Source: Oscillatoria sp.
Lineage (GTDB): Bacteria; Cyanobacteriota; Cyanobacteriia; Cyanobacteriales; Laspinemataceae
DNA: 64,000 nt
Assembly: GCA_011390515.1 (NCBI GenBank)
Contig: JAABSJ010000005.1
Location: 1 to 64,000 of the forward strand
Direction of reading: 5' to 3'
Part shown: one piece after another, positions 1-64,000 of the stretch
Numbering within the stretch: position 1 is the first letter of the stretch
Layout: every line of letters starts with the position of its first letter
Made by a program: the position numbers and the translations under genes
The notes under the pieces: model-generated
Databases searched by the model: none
What the model saw: only the letters and a program-made list of their open reading frames with translations
What the model was told of the DNA's origin: nothing

Positions 1-3
1 TTC

Positions 4-246
4 TTGTAGGGGCGTATTGCATACGCCCTCTTGGGCGCAAGCATTGCGCCCCTACGAACCGATGACTTGTAGGGGCGGATTGCATACGCCCTAGAGGGCG
101 CAAGCATTGCGCCCCTACGAACCCATTCCATTGTAGGGGCGTATTGCATACGCCCTCTTGGGCGCAAGCATTGCGCCCCTACGAACCCATTCCATTGTAG
201 GGGCGTATTGCATACGCCCTCTAGGGCGCAAGCATTGCGCCCCTAC
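4..246. repeat. four-unit tandem array of a palindromic repeat
   Basis: Four head-to-tail units start near 4, 67, 131 and 195, so the period is 63-64 bases. Each unit carries TTGTAGGGGCG and GCATACGCCC followed by GGGCGCAAGCATTGCGCCCC, giving two adjacent palindromes with identical outer CCCCTAC/GTAGGGG arms. Units differ mainly in the short centre (CTCTTGGG, CTAGAGGG, CTCTAGGG) and one A/G change. The same palindrome recurs inside other intergenic elements at about 20475-20590, 38255-38395 and 50435-50485. It does not look like a CRISPR because there are no unique spacers between units. Confidence 0.9.
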
Positions 247-521
247 AGCACTTTGGGGCTTTTCCAATGGCACAGCGGGACCAACTCACTGAAACCTTAA
301 AAATTTTAACTCATTGAGTTATAGCAGACCCTTTCCAGTTAAAATGACCTACTGCAACAAGTCTGCCCGGTAGACCGACGAGAGCGAGATTGCAAAAGCG
401 ATCGCGAAGCGTCTCGGAACGAGAATCGCCCCTCCATCGGTCCGAACCCAGACCCCGTTGCCGCCCGAAACTCCCCGGTAAGAGGAGACTGCTGTTGTTT
501 GTTGCCACCTAAAAGCTGACC

Positions 522-2105
522 ATGCCCAAGGTTCTTGTCTCCGATCCCATAGACCAAGCTGGACTGGATATCCTCTCCCAAGTTGCCCAAGTTGACATCA
601 AAACAGGGCTATCCAACGAAGAATTAGTTCGGATTATCCCCGACTATGACGCCCTGATGATTCGTTCGGGGACCCGCGTCACCCCAGAAATTATCGAAGC
701 CGGTAACCAACTGAAAATTATTGGTCGTGCCGGAGTCGGTGTGGATAACGTCGATGTTCCTACTGCCACCCGTAAAGGGATCGTGGTGGTGAACTCCCCG
801 GAAGGAAACACCATTGCTGCTGCCGAACACGCCCTGGCGATGATACTCGCCCTTTCTCGCTACATTCCCGATGCCAACCACTCGGTTAAAAATGGCAAAT
901 GGGACCGCAAAAGCTATGTTGGTGCAGAGGTCTACAAAAAGACCCTCGGCATTGTCGGATTAGGCAAAATTGGCTCCCATGTTGCGGCAGCGGCGAAAGC
1001 AATGGGGATGAAGTTAATTGCTTATGATCCCTTTATTTCCATCGAACGGGCGGATCATCTCGGATGCCGGTTAGTGGATATGGATTTACTATTCCGGGAA
1101 TCCGACTACATCACTCTGCATATTCCCAAAACCCCTGAAACGGCTAATCTGATTAATGCCGAAGCCATTGCTAAGATGAAACCGACGGTGCGGATTATCA
1201 ACTGCGCTAGAGGGGGCATTATTGATGAAGCGGCTTTAGCTGAGGCATTGAAAGAGGGACGAATTGGGGGTGCAGCCCTGGATGTTTATGAAAATGAACC
1301 CTTAGAAGCGGATTCTCCCTTGCGGAGTCTGGGGAAACAAGCGATTTTGACGCCACACTTAGGGGCATCTACGGCAGAAGCACAAATCAATGTGGCGATC
1401 GATGTTGCCGAACAAATTAGAGATGTCCTGCTGGGGTTACCGGCGCGATCGGCGGTGAATATCCCCGGTTTGTACCCCGATGCTTTGGAAAAACTCCGTC
1501 CTTACTTGCAATTGGCCGAAAACCTCGGCAATTTGGTGGGTCAGTTGGCTGGGGGTCGGGTCGAGTTGCTAACGGTCCGTCTCCAAGGCGAGTTGGCGGA
1601 TAATAACAGTCAACCGATTGTGGTGGCGGCCCTGAAAGGGTTACTCTCCCAAGCACTCCGGGAACGGGTGAATTATGTGAATGCCAGCATTGAAGCGAAA
1701 GAACGCGGCATTCGGATTATTGAAACTCGGGATGGTTCCATTCGTGACTATACGGGTTCTCTGCACCTAGAGGCTAAGGGTGCGCTTGGGGACCACTCGG
1801 TGACGGGGGCGCTGTTAGGGGATGGGGAAATTCGGATTACGGATATTGATGAGTTCCCGATTAATGTCCCCCCGACTCACCATATGCTGTTTACTCGCCA
1901 CCGGGATATGCCGGGAATTATTGGCAAAATTGGCTCTTTGTTGGGCAGTTTTAATGTCAATATTGCCAGTATGCAGGTGGGTCGCAAAATCGTGCGCGGG
2001 GATGCGGTGATGGTGTTGAGCCTGGATGACCCCCTTCCTGAAGGGATTTTAGCAGAAATTATGAAGGTTCCAGGCATTCGGGATGCCTATACGGTAATGT
2101 TATAG
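522..2105 (+). CDS. serA: D-3-phosphoglycerate dehydrogenase
   Basis: Catalyses the first committed step of serine synthesis, oxidising 3-phosphoglycerate to 3-phosphohydroxypyruvate with NAD, in the cytoplasm. The 527-residue length matches the long form: a D-2-hydroxyacid dehydrogenase catalytic and NAD-binding core (about 1-310), an intervening domain (about 315-440) and a C-terminal ACT domain (about 450-527) used for feedback by serine. The nucleotide-binding motif GLGKIG is at 146-151. The expected catalytic Arg (R230 in NCARGG), Glu (in DVYENEP) and His (H279 in TPHLGAST) are all visible. The first ATG gives the conserved start MPKVLVSDPID. The 275 bases upstream separate it from the palindromic array; I see no recognisable riboswitch there. 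It is followed after 253 bases by prmA on the same strand. Confidence 0.97.
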   Translation: MPKVLVSDPIDQAGLDILSQVAQVDIKTGLSNEELVRIIPDYDALMIRSGTRVTPEIIEAGNQLKIIGRAGVGVDNVDVPTATRKGIVVVNSPEGNTIAAAEHALAMILALSRYIPDANHSVKNGKWDRKSYVGAEVYKKTLGIVGLGKIGSHVAAAAKAMGMKLIAYDPFISIERADHLGCRLVDMDLLFRESDYITLHIPKTPETANLINAEAIAKMKPTVRIINCARGGIIDEAALAEALKEGRIGGAALDVYENEPLEADSPLRSLGKQAILTPHLGASTAEAQINVAIDVAEQIRDVLLGLPARSAVNIPGLYPDALEKLRPYLQLAENLGNLVGQLAGGRVELLTVRLQGELADNNSQPIVVAALKGLLSQALRERVNYVNASIEAKERGIRIIETRDGSIRDYTGSLHLEAKGALGDHSVTGALLGDGEIRITDIDEFPINVPPTHHMLFTRHRDMPGIIGKIGSLLGSFNVNIASMQVGRKIVRGDAVMVLSLDDPLPEGILAEIMKVPGIRDAYTVML

Positions 2106-2358
2106 GAGGAAAAGTTTCCTGAAGGCAGAGGACGGGTTTTAGGTCCCCGGTGTCAGGGTTGGCTCGATCGCAGACCGGATCAACGATGTCGTTTGAATCC
2201 CGCTTTGCGAAATTGAAGGGGGATGCGGTGGGGGATAGAATCCGGGAACCGTTGATTTCTGCAAGGGTTTGACCCTGACACTGTGCGATCGCCAGCCAAT
2301 CTGCTCTGATTAACGTACAAGAAAGCAACCGCAAATCAGGACTCTGAACTCACAGGCT

Positions 2359-3246
2359 ATGGCTAACAACTGGTGGGAAATACAAGTGCTCTGCGATCCG
2401 GCGTTAGAAGATTTGGTCTTCTTGCGAGTGGAAACTTTTGGCTGTCGCGGTACTGCCAGTGAGATGAAGGGCCATTCCTGTTTGATTTCTGCCTATCTCC
2501 CCCAGGAACGGGCCCATTTATTGGATTTGGCGGCCCTGTCTCTGCTCTTTCGTCAAGATGCTCTCTGTGTGAATCTGCCGATTCCCGCAGTCCAGTGGAA
2601 TCTGATTGAGGAGGAGGATTGGTCGAGTAGTTGGAAGCAACACTGGCATCCCGAAGAAATTGGCGATCGCTTTGTGGTCAACCCCGCATGGCTGCCCATT
2701 CCTGAAACCGATCGCCTGGTGTTACAATTAGACCCCGGTGTTGCTTTCGGTACCGGCGCTCATCCCACCACCCAACTCTGTCTGGAAGCTCTGGAAATGC
2801 GTCTCGGATATGAAGAAACTCACGCGACGATCGCAGATATTGGCTGTGGTTCGGGGATTTTATCCATTGGGGCAATTTTACTCGGGGCCGAGCAGGTTTA
2901 TGCGGTGGATACGGACCCTCTGGCGGTCAAATCGACAAGGCGCAATCGGGAATTAAATAAGATTGATGAATCCCTGTTACAAGCTCAATTGGGTAGTATT
3001 GAAATGATTGCCCAAATGAGTGATGAACCCGTTGATGGGATTGTTTGTAATATCCTCGCGGAAGTGATTATTGATTTAATTCCCCAAATGGATCTGATTT
3101 CTAAACCCAGCACTTGGGGCATTATTAGCGGGGTTTTATTAGACCAAGCCAAACCTGTGGCGGATACTCTGGAACAATATGGTTGGGTGGTGGCGACTCT
3201 CTGGCGACGCAAAGATTGGTGCTGTTTCACCATTCGCCGCAACTAA
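2359..3246 (+). CDS. prmA: ribosomal protein L11 methyltransferase
   Basis: Predicted SAM-dependent methyltransferase that trimethylates lysines and the N-terminus of ribosomal protein L11. The N-terminal half (about 1-130) is the substrate-recognition domain. The C-terminal half is a Rossmann methyltransferase with motif [13 protein letters not shown] near residue 160 and the motif IV region VCNILAEV near 230. The segment [14 protein letters not shown] just before motif I is typical of PrmA. The length of 295 residues is normal. Its stop codon lies in the left arm of a 10-bp stem-loop shared with the convergent membrane-protein gene. Confidence 0.95.
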
Positions 3247-3290
3247 TCTCCTGCTGTAATTCTGAACTCGTCTTAGTCTTGCAGGAGATT
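3245..3290. terminator. stem-loop between convergent genes
   Basis: AATCTCCTGC at 3245-3254 pairs perfectly with GCAGGAGATT at 3281-3290 around a 26-base loop. It spans the whole gap between the prmA stop codon and the stop codon of the gene on the other strand, so it could serve both. There is no long T run, so terminator activity is inferred. Confidence 0.5.
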
Positions 3291-3880
3291 TAGGGAGCGG
3301 GTTTAAACCACCGAGGACGAGAGTAAATATAGAAATAGGCGATCGCAGATAATCCGGCGATCGTCACCATCAGTCCTTTCCCCAGGGAAGAAGCGACCCC
3401 GGGAAAACTCACTGCCGTTGCCACCCATACCGCCAGCACTTCTACCCCGGCAACAATTCCCCCATAATGCTGCGGGTCCCAATAGGAAATCGGACTAATC
3501 AGGCGATAATCGCTGAAGGGAAAAAAGTGCCGATGGGCGTCATCATGATGAACCGGCAAGTCTCCCAATGAATGAATCACCATACTCATGAAGATAAATT
3601 TTCCCGTTTCCCAACCGCAATACTCAGCCAAAATTGCTGCAAAAATTGCTACAGGAATCGAATGAAATAATGCCACCCAATTTTGCAATCCGGGTTGCCA
3701 ATAACTCTCACTCCAAATTTGACGTTCGGGCAGTTTTCTGATGAATTTAGCCCAACCATAAAACAAAAAGATAGGCAGGTCCGGAAGAATTGCACCCACG
3801 GCGATCGCCAGATTCGCTTCGGGTTGGGAAAACTGACTGAACACAGCAAGATTGACGATCGCGTGACTGGGTGTATTCAT
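3290..3880 (-). CDS. YdjM-like integral membrane protein
   Basis: A 196-residue protein with about four hydrophobic segments (roughly 20-45, 68-90, 140-160, 165-185). Conserved-looking polar motifs sit between them: NTPSHAIVN at the start, AILPDLPIF near 35, HSLGD near 105 and HHDDAHRHFFPFSDYR near 112-127. Histidine and aspartate clusters of this kind are typical of the YdjM family, annotated as inner-membrane metal-dependent hydrolase-like proteins; the assignment is mine from motif pattern. It stands alone on its strand between convergent prmA and trxA, which is on the same strand 145 bases upstream. Substrate unknown. Confidence 0.7.
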   Translation of the reverse strand: MNTPSHAIVNLAVFSQFSQPEANLAIAVGAILPDLPIFLFYGWAKFIRKLPERQIWSESYWQPGLQNWVALFHSIPVAIFAAILAEYCGWETGKFIFMSMVIHSLGDLPVHHDDAHRHFFPFSDYRLISPISYWDPQHYGGIVAGVEVLAVWVATAVSFPGVASSLGKGLMVTIAGLSAIAYFYIYSRPRWFKPAP

Positions 3881-4024
3881 CAGCTACGGCTTCTTGGATA
3901 TCGGTACTCCCAGTTAAGATATCCCATTCCGGCCTCAAGTTGCTACCCCCTGGCTAAATCAGGGTTACAAATCGCCAGTAGAACTGATTGAGAGTCGCTC
4001 CCACTTCAGGTGATCCGGATTCCC

Positions 4025-4342
4025 TTACAGCAGGGATTCAAGTTTAGGAATGAGGTGTTCGGCACTGAGAAATCCCTCAAATCGCTGGAGAGGTTTGCCA
4101 TTTTTAAATAGCACTAAAGTCGGCAAGGCATAGATGCGATGCTTGGTTGCCAGATCCTGGTATTTCTCTGTATCAATTTTAACGACCTGAATCCGATTTT
4201 TTAAGCGAGCATTGACTTCATCCAATACAGGACCCATCATTTGACAGGGCCCGCACCACGCGGCGTAAAAATCCACGAGCACAGGTACTTCGGAATCGGT
4301 GAGCATTTCTTCAAAACTGGCAAACTGTTTTTTAACGGTCAT
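4025..4342 (-). CDS. trxA: thioredoxin
   Basis: Small cytoplasmic dithiol oxidoreductase that reduces disulfides in target proteins. The 105-residue length is standard. The active-site motif WCGPC is intact with cysteines 30 and 33, and the cis-proline loop appears as YALPTLVLFKNG near residue 75. The N-terminus MTVKKQFASFEEML is typical for cyanobacterial thioredoxins. No strong ribosome binding site is visible upstream of the ATG. The 226 bases between its start and the divergent SDR gene hold both promoters. Confidence 0.96.
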   Translation of the reverse strand: MTVKKQFASFEEMLTDSEVPVLVDFYAAWCGPCQMMGPVLDEVNARLKNRIQVVKIDTEKYQDLATKHRIYALPTLVLFKNGKPLQRFEGFLSAEHLIPKLESLL

Positions 4343-4568
4343 AGACTGAAACGGCTCTTTTGAACCGAGAATTACAATATCTCTATGATAGCTAGAGCAT
4401 GAATATCCGGTCGGGGGGGATCAGAAAGGATGGATTCCTAGGTAGGAATGCTCCCACCGGGGAGGGGGTATTTATACCGGAAATTCCGTTGGAAATGATG
4501 GGGTTGAAAGGGTTAAAAGGATAGGAAAATTAGGGAGAATAGTTAGGCAAGATTGAGGATGGGTCACG

Positions 4569-5396
4569 ATGGGATTAAATATTGGAATTATTGGCTGTGG
4601 TTATGTGGGTACGGCGGTGGCACGTCGATGGCGGGAGGATGGACATAGTATAACCGCTACGACAACCCGGAGCGATCGCCGAGAAGAACTGGAACAGGTG
4701 GCGCAACAGGTGGTGGTGCTCCAGGGGAATGATTCGGAGGCCCTGGCATCGATGGTCCAAAACCAAGATGTGATCCTGTTAAGCATCGCGCCTCACAGGG
4801 GGGGGAATTATCAAGAAACCTATCTGGAGACGGCAAAGACCCTGGTGCCGGTGTTGCAACAATCCTTGAGAGTTCAGCAGGTCATTTATACCAGTAGCTC
4901 GTCGGTATATGGGGACCACCAGGGGGCCTATGTGGATGAAACCACCCCGGTGAAACCGGGGAATCAGAATGGGATCATTTTAGCTCAGACGGAGGAGGTT
5001 TTGTTAGGCGCACAAAGCGATCGCCTGAAAGTCTGTATTCTTCGGTTGGCGGGAATTTATGGACCTGAGCGCGAACTGTTGAAAATTTTTAGTCGGGTTG
5101 CGGGAACGACTCGTCCCGGTACTGGGGAATATTGGAGTAATTGGGTTCATTTAGAGGACATTGTAGAGGCGATCGCCTGGGTCTGTCGTCAGCGTTGCCA
5201 GGGGATTTACAATGTGGTGAATGATGTCCCCCTGCCGATGCGCGAACTGCTCGCTCGTCTCTGCGAGATCCACAATCTGGCTCCCATTTCCTGGGACCCC
5301 TCGGCCCCTTTGGAGCGTCCCTATCATGCCCGGATCTCGAATCAGACACTGAAAAATGCGGGGTTTCAATTCCGGTATCCCGAAACCCTGCTGTAA
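4569..5396 (+). CDS. atypical SDR-family NAD(P)-dependent oxidoreductase/epimerase
   Basis: A 275-residue Rossmann protein with the dinucleotide-binding motif GIIGCGYVGTAVA at 5-17. TSSSSVYGDHQG near 109-120 contains the SDR Ser and Tyr, but the usual YxxxK lysine is absent in this stretch. That places it with YeeZ/NAD-dependent epimerase-like atypical SDRs. The C-terminal part (NWVHLEDIVEAI, YNVVNDVP) has the normal extended-SDR substrate domain pattern. The ATG is preceded by GAGG at a suitable distance. The gene is divergent from trxA and is followed by a GCAACCCCTTC/GAAGGGGTTGC stem-loop. The actual substrate cannot be told from sequence. Confidence 0.85.
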   Translation: MGLNIGIIGCGYVGTAVARRWREDGHSITATTTRSDRREELEQVAQQVVVLQGNDSEALASMVQNQDVILLSIAPHRGGNYQETYLETAKTLVPVLQQSLRVQQVIYTSSSSVYGDHQGAYVDETTPVKPGNQNGIILAQTEEVLLGAQSDRLKVCILRLAGIYGPERELLKIFSRVAGTTRPGTGEYWSNWVHLEDIVEAIAWVCRQRCQGIYNVVNDVPLPMRELLARLCEIHNLAPISWDPSAPLERPYHARISNQTLKNAGFQFRYPETLL

Positions 5397-5403
5397 GGCG
5401 ACG

Positions 5404-5478
5404 GCAACCCCTTCAGGTGTGGATACAGAAATGAAATAAATCGGAGACCAAACCAGGTTTCTGTTCCGAAGGGGTTGC
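5404..5478. terminator. long-loop inverted repeat downstream of the SDR gene
   Basis: GCAACCCCTTC at 5404-5414 pairs with GAAGGGGTTGC at 5468-5478, giving an 11-bp stem with a loop of about 53 bases. It lies 8 bases after the SDR stop codon. No T tract follows, so it may be a transcript-stabilising structure or a repeat remnant. A second small inverted repeat, AGACACGC/GCGTGTCT, lies near 5578-5610. Confidence 0.35.
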
Positions 5479-5666
5479 TAATTCTCAGCATTGTTGTTCA
5501 GGAACCCGGTTTTTCACCTCTACTGTATCCCTGGGTTTGGCGATCGCCCCTTGCTCAGTATATATACATAATGCATGAGACACGCTCGCAATATCTGAAA
5601 CGGCGTGTCTGTGAACGAGATAAATTTTTTCTAACCCAGGTAAATCATTATAGTCTATCCATTGCC

Positions 5667-5888
5667 TTAAGCAATGCTACGGACTTCGAGTGGGGAGGGT
5701 CGGGAGGGCCGAGAGGAAATCGTGGAAAGATCGATTAAACGTTCTAGCTGCTGTACGCGCTGACGAGGTTGTACCACCATTGCAGCCAGATCAGGCATTT
5801 CTTGCCAGCAATGAGGACAGAACCAATACACACCGCTATGACGAGCGTGGCGGAGTAAGGCACTAGAGCAGCAAGGGCAATTGTTCAT
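5667..5888 (-). CDS. small zinc-ribbon protein
   Basis: A 73-residue protein whose N-terminal half has two Cys pairs, CPCC at 4-7 and CPHC at 24-27, around the segment RHSGVYWF, then WQEMP. This spacing suggests a single zinc ribbon. I recognise the pattern (CPCC, LLRH, YWFCPxC, QEMP) from conserved cyanobacterial hypothetical proteins, but no function is known to me. The C-terminal third (Arg/Ser/Pro rich, overlapping the intergenic repeat) is probably not conserved. It precedes another small gene on the same strand by about 115 bases. Confidence 0.7.
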   Translation of the reverse strand: MNNCPCCSSALLRHARHSGVYWFCPHCWQEMPDLAAMVVQPRQRVQQLERLIDLSTISSRPSRPSPLEVRSIA

Positions 5889-6002
5889 GATTTTTAAACC
5901 TGTTTGAGAGTAGAAGAAAAGTCAGTAGAAACTTGTAATCAGAAATGTGCTGTTCTTAAATCCTCCGTGATTCTACGGGGGAAATTCGGAGGCTGACTGG
6001 GG

Positions 6003-6230
6003 TTAATTTCCACCCAGACGGCCTGCTTTAGAAAGGTAAAATTTATCCAAACTGAGGACGAGTCCGAGAATTAATAACTGAACTAGCCAAGGTGCCAAGG
6101 CAAACCCCCAAATAAAGCAAACCACCGATGTTAAAGCTGCTAGTACAAACGGAACATCATTAGAAGCTCGTAAGTAAATCCAGACGGATCCAAAAGAGAT
6201 GGTTAAGAGGGCGAGGTAGGCGGATGGCAT
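6003..6230 (-). CDS. small two-TM membrane protein
   Basis: About 75 residues starting MPSAYLALLTIS, with two or three hydrophobic segments (about 3-20, 25-45, 47-62) and a basic tail ending KAGRLGGN. I chose the internal ATG at 6230 because AGGAGT lies about 11 bases upstream; a longer open frame to 6443 reads through low-complexity sequence without a ribosome site. No family recognised. It is monocistronic on its strand, with over 1.1 kb of apparently non-coding DNA upstream. Confidence 0.6.
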   Translation of the reverse strand: MPSAYLALLTISFGSVWIYLRASNDVPFVLAALTSVVCFIWGFALAPWLVQLLILGLVLSLDKFYLSKAGRLGGN

Positions 6231-7375
6231 GGCTAGGGACTCCTGGCACTTATCGTAATAGACAGTCCGAGCTGAATTCAGCTCTATGATTGAAGGTAAA
6301 GCAAGAATGTGAAGATAGCGTGAAGAGCCGGTTAAAATTTGAGATTTTTTTATTTTTTTTGAGCGGACCATTTTCCGGGAGAGTTCTGGTCTGTTTTCCC
6401 TTTTTGGGCCGGTCAAGGTCAGAAAAACTCTGGAGCTATCCAAGAGGGATCGCAGAGTATCGGCTAAGAATGAAGGCTAACCCTTGCATTGGGGATCCCC
6501 AACCGGGTCTTTGATACTCATCGACTGTCCGTTGAATCGATTCCTAAATATTGATAAATAAACCGATTCTTAAATCTACCTAAAGGATGATTTAATGTCT
6601 CCATAATCAAGAGTTAAAAATTGAGGGAGGGGGTTAAGTGGGGGTCAAGCCGAGCTTCGAGTAGCAATTGACCCTGATGGATCCGGCTGTTCAAGGTTGG
6701 CTTGCTTTTGGGGTCGGGTTGGACTGGAGATTTCCTGTTCTCATCCTGATAGAGCAAACCTCAATTATTCTAATCATGGCTTTGACGCCTGAAGTGTCTG
6801 GTTGTGAAGGATTGCGATCGATCTTTCTCCTGTGGGTGGTGCAGTGATATCCGGTGCAAGCTATTTTATGACAACCAGCAGACGAGAGGCGCTATGCTAT
6901 AGAAATAGAAAAAGGGCGAGAGGCTGTTTTATAGGGAGAAATAAAGGGAATGGGAAAAAAGGGAAAAAGGGGAGGATGCCGATGGGATTCTCGTGGCAAT
7001 GACGCAACTCCGGTTGCAGAAACAATGCGATCGCCGGACCGATAGAGAGAAGATTAAAAGAAGGACTTTCCCGATCCTGGACTATAGAGGGATCCGGGCG
7101 ATCGCTACCGTACTCCCGAGGGTCTCTAAGTATGAATACCTCCTGATCTCTGCATTTTTGAGGACGATTTGGCGGGGGGATCAACCAGGCGCTTTCTGAG
7201 ATGATAAAAACCTGACAACAGTGGCGATGATAGAGGGGTTAAGAGAAACTGGATTACAGAAACCAATACCTTACCATTGGACAAAATGAATCGGCAAAAA
7301 AATCCCCCTTCCCTGATGATTCGCCTGGGGTTGGGGGTAAAAACTGTCAGAACCGAAGGTGATTAAAACTACAAA
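6231..7375. other. 1.1-kb stretch without a supportable gene
   Basis: Several short frames of 60-95 codons occur on both strands, but their translations are low-complexity or Arg/Pro rich and lack a ribosome site or any recognisable motif. A purine-rich tract (AGAAATAAAGGGAATGGGAAAAAAGGG type) lies at about 6900-6975. Promoters for the small gene at 6003-6230 presumably lie at its left end. Confidence 0.5.
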
Positions 7376-7636
7376 TTAATCAAATTCCAGGTCATTGGCG
7401 ATCGTGAGTTCAGTCGGCTGACAGCGGTGAATATAAACAGCAAACCCTTGAGCACCTTCACTTTCGAGATCCTCCAGGTAGCCCCCTTTATAGGACTCCG
7501 CTTCTTTGGCACTCATAAAGGGACCAAAGTAGTAAGTACAAGTTGGTTCTGCGGTAACGATTTCAATCCACCAAGCAATTCCCAGCTTTTCCAAATAAGA
7601 AGTAAAAGCTTGTTCAATCGTTTCTGCTATTTTCAT
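7376..7636 (-). CDS. DUF1816 domain protein
   Basis: Eighty-six residues beginning MKIAETIEQAF, with WWIEIVTAEP, CTYYFGPFMSAKEAE, and GYLEDLESEGA, the signature of the cyanobacterial DUF1816 family (small proteins with a fold resembling the phycobilisome CpcD/linker domain; the biochemical role is not established). The ATG at 7636 was chosen because GGAG precedes it. The open frame extends 29 codons further upstream, but that part (RKFFFAYNHLHKYR) is not family-like. It is separated by 140 bases from the response-regulator gene on the same strand. Confidence 0.85.
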   Translation of the reverse strand: MKIAETIEQAFTSYLEKLGIAWWIEIVTAEPTCTYYFGPFMSAKEAESYKGGYLEDLESEGAQGFAVYIHRCQPTELTIANDLEFD

Positions 7637-7776
7637 CAAGGCGCTCCGCGATATATGTATGGATCTATACTTATGAAGGTGATTGTACGCAAAAAAGAAT
7701 TTGCGAACCGCTAATCGGGACACATTTTAAAAAAATAATCATAAAGAAGTTGTGAATCCATCAGGGACAGGGGAGA

Positions 7777-8157
7777 TTAGGACTCCCAACCGAGAGCAGA
7801 GGCCACTTGAGCGGCTAGATTCATGGGTTCAAATGGCTTGGCAATCACCGAGTTGACCCCTAGTTCTGAAAAGCGGCGCTGATCGGCATACAGCACTTTT
7901 GCGGTGAGCAAAATTACCGGAATTTGTTGGGTTGAGGGATTAGCTTGGAGCTTTTTAAACGTAGCAGGGCCATCCATATCTGGCATCATCACATCTAGGA
8001 GAATCGCATCCGGCTGTTTGGCTTCAGCCACCTGGAGTCCCTCATGACCCGAACTAGCGGTGAGCACTTCCCAACCGCCAACCATTTCCAGGCTGAGTTG
8101 AGCCACTTCCCGGATATCATCTTCATCATCAATGACTAAAATTCGTTTTAAACTCAC
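7777..8157 (-). CDS. single-domain CheY-like response regulator
   Basis: A 126-residue receiver domain with no output domain. The acidic pocket IDDEDD is at 9-14, the phospho-acceptor Asp is D55 (LLDVMMPDMDG), Thr85 lies in LLTAK and the conserved Lys107 in AKPFEP. The GTG at 8157 is preferred over an upstream ATG because AGGAGG sits 5 bases before it, and the protein then begins SLKRILVIDDE. It presumably relays phosphate from a histidine kinase. The nearest candidate is the large multi-PAS kinase further upstream on the same strand, now separated by a TnpB element. Confidence 0.93.
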   Translation of the reverse strand: MSLKRILVIDDEDDIREVAQLSLEMVGGWEVLTASSGHEGLQVAEAKQPDAILLDVMMPDMDGPATFKKLQANPSTQQIPVILLTAKVLYADQRRFSELGVNSVIAKPFEPMNLAAQVASALGWES

Positions 8158-8620
8158 GCAGACCTCCTCAAAAAATGGACGCACTGACTCGGACGAACCG
8201 GGGCGAAAAATTAAAATTTACACTGGAGAGGAAGATCCCCGACTAGGGATTTCCCTCAAAACTGGAGAAAACCGTGACCCTGCATGGACACCATGACAGG
8301 ATTGCTTCCTTTCGCCAGAAGATTTAAGGGAAAATGGACAAGGGTGGCGGCAGGACGAGAGCAAAATAGGATCCGTCATTCGCACAGAATTCCATTGGGA
8401 ATCCCGGACCTGGGGATCGCTCGTTTGCCTCAAGGCTGCCAACAGCTTCTCCATTTTAACTTCTGGGGAGTTTGATGGGCGCTAAGTCCCGCACTGTACC
8501 AGAATGGTCAGGGTCGGGATACATGGACCCCTCAAGTCAATTAAAGGGGTCGATGCCCTGAAAATTGACAATCAGTAGGATTATCATGCTATAGTATTAT
8601 CGCAAATTATTTTTACGGTA
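8158..8620. other. intergenic region between regulator and TnpB element
   Basis: It holds the promoter side of the response-regulator gene and, at about 8560-8620, the left flank of the TnpB element. One 78-codon frame on the minus strand (8218-8454) has no family resemblance and is not called. The left end of the insertion element cannot be set precisely; an AT-rich stretch (TATAGTATTATCGC) at about 8590-8605 is a candidate. Confidence 0.4.
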
Positions 8621-9794
8621 ATGCTGAGAGCGACCAAGTACAGAATTTACCCAACCTCCGAGCAAAGGCAACACCTTGCTCAAAGTTTTGGTTGCTTACG
8701 ATTCGCATGGAACTACGCTCTCAACCTTACCAACGAAACCTACAAAACTACAGGGAAGGGCCTGGGTCGCTTTGCCATTCAGAAGGAAATAACTCATCTC
8801 AAGAAAGAGTATGAATGGATGAAAGAACCCTATTCCCAATGCTTACAGGTTGTTGCCCTCAATTTGTCTAGGGCTTTTATCAATTTCTTTGAAGGGAGGG
8901 CTTCTTATCCTCAATTCAAATCAAAGCACCGCAAGCAATCTATTAGTTATCCTCAGAATGTCTCCCTCGTAGAAGATGGCATCAAATTCCCCAAAATGGG
9001 AATTGTTCATGCCAGACTACATAGACCTATTGATGGGGCAATCAGAACAGTCACGGTGTCGATGAATGCTAATGGTCAATACTTTGCCTCTGTTCTAGTC
9101 GATGATGGGAGAGATATCCCAGAAAAAACGACTGAAGGTAAAGCAGTAGGTATTGATTTAGGGTTGACTCATTTTGCTATCACCTCCGATGGGTCTAAGT
9201 TTGACAACCCCCGTTGGTTAGCTAAACACGAGAAAAATCTGAGGGCCAAGCAGAAGCGGTTGTCCAGAAGACAAAAGGGCTCTAACAACCGTAACAAAAC
9301 CCGTAAACAGGTAGCGGGGGTACATAACAAAATATCTCGATGCAGGTCAGATTTCCACCACAAACTGTCACGCAGGATGGTAGACGAAAACCAAGTCATA
9401 GTGGTGGAAAATCTAGCAGTTAGGAACATGGTCAAAAATCATTGTCTCGAATCACGCAATCAGTCAGGTGGGGTGGGGCCAGTTCTGTACCATGCTGAAG
9501 TACAAAGCAGAGCAAGAAGGGAAAGTTTACCTTGAGGTAGACCGATTTTTTCCTAGCTCCAAAACCTGTAATGTTTGCCTCAATCAAGTCAGAAGCCTGA
9601 CCCTTGATGTCAGGACTTGGCAGTGTGAAAAATGTCAAACGAAGCACGATAGAGACATAAACGCTGCTAAGAACATCAGAGATGAAGGACTGCGGATTTT
9701 ATCCTCGGGGACCGGGGAGATCGCCTACCGCCCAGGTGTAAGACGAGACAGTAGAGGACGTAAGAAATCTACTGTCTCGCAGTCTGTTGGGTAG
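8621..9794 (+). pseudogene. tnpB: frameshifted IS200/IS605-family TnpB
   Basis: Two overlapping frames together make one TnpB, the RNA-guided nuclease of IS200/IS605-type elements. Frame one (8621 onward) has the N-terminal MLRATKYRIYPT, the first RuvC Asp in GIDLGLTHF and the RuvC Glu in VVVENLAVRNM. Frame two (ending 9794) has GWGQFC, the zinc finger pairs CNVC and CEKC, and the last RuvC Asp in HDRDINAAKNI. Frame two can be read back to HAISQVGWGQF, so inserting one base between 9449 and 9450 restores NHCLANHAISQVGWGQF. This points to a single-base deletion. All catalytic residues remain but are split between frames. No TnpA transposase is adjacent, so this is a TnpB-only element. Confidence 0.9.
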
Positions 9795-9801
9795 GAAGCC
9801 G

Positions 9802-9826
9802 ACGGTGTAATCGAGCGATTCACCGT
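9802..9826 (+). other. putative right-end / guide-RNA hairpin of the TnpB element
   Basis: ACGGTG-T-AATCG / CGATT-CACCGT forms an 11-bp stem with a 2-base loop and one bulge, starting 8 bases after the tnpB stop codon and followed by TCGGTAGTTCACC. In IS605-type elements the transcript over the tnpB 3' end and right end acts as the guide RNA. The position and shape fit, but the element boundary is inferred. Confidence 0.45.
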
Positions 9827-9949
9827 TCGGTAGTTCACCGATCAAGAGGTCACCAACCGGGCAACTTCCCGATTTTCACCGGGTCCCTCAACTCCTCAAA
9901 TCTGTCCCGAATTAGGCCGGGATGGAGGGAGTTGGGGAGGGGGGAAGAA

Positions 9950-12900
9950 TCACGATCGCAGTTGAAACGGCGCGATTTCCTCCACAAGGGGCAACGGGGT
10001 AGCCGAATGAGCCCGAGGGTTGTGATCAGAGGGTCCCGGATGATCCTGAGTCAACCCTTCTTCCTGGCGATCGCCTGATTCTAGCGCAATCCCTGGGCCT
10101 GGGGTTGCGGACCGGGCAAAATCAGAATTTTCCTCCCCTGAGTCAGGATTTTGCCGGTCCACCGGCAGGGTGAAATAGAACGAACTGCCTTCACCCACGA
10201 CACTTTCCACCCAAATCTGCCCACCGTGATGTTCGACAATACTGCGACAAATCGCTAACCCCAAGCCAGTTCCGCCCTTCTTGCGAGAATCCGAGGCATC
10301 AACTTGTTGGAAGCGTTCAAAAATTGTCTCTAGCTTATCCCGAGGAATACCCCGTCCCTGATCTTTAATCTGAAACAGCACTTCAGGAATGGAGGAATCC
10401 AGGAAATCTGGAGACCGGGCGGAAGTGAGAGAGGCAGATAACCAGACCTGACCCCCTTCCGGCGAGAACTTGAGCGCATTACTCAGCAAATTGGTCAAAA
10501 CCTGAAAAATGCGATCGGGATCTGCCCAAAGTTGCACCGGAATCGGGTTCACGCAGATGGTCACCCCGGCCTTATCTGCCATTGTCCGCATCGCATCCGC
10601 TGCGGAGATCGTCAAATCAGCCGCATTGCAATACTGCTCAACCATCGTCACTTTACCCGACTGGATGCGCTCTAAATCCAGAATGTCATTAATCAACCGG
10701 ACCAGGCGATCGGTATTCGACACCGCAATCTGTAACATCCGCCCTGCCTTTTCCGGATAGGACTCCAGCAGTCCATTCGCCAACAGACCCAAAGACCCGC
10801 GAATCGAAGTTAAGGGAGTTCGCAGTTCGTGACTCACCACCGAAATGAATTCATCCTTCATCCGTTCCACCCCCTGACGTTCCGTAATATCCTTGAAGGT
10901 CAGGACCGCCCCCTTGATTTCATTTTGTTCTTGAATCGGGGTCGTGATGTATTCCACGGGAAAACTCGTGCCATCCTTGCGCCAAAACACCGCAGTGCCG
11001 TGATGGACTGACCCATCAGCGATCGCCGCATAAAGCGGGGGTCCTAAATAGTCTTCCCCCCCATCCCGAGGATCACCCACCTCCTCCGGCAGAAAATTGG
11101 CTCCCAAAATCATCGTCAACGGAGCCCCCAACAATTCCCCCATCGAATATCCCAACATCTTCGTCGCCGCAGGATTGATAAACGTTGTATTGCCGAGAAT
11201 ATCCATGCCGCAGATGCCTTCCCCTGCGGAATTTAAAATCAACTCATTTTGATGGCGCAGACGTTCCAGGGAATCCTCGACCCGCTTGAGGTCCGTCACA
11301 TCCCGGGCGATGGTGGAAACCCCGGTAATCCGACCTGCCGCATCTTTAATCGGAGAAATGGTCAACGACACATAGATCGGCGAACCCTCTTTCTTCAAAT
11401 GCACCGTTTCATAATGGTCAATGCTCGACCCTTGGAGAATCCCTTCCAACAGGCGTAACTCGCTCTCTTGACGGTTGGGTAAAATCAAAATCGAAATCGA
11501 TCGCCCCTTCACTTCCTCGGCAGTATAGCCATAAATTCTCTGAGCCCCGGCATTCCAACTTAAAATCATCCCATCTAAGGTCTTGCCAATAATCGCATCA
11601 TCGGAAGACTCCACAATGGAAGCCAGACGCAGACGTTCCTCCTCCACCTGCTTGCGTTCCGTGACATCGCGCCCAATCACCACCAATCCTTTGCGAGAGC
11701 CATCACTGTGAAACAGTGGCACTTTTAGGGTATCTAAAATCACCTCAGAGCCATCAGGAACGGGAATCACTTCTTCCTTATGGGAGAGAATCATATCTTT
11801 CCATGCCTCCTCATCGGACCGTTCACATTCCAAAAACGCATCCCGATAAAACGAGTTCAACTCTGCAATCTCGGCATCGGTTTTCCCCTGATAATCCAAA
11901 TCTCCCATGTCAAAGACTTTGAGCATGGCTTGGTTAGCTTCTAACCAAGCGCCGCGACCGTCTTTAAAACAGATAGCATCGGGCATGGCATTAATTAAGG
12001 TGCGCAATTGTTCTTCACTTTCTCGCAAGGCGGCCTCAGTCTGTTTACGGTCGGTAATATCGGTTAAAACACAGATCGAACCGACTCGTTGATTGTTTTC
12101 ATCAGTCACTGCATCCGCCCGCAACCAGATGGAAATGGTATTGACGGGATTGTGATCGATCCCTAGGGGTAAGACAAAAGACCGAGGAGTTCGTCCGCGC
12201 ATCAGCACTTCTGAACTCCAACTATTTCCTTGGTGAATCAGATTAAAAACTTCTTGACCTAAGGAGGAATCTGCAAATAAAGAAGGCAGTCCACCGGCCT
12301 GATTCAGTTCCTCCACGGTGCATTCAAATAAATCTAAAAAGGCGCGGTTATGATAGATAGCCTGCCCGGTGATATCGATGGTGAGGACCGCATCACTGGT
12401 ACTTTCCACCGCTTGGGTGACGCGGATTAAGGCTTGTTGGGCTTGTTCTCGTCGGGAGATTTCGGTTCTTAAGCGGGCGTTGATCCGCTGGAGTTCGGCA
12501 GTCCGTTCGGCGACCAGTTCTTCGAGGTGGTTGCGGTAGAGTCGGAGTTCTTCTTCGGCTTGTTTGCGCTCGGTGATATCCTCGACTAAGCCGATCGCAA
12601 ATTGCCAGCAGTTTTGGGTATCTCGCATTGAAGAGACACTCAGGCGGACCCAGACGCAATGACCTTGAGCATGGATGTAGCGTTTTTCCAGTTGGTAGCG
12701 ATCGCGCTCCCCGGCGAGGAGTTCCTGAAACAGTTGTCGGCTGGTGGGTAGGTCCTCGGGATAAGTAATCGAATCAAAGCAGAAGTCGCACAACTGAGCC
12801 TGACTATACCCCAACATCCCCTGAAGTGCCGGATTGGTTTGCAGAAATCGTCCCTCTAAATCGGTGATTTTCATCCCGATCGCCGCCCCCTCGAAGGTGG

Positions 12901-15118
12901 TGCGAAATCGATTTTCACTCTCGCGCAGGGCCTCTTCGGCTTGTTTGCGTTCGGTGATATCCCGGCAGGTATAAAGCAGGGTTCCCCCTTCGATCGCCAC
13001 TTGTTTGACGCTCACCAGTAAGGTCCTGGGGTTTCCCTTTTTATCCAGGATGGTCCGTTCCAGGTTGTGAATTTCCCCGAAAAGCTCCAGTTCTTCCCCC
13101 TCAAATAGGTGATCCCCGAGTAGGTGGCTAATGTGGCCCCATTGTTGGGCTTCTTCTACGGAATAGTCACAGATGAAGCGGACTGCGGGACTGATATAGG
13201 TCAGCGCCCCATTGCGATCGGTGATAAACACAGCTTCGGAGATATTGCTCAGGGTGATCCGGTGGAGTTCCTCACTGGCGCGTAAGGCGGCCTCCATCCG
13301 CTTGCGATCGCTCAAATCCCGGGCCACAGTGAGCAGGGTTAAGATGCCATTTTTTTCGCATAAGGGGGTAGCGGCTAATTCCACGGGCACGATGGTCCCA
13401 TCAACGCGCAAAAACTGTTGTTCGATAAAGGGAACGGCTTGATGTTCGGTTAAAATCTGCTCAATTCGTTCCTCCACCAGGGCGCGTTTGTCGGGATGCA
13501 CAAAATTCAGGACGGGTAACCCCACCAAGGCTTCTGGGCTGGTGGCCCCGAGGAGTTTGGCTCCGGCTGTGTTAATAAAGTCGATTTTGCCCCCACTGTG
13601 GACAATAATGGCTTCTGGGGAGAGTTCAACTAACCGACGGTAACGCTCTTCGCTTTTGGCGAGGGCGGATTCGGCCCTTTGGCGTTCGGCGCGATCGCGC
13701 AGGGCGACGATGCCGTAGGCGAGGTCATTGGCGAGTTCTCCTAAGAGTTCCACTTCGGCAATATCAAAGGCATTGGCGGTTCCTGAATAAATCCGCAGGG
13801 AACCAAAGGTTTTGTTTTTGCCAATCAGGGGGAGGGCAATGGTGGAGTGCAACCCTTGGTTGAGGGCTAATTCTCGCCAGGGGGCAAAACTGGGTTCGGT
13901 TTGGATATTTTGCACCAAGCAACATTTACCCGTCTGAATGCAGGTGCGGGTCATGCCTTTAAATTCTGGGTTCGGTTTCCAGGATGCCTGGAGTTGTTGT
14001 AAATAGTCCCCGGCATCTCCGGCGAAGGCGGCAGGTTGCAGGGGGCGTTGGTGCCCCGATTGCGCCGCTTCTTCCGCTTCAGATAGGGCGACCCAAGCCA
14101 GTCGATAGCCCCCGGTTTCGACGATGATCCGGCAGATCTCGTGGAGGAGTTCGGATTCTTCCTGAGCACGGACCATGACTTGATTGCATTCCCATATCGT
14201 GGTGAGGGCGCGGTTGAGGGAACAGAGTTCCATTTCTACGGCTTTGCGATCGCTCAGATCATGGGCAATTACGGAAAATCCCACTAATTGTCCTTGAGTG
14301 TCTTGCAATGCCGAGAGGGTGATATTGGCCCAAAACCGGGTTCCATTCCGTCGCCTGCGCCATCCTTCATCTTCACATTGTCCAGCGGTGGCTACGAGTT
14401 GGAGTTCTTGCTGGGGTTTGCCCGTGGCAATATCTTCTTGGGGATAAAAACAGGAGAAGTGATTGCCGATAATCTCAGCAGAGGAATAACCGAGCAGTCT
14501 CTGTGCGCCGCGATTCCAACTGGCAATCCTTCCCCTGGAATCCAGCAGAAAAATGGCGTAGTCACGGATTTCTTCGACAAAGGCGCGGAAGAGTTGATCG
14601 TTTTGTTGCAGGTGTCGTTGTAAATGGGGGCTGTGGGCAGTGGAGGGTTCCCCTGGGTTGGGGGGATGGGCCGCCCAGAGGGACGGGGACTCGCGATGGT
14701 TAACTCGGACTCTGGTGCTTAAGAGTTTTTCGACTCTCCAGAAGAGTTCCTCGGGCTGGATCGGGGCGGCGATCGCATCGTCATATCTCCTGACTCCCAG
14801 GGTTGGCTCCCGGGTTGCGCTTTCTTCCGCTTCTCGGTGGGATTGCAAAATATCCCACTCTCCAGGATGAATGACCAACAATAGGGGAAAATCCCGAGGT
14901 GGGGAGGGGTTTCCCCATTCCCAAGACCCCCGGTAAGCCTCCAACCCGAGGCGATCGCCAATGCATAAATCTAGGCCATTCCAGGGGGGATGCGCTTCCC
15001 CCGTCACCCCCTCCACCAGGGTTGACTCTCCCGTTATAACTTGGTAATGTTGCCCTAACTGCTGGATGAGCAGGTGACGGGTTTGTTGTTCCTCGATTAG
15101 GAGCAAAATACAGTTCAT
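9950..15118 (-). CDS. multi-PAS/GAF sensor histidine kinase
   Basis: A 1722-residue, apparently soluble sensor kinase; no transmembrane segment is obvious. Order: a degenerate receiver-like N-terminus (about 1-120), PAS1 (about 175-290), a GAF domain (about 310-480), PAS2-PAS4 (about 490-860), a coiled linker (about 865-900), PAS5-PAS8 (about 905-1415), HisKA with the phospho-acceptor H1430 in VSHELRTPL, and HATPase_c (about 1530-1655) with N box NLLSNALKF, G1 DQGRGIP, F box FERFQQ and G2 GGTGLGLAI. Eight PAS-PAC modules are counted from their ends, such as DLSDRK, DITERK and DVTERK. The last 70 residues are low complexity. It probably signals to the CheY-like protein at 7777-8157. Confidence 0.95.
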   Translation of the reverse strand: MNCILLLIEEQQTRHLLIQQLGQHYQVITGESTLVEGVTGEAHPPWNGLDLCIGDRLGLEAYRGSWEWGNPSPPRDFPLLLVIHPGEWDILQSHREAEESATREPTLGVRRYDDAIAAPIQPEELFWRVEKLLSTRVRVNHRESPSLWAAHPPNPGEPSTAHSPHLQRHLQQNDQLFRAFVEEIRDYAIFLLDSRGRIASWNRGAQRLLGYSSAEIIGNHFSCFYPQEDIATGKPQQELQLVATAGQCEDEGWRRRRNGTRFWANITLSALQDTQGQLVGFSVIAHDLSDRKAVEMELCSLNRALTTIWECNQVMVRAQEESELLHEICRIIVETGGYRLAWVALSEAEEAAQSGHQRPLQPAAFAGDAGDYLQQLQASWKPNPEFKGMTRTCIQTGKCCLVQNIQTEPSFAPWRELALNQGLHSTIALPLIGKNKTFGSLRIYSGTANAFDIAEVELLGELANDLAYGIVALRDRAERQRAESALAKSEERYRRLVELSPEAIIVHSGGKIDFINTAGAKLLGATSPEALVGLPVLNFVHPDKRALVEERIEQILTEHQAVPFIEQQFLRVDGTIVPVELAATPLCEKNGILTLLTVARDLSDRKRMEAALRASEELHRITLSNISEAVFITDRNGALTYISPAVRFICDYSVEEAQQWGHISHLLGDHLFEGEELELFGEIHNLERTILDKKGNPRTLLVSVKQVAIEGGTLLYTCRDITERKQAEEALRESENRFRTTFEGAAIGMKITDLEGRFLQTNPALQGMLGYSQAQLCDFCFDSITYPEDLPTSRQLFQELLAGERDRYQLEKRYIHAQGHCVWVRLSVSSMRDTQNCWQFAIGLVEDITERKQAEEELRLYRNHLEELVAERTAELQRINARLRTEISRREQAQQALIRVTQAVESTSDAVLTIDITGQAIYHNRAFLDLFECTVEELNQAGGLPSLFADSSLGQEVFNLIHQGNSWSSEVLMRGRTPRSFVLPLGIDHNPVNTISIWLRADAVTDENNQRVGSICVLTDITDRKQTEAALRESEEQLRTLINAMPDAICFKDGRGAWLEANQAMLKVFDMGDLDYQGKTDAEIAELNSFYRDAFLECERSDEEAWKDMILSHKEEVIPVPDGSEVILDTLKVPLFHSDGSRKGLVVIGRDVTERKQVEEERLRLASIVESSDDAIIGKTLDGMILSWNAGAQRIYGYTAEEVKGRSISILILPNRQESELRLLEGILQGSSIDHYETVHLKKEGSPIYVSLTISPIKDAAGRITGVSTIARDVTDLKRVEDSLERLRHQNELILNSAGEGICGMDILGNTTFINPAATKMLGYSMGELLGAPLTMILGANFLPEEVGDPRDGGEDYLGPPLYAAIADGSVHHGTAVFWRKDGTSFPVEYITTPIQEQNEIKGAVLTFKDITERQGVERMKDEFISVVSHELRTPLTSIRGSLGLLANGLLESYPEKAGRMLQIAVSNTDRLVRLINDILDLERIQSGKVTMVEQYCNAADLTISAADAMRTMADKAGVTICVNPIPVQLWADPDRIFQVLTNLLSNALKFSPEGGQVWLSASLTSARSPDFLDSSIPEVLFQIKDQGRGIPRDKLETIFERFQQVDASDSRKKGGTGLGLAICRSIVEHHGGQIWVESVVGEGSSFYFTLPVDRQNPDSGEENSDFARSATPGPGIALESGDRQEEGLTQDHPGPSDHNPRAHSATPLPLVEEIAPFQLRS

Positions 15119-15924
15119 AATTCACCCTAGTGCTTGCAGCTCCGTCTATCATGATGGTTCATCACAGTGTCGGAGTATGGAGCGTTCTTCGGCAGATGGC
15201 TTCCCCTCGCTTCCTCTCTACCCCTGTTGGTTTTTGGTCTATAGAAGTTCTTTCACCCTTGGATCCGGTGCGATTTCCTTGGTGCTGTTTCCTGGCCCAA
15301 ATTGCTCGGTGTTCACCCCTGGGCGATCGGGCTTTTGAGTGCTGGGGTTTGGGTTAACCCCTGATCTATATCTTCCGAATCTTTCCTTAATTAAATAGAT
15401 GTCTCTATATATTTAGCTTAAATCATTCCTGTGGGGTGAATCGCAAATCACCCCTACATTTTTTCTTCAAAGAGAGGGGCGCAGAATTTTCCAATGGATT
15501 TACAGGGGCGATCGCTCTATCTTAAGGATGAAATTCGCCACTTTCAGCCCGAAGTCGGGGCTATGTATTTTTACCGATGGGTGCTATTTAGTGGGTTAAG
15601 TTTTGATAAGTTTTGATAAGTTCAAAAGGGAGTATGTAAATTGTTGGTTCTTTAGCTGTTTATTAATTTAGAGTAATTTCTAATCCCTGCTTTGTCAAGT
15701 CATCCCTCCTCTGCGGATTAGCCCCGTTGATGTTTTTCCACAACCGCTGATCGGAGGCGCTATCCCTGTCACCTCACCGTTAAGGGGTTCGCATGTTCTG
15801 CAGATTGTTAATTTTTATAAAAATATGTAGATTTTTTTTCGGTTTCCCTGGCCTAATTGCAAGGTTAGACCCCCTACTATGGGGGCAGGGGGCCAGTCCC
15901 AAAGAGTAGAAAAACCTCCTAAAA
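15119..15924. other. 0.8-kb intergenic region, no gene seen
   Basis: It lies upstream of the large kinase gene and downstream of the carboxypeptidase gene. I see no ORF with family resemblance. A direct repeat of TTTTGATAAG occurs at about 15600-15618, and a CCCCTACTATGGGGG inverted repeat near 15869-15885. The kinase promoter should lie at the left end. Confidence 0.4.
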
Positions 15925-17442
15925 TTAGCAGCGTTCCAATCGCGTCAACAACACCACAATTTCATCGATCGCCGCTCTTAACATGGCCGAGGATTGGTCC
16001 GATTGATTGACCAGAATGCTAAACAACACCGTATCATATTCCGAATTGGGAACATACCCAGATAACCCCGATACCCCCGTTAACGTCCCCGTTTTCGCCC
16101 GGACCGTTTGCGCTGCTGGAGTATTCCGAAACCGAGTCCGCAATGTACCACTCACCCCCGCTAAAGGTAACGCCTCCCGGTAAATCTCAAAATAAGGAGA
16201 ACCCGCCATCCCTCGCAGGGTTTGCACCAAGGATTCAGGACTGACGAGGTTCCGGCGAGAGAGTCCAGAAGCATCCACTAAATCGTAACTGGTCGGATCG
16301 ACTCCTAACTCGGTTAAAGTGGCTTTTAAGACTTGTAAACCCGCCTCCCGAGTCTCTTCCGGCAGGGGATTGTTGCCTTTACCTTGGGGATTCGCCCCGA
16401 GCGATCGCAACAAAACCTCTGTATAAAGATTATTGCTTCTCTGCAAGACTTGAACCGTCAGTTCCGATAAAGGCGGTGAGACGATCGCCGCTAATTCTTG
16501 CTGATTCGGCATATTCCGAAAGTGGTCACTCACCATTTCCCGTCCCGTGGTAATCCCCACCCCATTCAACGCTTGGCGGAAATACCCTAAAAAGTTTTGG
16601 GCGGGTTCTGCAACAGAAATTGAAACATCTTCTGCCGGTGAACCGACGTGCAACTGACCCGAGACTCGCACAATCGGTCGCGTAAACTCTCTCCCCACCT
16701 CCAAAAATTCTCGCGAATCCGTGGAAACCGTCCTGGACCGATTCTCAATTTGCCATCGGGTTTGTTCCATTGGATTTGCCCAAGTTACCGATAACGGTTG
16801 TCCTAATCCCTGGGGAGTTAAGGTAAAATCAACGCTATTTTGATTAAAAATCAGACTGTTGACGGGAGCACCATATCCCGCCTGGACATCTTCCCATTCC
16901 CAGTTAGGATGCACAGGAGACCCGATGAAATAACTATCTTCCCCGATCAGTTCCCCCACTTGCCGGATACCTTGTTGCTGCAATTGTTCGGCGATCGCCT
17001 CTAACTGAGTTTTCCCAATCGTCGGGTCACCCCGTCCCACAATCCGCAGAGAATCAATCCGGTCCCCAGTGGGATTAGAACCATAAACCGACGTGCGAAT
17101 CCGAAAGTCGGGACCGAGATGCTGTAACGCTGCCGCACTTGTGAGCAATTTAGCAGTCGATGCCGGAATAAAAAACTGCTCAGAATCCCGACTGTAAAGC
17201 GTGCGATCGCCTCGGATATCCAACGTTTCCACCAGAATACCCCACCGGGCGCGCCGCAACTGAGGACGATTAACAATCCCGGCGATCGTCGATTCCAACT
17301 GCGATTGACAAAACCGCTGGGGTGGCGGGGGTGAGGTTTGTCCCTTCACCGGAGACGGCACACTAACCAACATCAGCATCAACCCCAGCAGATTCAAGGA
17401 TTTCAGAGATTTGTAAAAGCGAGCGATCGGCAATCTCAACAT
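15925..17442 (-). CDS. dacB: D-alanyl-D-alanine carboxypeptidase/endopeptidase, PBP4 type (S13)
   Basis: A penicillin-binding protein that trims or cleaves peptidoglycan cross-links in the periplasm. The three active-site motifs are present: STAK (S95-K98 from the chosen start), SNN in QRSNNLYTE, and KTG in RAKTGTLTG. A long insertion domain between the first two motifs is typical of S13. The ATG at 17442 gives a basic n-region followed by LNLLGLMLMLVSVPS, a plausible signal peptide. An in-frame ATG at 17481 and a longer frame to 17589 exist, and no candidate has a clear ribosome site, so the start is uncertain. The mature protein is about 470 residues, normal for the family. Confidence 0.93.
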   Translation of the reverse strand: MLRLPIARFYKSLKSLNLLGLMLMLVSVPSPVKGQTSPPPPQRFCQSQLESTIAGIVNRPQLRRARWGILVETLDIRGDRTLYSRDSEQFFIPASTAKLLTSAAALQHLGPDFRIRTSVYGSNPTGDRIDSLRIVGRGDPTIGKTQLEAIAEQLQQQGIRQVGELIGEDSYFIGSPVHPNWEWEDVQAGYGAPVNSLIFNQNSVDFTLTPQGLGQPLSVTWANPMEQTRWQIENRSRTVSTDSREFLEVGREFTRPIVRVSGQLHVGSPAEDVSISVAEPAQNFLGYFRQALNGVGITTGREMVSDHFRNMPNQQELAAIVSPPLSELTVQVLQRSNNLYTEVLLRSLGANPQGKGNNPLPEETREAGLQVLKATLTELGVDPTSYDLVDASGLSRRNLVSPESLVQTLRGMAGSPYFEIYREALPLAGVSGTLRTRFRNTPAAQTVRAKTGTLTGVSGLSGYVPNSEYDTVLFSILVNQSDQSSAMLRAAIDEIVVLLTRLERC

Positions 17443-17756
17443 AAGCAGAAACCACAGTCCAAATAAACAACAGTAAATCATCAGCAAAGCGCGCACCCCC
17501 AGGAAAAAGCGCCCCTTCCCAAGAATCCAAACGCCGGGGTATTCACCCGATTTAACCCCCAATCCGGGAGACCCCTTCTCTACCCCCAAGGATTCTACCA
17601 GTTCCCCAATGTTCGTAGTAACAACTTCAGTCGTTCTCTTTTCTTAGTTCGTAGTAACGCCTTCAGGCGTTCTCTTAGTTCGTAGTAACGACTTCAGTCG
17701 TTCCGGATTGTTCGTAGTAACGACTTCAGTCGTTTCGGATTGTTCGTAGTAACGAC

Positions 17757-17936
17757 ATCTTGCATCATTATCAACACCGGCGGGGGATAAATCCCCCGCC
17801 TCATAGCTAAAGTCGGTTAAAACCGACTGAAAACACCACGGGATAAGACTTATAGTCGGTTTCAACCGACTTGAGCTGTTAGGCGGGGGATTTATCCCCC
17901 GCCGGTTGTTGCAACTCGTGCAAGATTTCGGTAGTA
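17757..17936. repeat. 180-bp hairpin element (family E, copy 2)
   Basis: Outer arms ATCTTGCA and TGCAAGAT enclose three nested stems: CGGCGGGGGATAAATCCCCCGCC, then AAAGTCGGTTAAAACCGACT, a variable centre, AGTCGGTTTCAACCGACTT and GGCGGGGGATTTATCCCCCGCC. The whole unit could fold into one long cruciform. A second copy lies at 56747-56939. It interrupts the GTAGTAACGAC repeat array, which continues on both sides. Confidence 0.85.
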
Positions 17937-17944
17937 ACGACTTC

Positions 17945-18066
17945 ATACCAAATCCGATTGGTAAAAGTCGGTTTTCGCTTTTAGCCCGCGCAGGCGGGCT
18001 TCGTCCGTATAGCCCCAGGCTTGAGCCTGCGGGTTTTAACAGACCTTTGACAACCGGATTCCGTAT
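17945..18066. mobile_element. 122-bp MITE-like element (family D, copy 1)
   Basis: It starts ATACCAAATCCG and ends CGGATTCCGTAT, so the termini are imperfect inverted repeats. Inside are two GC-rich stems (AGCCCGCGCAGGCGGGCT, and CCCCAGGCTTGAGCCTGCGGG). It splits one GTAGTAACGACTTC/AGTCGTTC repeat unit; removing it restores the unit apart from one C. The reverse-oriented copy at 54517-54638 has exactly the same length. Confidence 0.8.
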
Positions 18067-18315
18067 CAGTCGTTCCAGATTGTTTGTAGTCACCACATCA
18101 GTCGTTCTCCAAGTTCGTAGTAACAACTTCAGTCGTTCCGGATTGTTCGTAGTAACAACTTCAGTCGTTCCCTTCTCTACAGGTGCGGTAATTAACACTC
18201 ACCCCATACCCAAAACCGAACTCAACCCTCCGCCCAACTTAGATATATTAATTCCAGAAAGAGGTAAGCAATTCAAACCTCAACCCAACACTAATTCTTA
18301 AAGAGGTAACCCACT

Positions 18316-18756
18316 ATGGCACTCATTCGTTACTCCCCCTTCCGGGAAATTGACAGCTTACAACGAGAAATGAACCGCTTATTTGACACAATTTCTTCCG
18401 CCCCCGAAACTGAAAATGGCGGATTGACCTTCGTTCCTCCTGCGGAAATCTCCGAAACCAGCGATGCCATTCACTTAAACCTAGAAATTCCCGGCATGGA
18501 ACCCGAGAACTTCGATGTCCAAGTCACCGCCGAATCCGTCGCTATTAGTGGAGAACGCCACTCCCAAACTCGCACCGAACAACAAGGCATGACCCGCAGC
18601 GAATTTCGCTATGGTCAATTCCGCCGCGTCATTCCCCTCCCCGCCCGTGTGAAAAATACCGAAGTGCAGGCGGAATACAAAAATGGCATTCTCCAACTCA
18701 ATTTACCCAAAGCAGAAGAGGAGAAAAACAAAGTCGTTAAAGTCAACATTGGCTAG
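18316..18756 (+). CDS. hspA: Hsp20/alpha-crystallin small heat-shock protein
   Basis: A 146-residue cytoplasmic ATP-independent chaperone that holds unfolding proteins. The N-terminus ALIRYSPFREIDSLQREMNRLFD is typical of class A cyanobacterial Hsp20. The alpha-crystallin domain runs about 42-132, with the family signature RVIPLPARVK and the GILQLNLPKAE C-terminal strand; the usual C-terminal I/L-x-I/V tail is represented by VVKVNIG. AGAGG lies 9 bases before the ATG. It is the first gene after the repeat array and is followed, after 311 bases of repeats, by an HtrA-type protease, so the two form a protein-quality-control pair by position. Heat regulation is expected for the family, but no operator is visible. 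Confidence 0.96.
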   Translation: MALIRYSPFREIDSLQREMNRLFDTISSAPETENGGLTFVPPAEISETSDAIHLNLEIPGMEPENFDVQVTAESVAISGERHSQTRTEQQGMTRSEFRYGQFRRVIPLPARVKNTEVQAEYKNGILQLNLPKAEEEKNKVVKVNIG

Positions 18757-18799
18757 AATCGGTTCTGACCTTTATTCCAGAAGAAAACCGGGCTATCAA

Positions 18800-18920
18800 G
18801 AAATAACCCCTGAAGAGGTTACTACAAACCTTCGGAGTGACTCCTTGATTGAGTCAAAAAAATGCTAACCCCTGAAGGGGTTACTACAAACCTTCGTAGT
18901 GACTCCTTCACCGAGTCATC
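18800..18920. repeat. two copies of a repeat with GAAGGGGTTACTACAAACCTTC core
   Basis: The motif AACCCCTGAAGNGGTTACTACAAACCTTCGNAGTGACTCCTT occurs twice in tandem (about 18804-18851 and 18872-18915), each followed by GAGTCA. It is a relative of the GTAGTAACGAC repeat family in inverted orientation. It fills most of the 311-base gap between hspA and the protease gene. Confidence 0.75.
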
Positions 18921-19067
18921 TTGAGCCAAAATAATGCGACTTTTCTATCTCCAGAGGATGGTGAGTGCAGCCGAGTTCGATTACAGTGGAAGCAGGGGAG
19001 AGTGATGGGGTAACCCGTCGCCTCCTCAATTTTCCCTAAACTCTACGGACGGATATAAATAATAACG

Positions 19068-20282
19068 ATGTCGTTTTCTAAATTTTGTGCGAATGGGCGA
19101 ACCCTTATCACTTATTTATTAATGGGGATTTGGAGTGCGATCGCCTGGTTAAACCCCCTCGGGTCACTCTCGGCGGCAGCAACTCCCTTATCTGCGGTGA
19201 ATTCCCTCCCTGCCAACCCAGTAACGGTGGCCCTCCAACCCAAGCAAAACCAGGGAACTGGAGGCAACTTTGTCACCGCAGCAGTGGATCTCGTCGGACC
19301 CTCCGTGGTCCGCCTGAATACCGAAAGGACGATCGCCCGTCGGGATGACCCATTTTTTAATGATTCCTTATTCCGAGAGTTTTTCGGACCGGATGTGCCA
19401 GTCCCCCAGCAAGAAGAACTCCTGCGGGGTCAGGGTTCGGGTTTCATTATCGACGGTGACGGGTTAATTCTCACTAATGCTCATGTGGTCAGTGATGCCG
19501 ATCGCGTCACCGTCACCTTAAAAGATGGTCGCACATTCGAGGGGGAAGTGCGCGGAACTGATGCCGTCACCGATTTAGCTGTAGTCAAAATTGATGACCC
19601 CGGCGAACAATTACCCGTTGCACCGTTGGGAGATTCCTCACAAGTGCGCGTGGGAGATTGGGCGATCGCCGTCGGCAATCCCTTTGGGTTAGATAATACC
19701 GTCACATTAGGGATTATTAGCACCTTAGAGCGATCGTCCTCCCAAGTCGGCATCCCCGATAAACGAGTAGACTTTTTACAAACCGACGCCGCCATCAATC
19801 CTGGCAACTCCGGCGGTCCCCTGTTGAACGATCGCGGTCAAGTCATCGGCATAAACACCGCCATTCGTCCCAATGCCAGAGGGATTGGATTTGCCATTCC
19901 CATCAACAAAGCCAAAGCCCTCACTGATACATTAGCCCGAGGTGAGACCGTCACCCATCCCTTTATCGGGATTCAGATGGTCACCTTAACCCCGGACTTA
20001 GCGCGCCAAAACAATCAGGACCGTAATTCCACCTTAATCGTCCCGGAAATCAATGGCGTGTTAGTGATGCGAGTCTTGCGAGATTCCCCCGCAGAAGCGG
20101 CCAGATTGCGCCTTGGAGATGCGATCGTGGCCGTAGATGGCACCCCCATCACCAGCGCCGACCAATTGCAGCGTATCGTCGAAAATAGCGGCATCAATCG
20201 CGACCTCCGTCTCACGGTTCAACGTGGCCCTCAAACCCTAGAACTCACCGTGAGAACCGCTCAACTGAGCAATACTCGGTGA
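19068..20282 (+). CDS. hhoA: HtrA/HhoA-type serine protease with PDZ domain
   Basis: A 404-residue trypsin-like protease for damaged envelope or lumenal proteins. It has an N-terminal signal or anchor (hydrophobic about 13-27, then SLSAAATPLSA). The catalytic domain is about 70-290, with the triad H139 (TNAHVV), D169 (TDLAVVKI) and S248 (GNSGGP). A single C-terminal PDZ domain (about 300-395) contains GVLVMRVLRDSPAEAARLRLGDAIVAVDG-type sequence. The architecture matches the cyanobacterial HhoA/HhoB/HtrA trio; which of the three it is cannot be decided without a tree. A GC-rich hairpin follows 18 bases after the stop. Confidence 0.95.
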   Translation: MSFSKFCANGRTLITYLLMGIWSAIAWLNPLGSLSAAATPLSAVNSLPANPVTVALQPKQNQGTGGNFVTAAVDLVGPSVVRLNTERTIARRDDPFFNDSLFREFFGPDVPVPQQEELLRGQGSGFIIDGDGLILTNAHVVSDADRVTVTLKDGRTFEGEVRGTDAVTDLAVVKIDDPGEQLPVAPLGDSSQVRVGDWAIAVGNPFGLDNTVTLGIISTLERSSSQVGIPDKRVDFLQTDAAINPGNSGGPLLNDRGQVIGINTAIRPNARGIGFAIPINKAKALTDTLARGETVTHPFIGIQMVTLTPDLARQNNQDRNSTLIVPEINGVLVMRVLRDSPAEAARLRLGDAIVAVDGTPITSADQLQRIVENSGINRDLRLTVQRGPQTLELTVRTAQLSNTR

Positions 20283-20299
20283 GAAATGACTGGCAACAC

Positions 20300-20324
20300 C
20301 CGGCGGGGAGCAATTCCCCGCCGG
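20300..20324. terminator. GC-rich hairpin downstream of the protease gene
   Basis: CCGGCGGGG (20300-20308) pairs with CCCCGCCGG (20316-20324) around a 7-base loop. There is no following T run, so it could be a repeat remnant related to the CGGCGGGG stems of family E rather than a terminator. Confidence 0.4.
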
Positions 20325-20350
20325 AGTAGAGAAGGGTGCTGTCTAGTTAT

Positions 20351-20446
20351 CTATCTCAACAAGTCATTAATATGGCAATATTCACAGAGTCCCTGAACAC
20401 GCTGTCTTACTTCAGATTGGATTTGTTCAGAAAGCCAAGGACGAGA
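20351..20446 (-). pseudogene. N-terminal remnant of an HNH endonuclease
   Basis: Reading the minus strand, this stretch encodes RPWLSEQIQSEVRQRVQGLCEYCH and then six more residues before TAG. The pattern RP, VRQRVQ and CEYCH is the start of many cyanobacterial HNH endonucleases, where CxxC opens the zinc-binding HNH fold. The rest of the domain is missing, so this is a truncated remnant. In related genomes, to my knowledge, such an HNH gene directly follows a gene like the one at 20642-20935. Here a 179-bp MITE with a 12-bp duplication has landed between them. Confidence 0.55.
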
Positions 20447-20457
20447 CCTTTTAAGTG

Positions 20458-20636
20458 TAGCCCTGTCAAGGTGTATTTGTAGGGGCGTATTGCATACGCC
20501 CTAGGGCGCTTCTCGTTTCGCCCCTACAATTCACAACGATGAGGGATTCAATTGACTGTTAAAGAGGGCGTATGCAATACGCCCCTACAATAAACAACGA
20601 TTTTTCGTCATGCAATTTACCACCTTGACAGGGCTA
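20458..20636. mobile_element. MITE family A, copy 1 (179 bp, perfect 12-bp target duplication)
   Basis: The left end TAGCCCTGTCAAGGTG and right end CACCTTGACAGGGCTA are inverted repeats. The 12 bases ACCTTTTAAGTG flank it exactly on both sides (20446-20457 and 20637-20648), which is direct evidence of insertion with a 12-bp target-site duplication. The interior carries GTAGGGGCGTATTGCATACGCCC and its inverse. There is no coding capacity. A stop codon of the neighbouring gene lies within the duplicated target, so that gene keeps its natural end. Confidence 0.93.
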
Positions 20637-20641
20637 ACCTT

Positions 20642-20935
20642 TTAAGTGTTGATGGAAGGCTGATGAGAATTGGGGAGGGCAAGATTCCGAATCGTGCGAT
20701 TTACAAAACTTAAATAATCATCAATTTCCTCATAAGCATCTAACTCCTGTTCCTCCAATTCTGTTAACCCCTCACTCTGTTGTTTCTCCAGTAAAGTAGC
20801 AATCCGAGAGGTCACCTGATTTGAGGCTCTAAAAATGGGAATTCCCCCTTCTAGCTCAATTCGCACCGCTCCTTCTAGGGGTAAGGAAGCGGGTAAACCA
20901 TTTAAAGGGGGTAGGGGAGAAGGGGATACAGTCAT
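20642..20935 (-). CDS. small protein of a two-gene module with an HNH endonuclease
   Basis: Ninety-seven residues, acidic in the C-terminal half, with VRIELEGGIPIFRAS, RIATLLEKQQSEGLTELEEQELD and YEEIDDYLSFVNRTIRNL. I recognise this as the cyanobacterial type found just upstream of HNH endonuclease genes; its role (partner or antitoxin) is not established to my knowledge. The 3' neighbour here is only an HNH remnant, separated by the MITE. The helical YEEIDDYLSF region recalls small antitoxin-like proteins, but no DNA-binding motif is evident. Confidence 0.7.
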   Translation of the reverse strand: MTVSPSPLPPLNGLPASLPLEGAVRIELEGGIPIFRASNQVTSRIATLLEKQQSEGLTELEEQELDAYEEIDDYLSFVNRTIRNLALPNSHQPSINT

Positions 20936-21113
20936 AACTTGTCAGAGTGGGCCCTGGGTTTAGTTCGGTTCAGCTATTCACTCAAGGGTTGATGCCATTA
21001 TAGTCAAGTTCCGAAAAACCGGGTTGCTCTGAATATCTGGGTGAGGATGCAAAATTCCTGACAGAAACCCGGTTTCTTGGCTTCCTGCCTATCTAGGAAT
21101 TAGTCAGGATTGC

Positions 21114-21275
21114 CTAGGGGAGGGGTTCAGAGAGTTCAATGGGCATAAAATAGGCGATCGCATAGAGATAATCTTCCCCTGAGTCATCAATGACCCGAAT
21201 CATTGGATGGCGATCGGCTTTTGAGTCGGGTAAGACTTGATAAATCTTGCGAACTTCTAGAGAGGCTGCATAACT
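21114..21275 (-). pseudogene. 5'-truncated small conserved cyanobacterial protein
   Basis: The minus strand is open for 53 codons ending at TAG (21114), reading LEVRKIYQVLPD, then MIRVIDDSGEDYLY and FMPIELSEPLP. I recognise LEVRKIYQVLPD and RVIDxSGEDYLYP as a conserved short cyanobacterial protein of unknown function. There is no in-frame start: TAA lies directly upstream (21276-21278), and an ATG at 21271 is out of frame by two bases next to a CTCT dinucleotide repeat. It abuts the stop codon of the Mrr gene, so the 5' end was lost at that junction or by a small frameshift. Confidence 0.5.
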
Positions 21276-21286
21276 TTACGAGGTTT

Positions 21287-22147
21287 TTAAATTTTTTCAA
21301 ACCAAGCGGTATCAATTTCCACCGACTCAATCATCGTAATCTTAACCCCCAACCTCAATTCTTTCAACCGTTCAACTAATTGTTCACCATCAATTAAATC
21401 AATAGGTGGCGCACCATCTCGGGTTGCTTCCTTGACAGCATCTCGTGTAAATGTACCCGTAGTCACAAACAGTCCTTTATCGGTACGCCCTTGCATCGCT
21501 CCCCGAAAATCCCGAATCTGACCTGCCGTTACTGAACCTTGGTAACGCTTACATTGAAAGAGCACATGAAAGCTCAAGAAACCATTAATCCGCGCAATCC
21601 CTACCCCATCAATACCGCCATCACCAGATTTGCCGGTGACTTGCACTTGGATAAAACCGGATTCCCGGAGTAGACGTTGCACCAAACGCTCAAATGCGGC
21701 AGGTTCAAGGGCTAACAACATTTTGTGTAACTGCTGATGCCATTCGAGTTCTTCTGAGCTTTCCTCAATCGTTGCTAATATTGGATCTGAATCATCGACT
21801 TTGCTTTTTTCAATATCTCGAATGGCTTTGACAATTTCTTTGGGATCGAGGTGTTCAAAATCAGCATCGGTTGATAATAAGGACCACACCCCCCGTGCTG
21901 AATTTTCCAACAGTCCATATTTTTTCAAGTAGGTACGACTCCACGCGAGACGGTATTCAACTTCACTGGTGGAGGTTTTGCCATGAAGAATTTCTAGCAC
22001 TGGATCCGGCAGATTGAGAATTTGCACCACCTGCTCATAAATTTCTTGGACTGTGCCGGAACCCCCCAGATTTTTTAATGCATCCAGTGTGGGGATTAGC
22101 ATTGCATCAAATGTAGGTACGGAGGAGGGCAATCGTTTAACATTCAT
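21287..22147 (-). CDS. mrr: Mrr-family restriction endonuclease
   Basis: A 286-residue type IV-like restriction enzyme, expected to cut modified DNA. The N-terminal winged-helix Mrr_N domain (about 8-95, with VPTFDAMLIPTLDALK and SRTYLKKYGLLE) recognises DNA. The C-terminal PD-(D/E)xK domain (about 148-260) shows FERLVQRLLRESGF, the catalytic GDGGIDG and FQCKRY, then AGQIRDFRGAM. All expected catalytic residues are present, so it is probably active. A 107-residue gene lies 132 bases upstream on the same strand and may be co-transcribed. Confidence 0.93.
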   Translation of the reverse strand: MNVKRLPSSVPTFDAMLIPTLDALKNLGGSGTVQEIYEQVVQILNLPDPVLEILHGKTSTSEVEYRLAWSRTYLKKYGLLENSARGVWSLLSTDADFEHLDPKEIVKAIRDIEKSKVDDSDPILATIEESSEELEWHQQLHKMLLALEPAAFERLVQRLLRESGFIQVQVTGKSGDGGIDGVGIARINGFLSFHVLFQCKRYQGSVTAGQIRDFRGAMQGRTDKGLFVTTGTFTRDAVKEATRDGAPPIDLIDGEQLVERLKELRLGVKITMIESVEIDTAWFEKI

Positions 22148-22279
22148 AATTATCAGAGATTAGATTTTGAGTAAAGTGCAAAATCCGGCTTATGAAAAAT
22201 GAGGACCAGCAGTTAGTTCGTCAGAGATACTTCGATTTTGTATCCCAATAAATGATACATAATTTACTAAAAGACACAA

Positions 22280-22603
22280 TCAGTAAACAGTTTTCTGTTC
22301 ATTTCCCCATCCCTCTTGAGGGGTGACCGTTCCCTCAAGCTCCGGAACTCGTTTGACTCGAAAAACAATCCTCTCTTTCATCCTCCCAACTCCTTCTGTA
22401 TCAAAACAGTAAAAGCCGATAATAATCCCCCCGAAAAATGCCGGTTCTTTCTGACCCCGGTGCAGATAAAGCTCACAGTCTATTAGCTCAAATGCTTTTT
22501 GACGTTTAACCGACCAGTATCCGGTTTCCCACTCATCTCGCTCTGGGTAAACTTGGGTTAATTTTCCGACGTGCTCTCGCTCAATCAAGTGAATTGCTTT
22601 CAT
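22280..22603 (-). CDS. small protein upstream of mrr, possibly PUA/EVE-like
   Basis: A 107-residue protein with WETGYWSVKRQKAFELIDCELYLH, then EPAFFGGIIIGFY and RIVFRVKRV. The pattern of GYW, YLH, FFGGxIxGF and IVFRVKR resembles small beta-barrel PUA/EVE-type domains seen next to modification-dependent nucleases, but I cannot name a family with confidence. The last residues (GWGNEQKTVY) look variable. It sits in an AT-rich neighbourhood upstream of mrr on the same strand, so a role with that nuclease is a reasonable guess. Confidence 0.6.
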   Translation of the reverse strand: MKAIHLIEREHVGKLTQVYPERDEWETGYWSVKRQKAFELIDCELYLHRGQKEPAFFGGIIIGFYCFDTEGVGRMKERIVFRVKRVPELEGTVTPQEGWGNEQKTVY

Positions 22604-22717
22604 GATTTTTTATCCTCAGTTCCCCTAAGTCATTAGGGAATATGGTATGGAACTATTATAGCATATTGTAGATTATTTCATGTCAAAAAATGAAATGTGG
22701 TAGCGGGTTAACCGGCA

Positions 22718-23626
22718 CTACAGCACTCCGATATCTTGCAAACACCTTCGAGTTAACTCTATCCTAGCGGCCCCATCTTCTGGCTTGTTTACATCAATAT
22801 TAGTTGCAAAAAAATAAGCGTTATCTCCGGTTTCTACAAACCCGACAAACCATCCAATATTTTGGAGCGATTCATTTCCATATCCAAACCAACCCGTTTT
22901 TGCTCGAATGGTGTAGTCGGGTGTTTGTTCATAAATCATAATCTCTTTGACTAGGGAAAGGGTCTGCTCAGAAAAGGGTAAATCGTTGTTGTAGAGACGG
23001 CGCAAAAATTGCACTTGCTGTTGGGGGGTGATTTGGAGGTTTCCCTGTAGCCAAAATTGGTCTATTTCTTCGGCTGTACCAATGTTTTGATTGCCATAAC
23101 CGACTTGGGTTATCCATTGCTGCATTCGCTCATATCCGATTCGGCGCGCTAACACTTGATAAAACCAGACGGCAGAGAGTTTAAAGGCTTCTTTCAGATT
23201 TAAGTCTCGATTCCAGGTGGAAATTGCTCGGGGAATTCCATCCCAGGTTAATACTGCTAATTCATTCGGAATGACGCCGGTTTCTAGGGCAATGAGAGAG
23301 TTGAGGATTTTAAAGGTTGAGGCGGTTGGGAAGGCGGTTTGATTGCGTTGGGGGTTATGTTGCCAGATGCGATCGCCATTTAATTCAGCAATGATTATTG
23401 AACCTTCAACTCCTAATTCTTGGAAATGTTGCCCAAAGTTAAGGTTCTGGGCAATCTCTTCAGAAACAAGAACCTCCTCCCTGGATTGTCCAAGGCTTGA
23501 TGCAGGTTTGATGTTGACTAAAACGGTAAAAAATAGACAGCTTAATGAAACAATAATGATTGGATTAGATGATTTTTTTACTCCTGTTATCTGTTTCTGA
23601 CTGGGGCTAAGATAGGACTTGCTCAT
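22718..23626 (-). CDS. class D (OXA-type) beta-lactamase family protein
   Basis: A 302-residue secreted serine hydrolase with all class D motifs: STFK (S103-K106), SAV (151-153), YGN (177-179) and KTGW (243-246). An N-terminal hydrophobic segment (about 22-38, NPIIIVSLSCLFFTVLV) serves as signal peptide or anchor. The ATG at 23626 was chosen because it gives a normal signal sequence; the open frame continues 45 codons further into a 40-bp palindrome and is unlikely to be coding there. It either hydrolyses beta-lactams or acts as a penicillin-sensing or binding protein. It stands alone, with no BlaR-like sensor or repressor next to it. Confidence 0.9.
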   Translation of the reverse strand: MSKSYLSPSQKQITGVKKSSNPIIIVSLSCLFFTVLVNIKPASSLGQSREEVLVSEEIAQNLNFGQHFQELGVEGSIIIAELNGDRIWQHNPQRNQTAFPTASTFKILNSLIALETGVIPNELAVLTWDGIPRAISTWNRDLNLKEAFKLSAVWFYQVLARRIGYERMQQWITQVGYGNQNIGTAEEIDQFWLQGNLQITPQQQVQFLRRLYNNDLPFSEQTLSLVKEIMIYEQTPDYTIRAKTGWFGYGNESLQNIGWFVGFVETGDNAYFFATNIDVNKPEDGAARIELTRRCLQDIGVL

Positions 23627-23642
23627 ATTTTGAGAATTCACC

Positions 23643-23682
23643 CTAAATGTAGAGGCGATTCGCGAATCGCCTCTACATTTAG
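23643..23682. repeat. perfect 40-bp palindrome upstream of the beta-lactamase gene
   Basis: CTAAATGTAGAGGCGATTCG followed by its exact reverse complement. The same palindrome, with two mismatched central bases, recurs at 60080-60119. It lies 17 bases upstream of the beta-lactamase start, so it falls in that gene's leader or promoter. Confidence 0.9.
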
Positions 23683-23780
23683 TATTTAATATTAAAGATT
23701 GCGCAAGTTCTGTAATATGGGATTTCATTAGGGCAAATTTCGATGAACTAAATTGATTCAAAATGATAGGGTTGGATAAT

Positions 23781-23896
23781 TAGCCTGAAGAGGGTTTGGA
23801 GACCAAACCCCTACATGATGCTGGAGGGTTTGGAGACCAAACCCCTACATGAAATAACGATTTTTCGTCGTTAAATTGGCCACTTTGACAGGGCTA
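23781..23896. mobile_element. MITE family A, copy 3 (old, 116 bp)
   Basis: The right end CCACTTTGACAGGGCTA matches family A and the left end TAGCCTGAAGAGG is a decayed version. The flanks GGGTTGGATAAT (23769-23780) and GGATTAGATGAT (23897-23908) agree at 9 of 12 positions, and all three differences are G/A transitions, as expected of an aged 12-bp duplication. The interior holds two copies of GGGTTTGGAGACCAAACCCCTACATGA rather than the GCATACGCC core of copies 1 and 2. Confidence 0.75.
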
Positions 23897-23945
23897 GGAT
23901 TAGATGATCTGACGCATATTAGAGGGCAATCAACTGGATAATGAA

Positions 23946-26783
23946 TTACTCATCATCAAAGACCCATCCTTCTTCTTCCGGCAATGTTTTGTCAGGGTCT
24001 AGGGACAGGGTTTCGGAAAAATTGGGGGTAAATTTGGGCTGGATTGCCTCAGTATTGGAGGAATTTGTTGGGAGACTTGCTGGTAAATAAACGGTGAAGG
24101 TTGAACCCTCTCCGAGGTTACTTTCTACGAACAAATCTCCGCCCATGAGTTGACAGAAACTGCGGGCTACGGCTAATCCTAATCCAGTACCCGCAGTATG
24201 ATGGATATCAGAGGTATGGATTTCACTAAATGGCTCAAATAGCTCTTGAATTTGTTCGGGGGTGATGCCGATGCCGTTGTCTCGGACTCGAAATGCGATC
24301 CATTCTTCGGTGGTTTCTAGTCCAGGTTTACTGAATTTGGAGTCGGTATTTAATACCCGGAAATCTGGGGTATCTTCTCGGGTAATTTCTAAGGCGATCG
24401 CCCCGTTTTCGGTAAACTTGGTGGCATTATCTAATAAGTGCCACAATACCTGCTGGAGTTTATGCCGATCGCTGGATATGGTCCCCCATTCTGCATCCCC
24501 TCCCATCGTCAAGGTATTATTATTCGTAATCAGCTTATGTTCAATTTCCGCCATAATCATGGCGATCGCCTCACCCACCTCGAAGCACTCCACATCCAGT
24601 TGCATCCGACCCAACTCAATCTTAGAATAATCCAAAATATCATCGATCGCCACCAACAAATCTTTCCCCGCTTTATTAATCTGCTGCAAATCCCCAAAGA
24701 AAGCCCGATTGCTGACCCCTAACTCTTTCGCATCTTCCTGCAACAAATCGCTATAGCTAATAATCGTCGTTAACGGCGTCCGCAATTCATGGCTCATATT
24801 GGCAAAAAATGCACTTTTACCCAAATTCGCGGCTTCTGCAGTCGCTTTAGCTCTTTGCAATTCCGTTTCAACTCGTTTGGTTTCCGTAATATCCCGGGCA
24901 AAAATGCAATTGTATTCTTTCCCCTTAATTTGGAAATAATTAATGGTAATTTCTACTGGAAAACTGTGATTATCCTTGGTCCGATGATGACATTCCAAAC
25001 GGACGGACCCAAATTCTTTAATTTCCTCCCAGTATTCCGGCCAGACTTCTGCGGGTAAATCGGGGTTGATATCATGAACACTCAGGGACAGCAGTTCTTT
25101 GCGGGAGTAGTTCAACGTGATGCAAGCGGCATCATTGACGTAGAAAAAGCGGCCATTAGGAGTCAGCCAAAATACCGAATCCGCTGCATTATTGATGGAA
25201 AATTCCAACACATCGCGGGTTTCTTCCAGGAGGCTGCGAGTGCGAATTTCCCCTTGCAATTGGCCGATCGCCTCGGTTAAATCCTTAGTGCGTTCGGCAA
25301 CGCGGGTTTCCAGTTCCTCATTGGCTTTTTGGAGTGCAGCTTCAGCCGCTTTGCGATCGGTAATATCAAATCCGATAAAGACTGCCGCCTGTCCCTGCTG
25401 ATATTTGTGAGACACTACCAAAAAGTGCCGATTCACCCCGCGAACAGTCATTTCAATTTCGTGCTGTGCTTCTTTTGCCGGATTATCAAAAAATTCCGGG
25501 ACCAGGTGGTTAAATTTGGGCGACCCCTTTAAAAAGCCGATTTTTTTGCCGAGGAAAGTCTCGGGATTGGCGCTAAAAGTTTTCGCTAAGTAGCCATTGA
25601 CCCCCAGATAAACTAAATCAGAACTAAACCAAGAAATGCTCCCGGGAACGGCATCTAAAACCGCTTGGAGTTGGTCGTTGGCGGATTCGAGTTCGGTTTG
25701 AGTTTTGATGCGATCGTGGGTTTCTAAGGCTAGGGCAGTATAATCAGCAATGGAAGCCGCAAAGTTCCGTTCTCCTAATTTCCACCTCCGGGGGATGCCG
25801 CGATGTTCACAGCAAACAATCCCGACGATTTTGCCACTAATGCGAATGGGTGCATCTAATTTGGAGGTAATGCCGAGGGGAATGAGGTAGGTATCGGCTA
25901 AATCTCGGGTTCTGGAATCGGTGATGGCATGATCGACGGAAATGGCACGTTCGGTTTCTAACGCTTGGAAGTATTGAGGATAGGGATCAGTCAGCAGCAT
26001 ACTGCCGGAGGTATGGAGGCGATCGGTGCGTTCGTAGAGATTGATACAGGTAATCTCAGTCTGGTGATTATCGTACAACCAGACTCCCACTCGTTCTACG
26101 GCGAGGGTATTGGCGGCAGCTTCGGTAATTTCAGCGATCGCCGCTTCTAAATTCCCCTCATTTTGGGTTTTGCTGCGTGCGAGTTCGACGAGAATCTGAC
26201 TTTGGCGACGCAAATCGCTTTCATCCGATCGCGATCGTCGGTGGGAATTCCTGGATACTTGGGGAGTGAACTGATGTAAGGGTTCTCCATTCCCTGGGGT
26301 CCTCCCTGTGGTTTCTCTCAACAGCAGCAACCCACCGATTTCACCCGTCTCGGTTTTCCAGGGATGCACCTCCCACTTGACTCGGAATGGGCGATCGCCA
26401 TCTGAACCCAACTCTTCTTCCCAGGATTGTACTCCCCCTGCCAAACAAACCGCTTGTACCTCTTTCCAGGATTCGAGGGAGAGGACTAAGTTTCTACTTC
26501 CTGCTTCCTCTGGGTTGTCGGTTGTCCGTTGGGTTGCGGTAAACCGAGGCAGGATTTCATAATGAGAACGACCTAGAATCGACTCAACGGGGAGAGTCGG
26601 AGTCTGGGTTGCTGCTGAGTCTGGGGAGTATCCCTGGCGATCGCGATCGTCGAAACCGCAATCTCGCAACCATTGGCGACTGGCAAACAAGTATCGCATC
26701 TGGCGATCGACCATCGCTATTGCCTGGGGAGTCTGTTCCAAAAATATCTTGAGCAGGTCGAAATTCTCTGGGGAGTACAACAT
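23946..26783 (-). CDS. PAS/GAF sensor histidine kinase
   Basis: A 945-residue soluble kinase. Domains: N-terminal PAS (about 10-160, EQTPQAIAMVDRQMRYLFAS), GAF (about 200-365), PAS (about 370-485), coiled coil (about 485-520), PAS-PAC (about 525-640), HisKA with H665 in NMSHELRTPL, and HATPase_c (about 755-905) with N box HLLDNATKF, G1 RDNGIGI, F box LFEPFSEI and G2 GTGLGLAVA. A 40-residue tail ends in acidic EEEGWVFDDE. There is no receiver domain, and no response-regulator gene is adjacent, so the partner is unknown. An inverted copy of a family D repeat lies just upstream. Confidence 0.95.
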   Translation of the reverse strand: MLYSPENFDLLKIFLEQTPQAIAMVDRQMRYLFASRQWLRDCGFDDRDRQGYSPDSAATQTPTLPVESILGRSHYEILPRFTATQRTTDNPEEAGSRNLVLSLESWKEVQAVCLAGGVQSWEEELGSDGDRPFRVKWEVHPWKTETGEIGGLLLLRETTGRTPGNGEPLHQFTPQVSRNSHRRSRSDESDLRRQSQILVELARSKTQNEGNLEAAIAEITEAAANTLAVERVGVWLYDNHQTEITCINLYERTDRLHTSGSMLLTDPYPQYFQALETERAISVDHAITDSRTRDLADTYLIPLGITSKLDAPIRISGKIVGIVCCEHRGIPRRWKLGERNFAASIADYTALALETHDRIKTQTELESANDQLQAVLDAVPGSISWFSSDLVYLGVNGYLAKTFSANPETFLGKKIGFLKGSPKFNHLVPEFFDNPAKEAQHEIEMTVRGVNRHFLVVSHKYQQGQAAVFIGFDITDRKAAEAALQKANEELETRVAERTKDLTEAIGQLQGEIRTRSLLEETRDVLEFSINNAADSVFWLTPNGRFFYVNDAACITLNYSRKELLSLSVHDINPDLPAEVWPEYWEEIKEFGSVRLECHHRTKDNHSFPVEITINYFQIKGKEYNCIFARDITETKRVETELQRAKATAEAANLGKSAFFANMSHELRTPLTTIISYSDLLQEDAKELGVSNRAFFGDLQQINKAGKDLLVAIDDILDYSKIELGRMQLDVECFEVGEAIAMIMAEIEHKLITNNNTLTMGGDAEWGTISSDRHKLQQVLWHLLDNATKFTENGAIALEITREDTPDFRVLNTDSKFSKPGLETTEEWIAFRVRDNGIGITPEQIQELFEPFSEIHTSDIHHTAGTGLGLAVARSFCQLMGGDLFVESNLGEGSTFTVYLPASLPTNSSNTEAIQPKFTPNFSETLSLDPDKTLPEEEGWVFDDE

Positions 26784-27499
26784 GAGGAAAGCTCCAACAA
26801 GTCGGCTATAAGGTTAAAGGAGCGATGAGGTACAGGCAATAGCTTGATTGTTAGGGTATGCCAACAAATAAATCCTCCAAATTTGATGCAATCGCACCTA
26901 ACAAGACTCTATTTAGCCCGCGCAGGCGGGCTTCGTCTGTGTAGCCCCACCCTTGAGGGTGCGGGTTGTTTGGATATTTTATTTTTTGGAGTTCCCTTAG
27001 CTACAGTGTTCAGCACCTGGAAATTAGGGCAGTTTTTCTGAGCTTCTGAGTCTGAGGAAAGCTGCACCTATTTTTGTTTTAGCAAGTTCTGGGGATTTTT
27101 ACATCTTTCGCCTCTTTACGGGTCCCTGGGTCAATGGGTGGGAGGGACCCACTTGCACCCTGGGGTTCATGGGAGCATCTGAAGTAAAAGGTCGCCCTCA
27201 CCCTAAATCCCTCTCCCTTTCAGGGGAGAGGGACTTTGAATCCGGCTCCCCTTCTCCCATTTTGGGAGAAGGGGTTGGGGGATGAGGGCCAACTGTCCAA
27301 ATTGAGATGCTCCCGGGTTCATGGCAGTTTGGATGCTAAACGGACCGGATTTGCGATCGGGGTTACAATAAAAACGTTACAGAACGCTACAGAATGGGTC
27401 CCTAACGTTAAGCTTTGTTGCAAAGCTAGACGTTTTGTAGAAGTAATGGTAACTTTTATTGGTATTGGACTTGACGCGAGTTGAGGTAAGGAGAACACT
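26784..27499. other. 0.7-kb intergenic region with repeat fragments
   Basis: It contains a partial family D repeat (26912-26969), a family C-like end (TTTTTTGGAGTTCCCTTAG at 26982-27001), a CCTCTCCCTTTCAGGGGAGAGGGA hairpin with TTCTCCCATTTTGGGAGAA next to it (about 27205-27270), and, close to the next gene, an AACGTTA/TAACGTT inverted repeat (27373-27409) followed by the small hairpin GCTTTGTTGCAAAGC (27412-27426). The last two may belong to the leader of the 27500 gene. Confidence 0.6.
26912..26969. repeat. family D fragment (copy 4)
   Basis: TTTAGCCCGCGCAGGCGGGCTTCGT, then GTAGCCCCACCCTTGAGGGTGCGGG, the central two stems of the family D element, without either terminal ATACC arm. It is probably a decayed copy. 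Confidence 0.65.
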
Positions 27500-27706
27500 T
27501 TGGCTAACAATCTGAATCAACACCACTCTGCTATCGTTCGTGAAGATATCAGTGAGTATGTGGCACAGCTACAGCTTCACATGACGTTACAAGCGCGGAA
27601 TTTAGTCCCGACGCTGACTCATCAAACCGCTGGCGATAGTCGAGAACAGTTGTTACAGCAAACTCAAGCTTACTTTGAAAAGCAGGTTTCGCGACAACCT
27701 CTCTAG
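27500..27706 (+). CDS. small conserved-looking cyanobacterial protein
   Basis: Sixty-eight residues starting at a TTG codon, reading MANNLNQHHSAIVRED, then EYVAQLQLHMTLQARNLVPTLT and a Gln-rich helical tail. The start is supported by AAGGAG seven bases upstream. It is predicted to be all alpha-helical and cytoplasmic. I do not recognise a named family. Upstream hairpins at 27373-27426 could influence its expression. Confidence 0.65.
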   Translation: MANNLNQHHSAIVREDISEYVAQLQLHMTLQARNLVPTLTHQTAGDSREQLLQQTQAYFEKQVSRQPL

Positions 27707-28050
27707 CTTCAATCCTAGGCTCGTCACGGATTTGTGGTTAAATTTTTTCTAATTTTTTAACAATTGGGGCTTAAATGCTCTGATTGGTGTTGGGGAGGGT
27801 GCGCTGGCAAGGCGATCGCCCTTTCTCTATCCACTTCTATCAACTGGCCGATTCCCGCCTGGAACTGAACGGATTTATTAAATCATTAAAAAGATTTCCG
27901 TTTCTAGCTCAGAATCGGAAATCTTAAATTTTTCTATTTAATTTAGACCCGAATGCGATCGCCCAATTCCTGTTTCCCGTTAAAACTTTAATGCTCACGA
28001 GTGACTGCATCCTCAGTTCTATCAAGTCTCATTCTGGTTGGTCCTCCAAT
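27707..28050. other. intergenic region, nothing identified
   Basis: A 344-base AT-rich gap between convergent small genes. GATTTCCG occurs in inverted pairs (about 27893-27915) and may form a weak hairpin, AAGATTTCCGTTTC with GGAAATCTT. No ORF is supported. Confidence 0.4.
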
Positions 28051-28266
28051 TTAGAGATTTCCGTCGATCACCGTTCGGTTGTCCAGCCAATCAAAGATGC
28101 GCTCAAGCTGTTCTAGGGAAACTAACCCATACTGCCAGAGAATCATCGGTAAAGGACCGAGGTTCTGTTCTCCATGCCGGAGGGCCATATCGATGGAGGA
28201 AGGCGACAGCGCCAAGTCCTCTTGTAAAAATTTCACCAAATGTCCGTAATTGTTAGAGAGTTTCAC
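28051..28266 (-). CDS. DUF2949 family protein
   Basis: A 71-residue protein beginning at GTG, with LVKFLQEDLALSPSSIDMALRHGEQ, then LPMILWQYGLVSLEQLERIFDWLD, the DUF2949 signature found throughout cyanobacteria. It is small, helical and of unknown function. The GTG is the first codon compatible with the family; only a T-rich stretch and no clear ribosome site precede it. It stands alone. Confidence 0.88.
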   Translation of the reverse strand: MKLSNNYGHLVKFLQEDLALSPSSIDMALRHGEQNLGPLPMILWQYGLVSLEQLERIFDWLDNRTVIDGNL

Positions 28267-29199
28267 AACTTTTTTTTCACCCTTTTGTTTTGTTATTGAT
28301 TCAAATTATTCGGTGTCAATCCCTAGACTACCTCTACCCCCAGGCAGGGAAAATAGCAGGTTCTAAGGTAGATTTCTTAATCCGAATTTTGATTAGCCCA
28401 GGACTCACGTTTCTAGGGTCGTGCCTGTGGCGATTGTTCGGGCATCTGGGTAGATGGATCGAGCTTCGGGTGCAAAATACAGGATTCCCCCAAGCTGCGA
28501 TACAGCTCAGTACGAATGGACGGAAACCGGATTGGTAAATACTCGTTGATGCGGTTAACGGCGAGTTTCAATTCAACGGGTTACGCTGAGGATGACTCGG
28601 GGTTTTCTTTCTCTGAGTTCAATCAATCGATACTATCCATTCCCACCGACCAGAACGGCGCTGGATTTTGACCAGAGATAGCAGCCAATGGTTTGTTTCA
28701 AGACTCAACCGCTCTGCTTCCTGCAACAGCGATCGCCGCTGTCACTAGGGTGCAGGCGAATTTTTATCACGCCCCACTCCGACTTGAAGACGAGCTATCG
28801 ATTGACTTGACGCGAACCCCACTGGGGACGGGTTGAAGTTTGGCCAACAGCGATCGCCTCTCCACCGCTTTTGGCTTAGTTGTAAAAGCGGTTTAATAAA
28901 GATAGCACGCTCCTTTGGTTTTGACTAGGCTCTGAGGATAGAAAAAACTAAATACATTGTAAAGTTTTTTATCACCCAGAGCAAAACAAAACCCTGGGGG
29001 GGTTCCCGACTTTTTTGGCCGATGCCAGGGGAGGACCCCACCCTAACCCTCCCCTTGCCAAGGGGAGGGGACCATCAGGTGCAGTTAGAGGGGTTCGGGG
29101 CCTCATGAGGTACAGATATTTAGAGATGGATCAGGCCCGGGTTTCCGTTAGTTTACCCCCCAGGGGGCGACAACTGTTACGGGTTATCGCCCCAGAAGC
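28267..29199. other. 0.9-kb region without a supportable gene
   Basis: One 82-codon plus-strand frame (28290-28538) has no family features. At 29035-29090 there is a CCCTAACCCTCCCCTTGCCAAGGGGAGGGG hairpin of the type common in cyanobacterial intergenic DNA. The VIT/VWA gene ends at the right edge. Confidence 0.45.
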
Positions 29200-31794
29200 C
29201 TAGGCGGAAATCCGCACCCGCAGCAGTACCGTGGTGGAGAGGGAATGGACCCCTCGCCAGGTAAACAGCCATCGCCGAATGACCTCAATCAGCCCTGGAG
29301 CAACCACAGAAGACTGCTCATCATCTAGAATCACCTGTTTCACTTGTCCGTTAGTAATCCGCAACTCCCAAACCAGTTCCCCACTCACCCGACGACGAGG
29401 AAGCCGCAGCCCTTGTAGATGTTGGGTCAGTTGGGCGATCGCCTCCGCCTCTAATCCCGTCACACTCACAATCTCTAACCGCTGTGGCGGCATTGCAGGT
29501 TTTGGCGCTTGAAAGCTGACTTTACGAGATGCTAAAGGGGACTCCAATTGAGGACGGACCTCAAATTTGGGGGCCGATGAAGATTCATTTTCGGCCTCAT
29601 CCGCACTCTCAAGGGAGAAGAATTCCAGATCGTCATCATCCTCAAAATCCGCATAAAAATCAGCATCCCCACTATCCGAGGATTCTTCCGGCATCTGGGA
29701 TGGCATCTTTTCTACAGACCGTTGTAGCATCCAGGGGGGAAGCTGCGGTGCGTACATCCGGCGTGGCTCCTCTTGATCTTCAGCAGATTGGTCATCTGCT
29801 CGCTCATTGGCTAAATTGACATCTAAGGACGGACGGGATGCCTTCCGGCGTCCAGGAGACATCGCACGGGCGAACTGCGGGGGGGATGGCGCATAACGGG
29901 CACCCATCGCCCCAAAAACGCCCTCAGCGTTAACGTCTTCTGGCATTTCCACGGGTACTTGCACCGAAACCAACCCCTCGGGATGCTCCACGCGCACCTC
30001 CTCGCTCACGGCAACAAAGGCTGTATATTGACAGAGCAATTGATAGGCGATCGCCGTCTTAGTGACTGCTTCAACGCCAGACTTCCTTTCCCCACTCACC
30101 ATCTGATTCATCAACGCCTTAATCCGGGCTCGTCCCCACAATTGAGCCACTGCCGGATTTCCCCCGGGCTGAAAATCTACCTCAAAGCGTTGCTGATAGG
30201 GGACTCCTCCTGCTGCGATTCCCGAAACCTGCAAGGTGCCCGAAACCGCATCGACTTTGCGTCCAAATAACACCAGGGGTTGTTCGGCAAATAAATCTGG
30301 TGCGATCGCCGGATAAATCACCGGAGACTCGCCTTCACCTTCCCAAGTCACCTGAATATTTGCCAACACCGGATTATTAATTTGTCGGAAGAAGCGTTCC
30401 ACCGTTTCATCCGGCGCTTCATCATGACGAATCACCCGACAAATTCCTCGTCCGAGTTCAGCAATCCGATTGAGTAAAAACCGATTCACCGAACTCCCGG
30501 CACCAAAACTATAGAGACGGTTTCCCGGTTTGAGATGGCGCTGCACCTCGGCTAGAATTTGATTTTCATTGCCAATATATCCATCAGTTAACAGCACAAT
30601 ACTCCGCAACCGTCCCGGATCCGTCACCGGGAAATTTAACACCGTTTGAATGCCCGATAACATTTCGGTGCCCCCGCCTGCCGTTAACTGATTAATATAG
30701 GAAATTGCCCGGGCTTGATTTTGGGGGGTATTTGGAAGCGGAACCGGAGAGAGTTGCTGGGTTGTATTGGCAAAATTGATAATACTAAAGGTATCATTCG
30801 GGTTCAAACCCAGAATAAACCGATGCATTAGGGCTTGACATTGGCGCAAGGGATGACCCATTTGAGACCCAGACGTATCTATCAAAAAGACAACATCTTT
30901 CGGGACAATTTTTTCTGGGGTATATTCTATTGCCGGGATGAGATACAGGGCAAAATGTCCCCCTTGGTCATGCTGTTGAGATAATACGGTCGATTGAGTG
31001 GTTTCTGACGCCACTTGATAGCGGAGGATAAAGTCTTTATTGGGAATCGTATCACTGCCGACTAAACCCACGCGCACTCGTTGTCCATACTGGGCAATAT
31101 GCAGTTGATGAGAGGGCGATCGCACCCATTGAATGTTCACTCCCGCATCAATTTCCACCGTCATATTGATATCATGACCGGACCGAGTTCCCGTCGGTAA
31201 AATAGGCGCATTTAACCGAGAGGCATCGGGAACTAAATTTGTATCTTGATTCTGAGACATCGGTCCGGGTGCAGACCCTGAACCCACCGCATTTTCCCCA
31301 ATGGGAGTACCGGGGATATAGCGCGGACCGACCACCATTGGAAAGACAAACTCATAATTTCCCCCCTCAAATTGCAGACTCGCCGAATAGCGAATAATCA
31401 CATCAATTTGCTCACCGGGTTGGATGTTAGCCAGGGATTGAGTGAAGATATTATCTCGTTCTTGTTCTAGGAGTCCAGCAGTGCGGCCCTGTTGTTTTGC
31501 TTGCTGGTAAATTCGTTGCGCTTCTTCTCGTTGTTTGATGTGACCTTTTATCGTGCGATCGCCAATTTTAATTAACATCTCATCCACCGCCGCTTCGTCC
31601 GGCAATGGGAAAATATAGACCGCTTCTAAGGTGGTAGTAAAGGGATTTTCAAAGGTTTGGGTCACTTCCACCCGGGACAGATTTCCGGCAACTTGAGCGC
31701 TGACTTCCGTATGTTTGAGGGGAAAGGCAATTTGCTGGGAGTCAGGGGTTTGAACATATAAACCAGCCGGTTGGCGATCGAGCATCTGAGACAT
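29200..31794 (-). CDS. VIT and von Willebrand factor A domain protein
   Basis: An 864-residue protein with an N-terminal VIT domain (about 8-135; LSRVEVTQTFENP, EAVYIFPLPDEAAVDEM, RTAGLLEQERDNIFTQ) and a VWA domain (about 290-470). The metal-ion adhesion site is intact: DTSGS near 304-308, the Thr in AGGGTEML and the Asp in LLTDGYIG. A beta-rich middle region follows. A disordered acidic stretch (about 690-740, ADFEDDDDLEFF) precedes a C-terminal domain of about 100 residues with GLEAEAIAQLTQHL. There is no signal peptide. The ATG at 31794 is chosen because GGAGG lies eight bases upstream. Such proteins form metal-dependent protein contacts; the partner is unknown. It is monocistronic. Confidence 0.9.
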   Translation of the reverse strand: MSQMLDRQPAGLYVQTPDSQQIAFPLKHTEVSAQVAGNLSRVEVTQTFENPFTTTLEAVYIFPLPDEAAVDEMLIKIGDRTIKGHIKQREEAQRIYQQAKQQGRTAGLLEQERDNIFTQSLANIQPGEQIDVIIRYSASLQFEGGNYEFVFPMVVGPRYIPGTPIGENAVGSGSAPGPMSQNQDTNLVPDASRLNAPILPTGTRSGHDINMTVEIDAGVNIQWVRSPSHQLHIAQYGQRVRVGLVGSDTIPNKDFILRYQVASETTQSTVLSQQHDQGGHFALYLIPAIEYTPEKIVPKDVVFLIDTSGSQMGHPLRQCQALMHRFILGLNPNDTFSIINFANTTQQLSPVPLPNTPQNQARAISYINQLTAGGGTEMLSGIQTVLNFPVTDPGRLRSIVLLTDGYIGNENQILAEVQRHLKPGNRLYSFGAGSSVNRFLLNRIAELGRGICRVIRHDEAPDETVERFFRQINNPVLANIQVTWEGEGESPVIYPAIAPDLFAEQPLVLFGRKVDAVSGTLQVSGIAAGGVPYQQRFEVDFQPGGNPAVAQLWGRARIKALMNQMVSGERKSGVEAVTKTAIAYQLLCQYTAFVAVSEEVRVEHPEGLVSVQVPVEMPEDVNAEGVFGAMGARYAPSPPQFARAMSPGRRKASRPSLDVNLANERADDQSAEDQEEPRRMYAPQLPPWMLQRSVEKMPSQMPEESSDSGDADFYADFEDDDDLEFFSLESADEAENESSSAPKFEVRPQLESPLASRKVSFQAPKPAMPPQRLEIVSVTGLEAEAIAQLTQHLQGLRLPRRRVSGELVWELRITNGQVKQVILDDEQSSVVAPGLIEVIRRWLFTWRGVHSLSTTVLLRVRISA

Positions 31795-32146
31795 AAGATT
31801 GGCCTCCATTTCTGTGCTGTCTTCACTGTAAGCGGGTTCACCCGAGGAAAGTGCTCAGTTTTGTGCTCAGTTTTGTGCTCAGTTCAGTGTTCAGTCCCAG
31901 GTTCAGGGGTGGAGGGTAGGGGCTAGAGTAGTTGTCGGCTCACCGGGATGGTAAACTCAAAGGTATTAAATTTTACCAGGTTTTAGCTTGAAGGACAAAA
32001 CTTGTCAGCCAGGGTGATGCAGGAATGAGCGAAAATGTTATAATGACCCTTAAAATCAAAACAAGATTACAGAATTAAAATGCTGATTGCCTTGAAATAA
32101 CAAACATTTCAATAAAAAATTAACCAATTAATTGGAGGTTGATTCA
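31795..32146. other. promoter region between divergent genes, with short direct repeats
   Basis: This separates the VIT/VWA gene from the ParA-like gene. At 31851-31905 there is a degenerate tandem repeat, GTGCTCAGTTTT three times and then related GTTCAGT units. From about 32040 the sequence becomes clearly AT-rich, continuing into the ParA-like gene, which fits a horizontally acquired segment. GGAGG at 32134-32138 is the ribosome site for the ATG at 32147. Confidence 0.6.
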
Positions 32147-33211
32147 ATGGTTCAAAAAATTGCCTTGTTTAATCACAAAGGCGGAGTCAGCACAACAACT
32201 ACGACCTTTAACCTCGGTTGGATGCTGGCATCAAAAGGTAAAAGAGTGATCATGGTTGATGCTGATCCACAATGTAATCTTACCGAAATGGCATTAGGGG
32301 AAAACCCCGAAGATGATGAAGCGAGAATCGAAAGAATTTATCAGACCTACTCTAATATAAAAACAGGTTTAGCACCGGCCTTTGAATCCCAGCCTAAAGC
32401 CATTGAAGCGGTAGACTGTATTCCCATCAAGGGCCAAGAGAGATTATTTTTACTACCGGGTCATGTTGGGCTTGCTGAATATGAAGCAACTCTAGGGATT
32501 GCTCAGGAACTCAGGGGGTCAATTTATTCCCTCAGAAATTTACCCGGTGCTATTACCGATTTCCTAGAGAAAACAGCGGAAAAGTTTGAGGCTGATTATA
32601 TTTTAATTGATATGGGTCCTAGCTTGGGTGCAATCAATCAAAATATCCTGATGACTAGCGATTTTTTCATTGTGCCAACTAGGGCTGATTTTTTTTCAAT
32701 CATGGCACTTGACTCTCTGGCGAAAGTCTTACCGAAATGGTACGCTTGGGCTACTAGAGCAAATTCGCTGCAACTCTTGAAAGATGCGATTTATCCATTC
32801 CCCGAGGTCAAGCTTAAGTTTTTAGGGATTATTGTTCAGAATGTGGTGAGAATTAATGGGAGAGAAACAGCAGCATTTAAAGCTTTGATACAAAAAATAG
32901 AGCAAGTTGTTAGCTCTCAATTAATTCCTATGTTAAAAGCTCATAATATGCTGTTGCCAGAGCAGGAGTATTTTAATCAAAAAATCAAGGATAACTTTTG
33001 CTTAACTAAAATATCGGATTTTCATAACTTGATTGACAAATCTCAACAGTATCAAGTGCCAGTTTATGAGTTAACCCCTCAGCAATTAGGTTCCACCAAA
33101 GTAGGGCTAGAAAATAATCAGAAAAAGCAGGAGGATTTTAGAGATACATTTTCGGATTTAGCCGATAAAATTATAGGACTAACTTCTACGGCTTATGCAG
33201 TCAGCGCTTGA
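32147..33211 (+). CDS. ParA-like ATPase with altered Walker A, partner of a HEPN protein
   Basis: A 354-residue SIMIBI-class ParA/Soj-like protein. The deviant Walker A region reads NHKGGVSTTTTTFNLG: the signature lysine K11 is kept, but the P-loop position usually occupied by the second lysine (KGGVSKTTT in relatives known to me) is T16. The A' motif VDADPQCNLT (about 38-47) and Walker B ILIDMGPSLG are normal. The C-terminal third lacks any obvious DNA-binding domain. ATG with GGAGG eight bases upstream is preferred to an upstream TTG. Its last 17 bases overlap the next gene. Base composition is more AT-rich than the neighbours. It is not next to parB or an origin, so chromosome partitioning is unlikely; a sensor or regulator in a defence pair is inferred. 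Confidence 0.8.
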   Translation: MVQKIALFNHKGGVSTTTTTFNLGWMLASKGKRVIMVDADPQCNLTEMALGENPEDDEARIERIYQTYSNIKTGLAPAFESQPKAIEAVDCIPIKGQERLFLLPGHVGLAEYEATLGIAQELRGSIYSLRNLPGAITDFLEKTAEKFEADYILIDMGPSLGAINQNILMTSDFFIVPTRADFFSIMALDSLAKVLPKWYAWATRANSLQLLKDAIYPFPEVKLKFLGIIVQNVVRINGRETAAFKALIQKIEQVVSSQLIPMLKAHNMLLPEQEYFNQKIKDNFCLTKISDFHNLIDKSQQYQVPVYELTPQQLGSTKVGLENNQKKQEDFRDTFSDLADKIIGLTSTAYAVSA

Positions 33212-33944
33212 CCAATTTCGGATTAGCATCAGTCGGGTGAGAGACTTGATTGCTCTTCATAACTCGCTCAATGCTCAATCGACGACTGCTTTAGATTTAT
33301 CGGATATGTTGAGATCGGCACTGGTGCTAGGGGTGAGTGCCTTGGATTACTATATTCATGAAGTTGTAACTTTAGGAATGCTGGAGATTCAACGAGGTCA
33401 ACGTTTGGAACCTGCCCCTTCCCGAAACAGTGCTCAATCCTCATTTTCTCGCTTTCAAGTTTCATTAGGAGGGGCCAGACAGGACCGATTGAAAGCATTA
33501 GAGATTGCCTCATGGCTAGAAAATGAGATTGCCCAAACACAAGGACCCGCATTTTTACAACAGTCCTATACTGTGTCAGCGTTGTTGCCTGCGATCGCCA
33601 CAAGTATTCAAAACCAATTGAATAATACAGATTGGCTAGAAGATGAAATTCGCGAACGCCTAGGATATCAGAGTTTTCAACACCCGGACAAAATAGCCGA
33701 TGCCATTCGATTAATTTCTGATAAAAAGCTGTGGGAGGAAGTGGCGAATCAAATGGGTAAACAGCAGCAGGATATTAAACAACAACTCAAGGCAATAGTC
33801 GATCGCCGGAACCAAATCGCCCATGAAGCTGACATTGATCCAACTTATGGGATTGGCAGTCGCCGAAATATTGATCCAGTCTTAGTCGCCGAAGCAGTTG
33901 ATTTTATTGAGGAGATTATCGAAACGATTCATCAAATCCTGTAA
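33195..33944 (+). CDS. HEPN-domain protein (RiboL-PSP-HEPN / MAE-type), putative RNase effector
   Basis: A 249-residue, mostly helical protein. Its C-terminal helix carries RNQIAH (R205-x4-H210), the catalytic Rx4-6H motif of HEPN ribonucleases, followed by EADIDP. Earlier, LGVSALDYYIHEVV (about 50-63) matches the first helices of RiboL-PSP-HEPN-type proteins. The start codon lies inside the end of the ParA-like gene (17-base overlap), with no separate ribosome site, so translation is probably coupled. HEPN proteins of this sort act as toxins or abortive-infection effectors. The pairing with a ParA-like ATPase suggests the ATPase controls it; this is inference. Confidence 0.8.
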   Translation: MQSALDQFRISISRVRDLIALHNSLNAQSTTALDLSDMLRSALVLGVSALDYYIHEVVTLGMLEIQRGQRLEPAPSRNSAQSSFSRFQVSLGGARQDRLKALEIASWLENEIAQTQGPAFLQQSYTVSALLPAIATSIQNQLNNTDWLEDEIRERLGYQSFQHPDKIADAIRLISDKKLWEEVANQMGKQQQDIKQQLKAIVDRRNQIAHEADIDPTYGIGSRRNIDPVLVAEAVDFIEEIIETIHQIL

Positions 33945-34014
33945 AAAAATAATATATCTCAAGCCACTCCCAATCCATTACAATCAAATCAAAGCGGGAT
34001 GAGGATGAGCCACC

Positions 34015-34623
34015 ATGATCGCAACCCCCATAAAATTGGAAAACGTCACCTTGCAATTACCCTGGGACCTGCACCTTCAGGTTACTCCAGAGCAATTTGC
34101 TGCGATCGCCGCTGTCAACCCTGATTTAACCTTAGAACGCACTGCCACAGGAGAATTAGTTGTGAATCTCCCCACCGGAGGCGAAACAGGTAAGCGTAAT
34201 CTCCGCATTAGCACTCAACTTGGCAATTGGTATGAAGCTCATCCAGAACTCGGGGAAGCCTTTGATTCCTCCACCGGATTTACCCTTCCCAATGGTGCCA
34301 ACCGTTCTCCCGATGCGGCTTGGGTGAGTCGAGCACCTTGGCAAGCATTAACCCCAGCGCAACAGAAAGGGTTTGTTCCTTTATCTCCTGATTTTGTGAT
34401 TGAATTGCGGTCCGAGTCGGACAGTTTGGCAAAACTGCAAAGCAAGTTACAGGAGTATATGGACAATGGGACACAATTGGGATGGTTAATTGACCCGCAA
34501 CAGCAACAGGTGGAGATTTATCGCGCCGGACAAGGGGTGGAAATTGTGGTGAATCCGAGTCAATTATCTGGGGAGACGGTGTTACCGGGTTTTGTGTTGA
34601 ATTTGCGCCGAGTTTGGAGTTGA
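34015..34623 (+). CDS. Uma2-family (DUF820) PD-(D/E)xK protein, copy 1
   Basis: A 202-residue protein of the Uma2 family, abundant in cyanobacteria and structurally a restriction-endonuclease-like nuclease of unknown biological role. Family motifs: TPEQFAAIAAVNPDLTLERTATGELV near the N-terminus, FDSSTGFTLPNGANRSPDAAWV (about 83-104, with the active-site Asp) and PDFVIELRSESDSLAKLQ (about 125-142, with the active-site Glu), then GWLIDPQQQQVEIYR. Nuclease activity is plausible but unproven for the family. A near-identical copy follows 142 bases downstream. Confidence 0.92.
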   Translation: MIATPIKLENVTLQLPWDLHLQVTPEQFAAIAAVNPDLTLERTATGELVVNLPTGGETGKRNLRISTQLGNWYEAHPELGEAFDSSTGFTLPNGANRSPDAAWVSRAPWQALTPAQQKGFVPLSPDFVIELRSESDSLAKLQSKLQEYMDNGTQLGWLIDPQQQQVEIYRAGQGVEIVVNPSQLSGETVLPGFVLNLRRVWS

Positions 34624-34765
34624 GGGGGTTGATTTTTGGGTGGCGATCGCATTGTCAATCCAGCCCGATCTTGACCCTTTTGACTCATCCAGGGCCTGTT
34701 GAAGTTTCTGAATTAATGGCTCATGATGGGTACAATCAAATCATAGCGGTAGAGGATGATAACCC

Positions 34766-35374
34766 ATGATCGCCACCCCCATAAAATCGGAAACTGTCAC
34801 CTTGCAATTACCTCGGGACCTGAACCTTCAGGTTACTCCATCGCAATTTGCTGCGATCGCCGCTGTTAACCCTGAGTTAAAACTAGAACGGACTGCCACA
34901 GGAGAATTAATCGTGACTCCCCCCACTGGCGGCGAAACGGGATCTCGCAATATCAGAATCGCCTATTTTTTGGTCAAATGGATTGAGGAAGAAGGGGGAA
35001 ATGGCATTGCCTTTGACTCCTCCACCGGATTTACCCTCCCCAATGGTGCCAACCGTTCTCCCGATGCCGCTTGGGTGAGTCGAGAACGTTGGCAAGCATT
35101 AACCCCAGCGCAACGGAAAGGATTTGTGCCTTTATCTCCTGATTTTGTGATTGAATTGCGGTCCGAGTCGGACCGTTTGGCAAAACTGCAAAGCAAGTTA
35201 CAGGAGTATCTCGACAATGGCACAGAATTGGGGTGGTTAATTGACCCGCAACAGCAACAGGTAGAAATTTATCGGGTGGGACAAGGGGTGGAAATTGTGG
35301 TGAATCCGAGACAATTATCTGGGGAGGGGGTGTTACCGGGGTTTGTGTTGAATTTGCAACGGGTGTGGAGTTGA
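34766..35374 (+). CDS. Uma2-family (DUF820) PD-(D/E)xK protein, copy 2
   Basis: Same length (202 residues) and highly similar to the copy at 34015-34623, including MIATPIK, TATGELIV, SPDAAWVSR, FVIELRSESD and GWLIDPQQQQVEIYR. The largest difference is a segment at about 65-80 (AYFLVKWIEEEGGNGI against STQLGNWYEAHPELGEA). Similarity extends into the upstream DNA (ACAATCAAATCA and GATGAnnnCCATGATCGC), so the duplicated unit included the promoter region. Confidence 0.92.
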   Translation: MIATPIKSETVTLQLPRDLNLQVTPSQFAAIAAVNPELKLERTATGELIVTPPTGGETGSRNIRIAYFLVKWIEEEGGNGIAFDSSTGFTLPNGANRSPDAAWVSRERWQALTPAQRKGFVPLSPDFVIELRSESDRLAKLQSKLQEYLDNGTELGWLIDPQQQQVEIYRVGQGVEIVVNPRQLSGEGVLPGFVLNLQRVWS

Positions 35375-35501
35375 GGGAGGGGATTTTGGGGTGGCGATCG
35401 CCGGGTTGAAGTCAGCATCTCCCGAACCTCAGCGCCAACCCGCCAACTCGTCATGACCCCTTGGGGAATTTTCAATAGGGACCCCGACTCCGGGACCCTA
35501 G

Positions 35502-36551
<1,050 letters not shown>

Positions 36552-36585
36552 GTGATTGGCTCATACAATCTCGTTTAATACGAAT

Positions 36586-36616
36586 TCTACGGGGGTGTTT
36601 ACCTCCGTAGATTTTT
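36586..36616 (+). terminator. rho-independent terminator of por
   Basis: TCTACGGGGGT (36586-36596) pairs with ACCTCCGTAGA (36601-36611), with one G-T pair and a 4-base loop, followed by TTTTT. Confidence 0.85.
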
Positions 36617-36674
36617 ATCATTAATTGTCCCTTAAAATTAACGGATTAATGTTATCCTTCGATAGGTCGGAAGT

Positions 36675-38177
36675 ATGTCAAAGTCGCTGAAGGCATCGAC
36701 GGAAGGATTGGCAGTCGCCGATCGCGCTAGAAAGCGGTTGGGTTGGACAAAAACCAGTACAGCGCGATGGTGGCAGGATGCTCATACCTCCCGCGCCACC
36801 TTACGCCGATTTTGGCATGGCGATCGCATTCAACGGGATATTTTCATCGCCCTTTGTGCTGCCGTGGGGATTAGCAACTGGGAGGCGATCGCCGAACCCT
36901 GTGAAGCAGATTTTGACCCCGCGATCCCCGAGTCTCCGCCAATCCGAGACTGGCAGGAAGCGCCAGATTTAGACTCATTTTTCGGACGCGATCGCGAATT
37001 GGCACAACTGGAACAATGGATTCCCACGGCTAAACTCATCCTGATTTCCGGCATTGGTGGCATCGGAAAAACCGCCCTCGCTCTGGCATTTGCTGACTCC
37101 ATTCAACTACAATTCCAGGGGGTAATCTGGCGATCGCTACACCATTCGCCCTCGGTTGAAGCACTCCTGGATAGTCTCCTCTCCACCTTAGAAGGAACCT
37201 CTGTCACCAATCTTGCCAAAGGCACAACCCAATTACTCCACCATCTCAAACACCGGCGCTATCTGCTGATTTTAGATGGATTAGAAGCGGTCTTACAATC
37301 GCGGGAATTAGAGACAGAATACAGTGATTTTCTCGAAATCTTAAGTCGCGATCGGCATCAAAGCTGCATTCTGATTACCACTCGCGAACAAGCTCAAATC
37401 GTCTCCCTAGAAGGCAAAAATTGCCAGGGTTTAACCCTTTCCGGATTGCGAAATACCGCTGCTTTAGACTTGTTAAAATCCCGAGGATTGACCGGGAAAG
37501 AATTAGGAATTTCGGCCTTAATTCAACTGTATCGCGGCAATCCGTTCGCCCTCAAAATCGTGACTCCGGTGATTCAAACGGTATTTGGGGGAAATGTCGC
37601 CGCCTTTTTGAATCAAAATACCCTAATTGTTGGCGATAGATTGCGAACCCTGTTGCACCAACAATTAGAACGCCTCTCGGATTTAGAACGAGAGATTCTC
37701 TACTGGTTAACCATCTGGCAAGAACCCGTGTCATTTTGCCGACTGCACACCCATTTTTTAGTGTTAGTCGATCCGGCAGCATTATTAGAAGGAATTGCCA
37801 ATTTAGAGCGGCGTTCCTTATTAGAATCCTGGTTTGGGGAGGAGTCTTCTGCCTTCACCTTGCAACCTCTGGTGATGAAAACAGTCCAAGATGAATTAGT
37901 CGAACGTGCCACAGCGGAAATGCAACGGGTGGTGCAGAGTCATGATATTAGATATTTTAAAGTCTGGCGATCGCTGATGTTCTTTAGACCCGGAACCGAT
38001 GATATTGCAGGCGATAAAATTATCAATCAACTCCGTGAGAACCTCTGGCAAATCTATGGCGCGACCCTACCACAAACCTTGCACAACGTTCTGGCGTTGT
38101 TATCGGACAAATCCCCCTTGGCAGTGGGTTATATCGGCTGTAATGCGATCGGGCTGCTGCAACCGTTAGATTTGTAA
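36675..38177 (+). CDS. NB-ARC-type STAND NTPase lacking its repeat sensor domain
   Basis: A 500-residue STAND protein. The N-terminal 75 residues (LKASTEGLAVADRARKRLGW, RRFWHGDRIQRDIFIALCAAVGI) are the effector or adaptor domain typical of cyanobacterial NB-ARC/WD40 proteins. The NB-ARC ATPase has Walker A GIGGIGKT (126-133), Walker B YLLILDGLE (about 199-207) and sensor ITTREQ; the winged-helix region follows to about 440. The protein ends VGYIGCNAIGLLQPLDL. In relatives known to me this segment leads directly into the WD40 or pentapeptide sensor repeats, which are absent here. It therefore looks C-terminally truncated. A MITE with a fresh 12-bp duplication lies 61 bases downstream. Confidence 0.85.
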   Translation: MSKSLKASTEGLAVADRARKRLGWTKTSTARWWQDAHTSRATLRRFWHGDRIQRDIFIALCAAVGISNWEAIAEPCEADFDPAIPESPPIRDWQEAPDLDSFFGRDRELAQLEQWIPTAKLILISGIGGIGKTALALAFADSIQLQFQGVIWRSLHHSPSVEALLDSLLSTLEGTSVTNLAKGTTQLLHHLKHRRYLLILDGLEAVLQSRELETEYSDFLEILSRDRHQSCILITTREQAQIVSLEGKNCQGLTLSGLRNTAALDLLKSRGLTGKELGISALIQLYRGNPFALKIVTPVIQTVFGGNVAAFLNQNTLIVGDRLRTLLHQQLERLSDLEREILYWLTIWQEPVSFCRLHTHFLVLVDPAALLEGIANLERRSLLESWFGEESSAFTLQPLVMKTVQDELVERATAEMQRVVQSHDIRYFKVWRSLMFFRPGTDDIAGDKIINQLRENLWQIYGATLPQTLHNVLALLSDKSPLAVGYIGCNAIGLLQPLDL

Positions 38178-38238
38178 AGGCGATTCGGATAGTATCACAT
38201 TTTTACCCTATTTTTATACTAAACTGGTTTTTAAAAGC

Positions 38239-38440
38239 TAGCCCTGTAAAGGTGTATTTGTAGGGGCGTATTGCATACGCCCTCTCATTTATGCAATACG
38301 CCCTCTCATTTATGCAATACGCCCCTACAAGAAACCCGGATGAGGCGGGATTCCATTGGCGGATAAAGAGGGCGTATGCAATACGCCCCTACAAGAAACC
38401 CGGATGAGGCGGGATTCGATTTACCACCTTGACAGGGCTA
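38239..38440. mobile_element. MITE family A, copy 2 (202 bp, perfect 12-bp target duplication)
   Basis: The left end TAGCCCTGTAAAGGTG and right end CCACCTTGACAGGGCTA are inverted. GTTTTTAAAAGC flanks it identically at 38227-38238 and 38441-38452. The interior has GTAGGGGCGTATTGCATACGCCC, a duplicated CTCTCATTTATGCAATACGCC unit and two copies of ACAAGAAACCCGGATGAGGCGGGATTC. It is non-coding. It lies between the 3' ends of two convergent STAND genes. Confidence 0.93.
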
Positions 38441-38510
38441 GTTTTTAAAAGCCCGTTTTCCCTTAGTCCGCGCCGAGAGTGTAGGGTTCTTCTAAAAACC
38501 CGATTCCATA

Positions 38511-41198
38511 TCACCCCTGCCATACCATCCGGCAAATCTCCTGATCCACCAGTTGATAGCGGGGGATTGGGGTATCGTATAGGCGGAAGAGTAAGCCCGA
38601 CTGCACTAATATTTCTAGGATTATTTGTAATCTCTCGGGACTGCTTCCGAGTTCGGTTGTGAGTTCTTCTAGGGTTTTGCGGCAGGGATAGGGCATGGTG
38701 GGGCACTGTTCACAGTCGGGAGTCGGTTTGGCGAGGGTTTGGAGGGCGGATCGGGCGATTTGGATGTTTTCTACGCCACAGTCAGAAATCGCCTCTCGGA
38801 TGCCTCGTCGAAGTAAGGCTGCTTTGCCGCCATAGTCTTGATATTCGGCTAGGGTAGTAATCTGTTCGGCTTCGAGTTGTGTGCCTGCTAATTGTAACAT
38901 CAGCCCTCGCACTTCGGCCACTGTACCAGGGGCTAAGTCTTTGACTAATTGCTCGCTCAGTTCCGATTCTAGGGCATATTCCGCCTGTTCTGTTAACCCC
39001 ATCATGGCCCGGTGAGCGGTGTCCAGGGATAAGTCTTGCAAATGATAGCACAAGTTTTCCCGGGTCTCTCGGTTGATAAATTCTAGCGATCGCAGGGATT
39101 CGTTTTCGAGTAAATCAGCCAAATGTTCCGTCCGTAAACAGACGATCGCCTTGACAAAGGGAACATTCAAGCAGTCGTGCAAAAACTCATAAAACAGGTG
39201 GCGGTGTGACTCATGGGCACTATCAAATAAGTCCGCATCCACATCAAACAGTAGGGCGGTTAAAATGTTGCGATCGCCATTTCCTCCCAGGCGATCGCAG
39301 AGGGTGTGCAGCATGGGAATCCGATTTTGCTCCTCGGTTGTGTCCACAATGGGTAATCCCATCTGAGCAAAAGTACGATTAAAAACTTCAACTGCGCCGG
39401 GAAACCAATCCCCTTGAATAGAAATAACCAGGGGTAATGCCAAATGGAGTCCGATTTGTTTTTGATGTAAGGCAGGGGCTAATTGAGCGGATAAGAGGGA
39501 GGATTTGCCGACGCCTGCGGGACCATGAATTAGGGTAAGTTTGTAGTCCGGACGGCCAATTCGGGTAATCGCACATTCGACTTCAGATTCTCGTCCCGTG
39601 AGACTTTCCCCGGCATAGCGTTTCCGGGGAAAGGGCCGATCGCCAATGCCGAGATGCAGCAGTTGGGTGGGATTCAGGGGGTGGAGTTGGGGTTGCAGGG
39701 GTTGGGCACCAATGAAAGCGCGTAATCCATACTGATGTTCCAGGGCGTAGAGTTCCTGTTTCAGGGCAAAGGCGGTGAGGCGATCGCCTCGATTGAAGTA
39801 CAGCGATCGCAATTCCCAGAGGATTTCACTGTATAATCGAGGATTACATTCCGGTTGGGCTTCGGATTTGGCTTCTTCTAGGGTGGCAATGGCTTGGGAA
39901 CTCTCACTGAGTGCCGACAGGGCTCTCCCTAATAATAATAAATACCAGCCGCGATGATACTGGGCGGACCATTCTAGGAAACTGCGTTTTTCCGGGGTGA
40001 GAGTCTTGGTGCGGTAGGATTCCAGAATCTGGAGGGCATTTAAGGCGGACTGCTTGGCGATCGCCCATTGGGAGTTCCAGAGGGCCACTTCCCCCCAATA
40101 GCCGCAATCCTGTGCCTCCGCGATCGGGTCGGGATATTGTTGATGCAGTTGAGTGGCGATCGATGCCACCTCTTCCAATCCATCGCGGTCCCGGAGTTTT
40201 TGCAGCACTTCCCCCAGGGCATTGATAAATTTTGCCATCAAATCCCGGCGATCGGCTTGTTGGTAGATGGCGACACATTGCTGAAAATAGTCTCGCGCTT
40301 GCCGGTAGGCTGCTGTAGCTACGCCTCGATGTAAGAGGGCTTCCCGATGCCAGCAAGCACCCAGATAAAACAGCAAACAGCCATAGCGTTCTAAATTGGG
40401 AGTAGAGTTTTCCTCTGGTGGATTCCCTGAAGCGGGGATTGTGGGGACGGCTTTTTCCCAAAAGGCGAGACTGCGTTGGTAAAATTCGCGGGCGGTTGTG
40501 AGTTCATCATGACTGTAGGCATTCCAACCCCGCACGAAATCTAAACAGGCTTGTAAATAGGGGTCCAAACTCTCCCCCGCCCGCTCAATATCCTTAATTG
40601 CACAGGCGATTTCCTGGCGATGGGTGTGGGTTAATAGTTCAATAGCAGCGCCAACTTGCAGTTGGTCCGCCCCGGCTTCTAGGATGCAGTTAAATAAACT
40701 TTCGGCGGTTTGGCGCAAGCGTTGGATGAGTTTAGGGGTGGGAATTTCAAATTTAATGGAGGGTCCCGCCCAACTTTTAAAATTTGGGGCAAATTGCGTG
40801 ATGCGATGCAGCAAATCGTCCGTAACCCAGAGGATTAATGGGAAGGGAAACTGTTTGCGAAATTCGTCCCGAACTAAATCAATGGAAATTAATAATTCAT
40901 CGATCGCCACGGCGGATTCTAATCCTAGAACCATCACCCCAGGGAGTGAGGGCAATTCCCCAAATTCCTCAATCATTTTACCAAATAAGGTGGTACTTAA
41001 GGGGGGTAAATGGATTTCGGCCACCGAAACCGGACATCGTTCCCGCAGTCGTTGCAGCATTTCTGTTTGCAAATGCCGATAATTGCACCGCACCAAAATG
41101 ATGGCAAATTGTTCGGCAGACAAAGCGATCGCCCTCGATAGGGTATTTAGGGAGCGTTCGTTGTAAGCCGCTACATCAATGGGCTGTTGTTGTTCCAT
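38511..41198 (-). CDS. TPR and nSTAND1-type NTPase protein
   Basis: An 895-residue protein. The N-terminal domain (about 1-170; RSLNTLSRAIALSAEQFAIILVRCNY, WVTDDLLHRITQFAPNFKSWAG) is a pattern seen at the start of several cyanobacterial STAND proteins. Then come TPR-like helices (about 200-500; AREFYQRSLAFWEKAV, YRQARDYFQQCVAIYQQ, ALNALQILESY). The ATPase begins with LTGRESEV and Walker A HGPAGVGKSS (about 552-561); Walker B is LLFDVD, followed by a winged-helix region (GTVAEVRGLML and PYPCRKTLEELTTELG). The protein stops after RYQLVDQEICRMVWQG, without the WD40 repeats that often follow. The STAND class acts as signal-activated switches in conflict or programmed responses; the trigger is unknown. 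Confidence 0.85.
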   Translation of the reverse strand: MEQQQPIDVAAYNERSLNTLSRAIALSAEQFAIILVRCNYRHLQTEMLQRLRERCPVSVAEIHLPPLSTTLFGKMIEEFGELPSLPGVMVLGLESAVAIDELLISIDLVRDEFRKQFPFPLILWVTDDLLHRITQFAPNFKSWAGPSIKFEIPTPKLIQRLRQTAESLFNCILEAGADQLQVGAAIELLTHTHRQEIACAIKDIERAGESLDPYLQACLDFVRGWNAYSHDELTTAREFYQRSLAFWEKAVPTIPASGNPPEENSTPNLERYGCLLFYLGACWHREALLHRGVATAAYRQARDYFQQCVAIYQQADRRDLMAKFINALGEVLQKLRDRDGLEEVASIATQLHQQYPDPIAEAQDCGYWGEVALWNSQWAIAKQSALNALQILESYRTKTLTPEKRSFLEWSAQYHRGWYLLLLGRALSALSESSQAIATLEEAKSEAQPECNPRLYSEILWELRSLYFNRGDRLTAFALKQELYALEHQYGLRAFIGAQPLQPQLHPLNPTQLLHLGIGDRPFPRKRYAGESLTGRESEVECAITRIGRPDYKLTLIHGPAGVGKSSLLSAQLAPALHQKQIGLHLALPLVISIQGDWFPGAVEVFNRTFAQMGLPIVDTTEEQNRIPMLHTLCDRLGGNGDRNILTALLFDVDADLFDSAHESHRHLFYEFLHDCLNVPFVKAIVCLRTEHLADLLENESLRSLEFINRETRENLCYHLQDLSLDTAHRAMMGLTEQAEYALESELSEQLVKDLAPGTVAEVRGLMLQLAGTQLEAEQITTLAEYQDYGGKAALLRRGIREAISDCGVENIQIARSALQTLAKPTPDCEQCPTMPYPCRKTLEELTTELGSSPERLQIILEILVQSGLLFRLYDTPIPRYQLVDQEICRMVWQG

Positions 41199-41586
41199 AA
41201 TAACTGCAATCTAGTCGAAAGCGGCGATTGATTCTTAAGGGTCCGGTGCTTTTTTTTAGCAGAAGGATGACTCCAGGGGGAATTTTGACTGAAGTCCACT
41301 CACCAGGGGAATGGGTTTAGTTTAGCCTAAATTGAACCTAATTTTGACCTTGATCCAGGAAAAGTCCCTAGACTCATCCGTAGCATTTTGCCTCACATCT
41401 TTCTATCATAATTTAACGGGTCCGTGAAAATTGGGGTTGATTGTTTTAGTAACTCTAGGTATGGGCAACCCATCCGGGATTTTTCAGTCCATTCACCGAA
41501 AAACCCAGTTTCTGGGTTGCCCTGGGTCAGTCGTGAACCTGTTAAAATCCAGCGTATCCTAACTCGGTCGTTTGGAAAGAACACAG
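41199..41586. other. divergent promoter region
   Basis: 388 bases between the nSTAND gene and the HD-domain gene. An imperfect inverted repeat (AAAAACCCAGTTTCTGGGTTGCCC near 41499-41522) is present. No ORF is supported. The promoters of both genes must lie here. Confidence 0.4.
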
Positions 41587-42162
41587 ATGTTATCAAACCG
41601 CTTTAATCAGGCTTTAACCTTTGCGGCACAACTCCACGCGCACCAACAGCGCAAGGGTTCGGGGGTGCCTTATGTGGCTCATTTACTGGGGGTAACCAGT
41701 ATTGCCCTAGAATATGGGGCCAATGAAGATCAGGCGATCGCCGCGTTACTCCATGATGCGATCGAGGACCAAGGGGGGGCCGCTACCGGGGCAGAAATTC
41801 GCCGTCGCTTTGGAGATGCCGTAGCGACAATCGTAGAGGCTTGCACCGACGCCGACGCTACCCCAAAACCCCCTTGGAGAGAGCGCAAAGAACTCTATCT
41901 GTCCCATCTTCCCACGGCTTCCCCCTCGGTCCTGTTGGTGAGTGCCTCGGATAAATTGCACAATTCCCGGTCAATTCTTCAGGATTATCGGGCAATGGGA
42001 GAGACAGTCTGGGACCGTTTTAAGGGGGGTAAAACCGGCACACTCTGGTATTATCGCGCCTTGGTGGAAGCCTTTCGTCCCACAGGGGTTAATCCTTGGT
42101 TATTTGCGGAATTAGAGCGGACTGTAACGGCGATCGAACAGTTAGCATTGGACCCGTCATAA
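41587..42162 (+). CDS. HD-domain phosphohydrolase related to RelA/SpoT hydrolase domains
   Basis: A 191-residue stand-alone HD-domain protein. Metal-binding residues are visible: the first His in GVPYVAHLLGV, HD in LLHDAIED (about 56-63) and the later Asp in SASDKLHNSRS (about 127-137). The order and spacing match the (p)ppGpp hydrolase domain, without synthetase or regulatory domains, so it could be a small alarmone hydrolase. The ATG at 41587 has GGAAAG upstream and is preferred to an in-frame TTG at 41572. It stands alone. Whether it hydrolyses ppGpp or another nucleotide cannot be decided from sequence. Confidence 0.85.
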   Translation: MLSNRFNQALTFAAQLHAHQQRKGSGVPYVAHLLGVTSIALEYGANEDQAIAALLHDAIEDQGGAATGAEIRRRFGDAVATIVEACTDADATPKPPWRERKELYLSHLPTASPSVLLVSASDKLHNSRSILQDYRAMGETVWDRFKGGKTGTLWYYRALVEAFRPTGVNPWLFAELERTVTAIEQLALDPS

Positions 42163-42281
42163 ATAACCGGATAAACCCGCCCCAGCAGTCTGGGAATTCT
42201 CGCCCTTAATCGGGTCAAAGATTGTAGTCTAAATCACGATTTCCTCGGGCTTTTTCCCGGGATGAAAGTACCGGACCTATT

Positions 42282-42385
42282 TATAGCAGTCCTAAATGAT
42301 TTGTGCCTCACCCCCAACCCCTCTCCCGCTTTGGGAGAGGGGTTGGGGGTGAGGGTCTTCCACAACTGCTGCAAGGACTTCTCTA
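42282..42385. mobile_element. MITE-like element family B, copy 1
   Basis: It begins TATAGCAGTCCTAAATGATTTG and ends imperfectly at GCAAGGACTTCTCTA. The interior contains CCCCAACCCCTCTCCC, its inverse GGGAGAGGGGTTGGGG, and GTCTTCCACAACTG, shared with copies at 52310-52507 and 62395-62499. The right end is the most decayed of the three. Confidence 0.65.
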
Positions 42386-42453
42386 GGCGATCGCCCAGAT
42401 GTAAAATCCGCGAACCCTGAGATAGAATAAAAAAAATTCAGTCTCCTACCTGC

Positions 42454-44520
42454 ATGGAACTCGCCCTCGGCTTTTTGAAGAACGAACCCATCTTTGCCTT
42501 TGCCGTTCTGTTGGCCGTTATTTTAGTCGTGCCAATTTTCTTTGAACGCCTACAACTGCCCGGATTAATTGGCCTCTTGGCGGCTGGGGTAGCCTTTGGA
42601 CCCAATGGATTGCAGCTTTTACAGCCGGAATCGGAAACCATGAAACTCCTGTCCGACATCGGGGTAGTTTACCTGATGTTTGTCGCCGGTCTGGAAATGG
42701 ATATGACCGAGTTTCAAAAGGTAAAAAATCGCTCCATTGGATTTGGAAGTATTACCTTTTTCCTTCCCCTGATTACCGGAACAATTATTGCTCGATTCTT
42801 TGGATTTAGTTGGAATGCTTCCCTATTAATTGGGTCGTTGCTGTCCTCTCATACTCCCCTCGGTTACCCGATTTTGAGTCGATTGGGATTGATGGGAAAT
42901 GAGGCGGTGATGGTGACCATTGGCGGAACCATTTTTACCAATATTCCGGCTTTGTTGGTCTTGGCGGTCTGCGTGAGCGTTCATGCTGGGAGTTTTAGTC
43001 TCCTAAATTTGGCAATCATGCTCGTCCTGTTAACCCTTTATACCGGCATTGTGCTGTTTGGGTTTGACTGGGCGGGACGGGAATTTTTTCGGCGGTCTGG
43101 AGATGAAGAAGGCAACCAATTTTTGTTTGTCTTGCTGGCAGTTTTCTTGGCCGCAGTTGGCGCTCAAATCATTGGTGTTGAAAAAATTGTTGGGGCATTT
43201 TTAGCCGGAATGGCCGTGAATGGCGCAATGGGTTCCGGTCCGGTGAAAGAAAAGGTCGTGTTTGTCGGAAGTGTCCTATTTATTCCCATTTTTATGGTGA
43301 ATTTAGGGCTATTAATTGACATCCCCGCTTTTATCGTAACCCTGACTTCATTTTGGTTGACCCTGGCGATTATTTCAGGACTCTTAATCAGCAAATTAGT
43401 CGCAGCATTATTAACTCAACTGCTGTATCGCTACACTCGTGCCGAGACTCTGGCAATTTGGTCCCTGTCTATTCCTCAAGTGGCGGCCACCCTGGCGGCA
43501 ACGATTGTGGGATATAACGCCTTAAACCCTTTAGGAGAGCGCTTGTTGAGTGAGGAAGTCCTGAATACGGTGATTGTGATGATGTTAGTCACCGCGACTT
43601 TAGGGCCATTTTTAACAGCACGGGCGGCAGCCAGTTTGACCCCACCGACGACTAATTTTGAGGCGGTGAAAACGCCTTTTGGTGAAGGGAATCAGCCGAC
43701 TGGTCCATTTACGGTGATTGTGCCGGTTTATAACCCAGAAACCGAAAGGAATTTAGTGGAAATGGCGGCGTTGCTGGTGCGCCAGGAAGAGGGCCGAATC
43801 GTTCCTTTGTCGATCGCCCGGGTGATGGCACAGATGGACGCCTCAGCAGTGGATGCCGCCCTGGTTCGCAGCGAGAAGTTAGTCGCCGCAGCGGTGCAAC
43901 TCTCTCAAGAATTTGGGGTCAAAGCCGAACCAGCAGTGCGGATTGATGATGATATTGCCCAAGGAATTGCTCATGCCAGTCGAGAGCAAAAAGCCAGTTT
44001 AATTGTGATGGGATGGGGGGAAACCACCACCCTGAGGGCGAGATTATTTGGCAACGTGATCGATCGCCTCTTATGGACGGCGCATTGTCCCGTAGCGGTG
44101 ACGCGCCTGCGCGGTTCACCCCTGCAAATGAAACGAATTTTAGTGTTGGTGGATAATCTTGTAGCGCGGGCGGTGTTTTCCGTGCGGTTTGCCTATAGTT
44201 TAGCCCAGATTAATGGGGGACAGGTGACCTTATTCCATGTTTGCGATCGGCGCACCCCGGAAGAGGTGAATGCTCGCATCCAAGCTCAACTTTCGGCCTT
44301 AATTACGGAATTAGCGCCGAGCAATCCGACACAAATTCAGATTGTGATTGCGCCGAATGATGATATCCCGGGGGCAATTCTCAACGAGGCGATCGGCTAT
44401 GATTTAGTGATTCTCCAAGGGATAAGACGGCGCACCATGTCCGGATTAGAGGTTGATGATGTCACCACAACTGTTATCCAGGAGCTTTCCTGTTCCCTGG
44501 TGATGTTGGGATCCAGCTAA
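42454..44520 (+). CDS. CPA2-family cation/proton antiporter with two USP domains
   Basis: A 688-residue membrane protein. Residues about 10-400 form the Na+/H+ exchanger domain with about 12-13 transmembrane segments; LPGLIGLLAAGVAFGPNG and LMFVAGLEMDM are typical of CPA2 carriers. The cytoplasmic C-terminus contains two universal-stress-protein-like domains (about 412-545 with ASLIVMGWGET and VIDRLLWTAHCPVAV, and about 550-688 with RILVLVDNLV and YDLVILQG). Antiporters fused to USP domains are common in cyanobacteria and probably adjust ion homeostasis in response to adenine nucleotides or second messengers. The gene is monocistronic, with a GC-rich terminator about 120 bases downstream. Confidence 0.93.
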   Translation: MELALGFLKNEPIFAFAVLLAVILVVPIFFERLQLPGLIGLLAAGVAFGPNGLQLLQPESETMKLLSDIGVVYLMFVAGLEMDMTEFQKVKNRSIGFGSITFFLPLITGTIIARFFGFSWNASLLIGSLLSSHTPLGYPILSRLGLMGNEAVMVTIGGTIFTNIPALLVLAVCVSVHAGSFSLLNLAIMLVLLTLYTGIVLFGFDWAGREFFRRSGDEEGNQFLFVLLAVFLAAVGAQIIGVEKIVGAFLAGMAVNGAMGSGPVKEKVVFVGSVLFIPIFMVNLGLLIDIPAFIVTLTSFWLTLAIISGLLISKLVAALLTQLLYRYTRAETLAIWSLSIPQVAATLAATIVGYNALNPLGERLLSEEVLNTVIVMMLVTATLGPFLTARAAASLTPPTTNFEAVKTPFGEGNQPTGPFTVIVPVYNPETERNLVEMAALLVRQEEGRIVPLSIARVMAQMDASAVDAALVRSEKLVAAAVQLSQEFGVKAEPAVRIDDDIAQGIAHASREQKASLIVMGWGETTTLRARLFGNVIDRLLWTAHCPVAVTRLRGSPLQMKRILVLVDNLVARAVFSVRFAYSLAQINGGQVTLFHVCDRRTPEEVNARIQAQLSALITELAPSNPTQIQIVIAPNDDIPGAILNEAIGYDLVILQGIRRRTMSGLEVDDVTTTVIQELSCSLVMLGSS

Positions 44521-44997
44521 CCGGACTCACTCATCCCACCGGAAGCACTGGGTTTCAATAGCACAATTTTGGCAATTCAATCCCGCTCTTTCCGGGATTC
44601 CGACTAGACCCTCTTGCTTCCATTCGGGATCGATCCCCCCAACCCCCCTTAAAAAGGGGGGCTTTTAAAAAAGGGAGGCTTTTTGGAATTCTGGAAGAAG
44701 TCTACGGACGCGAGTCAAGCTAGAGCCTAAATATAGAGTAGGGTAGGGATTGCCTACCCTACATCTGTACTCCCTCTTGCCAAGCAACTGGTTCACCCCT
44801 TCCTCCATCCCTCCCAAACCTAGACTCAACTCACGCCTGGAGTTCAGCTAACTGTTACACTGTAAAAACAAGCTTGCCACAGTCAACCGTGGGTCTTGCC
44901 GGTTCAATCCCCGGAGAGCCAAACAGTCTTGAAGTAAAGAGAAAGATACTTGTAGGGCAGGAGAAAGCAAGCGATGCAGAGAATAAGGAGGGAGGCA
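44521..44997. other. 0.48-kb intergenic region with terminator and tRNA-like fragment
   Basis: After the antiporter come a CCCCCCTT/AAGGGGGG hairpin (44641-44667), then GTAGGGTAGGGATTGCCTACCCTAC (44738-44762, a perfect short hairpin). At 44905-44925 the sequence GGTTCAATCCCCGGAGAGCCA resembles a tRNA T-arm and acceptor, but no cloverleaf can be built around it. AGGAGGGAGG just before 44998 is the ribosome site of the DUF262 gene. Confidence 0.5.
44641..44667 (+). terminator. GC-rich terminator after the antiporter gene
   Basis: CCCCCCTT pairs with AAGGGGGG across a short A loop and is followed by CTTTT. The motif is also a common intergenic repeat in cyanobacteria. Confidence 0.6.
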
Positions 44998-46155
44998 ATG
45001 CTAGAAGACGGTCTTGGCACTCAAGTTGAAGATAGCCAGGAACTACTTGAGGATCAATTTGAAGAGGAAGATGAAGAAGAGTTAGAGGAGGAACTGACTA
45101 TCCCGGTGAAGGATAGAAAGCTCGTCACGCATCCTTATGACTTTGTGATCCGATCGCTCAAAGCTCAGATTGATGACCAGACTCTGGTTTTGGCGGATAA
45201 ATTTCAGCGTCGGCAAGTTTGGGACCAAACCAAATGCAGTCGGTTGATCGAATCTCTCCTGCTGAATGTTCCCATTCCCGTCTGTTATTTTGCAGAATTA
45301 GATGATGGATCCTATAGCGTCATTGACGGTCAACAACGGTTGACCGCGATTTATCGGTTTCTCAATAATGAATTTCCCCTCCGGGCGTTAAAAATACTCC
45401 CCGACATTAACCGCAAACAATTTGAAGACCTTGAGGTATCTTACCAACGCTTGCTCCTATCCCGGACCATTCGTTGTATTGTCATCCTCAAAGAATCCCA
45501 CCCGGATATTAAATTTGATGTCTTTGAGCGCTTAAATACGGGATTTGTCCCCCTGAATGCTCAGGAAATCCGCAACAGCGTCTATCGTGGCAAGTTGAAT
45601 GATTTAATTTTAGAACTGTCCGAGGATGAGGTTTTCCAAAAAACTCGCCGGGTTCTGAATATCGATAAACGAATGCAAGATTGCGAAATGATTTTGCGCT
45701 TTTTTGCCTTCTTTTTCGACCCGATCGCCTATCGCGGCACCTTATCGAAATTCCTGGATCAATACCTAGAACAGGGAATTCATTTTGACGATGAAACCAT
45801 CGAGCATCATCGCGAAATCTTTAGAAAAACCATTGATGATGTGTTCGCGATTTTTGATTACGGAGCTTTCCGGCGCTATAATCCTGATACGGGATGGGAA
45901 AAATCTATCAACCGCGCTATTTATGATGTAATCATGCTCTCGTTTGCTTATGTCAGTTCCGAGGACATTCGCAGCAGCAAAACCGAGATTATTGAAGCAC
46001 TCAAAAAAGTGTGTCAAGACCCCGATTTTAGCGAAGCGATTACCTCCTCTACCAAAAATAGAGACCGGATTCAAACCCGGATCGACAAATGGCGAGATGC
46101 GATGACAGAGATCGGGTTGGATGTTCCGAAAATTAAAATCGGCAAAGACTCGTGA
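44998..46155 (+). CDS. DUF262 (GmrSD N-terminal-like, ParB/Srx fold) protein
   Basis: A 385-residue protein. After a strongly acidic N-terminal stretch (about 15-35, mostly Glu and Asp) comes the DUF262 domain with FQRRQVWDQTKCSRLIESLLLNVPIP, the signature VIDGQQRLTAIYRFL (about 110-124) and FDVFERLNTGFVPLNAQEIRN. The DGQQR motif is the NTP-binding and catalytic loop of this ParB/sulfiredoxin-like fold. DUF262 proteins occur in defence systems (GmrSD, BREX-like) and also as solitary genes. No DUF1524 HNH domain is fused or adjacent, so nuclease action is not evident. The ATG at 44998 has AGGAGG upstream. Confidence 0.9.
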   Translation: MLEDGLGTQVEDSQELLEDQFEEEDEEELEEELTIPVKDRKLVTHPYDFVIRSLKAQIDDQTLVLADKFQRRQVWDQTKCSRLIESLLLNVPIPVCYFAELDDGSYSVIDGQQRLTAIYRFLNNEFPLRALKILPDINRKQFEDLEVSYQRLLLSRTIRCIVILKESHPDIKFDVFERLNTGFVPLNAQEIRNSVYRGKLNDLILELSEDEVFQKTRRVLNIDKRMQDCEMILRFFAFFFDPIAYRGTLSKFLDQYLEQGIHFDDETIEHHREIFRKTIDDVFAIFDYGAFRRYNPDTGWEKSINRAIYDVIMLSFAYVSSEDIRSSKTEIIEALKKVCQDPDFSEAITSSTKNRDRIQTRIDKWRDAMTEIGLDVPKIKIGKDS

Positions 46156-46165
46156 ATCTGGGGGA

Positions 46166-46193
46166 AAAGAGGGAAGATACCATCACCCTCTTT
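46166..46193. terminator. bidirectional terminator between convergent genes
   Basis: AAAGAGGG (46166-46173) pairs with CCCTCTTT (46186-46193) around a 12-base loop, with A and T tracts on either side. It lies between the DUF262 gene and the deacetylase-family gene, which end toward each other. Confidence 0.7.
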
Positions 46194-46212
46194 AACCAAA
46201 GGCCAAGAAGTT

Positions 46213-47154
46213 CTAGGATAATTCCAGACAGCGCGCAATGGTGGCAATCACGGACTGACTGAGGGCATCTAGGTGATATCCTCCCTCCAATCCGAAGACG
46301 ATCCGGCGGGTCAGTTGCAAACAATAATCGGTGAGGATGCCGTAATCGTCCGGTTGCAGGTCGATTCGGGCTAAGGGGTCTGCCGCATTGGCATCATATC
46401 CAGCGCTCACCAGCAACAAATCCGGTTGAAACCGCCTCAAAAATGGCATCACCTTTTTCTCAAACAACACCTGATATTCGGCGAGGGTACTGCCTGCGGG
46501 GACAGGAAGATTGAGGATGTTATCATAAGGGCCGGTTTCATCCGCTGCGCCGGTCCCGGGATAGCAGGGGTATTGATGGAGAGAACAGTAGGCAATTTGG
46601 GGATTTTTTTCGACAATTTCCTGGGTGCCATTGCCATGATGCACGTCCCAGTCCAGGATGGCAACCCGTTGCAGTCCATGCTTTTCTAAGGCATGGGTGG
46701 CGGCGATCGCCGCATTGGAAAATAGGCAAAATCCCATGCCGCGATCGCTCTGTGCATGATGTCCCGGGGGTCGCGCCAACACGAACGCCGGTTCCCCCGT
46801 CTCCAAAACGCGATCGACTCCATCCAACCAGGCACTCACCGCCAGCAGCGCCACCTCGTAACTGTAACGAGAAACCGGGGTGTCCAGGTCTAACCGGCCC
46901 CCCCCACATTCAGCCAACATTTCGATTTCGTGAATATGGCGCGGCGTATGAACCTTCTGGATCGCCGATAGAACCGAGGCATGATGTCCCGGTGTCGGCA
47001 GGTGCCAGGACAGGCGACTGGCCCAGGGTAAGGCTTTTAACGCTTCGACAATGGCCGTTAACCGAGCAGGACGTTCCGGATGCGATCGCCCCGTATCATG
47101 GTCTAAAAATTCTTCCGAGTAAATTACAGAAAACAGTCCTTGGTCATTTGTCAT
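46213..47154 (-). CDS. histone deacetylase/acetoin-utilisation family amidohydrolase
   Basis: A 313-residue zinc-dependent deacetylase of the arginase/deacetylase fold, removing acetyl or acetylpolyamine groups from small molecules or proteins. Family motifs: HPERPARL near 25, LARPPGHHA (about 126-134), DWDVHHGNGTQE (about 168-179, metal Asp and His), SAGYDANAADP (about 247-257, second metal Asp) and LEGGYH (about 294-299). All catalytic positions are intact. The first six codons (MTNDQG) fall inside a GGTCATTTGTC intergenic repeat, and FSVIYSEEFLDHDTGRSHPERP after them is where relatives usually begin. Confidence 0.94.
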   Translation of the reverse strand: MTNDQGLFSVIYSEEFLDHDTGRSHPERPARLTAIVEALKALPWASRLSWHLPTPGHHASVLSAIQKVHTPRHIHEIEMLAECGGGRLDLDTPVSRYSYEVALLAVSAWLDGVDRVLETGEPAFVLARPPGHHAQSDRGMGFCLFSNAAIAATHALEKHGLQRVAILDWDVHHGNGTQEIVEKNPQIAYCSLHQYPCYPGTGAADETGPYDNILNLPVPAGSTLAEYQVLFEKKVMPFLRRFQPDLLLVSAGYDANAADPLARIDLQPDDYGILTDYCLQLTRRIVFGLEGGYHLDALSQSVIATIARCLELS

Positions 47155-47297
47155 GGGTCATTTGTCCTTGGTTGTTGGTCATTTGTCCTTGGTTGTTGGT
47201 CATTGGTCATTGGTCATTGGTCATTGGTCATTGGTCCTTGGTCTTCCCCCATCCAAAGGACAAATGACAAAGGACAAATGACCCATGACAAATGACT
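47140..47297. repeat. GGTCATTGGTCATT microsatellite-like repeat with inverted arm
   Basis: Multiple 7-mers of the type TTGGTCA and longer GGTCATTTGTCC units run from 47140 to 47237. An inverted arm of CAAAGGACAAATGAC units follows at 47253-47297, so the whole could fold back on itself. The left arm overlaps the first codons of the deacetylase-family gene. Confidence 0.85.
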
Positions 47298-47493
47298 AAT
47301 CCACTGATAATTATCCCCCCTCAAATAACACTCCACAAATCAGGGTATTTTAAGCCGTCAGCTTTGGCCCGAATCAGGTCAATCCATGTTAAAATATTAA
47401 TCACAATTTAGCAATATTTCGATGCGAGGTAGCATCAAATCGGTTCTGTAGCTCATTGTTATTTAGTCTCACTTTTTTGGAGTTTTTCATCTT

Positions 47494-50241
47494 ATGACCA
47501 CCTCCCAGGAGCGGATAATCCCGACGGATCTGCGGAATGAAATGCAACAGTCCTACCTCGAATACGCCATGAGCGTGATCGTGGGTCGGGCGCTCCCAGA
47601 TGCTAGGGATGGTCTCAAGCCTGTACACAGGCGGATTCTCTATGCCATGCACGAGTTGGGCTTGACCCCAGACCGCCCCTTTCGCAAATGCGCTCGTGTG
47701 GTCGGGGAAGTCCTCGGTAAGTACCATCCACACGGGGATACAGCGGTTTACGATGCCTTGGTGCGGATGGCCCAAGATTTTTCCATGCGATCGCCCCTGA
47801 TCAATGGTCACGGCAACTTTGGCTCCATTGACAACGACCCTCCGGCAGCCATGCGTTATACGGAATGTCGTCTCCAGTCCCTGAGCATGGATGCCATGTT
47901 GCGGGATATCGACCAAGAAACCGTCGATTTCATTGATAACTTCGATGGATCGCAGCAAGAACCGATTGTCCTACCCACCCGCGTCCCCCAACTCTTACTC
48001 AACGGGTCCTCTGGCATCGCCGTGGGGATGGCAACCAACATTCCTCCCCACAACTTGGGAGAACTCATGGATGGATTAGTGGCGCTGATCCACAATCCGG
48101 AGATTACCGATGTTGAGTTGATGCAATATATCCCGGGCCCCGATTTTCCCACGGGGGGCCAAATTCTAGGCGTCACCAGCATCCGGGAAGCCTATACCAC
48201 CGGACGGGGTTCGATTACCATGCGCGGCGTGGCTGCCATTGAAACCATCGAACATCGCGGACGTCCCGACAAAGACGCGATCGTGATTACCGAGTTGCCT
48301 TACCAAACCAATAAGGCATCGATGATTGAACGCATCGCCGAAATGGTGAATGAGAAGCGTCTCGAAGGTATCTCTGATATCCGGGATGAGAGCGATCGCG
48401 ACGGGATGCGAATCGTCATCGAACTCAAGCGCGATGCCTACCCCCGCGTCGTCCTCAATAACCTGTACAAACAAACCCCCTTACAGGCCAATTTCGGAGC
48501 CAATATGCTGGCGCTGGTCAACAGCGAACCGCAGTTACTCACCCTCAGACAGTTCCTCACCGTCTTCCTAGAATTCCGCATCGAAACCATCGAACGCCGG
48601 ACGCGCTATGAACTGCGAAAAGCCGAAGAACGGGACCACCTGTTACAGGGATTATTAATTGCCCTAGAGAATTTAGATAGCATTATTGCGCTAATTCGAC
48701 GGGCAGCGGATACCCCCAGTGCCAAACAAGAATTAATCGCCAATTATGAATTTTCTGAAGTCCAAGCCGATGCGATTCTGCAAATGCAATTGCGCCGCTT
48801 AACCGCCTTAGAAGCCGACAAAATTCACCAAGAACACGACGACCTGCAACTGACGATTACCGATTTGCGGGATATTTTGGCAAGGCGGGAACGGGTTTTA
48901 GAAATCATTGAAAACGAAGCGGCAGAACTCAAAACTCGGTTTTCCACCCCCCGTCGCACCGTCATCGAACACGCCGAAGGTGAAATCGATGTCACCGACT
49001 TAATCGCCAATGAAAAAGCCCTGGTGATGATTACGGAACAAGGGTATATCAAGCGGATGCCGGTGAATACCTTCGAGGCGCAAAGTCGAGCCACCCGAGG
49101 CAAATCTGGGGCGAAGATTAAAGAGGATGATGGGATTGCCCATTTCTTAACCTGTCGCGACCATGATGCCATTTTGTTCTTCAGCGATCGCGGGGTAGTC
49201 TATTGCCTGAATGCCTATCAAATTCCCACCGGGTCTCGCACCGCCCGAGGCATGGCAATTACTCAAATGTTGCCGATTCCCTTTAATGAAAAAATCACGT
49301 CTCTTGTCTCGGTGGAAGAATTCTCCGATGATGAATATTTAGTGATGCTCACGAAAGGCGGTTACATTAAAAAAACTGCCCTCTCTGCCTTTTCCAATAT
49401 CCGCGCCAATGGATTAATTGCTATCTCTTTATCCGAAGGCGACGAATTGCGTTGGGTCCGGAAATCGCGACCAGAAGATACAATTATCATCGGTTCTGCG
49501 AAGGGAATGGCGATTCATTTCAAAGCGGATCATAAACAACTGCGTCCTCTCGGTCGGGCCACCCGAGGGGTGAAATCCATGAACCTCCGTAAAGGGGACA
49601 ATATTATTAGCATGGATGTGCTTCCCTCCCAAGTGACTGCTGCAATGCAGGAGGCGATCGAGGATGAAAACCTCGAACTCGATGTAGAACTCGATGTAGA
49701 ACTCGATGTAGAACTCGATATCGAACTCGAACAGGAAGAAACGGATCTGCACACCGAGGGGACAGAAGGGGAAGAAGAGAACATTGCCGAAACCTCTTCC
49801 TATCCGGGTCCTTGGGCCTTGGTGATTACCACCTGCGGGTTTGGCAAACGGGTTCCGGTGACGCAATTCCGCCTCCAACGACGGGCCGGAAAAGGCGTTT
49901 GTGCGATTAAATTCCGCAATGAAAAAGACCGTCTCGCGGCCTTGCGAATCGTCAATGAAGATGATGAATTGATGATTGTGACCAATCGCGGGATTATCAT
50001 TCGGCAGGCGAGTAAGGCGATTTCTTCTCAATCGCGATCGGCCCGAGGGGTGCGAGTTCAGCGTCTCGATTCCTCCGATGCGATCGCTGGAGTTGCCTTA
50101 GTTCCCGCATCCGGTGAAGAAGATGACCTCACCACCGACAGCGCGATCGAGATAGAAATGGAAGCTGGAGTTGATGTAATCACCTCATCTGATGCGGACA
50201 ATGACCTCATCCCCGACGACGGTACCGAAGAGGAAAATTAA
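47494..50241 (+). CDS. gyrA: DNA gyrase subunit A
   Basis: The breakage-reunion subunit of gyrase, which introduces negative supercoils with GyrB. The N-terminal winged-helix and tower region (about 1-500) includes the catalytic Y122 in AMRYTECRL; the quinolone-determining region reads [10 protein letters not shown], with T83 and D87 in E. coli numbering. The C-terminal beta-pinwheel (about 505-850) has the blade motifs ATRGKSGAK and QRRAGKG, the latter a GyrA-box with Ala for the usual Gly. Between blades, residues about 724-770 form an acidic insert encoded partly by a 12-bp tandem repeat. The C-terminus is an acidic tail. GGAG lies about 11 bases before the ATG. Two terminators follow the gene. 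Confidence 0.96.
49675..49734. repeat. 12-bp coding minisatellite inside gyrA
   Basis: Three exact copies of GAACTCGATGTA (49675-49710), then GAACTCGATATC and GAACTCGAACAG. It encodes repeating ELDV units within an acidic loop of the C-terminal domain. Because the unit is a multiple of three, copy-number change would not break the frame. Confidence 0.93.
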
Positions 50242-50259
50242 ATCCCTCTGAACCGTTAA

Positions 50260-50285
50260 AACTTGCCACAACTGGCAAGTTTTTT
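50260..50285 (+). terminator. rho-independent terminator of gyrA
   Basis: AACTTGCCA (50260-50268) pairs with TGGCAAGTT (50273-50281) with a 4-base loop, followed by TTTT. Confidence 0.9.
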
Positions 50286-50327
50286 ACCCTGCCAGTTGTA
50301 GCAAATTACCATGATTTTGTAATAGAA

Positions 50328-50354
50328 AAAGCGAGCATCCGGCTCGCTTTCTTT
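50328..50354 (+). terminator. second hairpin after gyrA
   Basis: AAAGCGAGC (50328-50336) pairs with GCTCGCTTT (50342-50350) around a 5-base loop and is followed by CTTT. It acts as a backup terminator or belongs to a repeat. Confidence 0.65.
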
Positions 50355-50362
50355 ATAACTAA

Positions 50363-50533
50363 GGGAACTCCAAAAAATAAAATCTCCAAAACGTTCGTTC
50401 GTAGTGACGGCTCAACGGAGTAGCCCCGTCAATGTAGGGGCGCAATGCTTGCGCCCCTGGGGCGCAAGCATTGCGCCCCTACAAATACCTTCCTTTCAGT
50501 TGAACCGTTGGATGATTTATATTTTGCAATCCC
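50363..50533. mobile_element. MITE-like element family C, copy 1 (171 bp, CTAA duplication)
   Basis: It begins GGGAACTCCAAAAAATAAAAT and ends TTATATTTTGCAATCCC, imperfect inverted termini. CTAA flanks both sides (50359-50362 and 50534-50537). The interior holds a GTAGGGGCGCAATGCTTGCGCCCC palindrome like that of the array at 4-246. It is inserted between the gyrA terminators and lnt. Confidence 0.75.
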
Positions 50534-50575
50534 CTAATTCGTATTATCAAAAAACATAATTCAAAACAAATAACC

Positions 50576-52216
50576 GTGTTAAACACTCTCAAACTGGCTT
50601 TAAAATCAAACAATTTCTGGAGATTAGCTGCCGCTTTATTCGGGGGTATTTTGATGGGATTAACTCCGGCCCCCTTTAATGCTTGGCCCTTGGCTTGGAT
50701 TGCCTTAGTTCCCCTGTGGATTCTTCTGGTCAAAACGGGAGAAAAGCCCTTACAAACTCAGCGCATCTGGCAATGGAAATTTTTAGGATTGCCCTTGTTA
50801 TGGGGAATCGGATATCACGGCATCGCCTTATTTTGGATTACCGGAATTCATCCGATGACTTGGTTGGGGGTTCCTTGGCTGGCAAGTTTGGCGATCGCCT
50901 CATTTTGTTGGACCTTTATCACCCTCTGGGGTGCGGCATTAGTCACCCTTTGGGCCATCATCCTAACCGCAATAACTCGCCTATTTACAGAGGTTTCTGG
51001 ACATCCTCTCTCTCCCTGGGTCCGGGTGGCGATCGCAACTGCCGTTTGGTGTAGTTTAGAAGCCTTATGGAGTGCCGGAAATCTCTGGTGGACCGCCCTC
51101 GCCTATACCCAAAGTCACCAAAACTTAGTTATTTTGCACCTGGGACAACTATCCGGTCCGACTACCATTACCGGGGCGATCGTTATCGTCAACGGGTTGA
51201 TTGCCGAAGCCATCCTGTCCTTAACTTCTGCCCCGAAATATGCCAACAAAACCCGAGGGTTATTATTCGCTTCTCCGATTATTTTATTGCTGATTTTACA
51301 TGGAATTGGATTGGCTCTCTACAATCGTCCTCTGACCCAATCTCCAGAAACTGCCTTAACCGTTGGCATCATTCAAGGGAATATTCCCAATGAGATTAAG
51401 TTTGATTCCCAAGGATGGCGTCGCGCCTTGGAGGGATATACGACAGGGTATCAACAGTTAGCCGAGGCGGGAGTGGATGGCATCTTGATTCCGGAAACTG
51501 CATTTCCCTATTTATGGACGCCAGAAAATATCCGTTACAGTTCCTTTTATCAAACTATTCTTGATTATAATGCCGTTGCTTGGGTGGGAACCTTTGGGAG
51601 TGGAGAGGGCAATTTTACCAATAGTTTAATCACCGTAACTCCCAATGGAGAAACCTTTAGCCGGTACGATAAAACCAAGCTGGTTCCCTTGGGAGAATAT
51701 ATTCCATTTGAGGAAATTTTTGGTAAAATCGTCTCCAGGTTATCGCCGTTAGAGGCGCGGTTAGTGGCGGGTAGACAGGACCAAGTTTTTGATACACCCT
51801 TCGGACGAGCGATCGCCGGGATTTGTTATGATTCTGCCTTTTCTGAACTGTTTCGACGACAAGCCGCAGGCGGAGGGGAGTTTATCCTGAGTGCGTCGAA
51901 TGATGCTCATTATACCGCAACCATGATGGAGCAACATCATGCTCAAGACGTAATGCGGGCGATCGAAACCGATCGCTGGGCAGTTCGTGCAACCAATACA
52001 GGTTATTCGGCGATCGTCAATCCCCAAGGCAAAACCCTCTGGATTTCTGAACAGAATATCTATCAAATTCATACCGATACCATTTACCGACGCCAAACTC
52101 AAACCTTATATGTGCGATGGGGCGATTGGTTATTATTTGGGTTCTGGGGAATAGCAGCGATCGGGTTTGGGCTGGATTACTGGACTGTAAAAAGTACAAT
52201 GAAAAGTTCTGTCTAA
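50576..52216 (+). CDS. lnt: apolipoprotein N-acyltransferase
   Basis: Transfers the third acyl chain to the N-terminal cysteine of lipoproteins in the cytoplasmic membrane. The 546-residue protein starts at GTG, giving LNTLKLALKSNNFWRLAAALFGGILMG. The N-terminal half has about six to eight transmembrane segments. The periplasmic nitrilase-like domain (about 265-510) contains the catalytic triad: E307 in LIPETAFPY, K366 in YDKTKLVPLGEYIPF and C417 in GICYDSAF. A final transmembrane segment lies near 520-540. The upstream family C element ends 39 bases before the start, so the promoter probably lies in or before that element. Confidence 0.95.
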   Translation: MLNTLKLALKSNNFWRLAAALFGGILMGLTPAPFNAWPLAWIALVPLWILLVKTGEKPLQTQRIWQWKFLGLPLLWGIGYHGIALFWITGIHPMTWLGVPWLASLAIASFCWTFITLWGAALVTLWAIILTAITRLFTEVSGHPLSPWVRVAIATAVWCSLEALWSAGNLWWTALAYTQSHQNLVILHLGQLSGPTTITGAIVIVNGLIAEAILSLTSAPKYANKTRGLLFASPIILLLILHGIGLALYNRPLTQSPETALTVGIIQGNIPNEIKFDSQGWRRALEGYTTGYQQLAEAGVDGILIPETAFPYLWTPENIRYSSFYQTILDYNAVAWVGTFGSGEGNFTNSLITVTPNGETFSRYDKTKLVPLGEYIPFEEIFGKIVSRLSPLEARLVAGRQDQVFDTPFGRAIAGICYDSAFSELFRRQAAGGGEFILSASNDAHYTATMMEQHHAQDVMRAIETDRWAVRATNTGYSAIVNPQGKTLWISEQNIYQIHTDTIYRRQTQTLYVRWGDWLLFGFWGIAAIGFGLDYWTVKSTMKSSV

Positions 52217-52297
52217 GTCCTCGCTGGTCACTCATGAGGCCAAAAAAATCAATCGGCATCAAACCAGTCCATAAGTCATACAGGGCTAGGATTCTCC

Positions 52298-52311
52298 CCT
52301 TGACAGGGCTA
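52298..52311. repeat. isolated right end of MITE family A
   Basis: CCTTGACAGGGCTA, the exact family A terminus, with another CAGGGCTAGG 10-20 bases upstream. It abuts the left end of a family B element at the shared TA. No matching left end was found, so it is a fragment. Confidence 0.6.
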
Positions 52312-52507
52312 TAGCATTCCTAAATGATTTGTACCTCACCCGATGTCCCCTCTCCCCCTGAGCTAAGCCTGTCCTGAGCGAAGCATGTCCTGAGCTACGT
52401 CGAAGGGCCGAAGCCTGTCCTGAGCTACGTCGAAGGGGGTCGAAGGGCTGGGCCGCCGACGGTTGGGGGCCGCCGACGTCTTCCACAACTGATTTAGGAT
52501 TGCTATA
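52310..52507. mobile_element. MITE-like element family B, copy 2 (198 bp)
   Basis: Left TATAGCATTCCTAAATGATTT and right ACTGATTTAGGATTGCTATA are nearly perfect inverted termini. The interior starts with CCTCACCC and ends GTCTTCCACAACTG as in the other copies. It contains an unrelated-looking middle with three related units of the AAGCCTGTCCTGAGCTACGTCGAAGGG type, a known sort of short intergenic repeat. The ends suggest insertion at TA. Confidence 0.8.
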
Positions 52508-52536
52508 TTAGATTTAACGCTTAGGTCACGTTAATT

Positions 52537-54402
52537 ATGGACTCCAATCATTCCGGTGATTATGTTGCTAAAATTTTAGTGGTTGATGATATGCCAGATA
52601 ACTTGCACGTTTTGTCAGCAATTTTATCCGACCAAGGATACCAGGTGGGCAAAGCTTTGAATGGAGAAGTCGCGCTCAGGGCCTCCAAACAACTAGAACC
52701 AGACTTGATTTTGCTTGATATTAATATGCCTCAAATGAATGGGTATGAAGTCTGCAAGCATTTAAAATCTAATCCTGAAACCTGCGATATTCCCGTTATT
52801 TTTATCAGTGCTTTAGATGATGTTCTCGATAAAGTAAAGGCATTTGAAATAGGGGGATTAGATTATATTACGAAGCCTTTTCAGTCCGCTGAGGTTCTCT
52901 TGCGGGTTAAAAATCAGTTAAATTTGAGGTTTATCCAGCTTAAAATTCAAGAGCAAAATATAACTTTAGCTACGGAAATTCAGGAACATAAAAAAGCCAA
53001 AACTGCTTTAGAATTTAGTGAAGCCCAAAATCTCGCCCTCCTCAATGCCATTCCCGATCTAATGCTGCGGTTAAGTGCGGATGGAACTTTGTTGGATTAT
53101 CGGATTTCTCCCCCCATTATTCATGAGACCCCGGGGGGAGAAACCGCCGAACCCGAAGGGTCATATTTAGCGGTTAAGGGAAGATGGAACCGGCATTTTC
53201 ATCAATGTGCAATTCGGGATTCCGTGAGCCTAGAACGAGATTGGATGGGAAAAAATTTGGCGGAGATTTGGACCGACGATTTGGCCTTTTGGATGATGCA
53301 TTATGTCAATGAAGTCCTGTTGACTTCCGATATTAAAATTGGGGAGTTCGTGCAGCAGGTCGAGGGCAAGTGGCAGGGGTATGAAGCACGGTTTGTCAAA
53401 AGTGGCTCGAATGAAGTGCTGGCGATCGTCCGGGATATTTCGGAACGGAAGCAAGCGGAAGCCCTGCGCCTGCAAAATGAAGCGTTGTTGCGATCGCAAA
53501 AGCAGCAAATCGAACAGGCTCTCCAGAACCTCAAACAAGCCCAAGCGCAACTGGTGCAAAATGAAAAAATGGTCTCCCTGGGTCATCTCGTGGCTGGGAT
53601 TGCTCATGAAATTAATAACCCGGTCAACTTTATTTATGGCAACATTCCTTGTATCAGCCAATATGTATCAGAAATCCTGGAACTGATGCATCTTTATGAG
53701 AAAAATTATGAGAAACTCCCGGCGATTCAAGACTGGATGGATAAAATTGATGTAGAGTTTGTTCAAAATGACTTGAATCATATCCTCAAGTCCATGCGAC
53801 ATGGAACCGAGCGAATTCGCGAACTGGTGATTTCTTTGCGTAACTTCTCCCGATTAGATGAGGCACAGATGAAGCCGGTGGATATTCATGAGGGAATTGA
53901 CAGTACCTTGTTGCTGTTAAAACACCGCCTGGAACCGGAAGAACATCTTCCCGGAATTGAGGTGCTTAAAACTTATGGGAATCTGCCGAAAGTGACCTGT
54001 TATGCCAGTCAAATGAACCAAGTGTTGATGCACCTGCTGAATAATGCGATCGATGCTTTAAAAGAGGTCGGGATGCAGTGTTCTGAAACCCCTGCCTCCC
54101 TTCAAACCTCAACCCTGCCGATGCTGCGGATTCAGATTACCACGGAGCAAATGGAGGATGAGGCGATCGCCATTCGGATTGCGGACAATGGTCCAGGAAT
54201 TCCGGAGTCCTTACAACCTCAGTTATTTGACCCATTTTTCACCACAAAACCCGTCGGCAGTGGCACGGGATTGGGTCTATCCATTAGCTATCAAGTGGTG
54301 GTAAATCAACATAAAGGACTGTTACTTTGCTATTCCTCACCGGGAAAAGGCGCAGAATTTGTGATGCAGATTCCGATTCATCAACTCCCTAGAGAGTCCT
54401 GA
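52537..54402 (+). CDS. response-regulator/PAS/histidine kinase hybrid
   Basis: A 621-residue hybrid with an N-terminal receiver (about 10-130): DD at 17-18, phospho-acceptor D61 in LLDINMPQMNG and K113 in ITKPF. A PAS domain (about 155-302) ends VRDISERKQAEA, followed by a coiled coil (about 303-345). The HisKA-like domain has H357 in GIAHEINNPVNF, and HATPase_c (about 460-615) has NQVLMHLLNNAIDAL, DNGPGIPE and GSGTGLGLSIS. The HEINNP box and receiver-first order mark it as a kinase often controlled by an upstream phosphorelay. Output partner unknown. It is monocistronic, bracketed by repeat elements. Confidence 0.94.
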   Translation: MDSNHSGDYVAKILVVDDMPDNLHVLSAILSDQGYQVGKALNGEVALRASKQLEPDLILLDINMPQMNGYEVCKHLKSNPETCDIPVIFISALDDVLDKVKAFEIGGLDYITKPFQSAEVLLRVKNQLNLRFIQLKIQEQNITLATEIQEHKKAKTALEFSEAQNLALLNAIPDLMLRLSADGTLLDYRISPPIIHETPGGETAEPEGSYLAVKGRWNRHFHQCAIRDSVSLERDWMGKNLAEIWTDDLAFWMMHYVNEVLLTSDIKIGEFVQQVEGKWQGYEARFVKSGSNEVLAIVRDISERKQAEALRLQNEALLRSQKQQIEQALQNLKQAQAQLVQNEKMVSLGHLVAGIAHEINNPVNFIYGNIPCISQYVSEILELMHLYEKNYEKLPAIQDWMDKIDVEFVQNDLNHILKSMRHGTERIRELVISLRNFSRLDEAQMKPVDIHEGIDSTLLLLKHRLEPEEHLPGIEVLKTYGNLPKVTCYASQMNQVLMHLLNNAIDALKEVGMQCSETPASLQTSTLPMLRIQITTEQMEDEAIAIRIADNGPGIPESLQPQLFDPFFTTKPVGSGTGLGLSISYQVVVNQHKGLLLCYSSPGKGAEFVMQIPIHQLPRES

Positions 54403-54516
54403 CGGGATGTCATCCTCAGATTGGGGAGAAAATCCGGTGGGTTAGCGCTTTGCAGAAACCCGAGGGTTTTGACAACCGGATTCTGGATGAGACCCCTGGG
54501 TGAGGGGAGGGGAATA

Positions 54517-54638
54517 ATACGGAATCCGGTTGCTCAAGGTCTGTAAAAACCCGCACCCTAAAGGGTGGGGTTACACGGACGAAGCCCGCCTGCGCGGGCT
54601 CAAAGCGAAAACCGACTTTTAACAACCGGATTTGGTAT
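54517..54638. mobile_element. 122-bp MITE-like element (family D, copy 2)
   Basis: It runs from ATACGGAATCCGGTTG to CAACCGGATTTGGTAT and is the reverse complement, with few changes, of the copy at 17945-18066. It has the same length and the same two internal stems (CGCACCCTAAAGGGTGGGG and AGCCCGCCTGCGCGGGCT). The flanks are GGGGAATA and AAACCGTG, with no clear target duplication. Confidence 0.8.
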
Positions 54639-54644
54639 AAACCG

Positions 54645-54678
54645 TGAAAACGAAAGACGCCCCTAAACGGAGCGTCTT
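54645..54678 (-). terminator. terminator-like hairpin downstream of comFB
   Basis: On the minus strand AAGACGC pairs with GCGTCTT around an 11-base loop, followed by TCGTTTTC. It lies about 120 bases after the comFB stop codon. Confidence 0.55.
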
Positions 54679-54795
54679 GATTGCCAGATTAAAACAGTTC
54701 CCCTCCCGGGGTAAATTTTGGCAACCCCAACCCAAGAAAAACAGTCTAACCGAATCCGAACAGAGCGCATGGAGTGCGGTGGGATTCGGTTCCTG

Positions 54796-55344
54796 TTAAG
54801 TAGGGGTATTGGGTTGAGATTCAAAGATAGTCGCGTAGGACTGAAGGATGCTGTTAACTTGAGTGAGCATTTCTTTGCCCGAACTTTTACCCAAGGCGAC
54901 TCTCCCGGGGAATTCTGGGCGGTCCAGATACCGGGCGATCGCCTCCTCGACTTGTTTGGAGATGAGCTCTTGCAGTTCATCCTTGGCTCGAACCCGTTGA
55001 TAGTTTGCGCCTTCCTCCGTGGTGGCATAAAGGGGAGGAAGTCGGTTGAGTGCATAAGCGGCAATATCGCCCACATCCAGAGTCCGATCGCTTGTTGCCT
55101 CAATTTCGGCAACCCGGGCGATCGCCTCCGAGAGCACCAACTCTTCCATGACATTAATAAACTGCTTCCGTGGTAAAACCACCACTTCTCCAGTTAACAG
55201 CGACCCCATCAGGCGATCCAAAGCCATGTACTCTTCAATAGACAGTTCTGAGGCGGTGTTACAAATTCTGCCCACCTCAGCTTCCATTGCTGGCGTTAGA
55301 TAACCATCTTGTAGTGCCTGTTCTACGATTTTTTCTATACTCAT
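54796..55344 (-). CDS. comFB: ComFB-family protein
   Basis: A 182-residue cytoplasmic protein starting MSIEKIVEQALQDGYLTPAMEAEV, with the ComFB domain about 55-135: RKQFINVMEELVLSEAI, LDVGDIAAYALNRLPPLYATTEEG and DELQELISKQVEEAIARYL. The family is named from Bacillus late competence; to my knowledge cyanobacterial members have been shown to bind cyclic dinucleotides and affect type IV pilus-dependent motility and DNA uptake. The N-terminal 50-residue helical extension is a usual cyanobacterial feature. GAGG precedes the ATG. It is monocistronic. The hfq gene, also linked to pilus function in cyanobacteria, lies 4 kb away. Confidence 0.9.
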   Translation of the reverse strand: MSIEKIVEQALQDGYLTPAMEAEVGRICNTASELSIEEYMALDRLMGSLLTGEVVVLPRKQFINVMEELVLSEAIARVAEIEATSDRTLDVGDIAAYALNRLPPLYATTEEGANYQRVRAKDELQELISKQVEEAIARYLDRPEFPGRVALGKSSGKEMLTQVNSILQSYATIFESQPNTPT

Positions 55345-55547
55345 ACTGCCTCGTTCTGCTCCACGGCACTTTTTTCAGTTGATCCAAGAGTTTCAAGGGG
55401 CGATCGCCTCATAGACAACTCTGCGATCGCCAGGACAACCCTGCACAGATCTTGCCCTACAATCCGCCCCAACCTAGCTCTACCTCCAGACAACTCCAGG
55501 ATATCCCTAGTCAGGGCGGCTTGACTGTACTCAATGCCTAATCAGAG

Positions 55548-56495
55548 TTATTCTACTCCCTCATATCGCCAGGGCACCGGATCGATGGATTGTCCATGAA
55601 CGTATAATCCCCAGTGTAGGTGAGGTCCGGTCGAAGCGCCGGTTGTCCCAACTGCACCAATGACTTGACCCGCCTGCACCATATCGCCTTCCTGGACATC
55701 AATCCGACTCAGATGCAAATAAAGGGAAGTCACACCCTGACCATGATCGATCCCCACCGTGTCTCCATGAATTTCAAACCCTTGCGATTCCCGTCCCACC
55801 AAAGCGATTCGACCGGCAGCAGGAGCCACCACCGGAGAACCCTGGGGTCCGGCATAGTCTACACCGCGATGGTAATAGTTATTGGCAAAGACCCCATTGT
55901 AATACCGACGGACCCCGTAAATTGTGGTAATCGGTCCGTGATTGGGGCGTAAAAACGCCCCATTCCAGAATTTCTCGGGAGTCACCAGTTTTTTAAATTC
56001 ATCTACGCGATCAAATTCCAAATCGGTCCCTTCGAGATCATCTTTACCCGGGGGTAGCCAAATCGATTGAGTCAGAAACTGGCGATCGCGCACCCACACG
56101 GCAATATTGCGGGTTTGAGCATCCCCTTCCACCCGAATCTCCCATCGTCCCGCTTCACTTAAAGGCGTCGTGGGGATCATCGCCCGATACCGATTGCCCC
56201 CAATGGGAAAAGCGGGAACGGGACCATCGGGAGACATCACCGTGGGCGTCGCTGAATCTGAGGCGTCAGTGGAAATCACCACGGAGAGGGTATCCCCCAG
56301 TTGCGGATTCTCAGGTTTCACCTGGACTTGTAACGCTTGCACCGAGTTGGCAAAAGCTAAGAGTACCGAAACCGTCAATCCGATCACCGGGGCCGTTTTG
56401 GTTTTGACCTGTTGTTTCAGCCAGGGATTAGCCCCTTTTAACAGCCAACCCAGCATCCCTGGGGCGATCGGATTTGAGCTATGCAGGTGAGTCAT
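55548..56495 (-). CDS. M23-family metallopeptidase (LytM-like)
   Basis: A 315-residue envelope protein. A basic N-terminus and a hydrophobic segment (about 35-54, TAPVIGLTVSVLLAFANSVQA) form a signal peptide or anchor. A beta-sandwich domain (about 58-135, DTLSVVISTDASD) follows, and the peptidase M23 domain is about 185-310. The zinc ligands are visible: H and D in YYHRGVDYAG, and HxH in GPHLHWGLY, with the third region SLYLHLSRI. Because all metal ligands are present, it is probably an active peptidoglycan endopeptidase involved in cell division or wall turnover. It stands between comFB and a large repeat cluster. Confidence 0.93.
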   Translation of the reverse strand: MTHLHSSNPIAPGMLGWLLKGANPWLKQQVKTKTAPVIGLTVSVLLAFANSVQALQVQVKPENPQLGDTLSVVISTDASDSATPTVMSPDGPVPAFPIGGNRYRAMIPTTPLSEAGRWEIRVEGDAQTRNIAVWVRDRQFLTQSIWLPPGKDDLEGTDLEFDRVDEFKKLVTPEKFWNGAFLRPNHGPITTIYGVRRYYNGVFANNYYHRGVDYAGPQGSPVVAPAAGRIALVGRESQGFEIHGDTVGIDHGQGVTSLYLHLSRIDVQEGDMVQAGQVIGAVGTTGASTGPHLHWGLYVHGQSIDPVPWRYEGVE

Positions 56496-56689
56496 GATTC
56501 TTCTATTCGTCTGTTTTAATCGGGCTAGATAGACTTACGGGCGATCGCGTTAAGTTCCACATTTTATCACGCCGTTTTTGGGGAGATGGGGGAGAAGTTC
56601 GTAGTAACGCCTTCAGGCGTTCTCTTAGTTCGTAGTAACGACTTCAGTCGTTCTCTTAGTTCGTAGTAACGACTTCAGTCGTTCTCTTA

Positions 56690-56995
56690 GGGAACTCCCA
56701 AAAATAAAACCCGCAAAACGTTCGTAGTAACCCCTTCAGGGGTTTCTTTAAACTGAGATCTTGCACCATTCTCAACACCGGCGGGGGATAAATCCCCCGC
56801 CTCATAGCTAAAGTCGGTTAAAAACCGACTGCAAGTCTGATACAGTGGTGTTTTCAGTCGGTTTCAACCGACTTTAGCTGTTAGGCGGGGGTTTGAACCC
56901 CCGCCGGGTGTTGCAACAGGTGCAAGATCTCAGTTTAAAGATGACTCCTGAAGGAGTCACTACGAACGTTGGGATGATTTATATTTTGCAATCCC
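56690..56995. mobile_element. MITE-like element family C, copy 2 (306 bp, CTTA duplication)
   Basis: It starts GGGAACTCCCAAAAATAAAAC and ends TTTATATTTTGCAATCCC; the inverted termini extend about 37 bases into a shared AACGTTCGTAG. CTTA flanks both sides (56686-56689 and 56996-56999). Removing the element plus one CTTA rebuilds GTTCTCTTAGTTCGTAG, which is exactly the junction between neighbouring intact repeat units at 56620-56635. This is strong evidence of insertion. Confidence 0.85.
56747..56939. repeat. 193-bp hairpin element (family E, copy 1)
   Basis: Outer arms TTTAAACTGAGATC and GATCTCAGTTTAAA are perfect inverse complements. Inside are CGGCGGGGGATAAATCCCCCGCC, AAAGTCGGTTAAAAACCGACT, a centre with GATACAGTGGTG, AGTCGGTTTCAACCGACTTT and GGCGGGGGTTTGAACCCCCGCC. 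It is nested inside the family C element. Confidence 0.88.
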
Positions 56996-57168
56996 CTTAG
57001 TTCGTAGTAACGACTTCAGTCGTTTCCCCCATCATCCCTCATGCTTCCCCATCCTCCCCATCTCCCCCATCTCTCCCATCTCCCCCATCTCCCTCATGCT
57101 TCCCCACAAAAATCGTTATGCTGAATTGTTATAACCTGTAACATTTCTCTCATTTTTGACAAACACCC

Positions 57169-59508
57169 GTGCAAGAAGACTTTAGACTCATCCTTGACTT
57201 AGTAACGATGCTGGCCGCTGCTGCTAGTGGTGGTTTATTCGCGTCCCTCCTCGGTCAACCGGCTATTCTGGGCTATTTACTCGGGGGAATTATCGTCGGT
57301 CCTGCCGGTTTGGGATGGATCAAAGAACTGATTCAAGTCGAAACCCTGGCTCAATTTGGCGTCGCCTTACTGTTATTTGCCCTAGGAGTTGAGTTTTCCT
57401 TTGCAGAACTTAAAAAAGTCAAAGGGATTAGTCTCGGCGGTGGCACCCTCCAGATTGTCCTCACCATCGCCGTGACGACCTTCGTTTCTCTGGTGATGGG
57501 GTGGTGTACCTCTTGGTCTCAGGGCGTCTTCTTAGGGGCCATTCTCTCCCTCTCCTCCACCGCAGTGGTCCTGAAATGTTTGATGGAACGCAATGAACTC
57601 CCCACCTTACATGGTCAGGTGATGCTGGGGATTTTGGTGGTGCAAGATTTAGCCTTGGGATTCATGTTAGCGGTGTTACCGGCCCTAAACGAACCCCCGG
57701 AGGCGATCGGGATTGCGGTGATTTCTGCGGTGGTGCGAATTGGCCTGTTTGCCGTGGCAGCAGTAGCGGTGGGGTTATTCCTCGTTCCCCAGTTGCTGAG
57801 GTTTCTGGCTAAAACGGAGAGTCAAGAACTGTTTTTACTCGGGGTGATTGCCTTATGTTTGGGAATTGCCTTAGTCACCTACTACCTGGGTTTTTCCATT
57901 GAAATGGGGGCCTTCGTCGCCGGGTTGATGATTTCTGAGGTGGAATATGCGGACCAAACCCTGACTTATGTCGAACCCCTGCGAGATATTTTGGCGGCCC
58001 TGTTTTTTGTGTCTGTGGGAATGCTGATTGACCCGGTGTTTCTCTGGCAGAATCTGGAACTGATTCTGGGGTTAGTCTGTTTGGTGTTTGTGGGCAAATT
58101 TTTAATTATCACCCCGATTGTGACCAGCTTTGGCTATCCCTTGAGAACGGCCTTGATTGTGGGGTTGGGACTGGCGCAAATTGGGGAATTTTCCTTTGTG
58201 TTGACGGCCCAGGGACTGGCGACGGGGTTGGTGTCTCGTCCGGTGTATCTGTTGATTTTAGGCACGACGGCGGTGACTCTGGTGGTGACGCCATTTGTGT
58301 TGCGACTGGTGCCGAAATTGCTGGATTGGGCTGAGAATCAGGGGGGGTTGGCTCGATTTTTTGAGGATACCAGTGGACCGAGGGCCGCTTCAGAGGAGAG
58401 TCCTTTGCCCGATCGCGTGGTGGTTTGTGGGTATGGACGGGTGGGTAAAAAAGTGGTCCAACTGCTGCAAGCGCATAACTATCCGTTGGTGGTGATTGAT
58501 AGTTCTGAACGGGCGATCGGGCAACTGCGGGCGGCAGGGATTCCCTATATTTATGGGAATGCGGCATCGTTGCACGTTTTGGAAGCTGCGGGAGTGGATC
58601 AGGCGAAGGCCGTGGCGGTGGCCCTGCCGGACCCGATGAGTACAAGGTTGTGTTTGAAGCGATCGCTGGAGTTATCCCCAGAATTAGATGTGGTGGTCCA
58701 GGCGAACCAAGAAAAGGAGATTGAACTCCTCTATCAATTGGGGGCCTCGGAGGTGGTGCAATCGGAATTTGAGGTGAGTTTAGAACTGGCGACTCATTTG
58801 TTACTGGGGGTGGGGTTGCCGTTGCCGGGGATTCGCCGAGAAATTGAACAAATTCGCAGTCATCACTATTTAGAATTGCGTCCAGCGCGATCGCCCGAGG
58901 AAGTCTCCCGGGAGTTACAGGTGGCGGCATTGGATATGAACAGCAAATGGTATCCCCTCCCGGAGGGGTCTCCGTTGGCGGGGATGACGTTAGAACAAAC
59001 GGATCTGCGCCGACTCAGTGGGGTGAGTTTGATGGCGATTCGGCGCGCCAATGGGGAAGAAATCGACTATCCCACAGCGGATACAGCCTTGGTGACGGGG
59101 GATAAACTCTTGGTGGTGGGACAAGGGGAAGAACTGACTACGTTTGACCAGTTAGCCCGAGGAGAGGTGGCGATTCCCCAAGAAAATCGCTCCTGTCAAT
59201 GGCTGATGGTCCCAGAACAGAGTCCGATCAGCGATAAAACCTTGGCGCAACTGGATTTGCGGGCGGAGTATGAGGTCCAGGTGCAAGCGATTCGCCGGGA
59301 AGGGCAGTTTATTCGCTTTCCTCATGGGGGGACTCAGGTGCAAGGGGGCGATCGCCTGCTGCTGTGCGGCAGTCTCCTCTCCCTAAAACGGATTCAAATG
59401 TGGTTGGCCCCTAATCCGGGCCAATCTTCTGTACCGATCACGGTTGCCCTGAGCAAAGCTCACCAAAGTGAACCCCTGAAGGAGGGGTTACCCAGCGATC
59501 GGGGCTAA
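57169..59508 (+). CDS. Kef-type monovalent cation/proton antiporter with TrkA domains
   Basis: A 779-residue CPA2 antiporter. Residues about 8-380 contain roughly 12 transmembrane segments, with GQPAILGYLLGGIIVGPAGLGW and LLLFALGVEFSF as family motifs. A TrkA-N/RCK domain (about 415-535) has the NAD-binding motif VVCGYGRVGKKV and VVIDSSERAI. Two TrkA-C domains follow (about 600-680 and about 690-765, each ending with GDKLLVVGQ or GDRLLLCGS). RCK and TrkA-C domains gate transport by nucleotide or cyclic di-AMP-type ligands in related proteins. It starts at GTG after CAAACACCC; no ATG is available near the conserved beginning. It is monocistronic. Confidence 0.94.
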   Translation: MQEDFRLILDLVTMLAAAASGGLFASLLGQPAILGYLLGGIIVGPAGLGWIKELIQVETLAQFGVALLLFALGVEFSFAELKKVKGISLGGGTLQIVLTIAVTTFVSLVMGWCTSWSQGVFLGAILSLSSTAVVLKCLMERNELPTLHGQVMLGILVVQDLALGFMLAVLPALNEPPEAIGIAVISAVVRIGLFAVAAVAVGLFLVPQLLRFLAKTESQELFLLGVIALCLGIALVTYYLGFSIEMGAFVAGLMISEVEYADQTLTYVEPLRDILAALFFVSVGMLIDPVFLWQNLELILGLVCLVFVGKFLIITPIVTSFGYPLRTALIVGLGLAQIGEFSFVLTAQGLATGLVSRPVYLLILGTTAVTLVVTPFVLRLVPKLLDWAENQGGLARFFEDTSGPRAASEESPLPDRVVVCGYGRVGKKVVQLLQAHNYPLVVIDSSERAIGQLRAAGIPYIYGNAASLHVLEAAGVDQAKAVAVALPDPMSTRLCLKRSLELSPELDVVVQANQEKEIELLYQLGASEVVQSEFEVSLELATHLLLGVGLPLPGIRREIEQIRSHHYLELRPARSPEEVSRELQVAALDMNSKWYPLPEGSPLAGMTLEQTDLRRLSGVSLMAIRRANGEEIDYPTADTALVTGDKLLVVGQGEELTTFDQLARGEVAIPQENRSCQWLMVPEQSPISDKTLAQLDLRAEYEVQVQAIRREGQFIRFPHGGTQVQGGDRLLLCGSLLSLKRIQMWLAPNPGQSSVPITVALSKAHQSEPLKEGLPSDRG

Positions 59509-59542
59509 GGGGGTCCGGTTGTGATCGGTCTATTTTCTGGAT

Positions 59543-59627
59543 TAGCCCGCGCCCGCTGGCTTTGTTCCTGTAGCCCCACCCTTTAGTGCGCGGGTTTTAA
59601 CAGGTCTTTGACAATCGAATTTGGTAT
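59543..59627. repeat. family D fragment (copy 3)
   Basis: AGCCCGCGCCCGCTGGCT, GTAGCCCCACCCTTTAGTGCGCGGG, TTTTAACAGGTCTTTGACAATCG and terminal AATTTGGTAT. One terminal arm is missing, and point changes are more numerous than in copies 1 and 2. Confidence 0.65.
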
Positions 59628-59672
59628 AAAGGGGGTCCGGTTTGGGCCAAATCAGGCCAGACCGGACAAGGG

Positions 59673-59885
59673 TCAAGATTTGGGTTTCAGATAAACAATG
59701 GAATGACGCCAGACGATGGTTTGTTTATCGTAGTGATCCAGGATAGAAATGCAGTGTTTATCTTGCCAGAAAATTTTACCGGCTAACAAATCTCCGGTAA
59801 CCAGTTTAAGTTCTACCTCGTGTTTGTCTTTAATAAAATTTTGAACTTGGCGAATGCTAGGTAAGTTAGTATCGAAGTCAGACAT
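59673..59885 (-). CDS. hfq: Hfq RNA-binding protein, cyanobacterial type
   Basis: A 70-residue Sm-fold protein, expected to form a hexamer. The Sm1 region VELKLVTGDLLAGKIFWQDKHCISI and Sm2 region KQTIVWRHSIVYLKPK match the divergent cyanobacterial Hfq, which lacks the usual YKHA motif. In Synechocystis the homologue is needed for type IV pilus motility and transformation rather than general sRNA annealing. The beginning MSDFDTNLPSIRQVQNFI is typical. GAGACC lies about nine bases before the ATG. The gene is encoded opposite to dapF, with a 416-base region between them. Confidence 0.92.
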   Translation of the reverse strand: MSDFDTNLPSIRQVQNFIKDKHEVELKLVTGDLLAGKIFWQDKHCISILDHYDKQTIVWRHSIVYLKPKS

Positions 59886-60301
59886 GATTGGGTCTCAACG
59901 AGAGAAAATTGGGCATGAAAATCAAAGCACATCGGACAAAATTCAGGCAGGCTGGTTATTTTGCCTCGATGTTCACAGGAGCAACCGGCTTTATAACTCA
60001 TGTTAACCCGTGATGGAATCAACTCAGGTCCGGTCAGGATTCACAGCCGCAGGACTTACGCAATCTTTAACACTCAACCCTAAATGTAGAGGCGATTCTC
60101 GAATCGCCTCTACATTTAGAGGGAATTCTCAAAATCTGCGTCAGTCCTGACCCGGAATAGCCTGCTTCATGTGAGGCAGCAAGACGGCGATCGGGCTTTT
60201 ACCGTGGGATCAAGATTTCGGTCCCAAAAGTGGGAACTATAACATCGGGTATTATCAAATAAAACCAGGACAAGAACCCGAACTTTTCGCGAGTACAAGC
60301 T
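59886..60301. other. divergent region between hfq and dapF
   Basis: It contains an imperfect 40-bp palindrome (60080-60119) and the two promoters. A minus-strand frame from about 60001 reads MSYKAGCSCEH and FCPMCFDF and runs into hfq out of frame; its status is discussed elsewhere. Nothing else is recognised. Confidence 0.5.
60080..60119. repeat. 40-bp palindrome, second copy
   Basis: CTAAATGTAGAGGCGATTC, TC, GAATCGCCTCTACATTTAG. Identical to the palindrome at 23643-23682 except for one base at the centre. Confidence 0.9.
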
Positions 60302-61156
60302 ATGACGTTAGAGTTTACTAAATATCAAGGTTTGGGAAATGATTTCATTCTGATTGACAACCGTCAGAACCCAGAACCGATGATAACGCCTTCCCAGGCC
60401 GAACAGTTATGCGATCGCAACTTTGGTATCGGTGCCGATGGGGTGATTTTTGCCCTGCCGCCTACGGAACCGGACACCGACTACACCATGCGGATTTATA
60501 ACTCCGATGCCTCAGAACCGGAAATGTGCGGCAATGGCATCCGCTGTTTAGCGCGGTTTCTCGTGGACTTGGGAGTTCCCCCCCGGAGTTCAGCAACGGG
60601 AACCGGAGAATATCGGATTCAGACCCTAGCAGGGGTGATGACCCTAACCCTCAAATCCGACGGTCAAGTTACGGTAGATATGGGCCTGCCTCGGTTGCTG
60701 AGTTCAGAAATTCCCACAACCCTTTGCTCTCCCGAGGAAAAGGCGGTTAATGTCCCCTTATCCGTGGCCGGAAAGACCTGGGATGTGACCTGCGTCAGCA
60801 TGGGAAATCCCCACTGCATTACCTTTGTAGAGGATGTGGATGCGGTGGATCTGGCTGGGGTTGGTCCTCAGTTTGAGAATCACCCGGTTTTTCCGAAGCG
60901 GACCAATACGGAATTTATTCAAGTCATGGGGCGATCGCATCTTAAAATGCGCGTTTGGGAACGGGGTGCCGGTGCCACCCTCGCCTGTGGGACCGGGGCC
61001 TGTGCCACCTTAGTCGCCGGGGTCCTAACGGGTCGATGCGATCGCCAAGCGACCATCGAGCTCCCCGGTGGCCCTCTGAACATTGAATGGTCTGAATCCG
61101 ATGGCCGACTGTACATGACAGGTCCTGCCGAACGGGTATTTTCAGGCCGGATCTAG
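60302..61156 (+). CDS. dapF: diaminopimelate epimerase
   Basis: Converts LL- to meso-diaminopimelate, the last-but-one step of lysine synthesis and the source of the peptidoglycan cross-linking residue. The 284-residue length is typical. Both catalytic cysteines are present: C76 in EMCGNGIRC and C229 in [22 protein letters not shown] at 7-19 and [10 protein letters not shown] at 41-50 are family motifs. The pyridoxal-independent two-base mechanism is well established. It is followed by the 61209 gene on the same strand after 52 bases; the two may be co-transcribed. Confidence 0.97.
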
Positions 61157-61208
61157 ATCCGCGCCTACATCCAGATCGCAACACTAAATCACAATACGGA
61201 GAACTGAG

Positions 61209-62357
61209 ATGGGTGGAGGCATTTACCTCATACAAGATGAAGACCGGCTTGTAGAAATGATAGAACAAGCCTACGACAACGAAGATCGACTGCAAGAATT
61301 ACTGGAAAAATATCCTAACCTGATCGCCGGAGACCAAATTGACCGGGCGACCCCCAGGCAATGGTTATTGATTTCCCGGGAAATGCCGCTTCCGGCAGAG
61401 GATGAAGTCAATGGTCAATGGTCCTTTGAACATTTATTTATCGACCAAAATGCTATTCCCACCTTAGTGGCCGTCAAACATACTCAAGATACCCGAATTC
61501 GCCGGGAAATTGTGGGTCAAATGTTAGAATATGCGGCTAATGTTTTAAGCTATTGGCCCATTGAGTCCATCATTACCCAATTTGAATCCAATTGCCGGGA
61601 TGTGGGTCGCGACCCTGAACAAGTCTTTGAAGAATTTCTCGGAGTCGATGCTCATGAGGACCGCTTCTGGGATAAAGTTAAAACCAACCTCCAAGCGGGC
61701 AAACTTCGATTAGTCTTTGTCTCTGATGAAATTTCTCCTGAACTTAGACGAGTGGTGGAATTTCTCAATGAACAATTAGACCCGACGGAAGTTTTGGCCC
61801 TGGAAATTAAACAATATGTCAGCCAGGATGGACTCAAAACATTGGTTCCCCGAGTCATTGGTCAAACCGCTGAAGCGCAACAGAAAAAAGCCAGTGCAAC
61901 TCGGGAGAGACGGCGTTGGGATGAAGCGTCTTTCTTTCATGAATTTGAAACCCGCCAAGGGTATGAAGAAGCGCAAATGGCCCGCAAGATTCAACAATGG
62001 GTCCGACGTCACGAACCAGCAGTGGAAGTAGTCTGGGGAACGGGAGATCTCTATGGTGGGTTTCTCGCCAAATTAAAGCAAAAAGGTCGGAAATCTATTG
62101 CGCTGTTTACCGTGGATATTTCCGGTGATTTTGTGATTTCCAGTAGCAGTTATGCCACTCAACCCCCGTTTGATTCCCCCGAAAACTGGCAAGAATTGCG
62201 CTCTCGTTTCAGTTCGATTGGCTTGTCCCTTCCGGCTGATTCCACTGAAACCCGATTACCGACCTTTCCCTTGTCTACCTTACAAGATGAAAGCGCCCTG
62301 CAACAGGTGCTTCAAACCTTTGAATGGATTGTGGAAAAAATCCATTCCGGGAGTTAA
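61209..62357 (+). CDS. protein with PD-(D/E)xK-like N-terminal domain, function unknown
   Basis: A 382-residue protein. Residues about 20-160 contain ELLEKYPNLIAGDQID, LFIDQNAIPTLVAVKHTQDTRIRREIVGQMLEYAANVLSYW, an arrangement I associate with a PD-(D/E)xK-type domain in which relatives have VEVK where this protein has VAVK. The following region (RLVFVSDEISPELRRVVEFLNEQ, VLALEIKQY) and the C-terminal part (RKIQQWVRRH, GDLYGGFLAKLKQKGRKSIALFTVD) are conserved-looking but unassigned. GGAG lies seven bases upstream of the ATG. The gene follows dapF, which gives no functional hint. Confidence 0.75.
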   Translation: MGGGIYLIQDEDRLVEMIEQAYDNEDRLQELLEKYPNLIAGDQIDRATPRQWLLISREMPLPAEDEVNGQWSFEHLFIDQNAIPTLVAVKHTQDTRIRREIVGQMLEYAANVLSYWPIESIITQFESNCRDVGRDPEQVFEEFLGVDAHEDRFWDKVKTNLQAGKLRLVFVSDEISPELRRVVEFLNEQLDPTEVLALEIKQYVSQDGLKTLVPRVIGQTAEAQQKKASATRERRRWDEASFFHEFETRQGYEEAQMARKIQQWVRRHEPAVEVVWGTGDLYGGFLAKLKQKGRKSIALFTVDISGDFVISSSSYATQPPFDSPENWQELRSRFSSIGLSLPADSTETRLPTFPLSTLQDESALQQVLQTFEWIVEKIHSGS

Positions 62358-62394
62358 TAAAATTCCCTCGCCCCCAAGAGTGTGGTAACCGCTA

Positions 62395-62499
62395 TATAGC
62401 GACCCTAAATGAATTTGACATAAAGTTCATCTCCCCTCTCCCGTTCTGGGAGAGGGGAGATGGGTGAGGGTCTTCCACAACTGATTTAGGATTGCTATA
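62395..62499. mobile_element. MITE-like element family B, copy 3 (105 bp)
   Basis: Left TATAGCGACCCTAAATGAATTT and right CTGATTTAGGATTGCTATA are inverted. The interior is CTCCCCTCTCCC, GGGAGAGGGGAG and GTCTTCCACAACTG. It is followed directly by TATAGCAGTCCTAAATCAG, another left-type end, and by a GCGAGCAAGATGCTCGC hairpin (about 62530-62546). Confidence 0.75.
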
Positions 62500-62671
62500 G
62501 CAGTCCTAAATCAGTTTGCTATAAAGATAGCGAGCAAGATGCTCGCACTCCTTAATCGTTAATAGCAAAATTTCCAAAAAAATCAGGAGTCTAATTGTTG
62601 ACAATTCGTTAACCTGAATTGCGGTGAATCGTGACTCCTGAAACGGAATTGTTTTCTAGGTTAATTCGGGG

Positions 62672-64000
62672 TTATTCAATATCCAAAACCACCCCAGTTA
62701 ACCCGTTCCGCTGAAGCAGTTGCATCATTTCATCGACTTTATCTTGGGTGGCAAAAGCTCCAACCTGCATCACCATCCGACCATTAATTCGAGTTCGGAA
62801 GGCATCGGAAACGACGCGACGGACCCGGGCTTGGTCGCTGCTACTGGTGGCATTGACAATCACCCGATAGCGCAGTCCGAGGGCTGCGGCATGACTGGGC
62901 GGAGTCGGGGGTCCATTACCCGCACCGCCACTGGGAGTCCCCACCACGGGGACACCAGCGCCGCCATTTCCGATCGGGGGATTGCCATCGGGGACGGGTA
63001 AGAGGTTAGGCAGAGTATCCCCCGGTCGATTGCCGATCGCCGGTGCCGGTGCAGGGGGTCGCGGTGCTGGTGTCGGTGACGGTGCGGTCCCGGTTTGGGG
63101 GGGCGGGACCGGAATGGGAATACCTTGACCGGGTGCGGGAACTGGCAAGCTCACTGTCGCCGATAAGGGCGGGGGAGGCTGAGGTGTTGTGGCGGTTGGG
63201 CTGGGAAAAGAGGCCGGGGTTGCCGGTGGTGTGGGGGCCGGAGTCGCTGCGGGCCGGGGTAAAGGTAAAGGGCGTGGCGGTGCAGTGGCAACCGGGGCGC
63301 TGAGATTGGGGTTGAGGGTCCCATTCAGGTCTAAGCGTCCACTGGTGCGATCGCTGGCGACTTGATTCCCAAATGCCGGAATAATCTCTTTCGTGGCACT
63401 CCCATTAATATCCATCTGGCCATTATTCCGGACTACATTCCCCCCGGGATCCCCAGAAGTCCCCATATCCGGACGAGAATTGCCAACGGCAACCACCCCA
63501 TTATCCTGATTGCTTTCAATCTGATTATTCCGCAACACGGGACGGGCAGATCCATGAATCACCACCCCATCTCGATTCTGCCGCACCTGATTCCCTGTCA
63601 AGATCGGTTCCGCTTTCTGGCCGATATTGATTCCAAATCCAGTGCGCTCAAATACATTTTCCACAAGCTGGGGTCGGGAGGTTCCATAAATAGTGATACC
63701 GTTGGCCCCATTTTCCACAAAATGATTGCTTCGGATTGTCGGTGCACTATTGCCCACGACGGAAATCCCATCATGTCCGCTGCCGGTGAAGGTATTATTG
63801 GTGACCTCCATTGAGGCGGATTCAACCCACAAGGCATAACCGCTAGTATTGTTATTAGTCAGGGTGATTCCGGAGACCCTGGCTCCATTAGCGGCGACGA
63901 GACCCACATTTTGGCGGGCCGAAGTCCGACTGAGGTAGAGACCCCCGCCTTGGATAATGATTCCCCGTCCTCGGTTGCTGGTATCCCCTTCCAGGGCCAC
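62672..64000 (-). CDS. parallel beta-helix protein with Pro-rich linker and SPOR-like C-terminus (partial)
   Basis: The 5' end lies beyond the window; 442 codons are visible. The first about 215 residues are a right-handed beta-helix (DUF1565/NosD type) with repeating units such as NNTFTGSGHDGISVVGNS, NHFVENGANGITIYGTS and NQVRQNRDGVVIHGSA, typical of surface or envelope carbohydrate-binding proteins. Residues about 225-370 are a low-complexity Pro/Ala/Thr linker. The last about 70 residues (LRYRVIVNATSSSDQARVRRVV, MQVGAFATQDKVDEMMQLLQRNGL) resemble a SPOR peptidoglycan-binding domain. An N-terminal signal peptide would be expected upstream of the visible part. Confidence 0.85.
   Translation of the reverse strand: MALEGDTSNRGRGIIIQGGGLYLSRTSARQNVGLVAANGARVSGITLTNNNTSGYALWVESASMEVTNNTFTGSGHDGISVVGNSAPTIRSNHFVENGANGITIYGTSRPQLVENVFERTGFGINIGQKAEPILTGNQVRQNRDGVVIHGSARPVLRNNQIESNQDNGVVAVGNSRPDMGTSGDPGGNVVRNNGQMDINGSATKEIIPAFGNQVASDRTSGRLDLNGTLNPNLSAPVATAPPRPLPLPRPAATPAPTPPATPASFPSPTATTPQPPPPLSATVSLPVPAPGQGIPIPVPPPQTGTAPSPTPAPRPPAPAPAIGNRPGDTLPNLLPVPDGNPPIGNGGAGVPVVGTPSGGAGNGPPTPPSHAAALGLRYRVIVNATSSSDQARVRRVVSDAFRTRINGRMVMQVGAFATQDKVDEMMQLLQRNGLTGVVLDIE

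Follow-up and report, generated by a model that had tools for sequence, protein, structure and literature searches.

A cyanobacterial MITE family with 12-bp target-site duplications, its likely IS4-like transposase and its group II intron landing motif

We describe a family of miniature inverted-repeat elements (MITEs) from an Oscillatoria genome that is, very probably, both moved in trans by an IS4-like transposase whose own element has the same ends and used as a landing site by one lineage of group II introns. Several members of the family lie in the window, that is, the 64,000-nucleotide stretch of contig JAABSJ010000005.1 (Oscillatoria sp.) analysed here.

The element at 20458-20636 (plus strand) is a genuine MITE, one of dozens in this cyanobacterium. 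It is 179 bp long and non-coding, with no ORF of at least 80 aa inside it, and its terminal inverted repeats (TIRs) are perfect over 16 bp (TAGCCCTGTCAAGGTG at 20458-20473, plus strand; CACCTTGACAGGGCTA at 20621-20636, minus strand). Both ends are directly abutted by the target-site duplication ACCTTTTAAGTG, at 20446-20457 and 20637-20648, an exact 12-bp repeat expected by chance with a probability of about 6e-8 if equal base frequencies are assumed. The initial annotation had called a 179-bp MITE with a perfect 12-bp duplication here, and its coordinates proved exact; it was also right about the inverted repeats, but had given them two bp too few. In the interior, the palindromic arm TTGTAGGGGCGTATTGCATACGCCCT at 20477-20502 pairs perfectly over 26 nt with the arm at 20565-20590 (both plus strand), the whole element folding well above its own shuffles (z -12.1), and GTAG-tagged palindromes are found (GTAGGGGCG...CGCCCCTAC). 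A putative Deg/HtrA-like protease gene, named from its sequence (19068-20282), lies on one side, and a small minus-strand ORF (20642-20935) on the other. Since the right duplication provides the TAA stop codon of this ORF, its reading frame was left intact.

A second closed copy, of 202 bp, is located at 38239-38440 (plus strand), between perfect 12-bp repeats GTTTTTAAAAGC at 38227-38238 and 38441-38452. The end pattern also matches at 23883-23896 (minus strand), the right end of a degenerate member whose left end is unrecognised, and at 52298-52311 (minus strand), an isolated end without partner. In line with the initial annotation, which had noted no transposase with these ends in the window, there is none among the ORFs of at least 80 aa in 15000-27000, and the end copies at 38239-38440, 23883 and 52298 enclose no transposase gene. 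Elsewhere in the window, isolated matches to Rfam CRISPR-DR28, barely above threshold, occur on the minus strand at 17982-18005 and 26914-26937; a similar match at L105:520-543, in the sister genome G005, suggests that they are probably a dispersed repeat and not a CRISPR.

The 14-bp end, with at most one mismatch, occurs 102 times in the window's genome (G000, 376 contigs), against 3 occurrences of the reversed pattern. Among the regions fetched from this genome there are 28 closed copies, 124-330 bp in length. Of these, 17 are flanked by a 12-bp duplication that is perfect or one base off, compared with 3 of 756 swapped-flank pairs, in which left and right flanks were taken from different copies; in G005 the corresponding figures are 22 of 39 copies and 2 of 1,482 pairs. 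No duplication is recognisable in 8 of the 28 G000 copies. The duplicated target consists of a G, mixed bases, an AT core TTTAAA and a C, and it is preceded by G and followed by C. Exact 16-bp ends are present in 12 of the 39 genomes searched, while a comparison of the MITE with a plasmid collection gave no match.

Empty sites bounded by the TIRs confirm the target-site duplication. In the sister species G002 the sequence around the 20446 site is continuous and contains a single target copy, ACATTTTAAGCG, 10/12 identical to ACCTTTTAAGTG; an empty site in a relative, which the initial annotation had proposed as a check, is thus available. Likewise, exactly one GTTTTTAAAAGC is found in G002 and in G007 at the place of the 38239-38440 copy. 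This second insertion is filled at the orthologous position in the sister species G003, although the flanks differ by about 7-10%. A perfect 12-bp repeat can therefore outlast speciation, and the term 'recent' should be used with caution: the perfection of the repeat, from which a recent transposition of the 20458-20636 copy had been concluded, does not by itself prove a very recent movement. The window copy shares 98% sequence identity with another copy in the same genome (C107:1920-2098) and also with a G005 copy, versus 93% identity between the adjacent end of the protease gene and its G005 counterpart, which fits a later spread of the subfamily to which the window copy belongs.

TIR-flanked units of 2.6-5.2 kb in G005 were considered as autonomous transposons and rejected as such; they are MITEs containing group II introns, with reverse transcriptase, maturase and HNH domains (Rfam RF00029). 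For one intron lineage of this genome (L105, L107, L108, L109 and L273-L281; n=14, one MITE carrying two introns), 14/14 junctions are situated inside MITE copies at GACGAA^AAAT, the caret marking the insertion point. The 5' exon reads TAAATTT[A/C]ATGACGAA (with an additional T in one case) and the 3' exon AAAT. The landing segment, AATGACGAA^AAATC, is near the right MITE end, and the segment TAAATTTAATGACGAA^AAATC includes the GACGAA core. For most junctions, the two MITE ends are found within about 300 bp. In the double-loaded MITE the two ends are common to the two introns, two loaded MITEs have a mutated end with flanking repeats still visible, and at L274 a good left end is paired with a right end that is only degenerate. 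As a control, related introns located elsewhere (L282, L283 and L289) are without MITE context. As for EBS1/EBS2 pairing with GACGAA, only weak candidates containing G-U pairs were found.

The same association is seen in G000, where MITE-type sequence, at contig edges, precedes each of the 6 intron 5' ends found; in two of these cases the TIRs are degenerate. Six contigs of this assembly (C20, C38, C165, C178, C251 and C310; L254-L264) terminate within the same group II intron, so some of its breaks are due to MITE-borne introns. Next to a MITE-like end on C310 (L040:4700-5060) we also noticed tandem short repeats with units of approximately CCCCCTTAGATCCCCCTCCCGT and GAATAAATGTTTTATTACTGGGGGAGGCCAGAG. 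The MITE is independent of the intron, because in G003 the motif occurs 77 times unoccupied and this intron lineage occupies no copy of it. In the window copy, alignment to a split MITE of G005 places a candidate, unoccupied landing motif GACGAA^AAATC at 20604-20609 (minus strand) and puts the insertion point between 20604 and 20603. The core motif is present there, with neighbouring bases TTGCAT versus TTTAAT in the G005 consensus.

Did the intron enter these elements repeatedly, or only once? Introns are found at two homologous positions of a 189-bp MITE, and one MITE has both filled, so that several independent insertions are required. Furthermore, the exon sequences vary between loaded copies, and the same motif is used by another intron, of about 70% identity. 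These observations make it unlikely that the intron inserted only once and the loaded MITE then spread by DNA transposition as 2.7-kb copies, with no preference of the intron for the MITE, even though the introns of several loaded copies are almost identical (99.9%) and several of these copies have kept a perfect 12-bp duplication. Repeated entry at a preferred MITE motif remains our reading of these junctions.

The movement of the MITE itself calls for a transposase acting on the 16-bp ends. The initial annotation had recommended a search for full-length insertion sequences (IS) with such ends, and one is present in the sister strain Oscillatoria sp. HE19RPO (G003), at L135:186-2144. This IS is 1,959 bp long, both its 16-bp ends are identical to TAGCCCTGTCAAGGTG, and it is flanked by a perfect 12-bp duplication, GTTTTATCGCCC. 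Its transposase is encoded by a single 455-aa ORF without frameshift and matches PF01609 (DDE_Tnp_1) with 40.3 bits, above the cut-off of 23; its scores against NF033592 IS4 (95.8 bits, cut-off 115) and NF033591 (13.7 bits, cut-off 152) are below threshold. D133, D203 and E310 are invariant in the eight aligned sequences, and their D-69-D-106-E spacing falls within D(60-110)D(100-150)E. Y303, R306 and E310 of the YREK signature are conserved, and the K is lost: intact homologues have T or E at position 317 and in no case K, which leaves the full Y(2)R(3)E(6)K incomplete. The solved folds nearest to the transposase model, a low-confidence one (mean pLDDT 51), are those of Tn5 transposase, and a sequence search of the PDB gave no match. 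Homologues 54-64% identical occur in Nostoc, Lyngbya, Microcoleus and others, mostly with the same or similar ends, and the duplications that can be read among them measure 10-12 bp (Nostoc, Lyngbya and a Nostocaceae MAG).

On these sequence characters we class the L135 element as IS4-like and assign it to no subgroup, given its IS4-type target duplication and its failure of the strict YREK signature. The 12-bp duplication, thought unusual at first, is normal for elements of this type, as IS4 subgroups generate duplications of 7-13 bp (10-12 for IS231, 10-13 for IS4; De Palmenaer et al. 2008, PMC2266710). Duplications of 4-6 bp are given for IS701, ISH3 and IS1634, families that were split off and lack the full YREK (PMC2266710). 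Compared by eye, the TAGCCCTGTCAAGG ends are outside all the subgroup end consensuses tabulated in PMC2266710.

In G000, the IS is represented by its first 583 bp, comprising the upstream region and first codons, at the edge of contig C325, and an IS end occurs in two further places, C242 and C81. The transposase gene was not found in the G000 assembly, plausibly through collapse of a multicopy sequence. A 52-aa ORF at the C325 edge was considered as the C-terminus of the transposase and rejected, since this spurious frame runs antisense across the upstream region of the IS. At 583 bp, this upstream region (L135:1562-2144 in G003) is unusually long, most homologues having about 80-220 bp. It contains a stem-loop around AAAAGGAGCC...GGCTCCTTTT and may have a regulatory function. 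A second copy of it, 91% identical, is found on G003 contig C336 (L134:4149-6135 and L134:6349-6942), near what appears by eye to be a broken IS66-type transposase set and without an intact IS4-like gene alongside.

The MITE does not resemble the L135 IS beyond the 16-bp ends and is therefore not a simple deletion derivative of it. That the likeness is confined to these 16 bp, and that other PF01609 transposases are present in G000, could be taken to mean that a transposase of an unrelated family (IS1, IS5, IS630 or other), making 12-bp duplications by chance, moves the MITE. We consider this very improbable, as the IS that has identical ends and the same duplication length encodes an IS4-like transposase, and as the pairing of ends and transposase has been kept by homologues in distant cyanobacteria. 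The nine PF01609 loci of G000, examined as a source of the MITE, were rejected: 0/9 have recognisable ends of the MITE type on both sides.

To our knowledge, Y1/HUH transposases generate no target duplications. It is hardly credible that the element is instead a REP/BIME-like cluster moved by a RAYT (Y1) transposase: although the GTAG-tagged palindromes of its interior resemble that class (PMC3733652), the 12-bp duplications and the empty sites are bounded by the 16-bp TIRs and not by the palindromes.

The IS4-like transposase thus remains the preferred agent, and the following course of events can be proposed. The DDE transposase of the IS4-like IS, presumably of the L135 type, would recognise the 16-bp MITE ends in trans, excise the MITE by cut-and-paste chemistry and join it to staggered breaks 12 bp apart. 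It would prefer a roughly palindromic target, GNNTTTAAANNC, immediately preceded by G and followed by C, and gap repair would then yield the 12-bp duplication. The intron lineage enters MITE copies at the landing segment described above, presumably by retrohoming, and disturbs neither their ends nor their 12-bp duplications. It is possible, and we advance it only tentatively, that the MITE family provides a set of homing sites spread by the transposase, into which the intron retrohomes, and that loaded MITEs of 2.7 kb in turn move as units, the DNA transposon and the retroelement hitchhiking on each other.

An abundant orphan repeat of cyanobacteria is now tied to a likely transposase, to its ends and to a target rule, so annotators can recognise it, and some of the breaks between contigs in draft genomes are explained by the family. 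If confirmed, the association with the intron would be a clean natural case of a retroelement surviving in non-coding sites that a DNA transposon provides. The role of a MITE as a transposon-borne homing site for introns appears undescribed so far; no paper joining retrohoming, group II intron and miniature inverted-repeat was returned by our literature search, which, covering few subscription papers, speaks only weakly for novelty.

In comparison with known systems, the partner IS resembles the IS231 and IS4 subgroups of the IS4 family in its single-ORF DDE transposase, the published spacing of the catalytic residues, the YRE residues and duplications of about one helix turn. It differs from the family in that none of the homologues examined has the K of YREK, its TAGCCC ends match no published subgroup consensus and its score against the NCBIfam IS4 model is below the cut-off. 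With cyanobacterial MITEs such as Nezha (cited in PMC10969869 and PMC3733652), the MITE shares the character of a short non-coding element with TIRs. Group II twintrons (reviewed in PMC4424553) offer a closer parallel for the intron, being cases where a mobile element offers a perpetual and harmless homing site to a group II intron; however, the host of a twintron is another group II intron, whereas here it is a transposase-dependent MITE. Finally, the 'MITEtron' of Thiomargarita (PMC4853749) also associates a MITE with a self-splicing intron, but in that case the MITE lies within a group I intron, while in the family described here group II introns lie within many copies of a MITE, at one motif.
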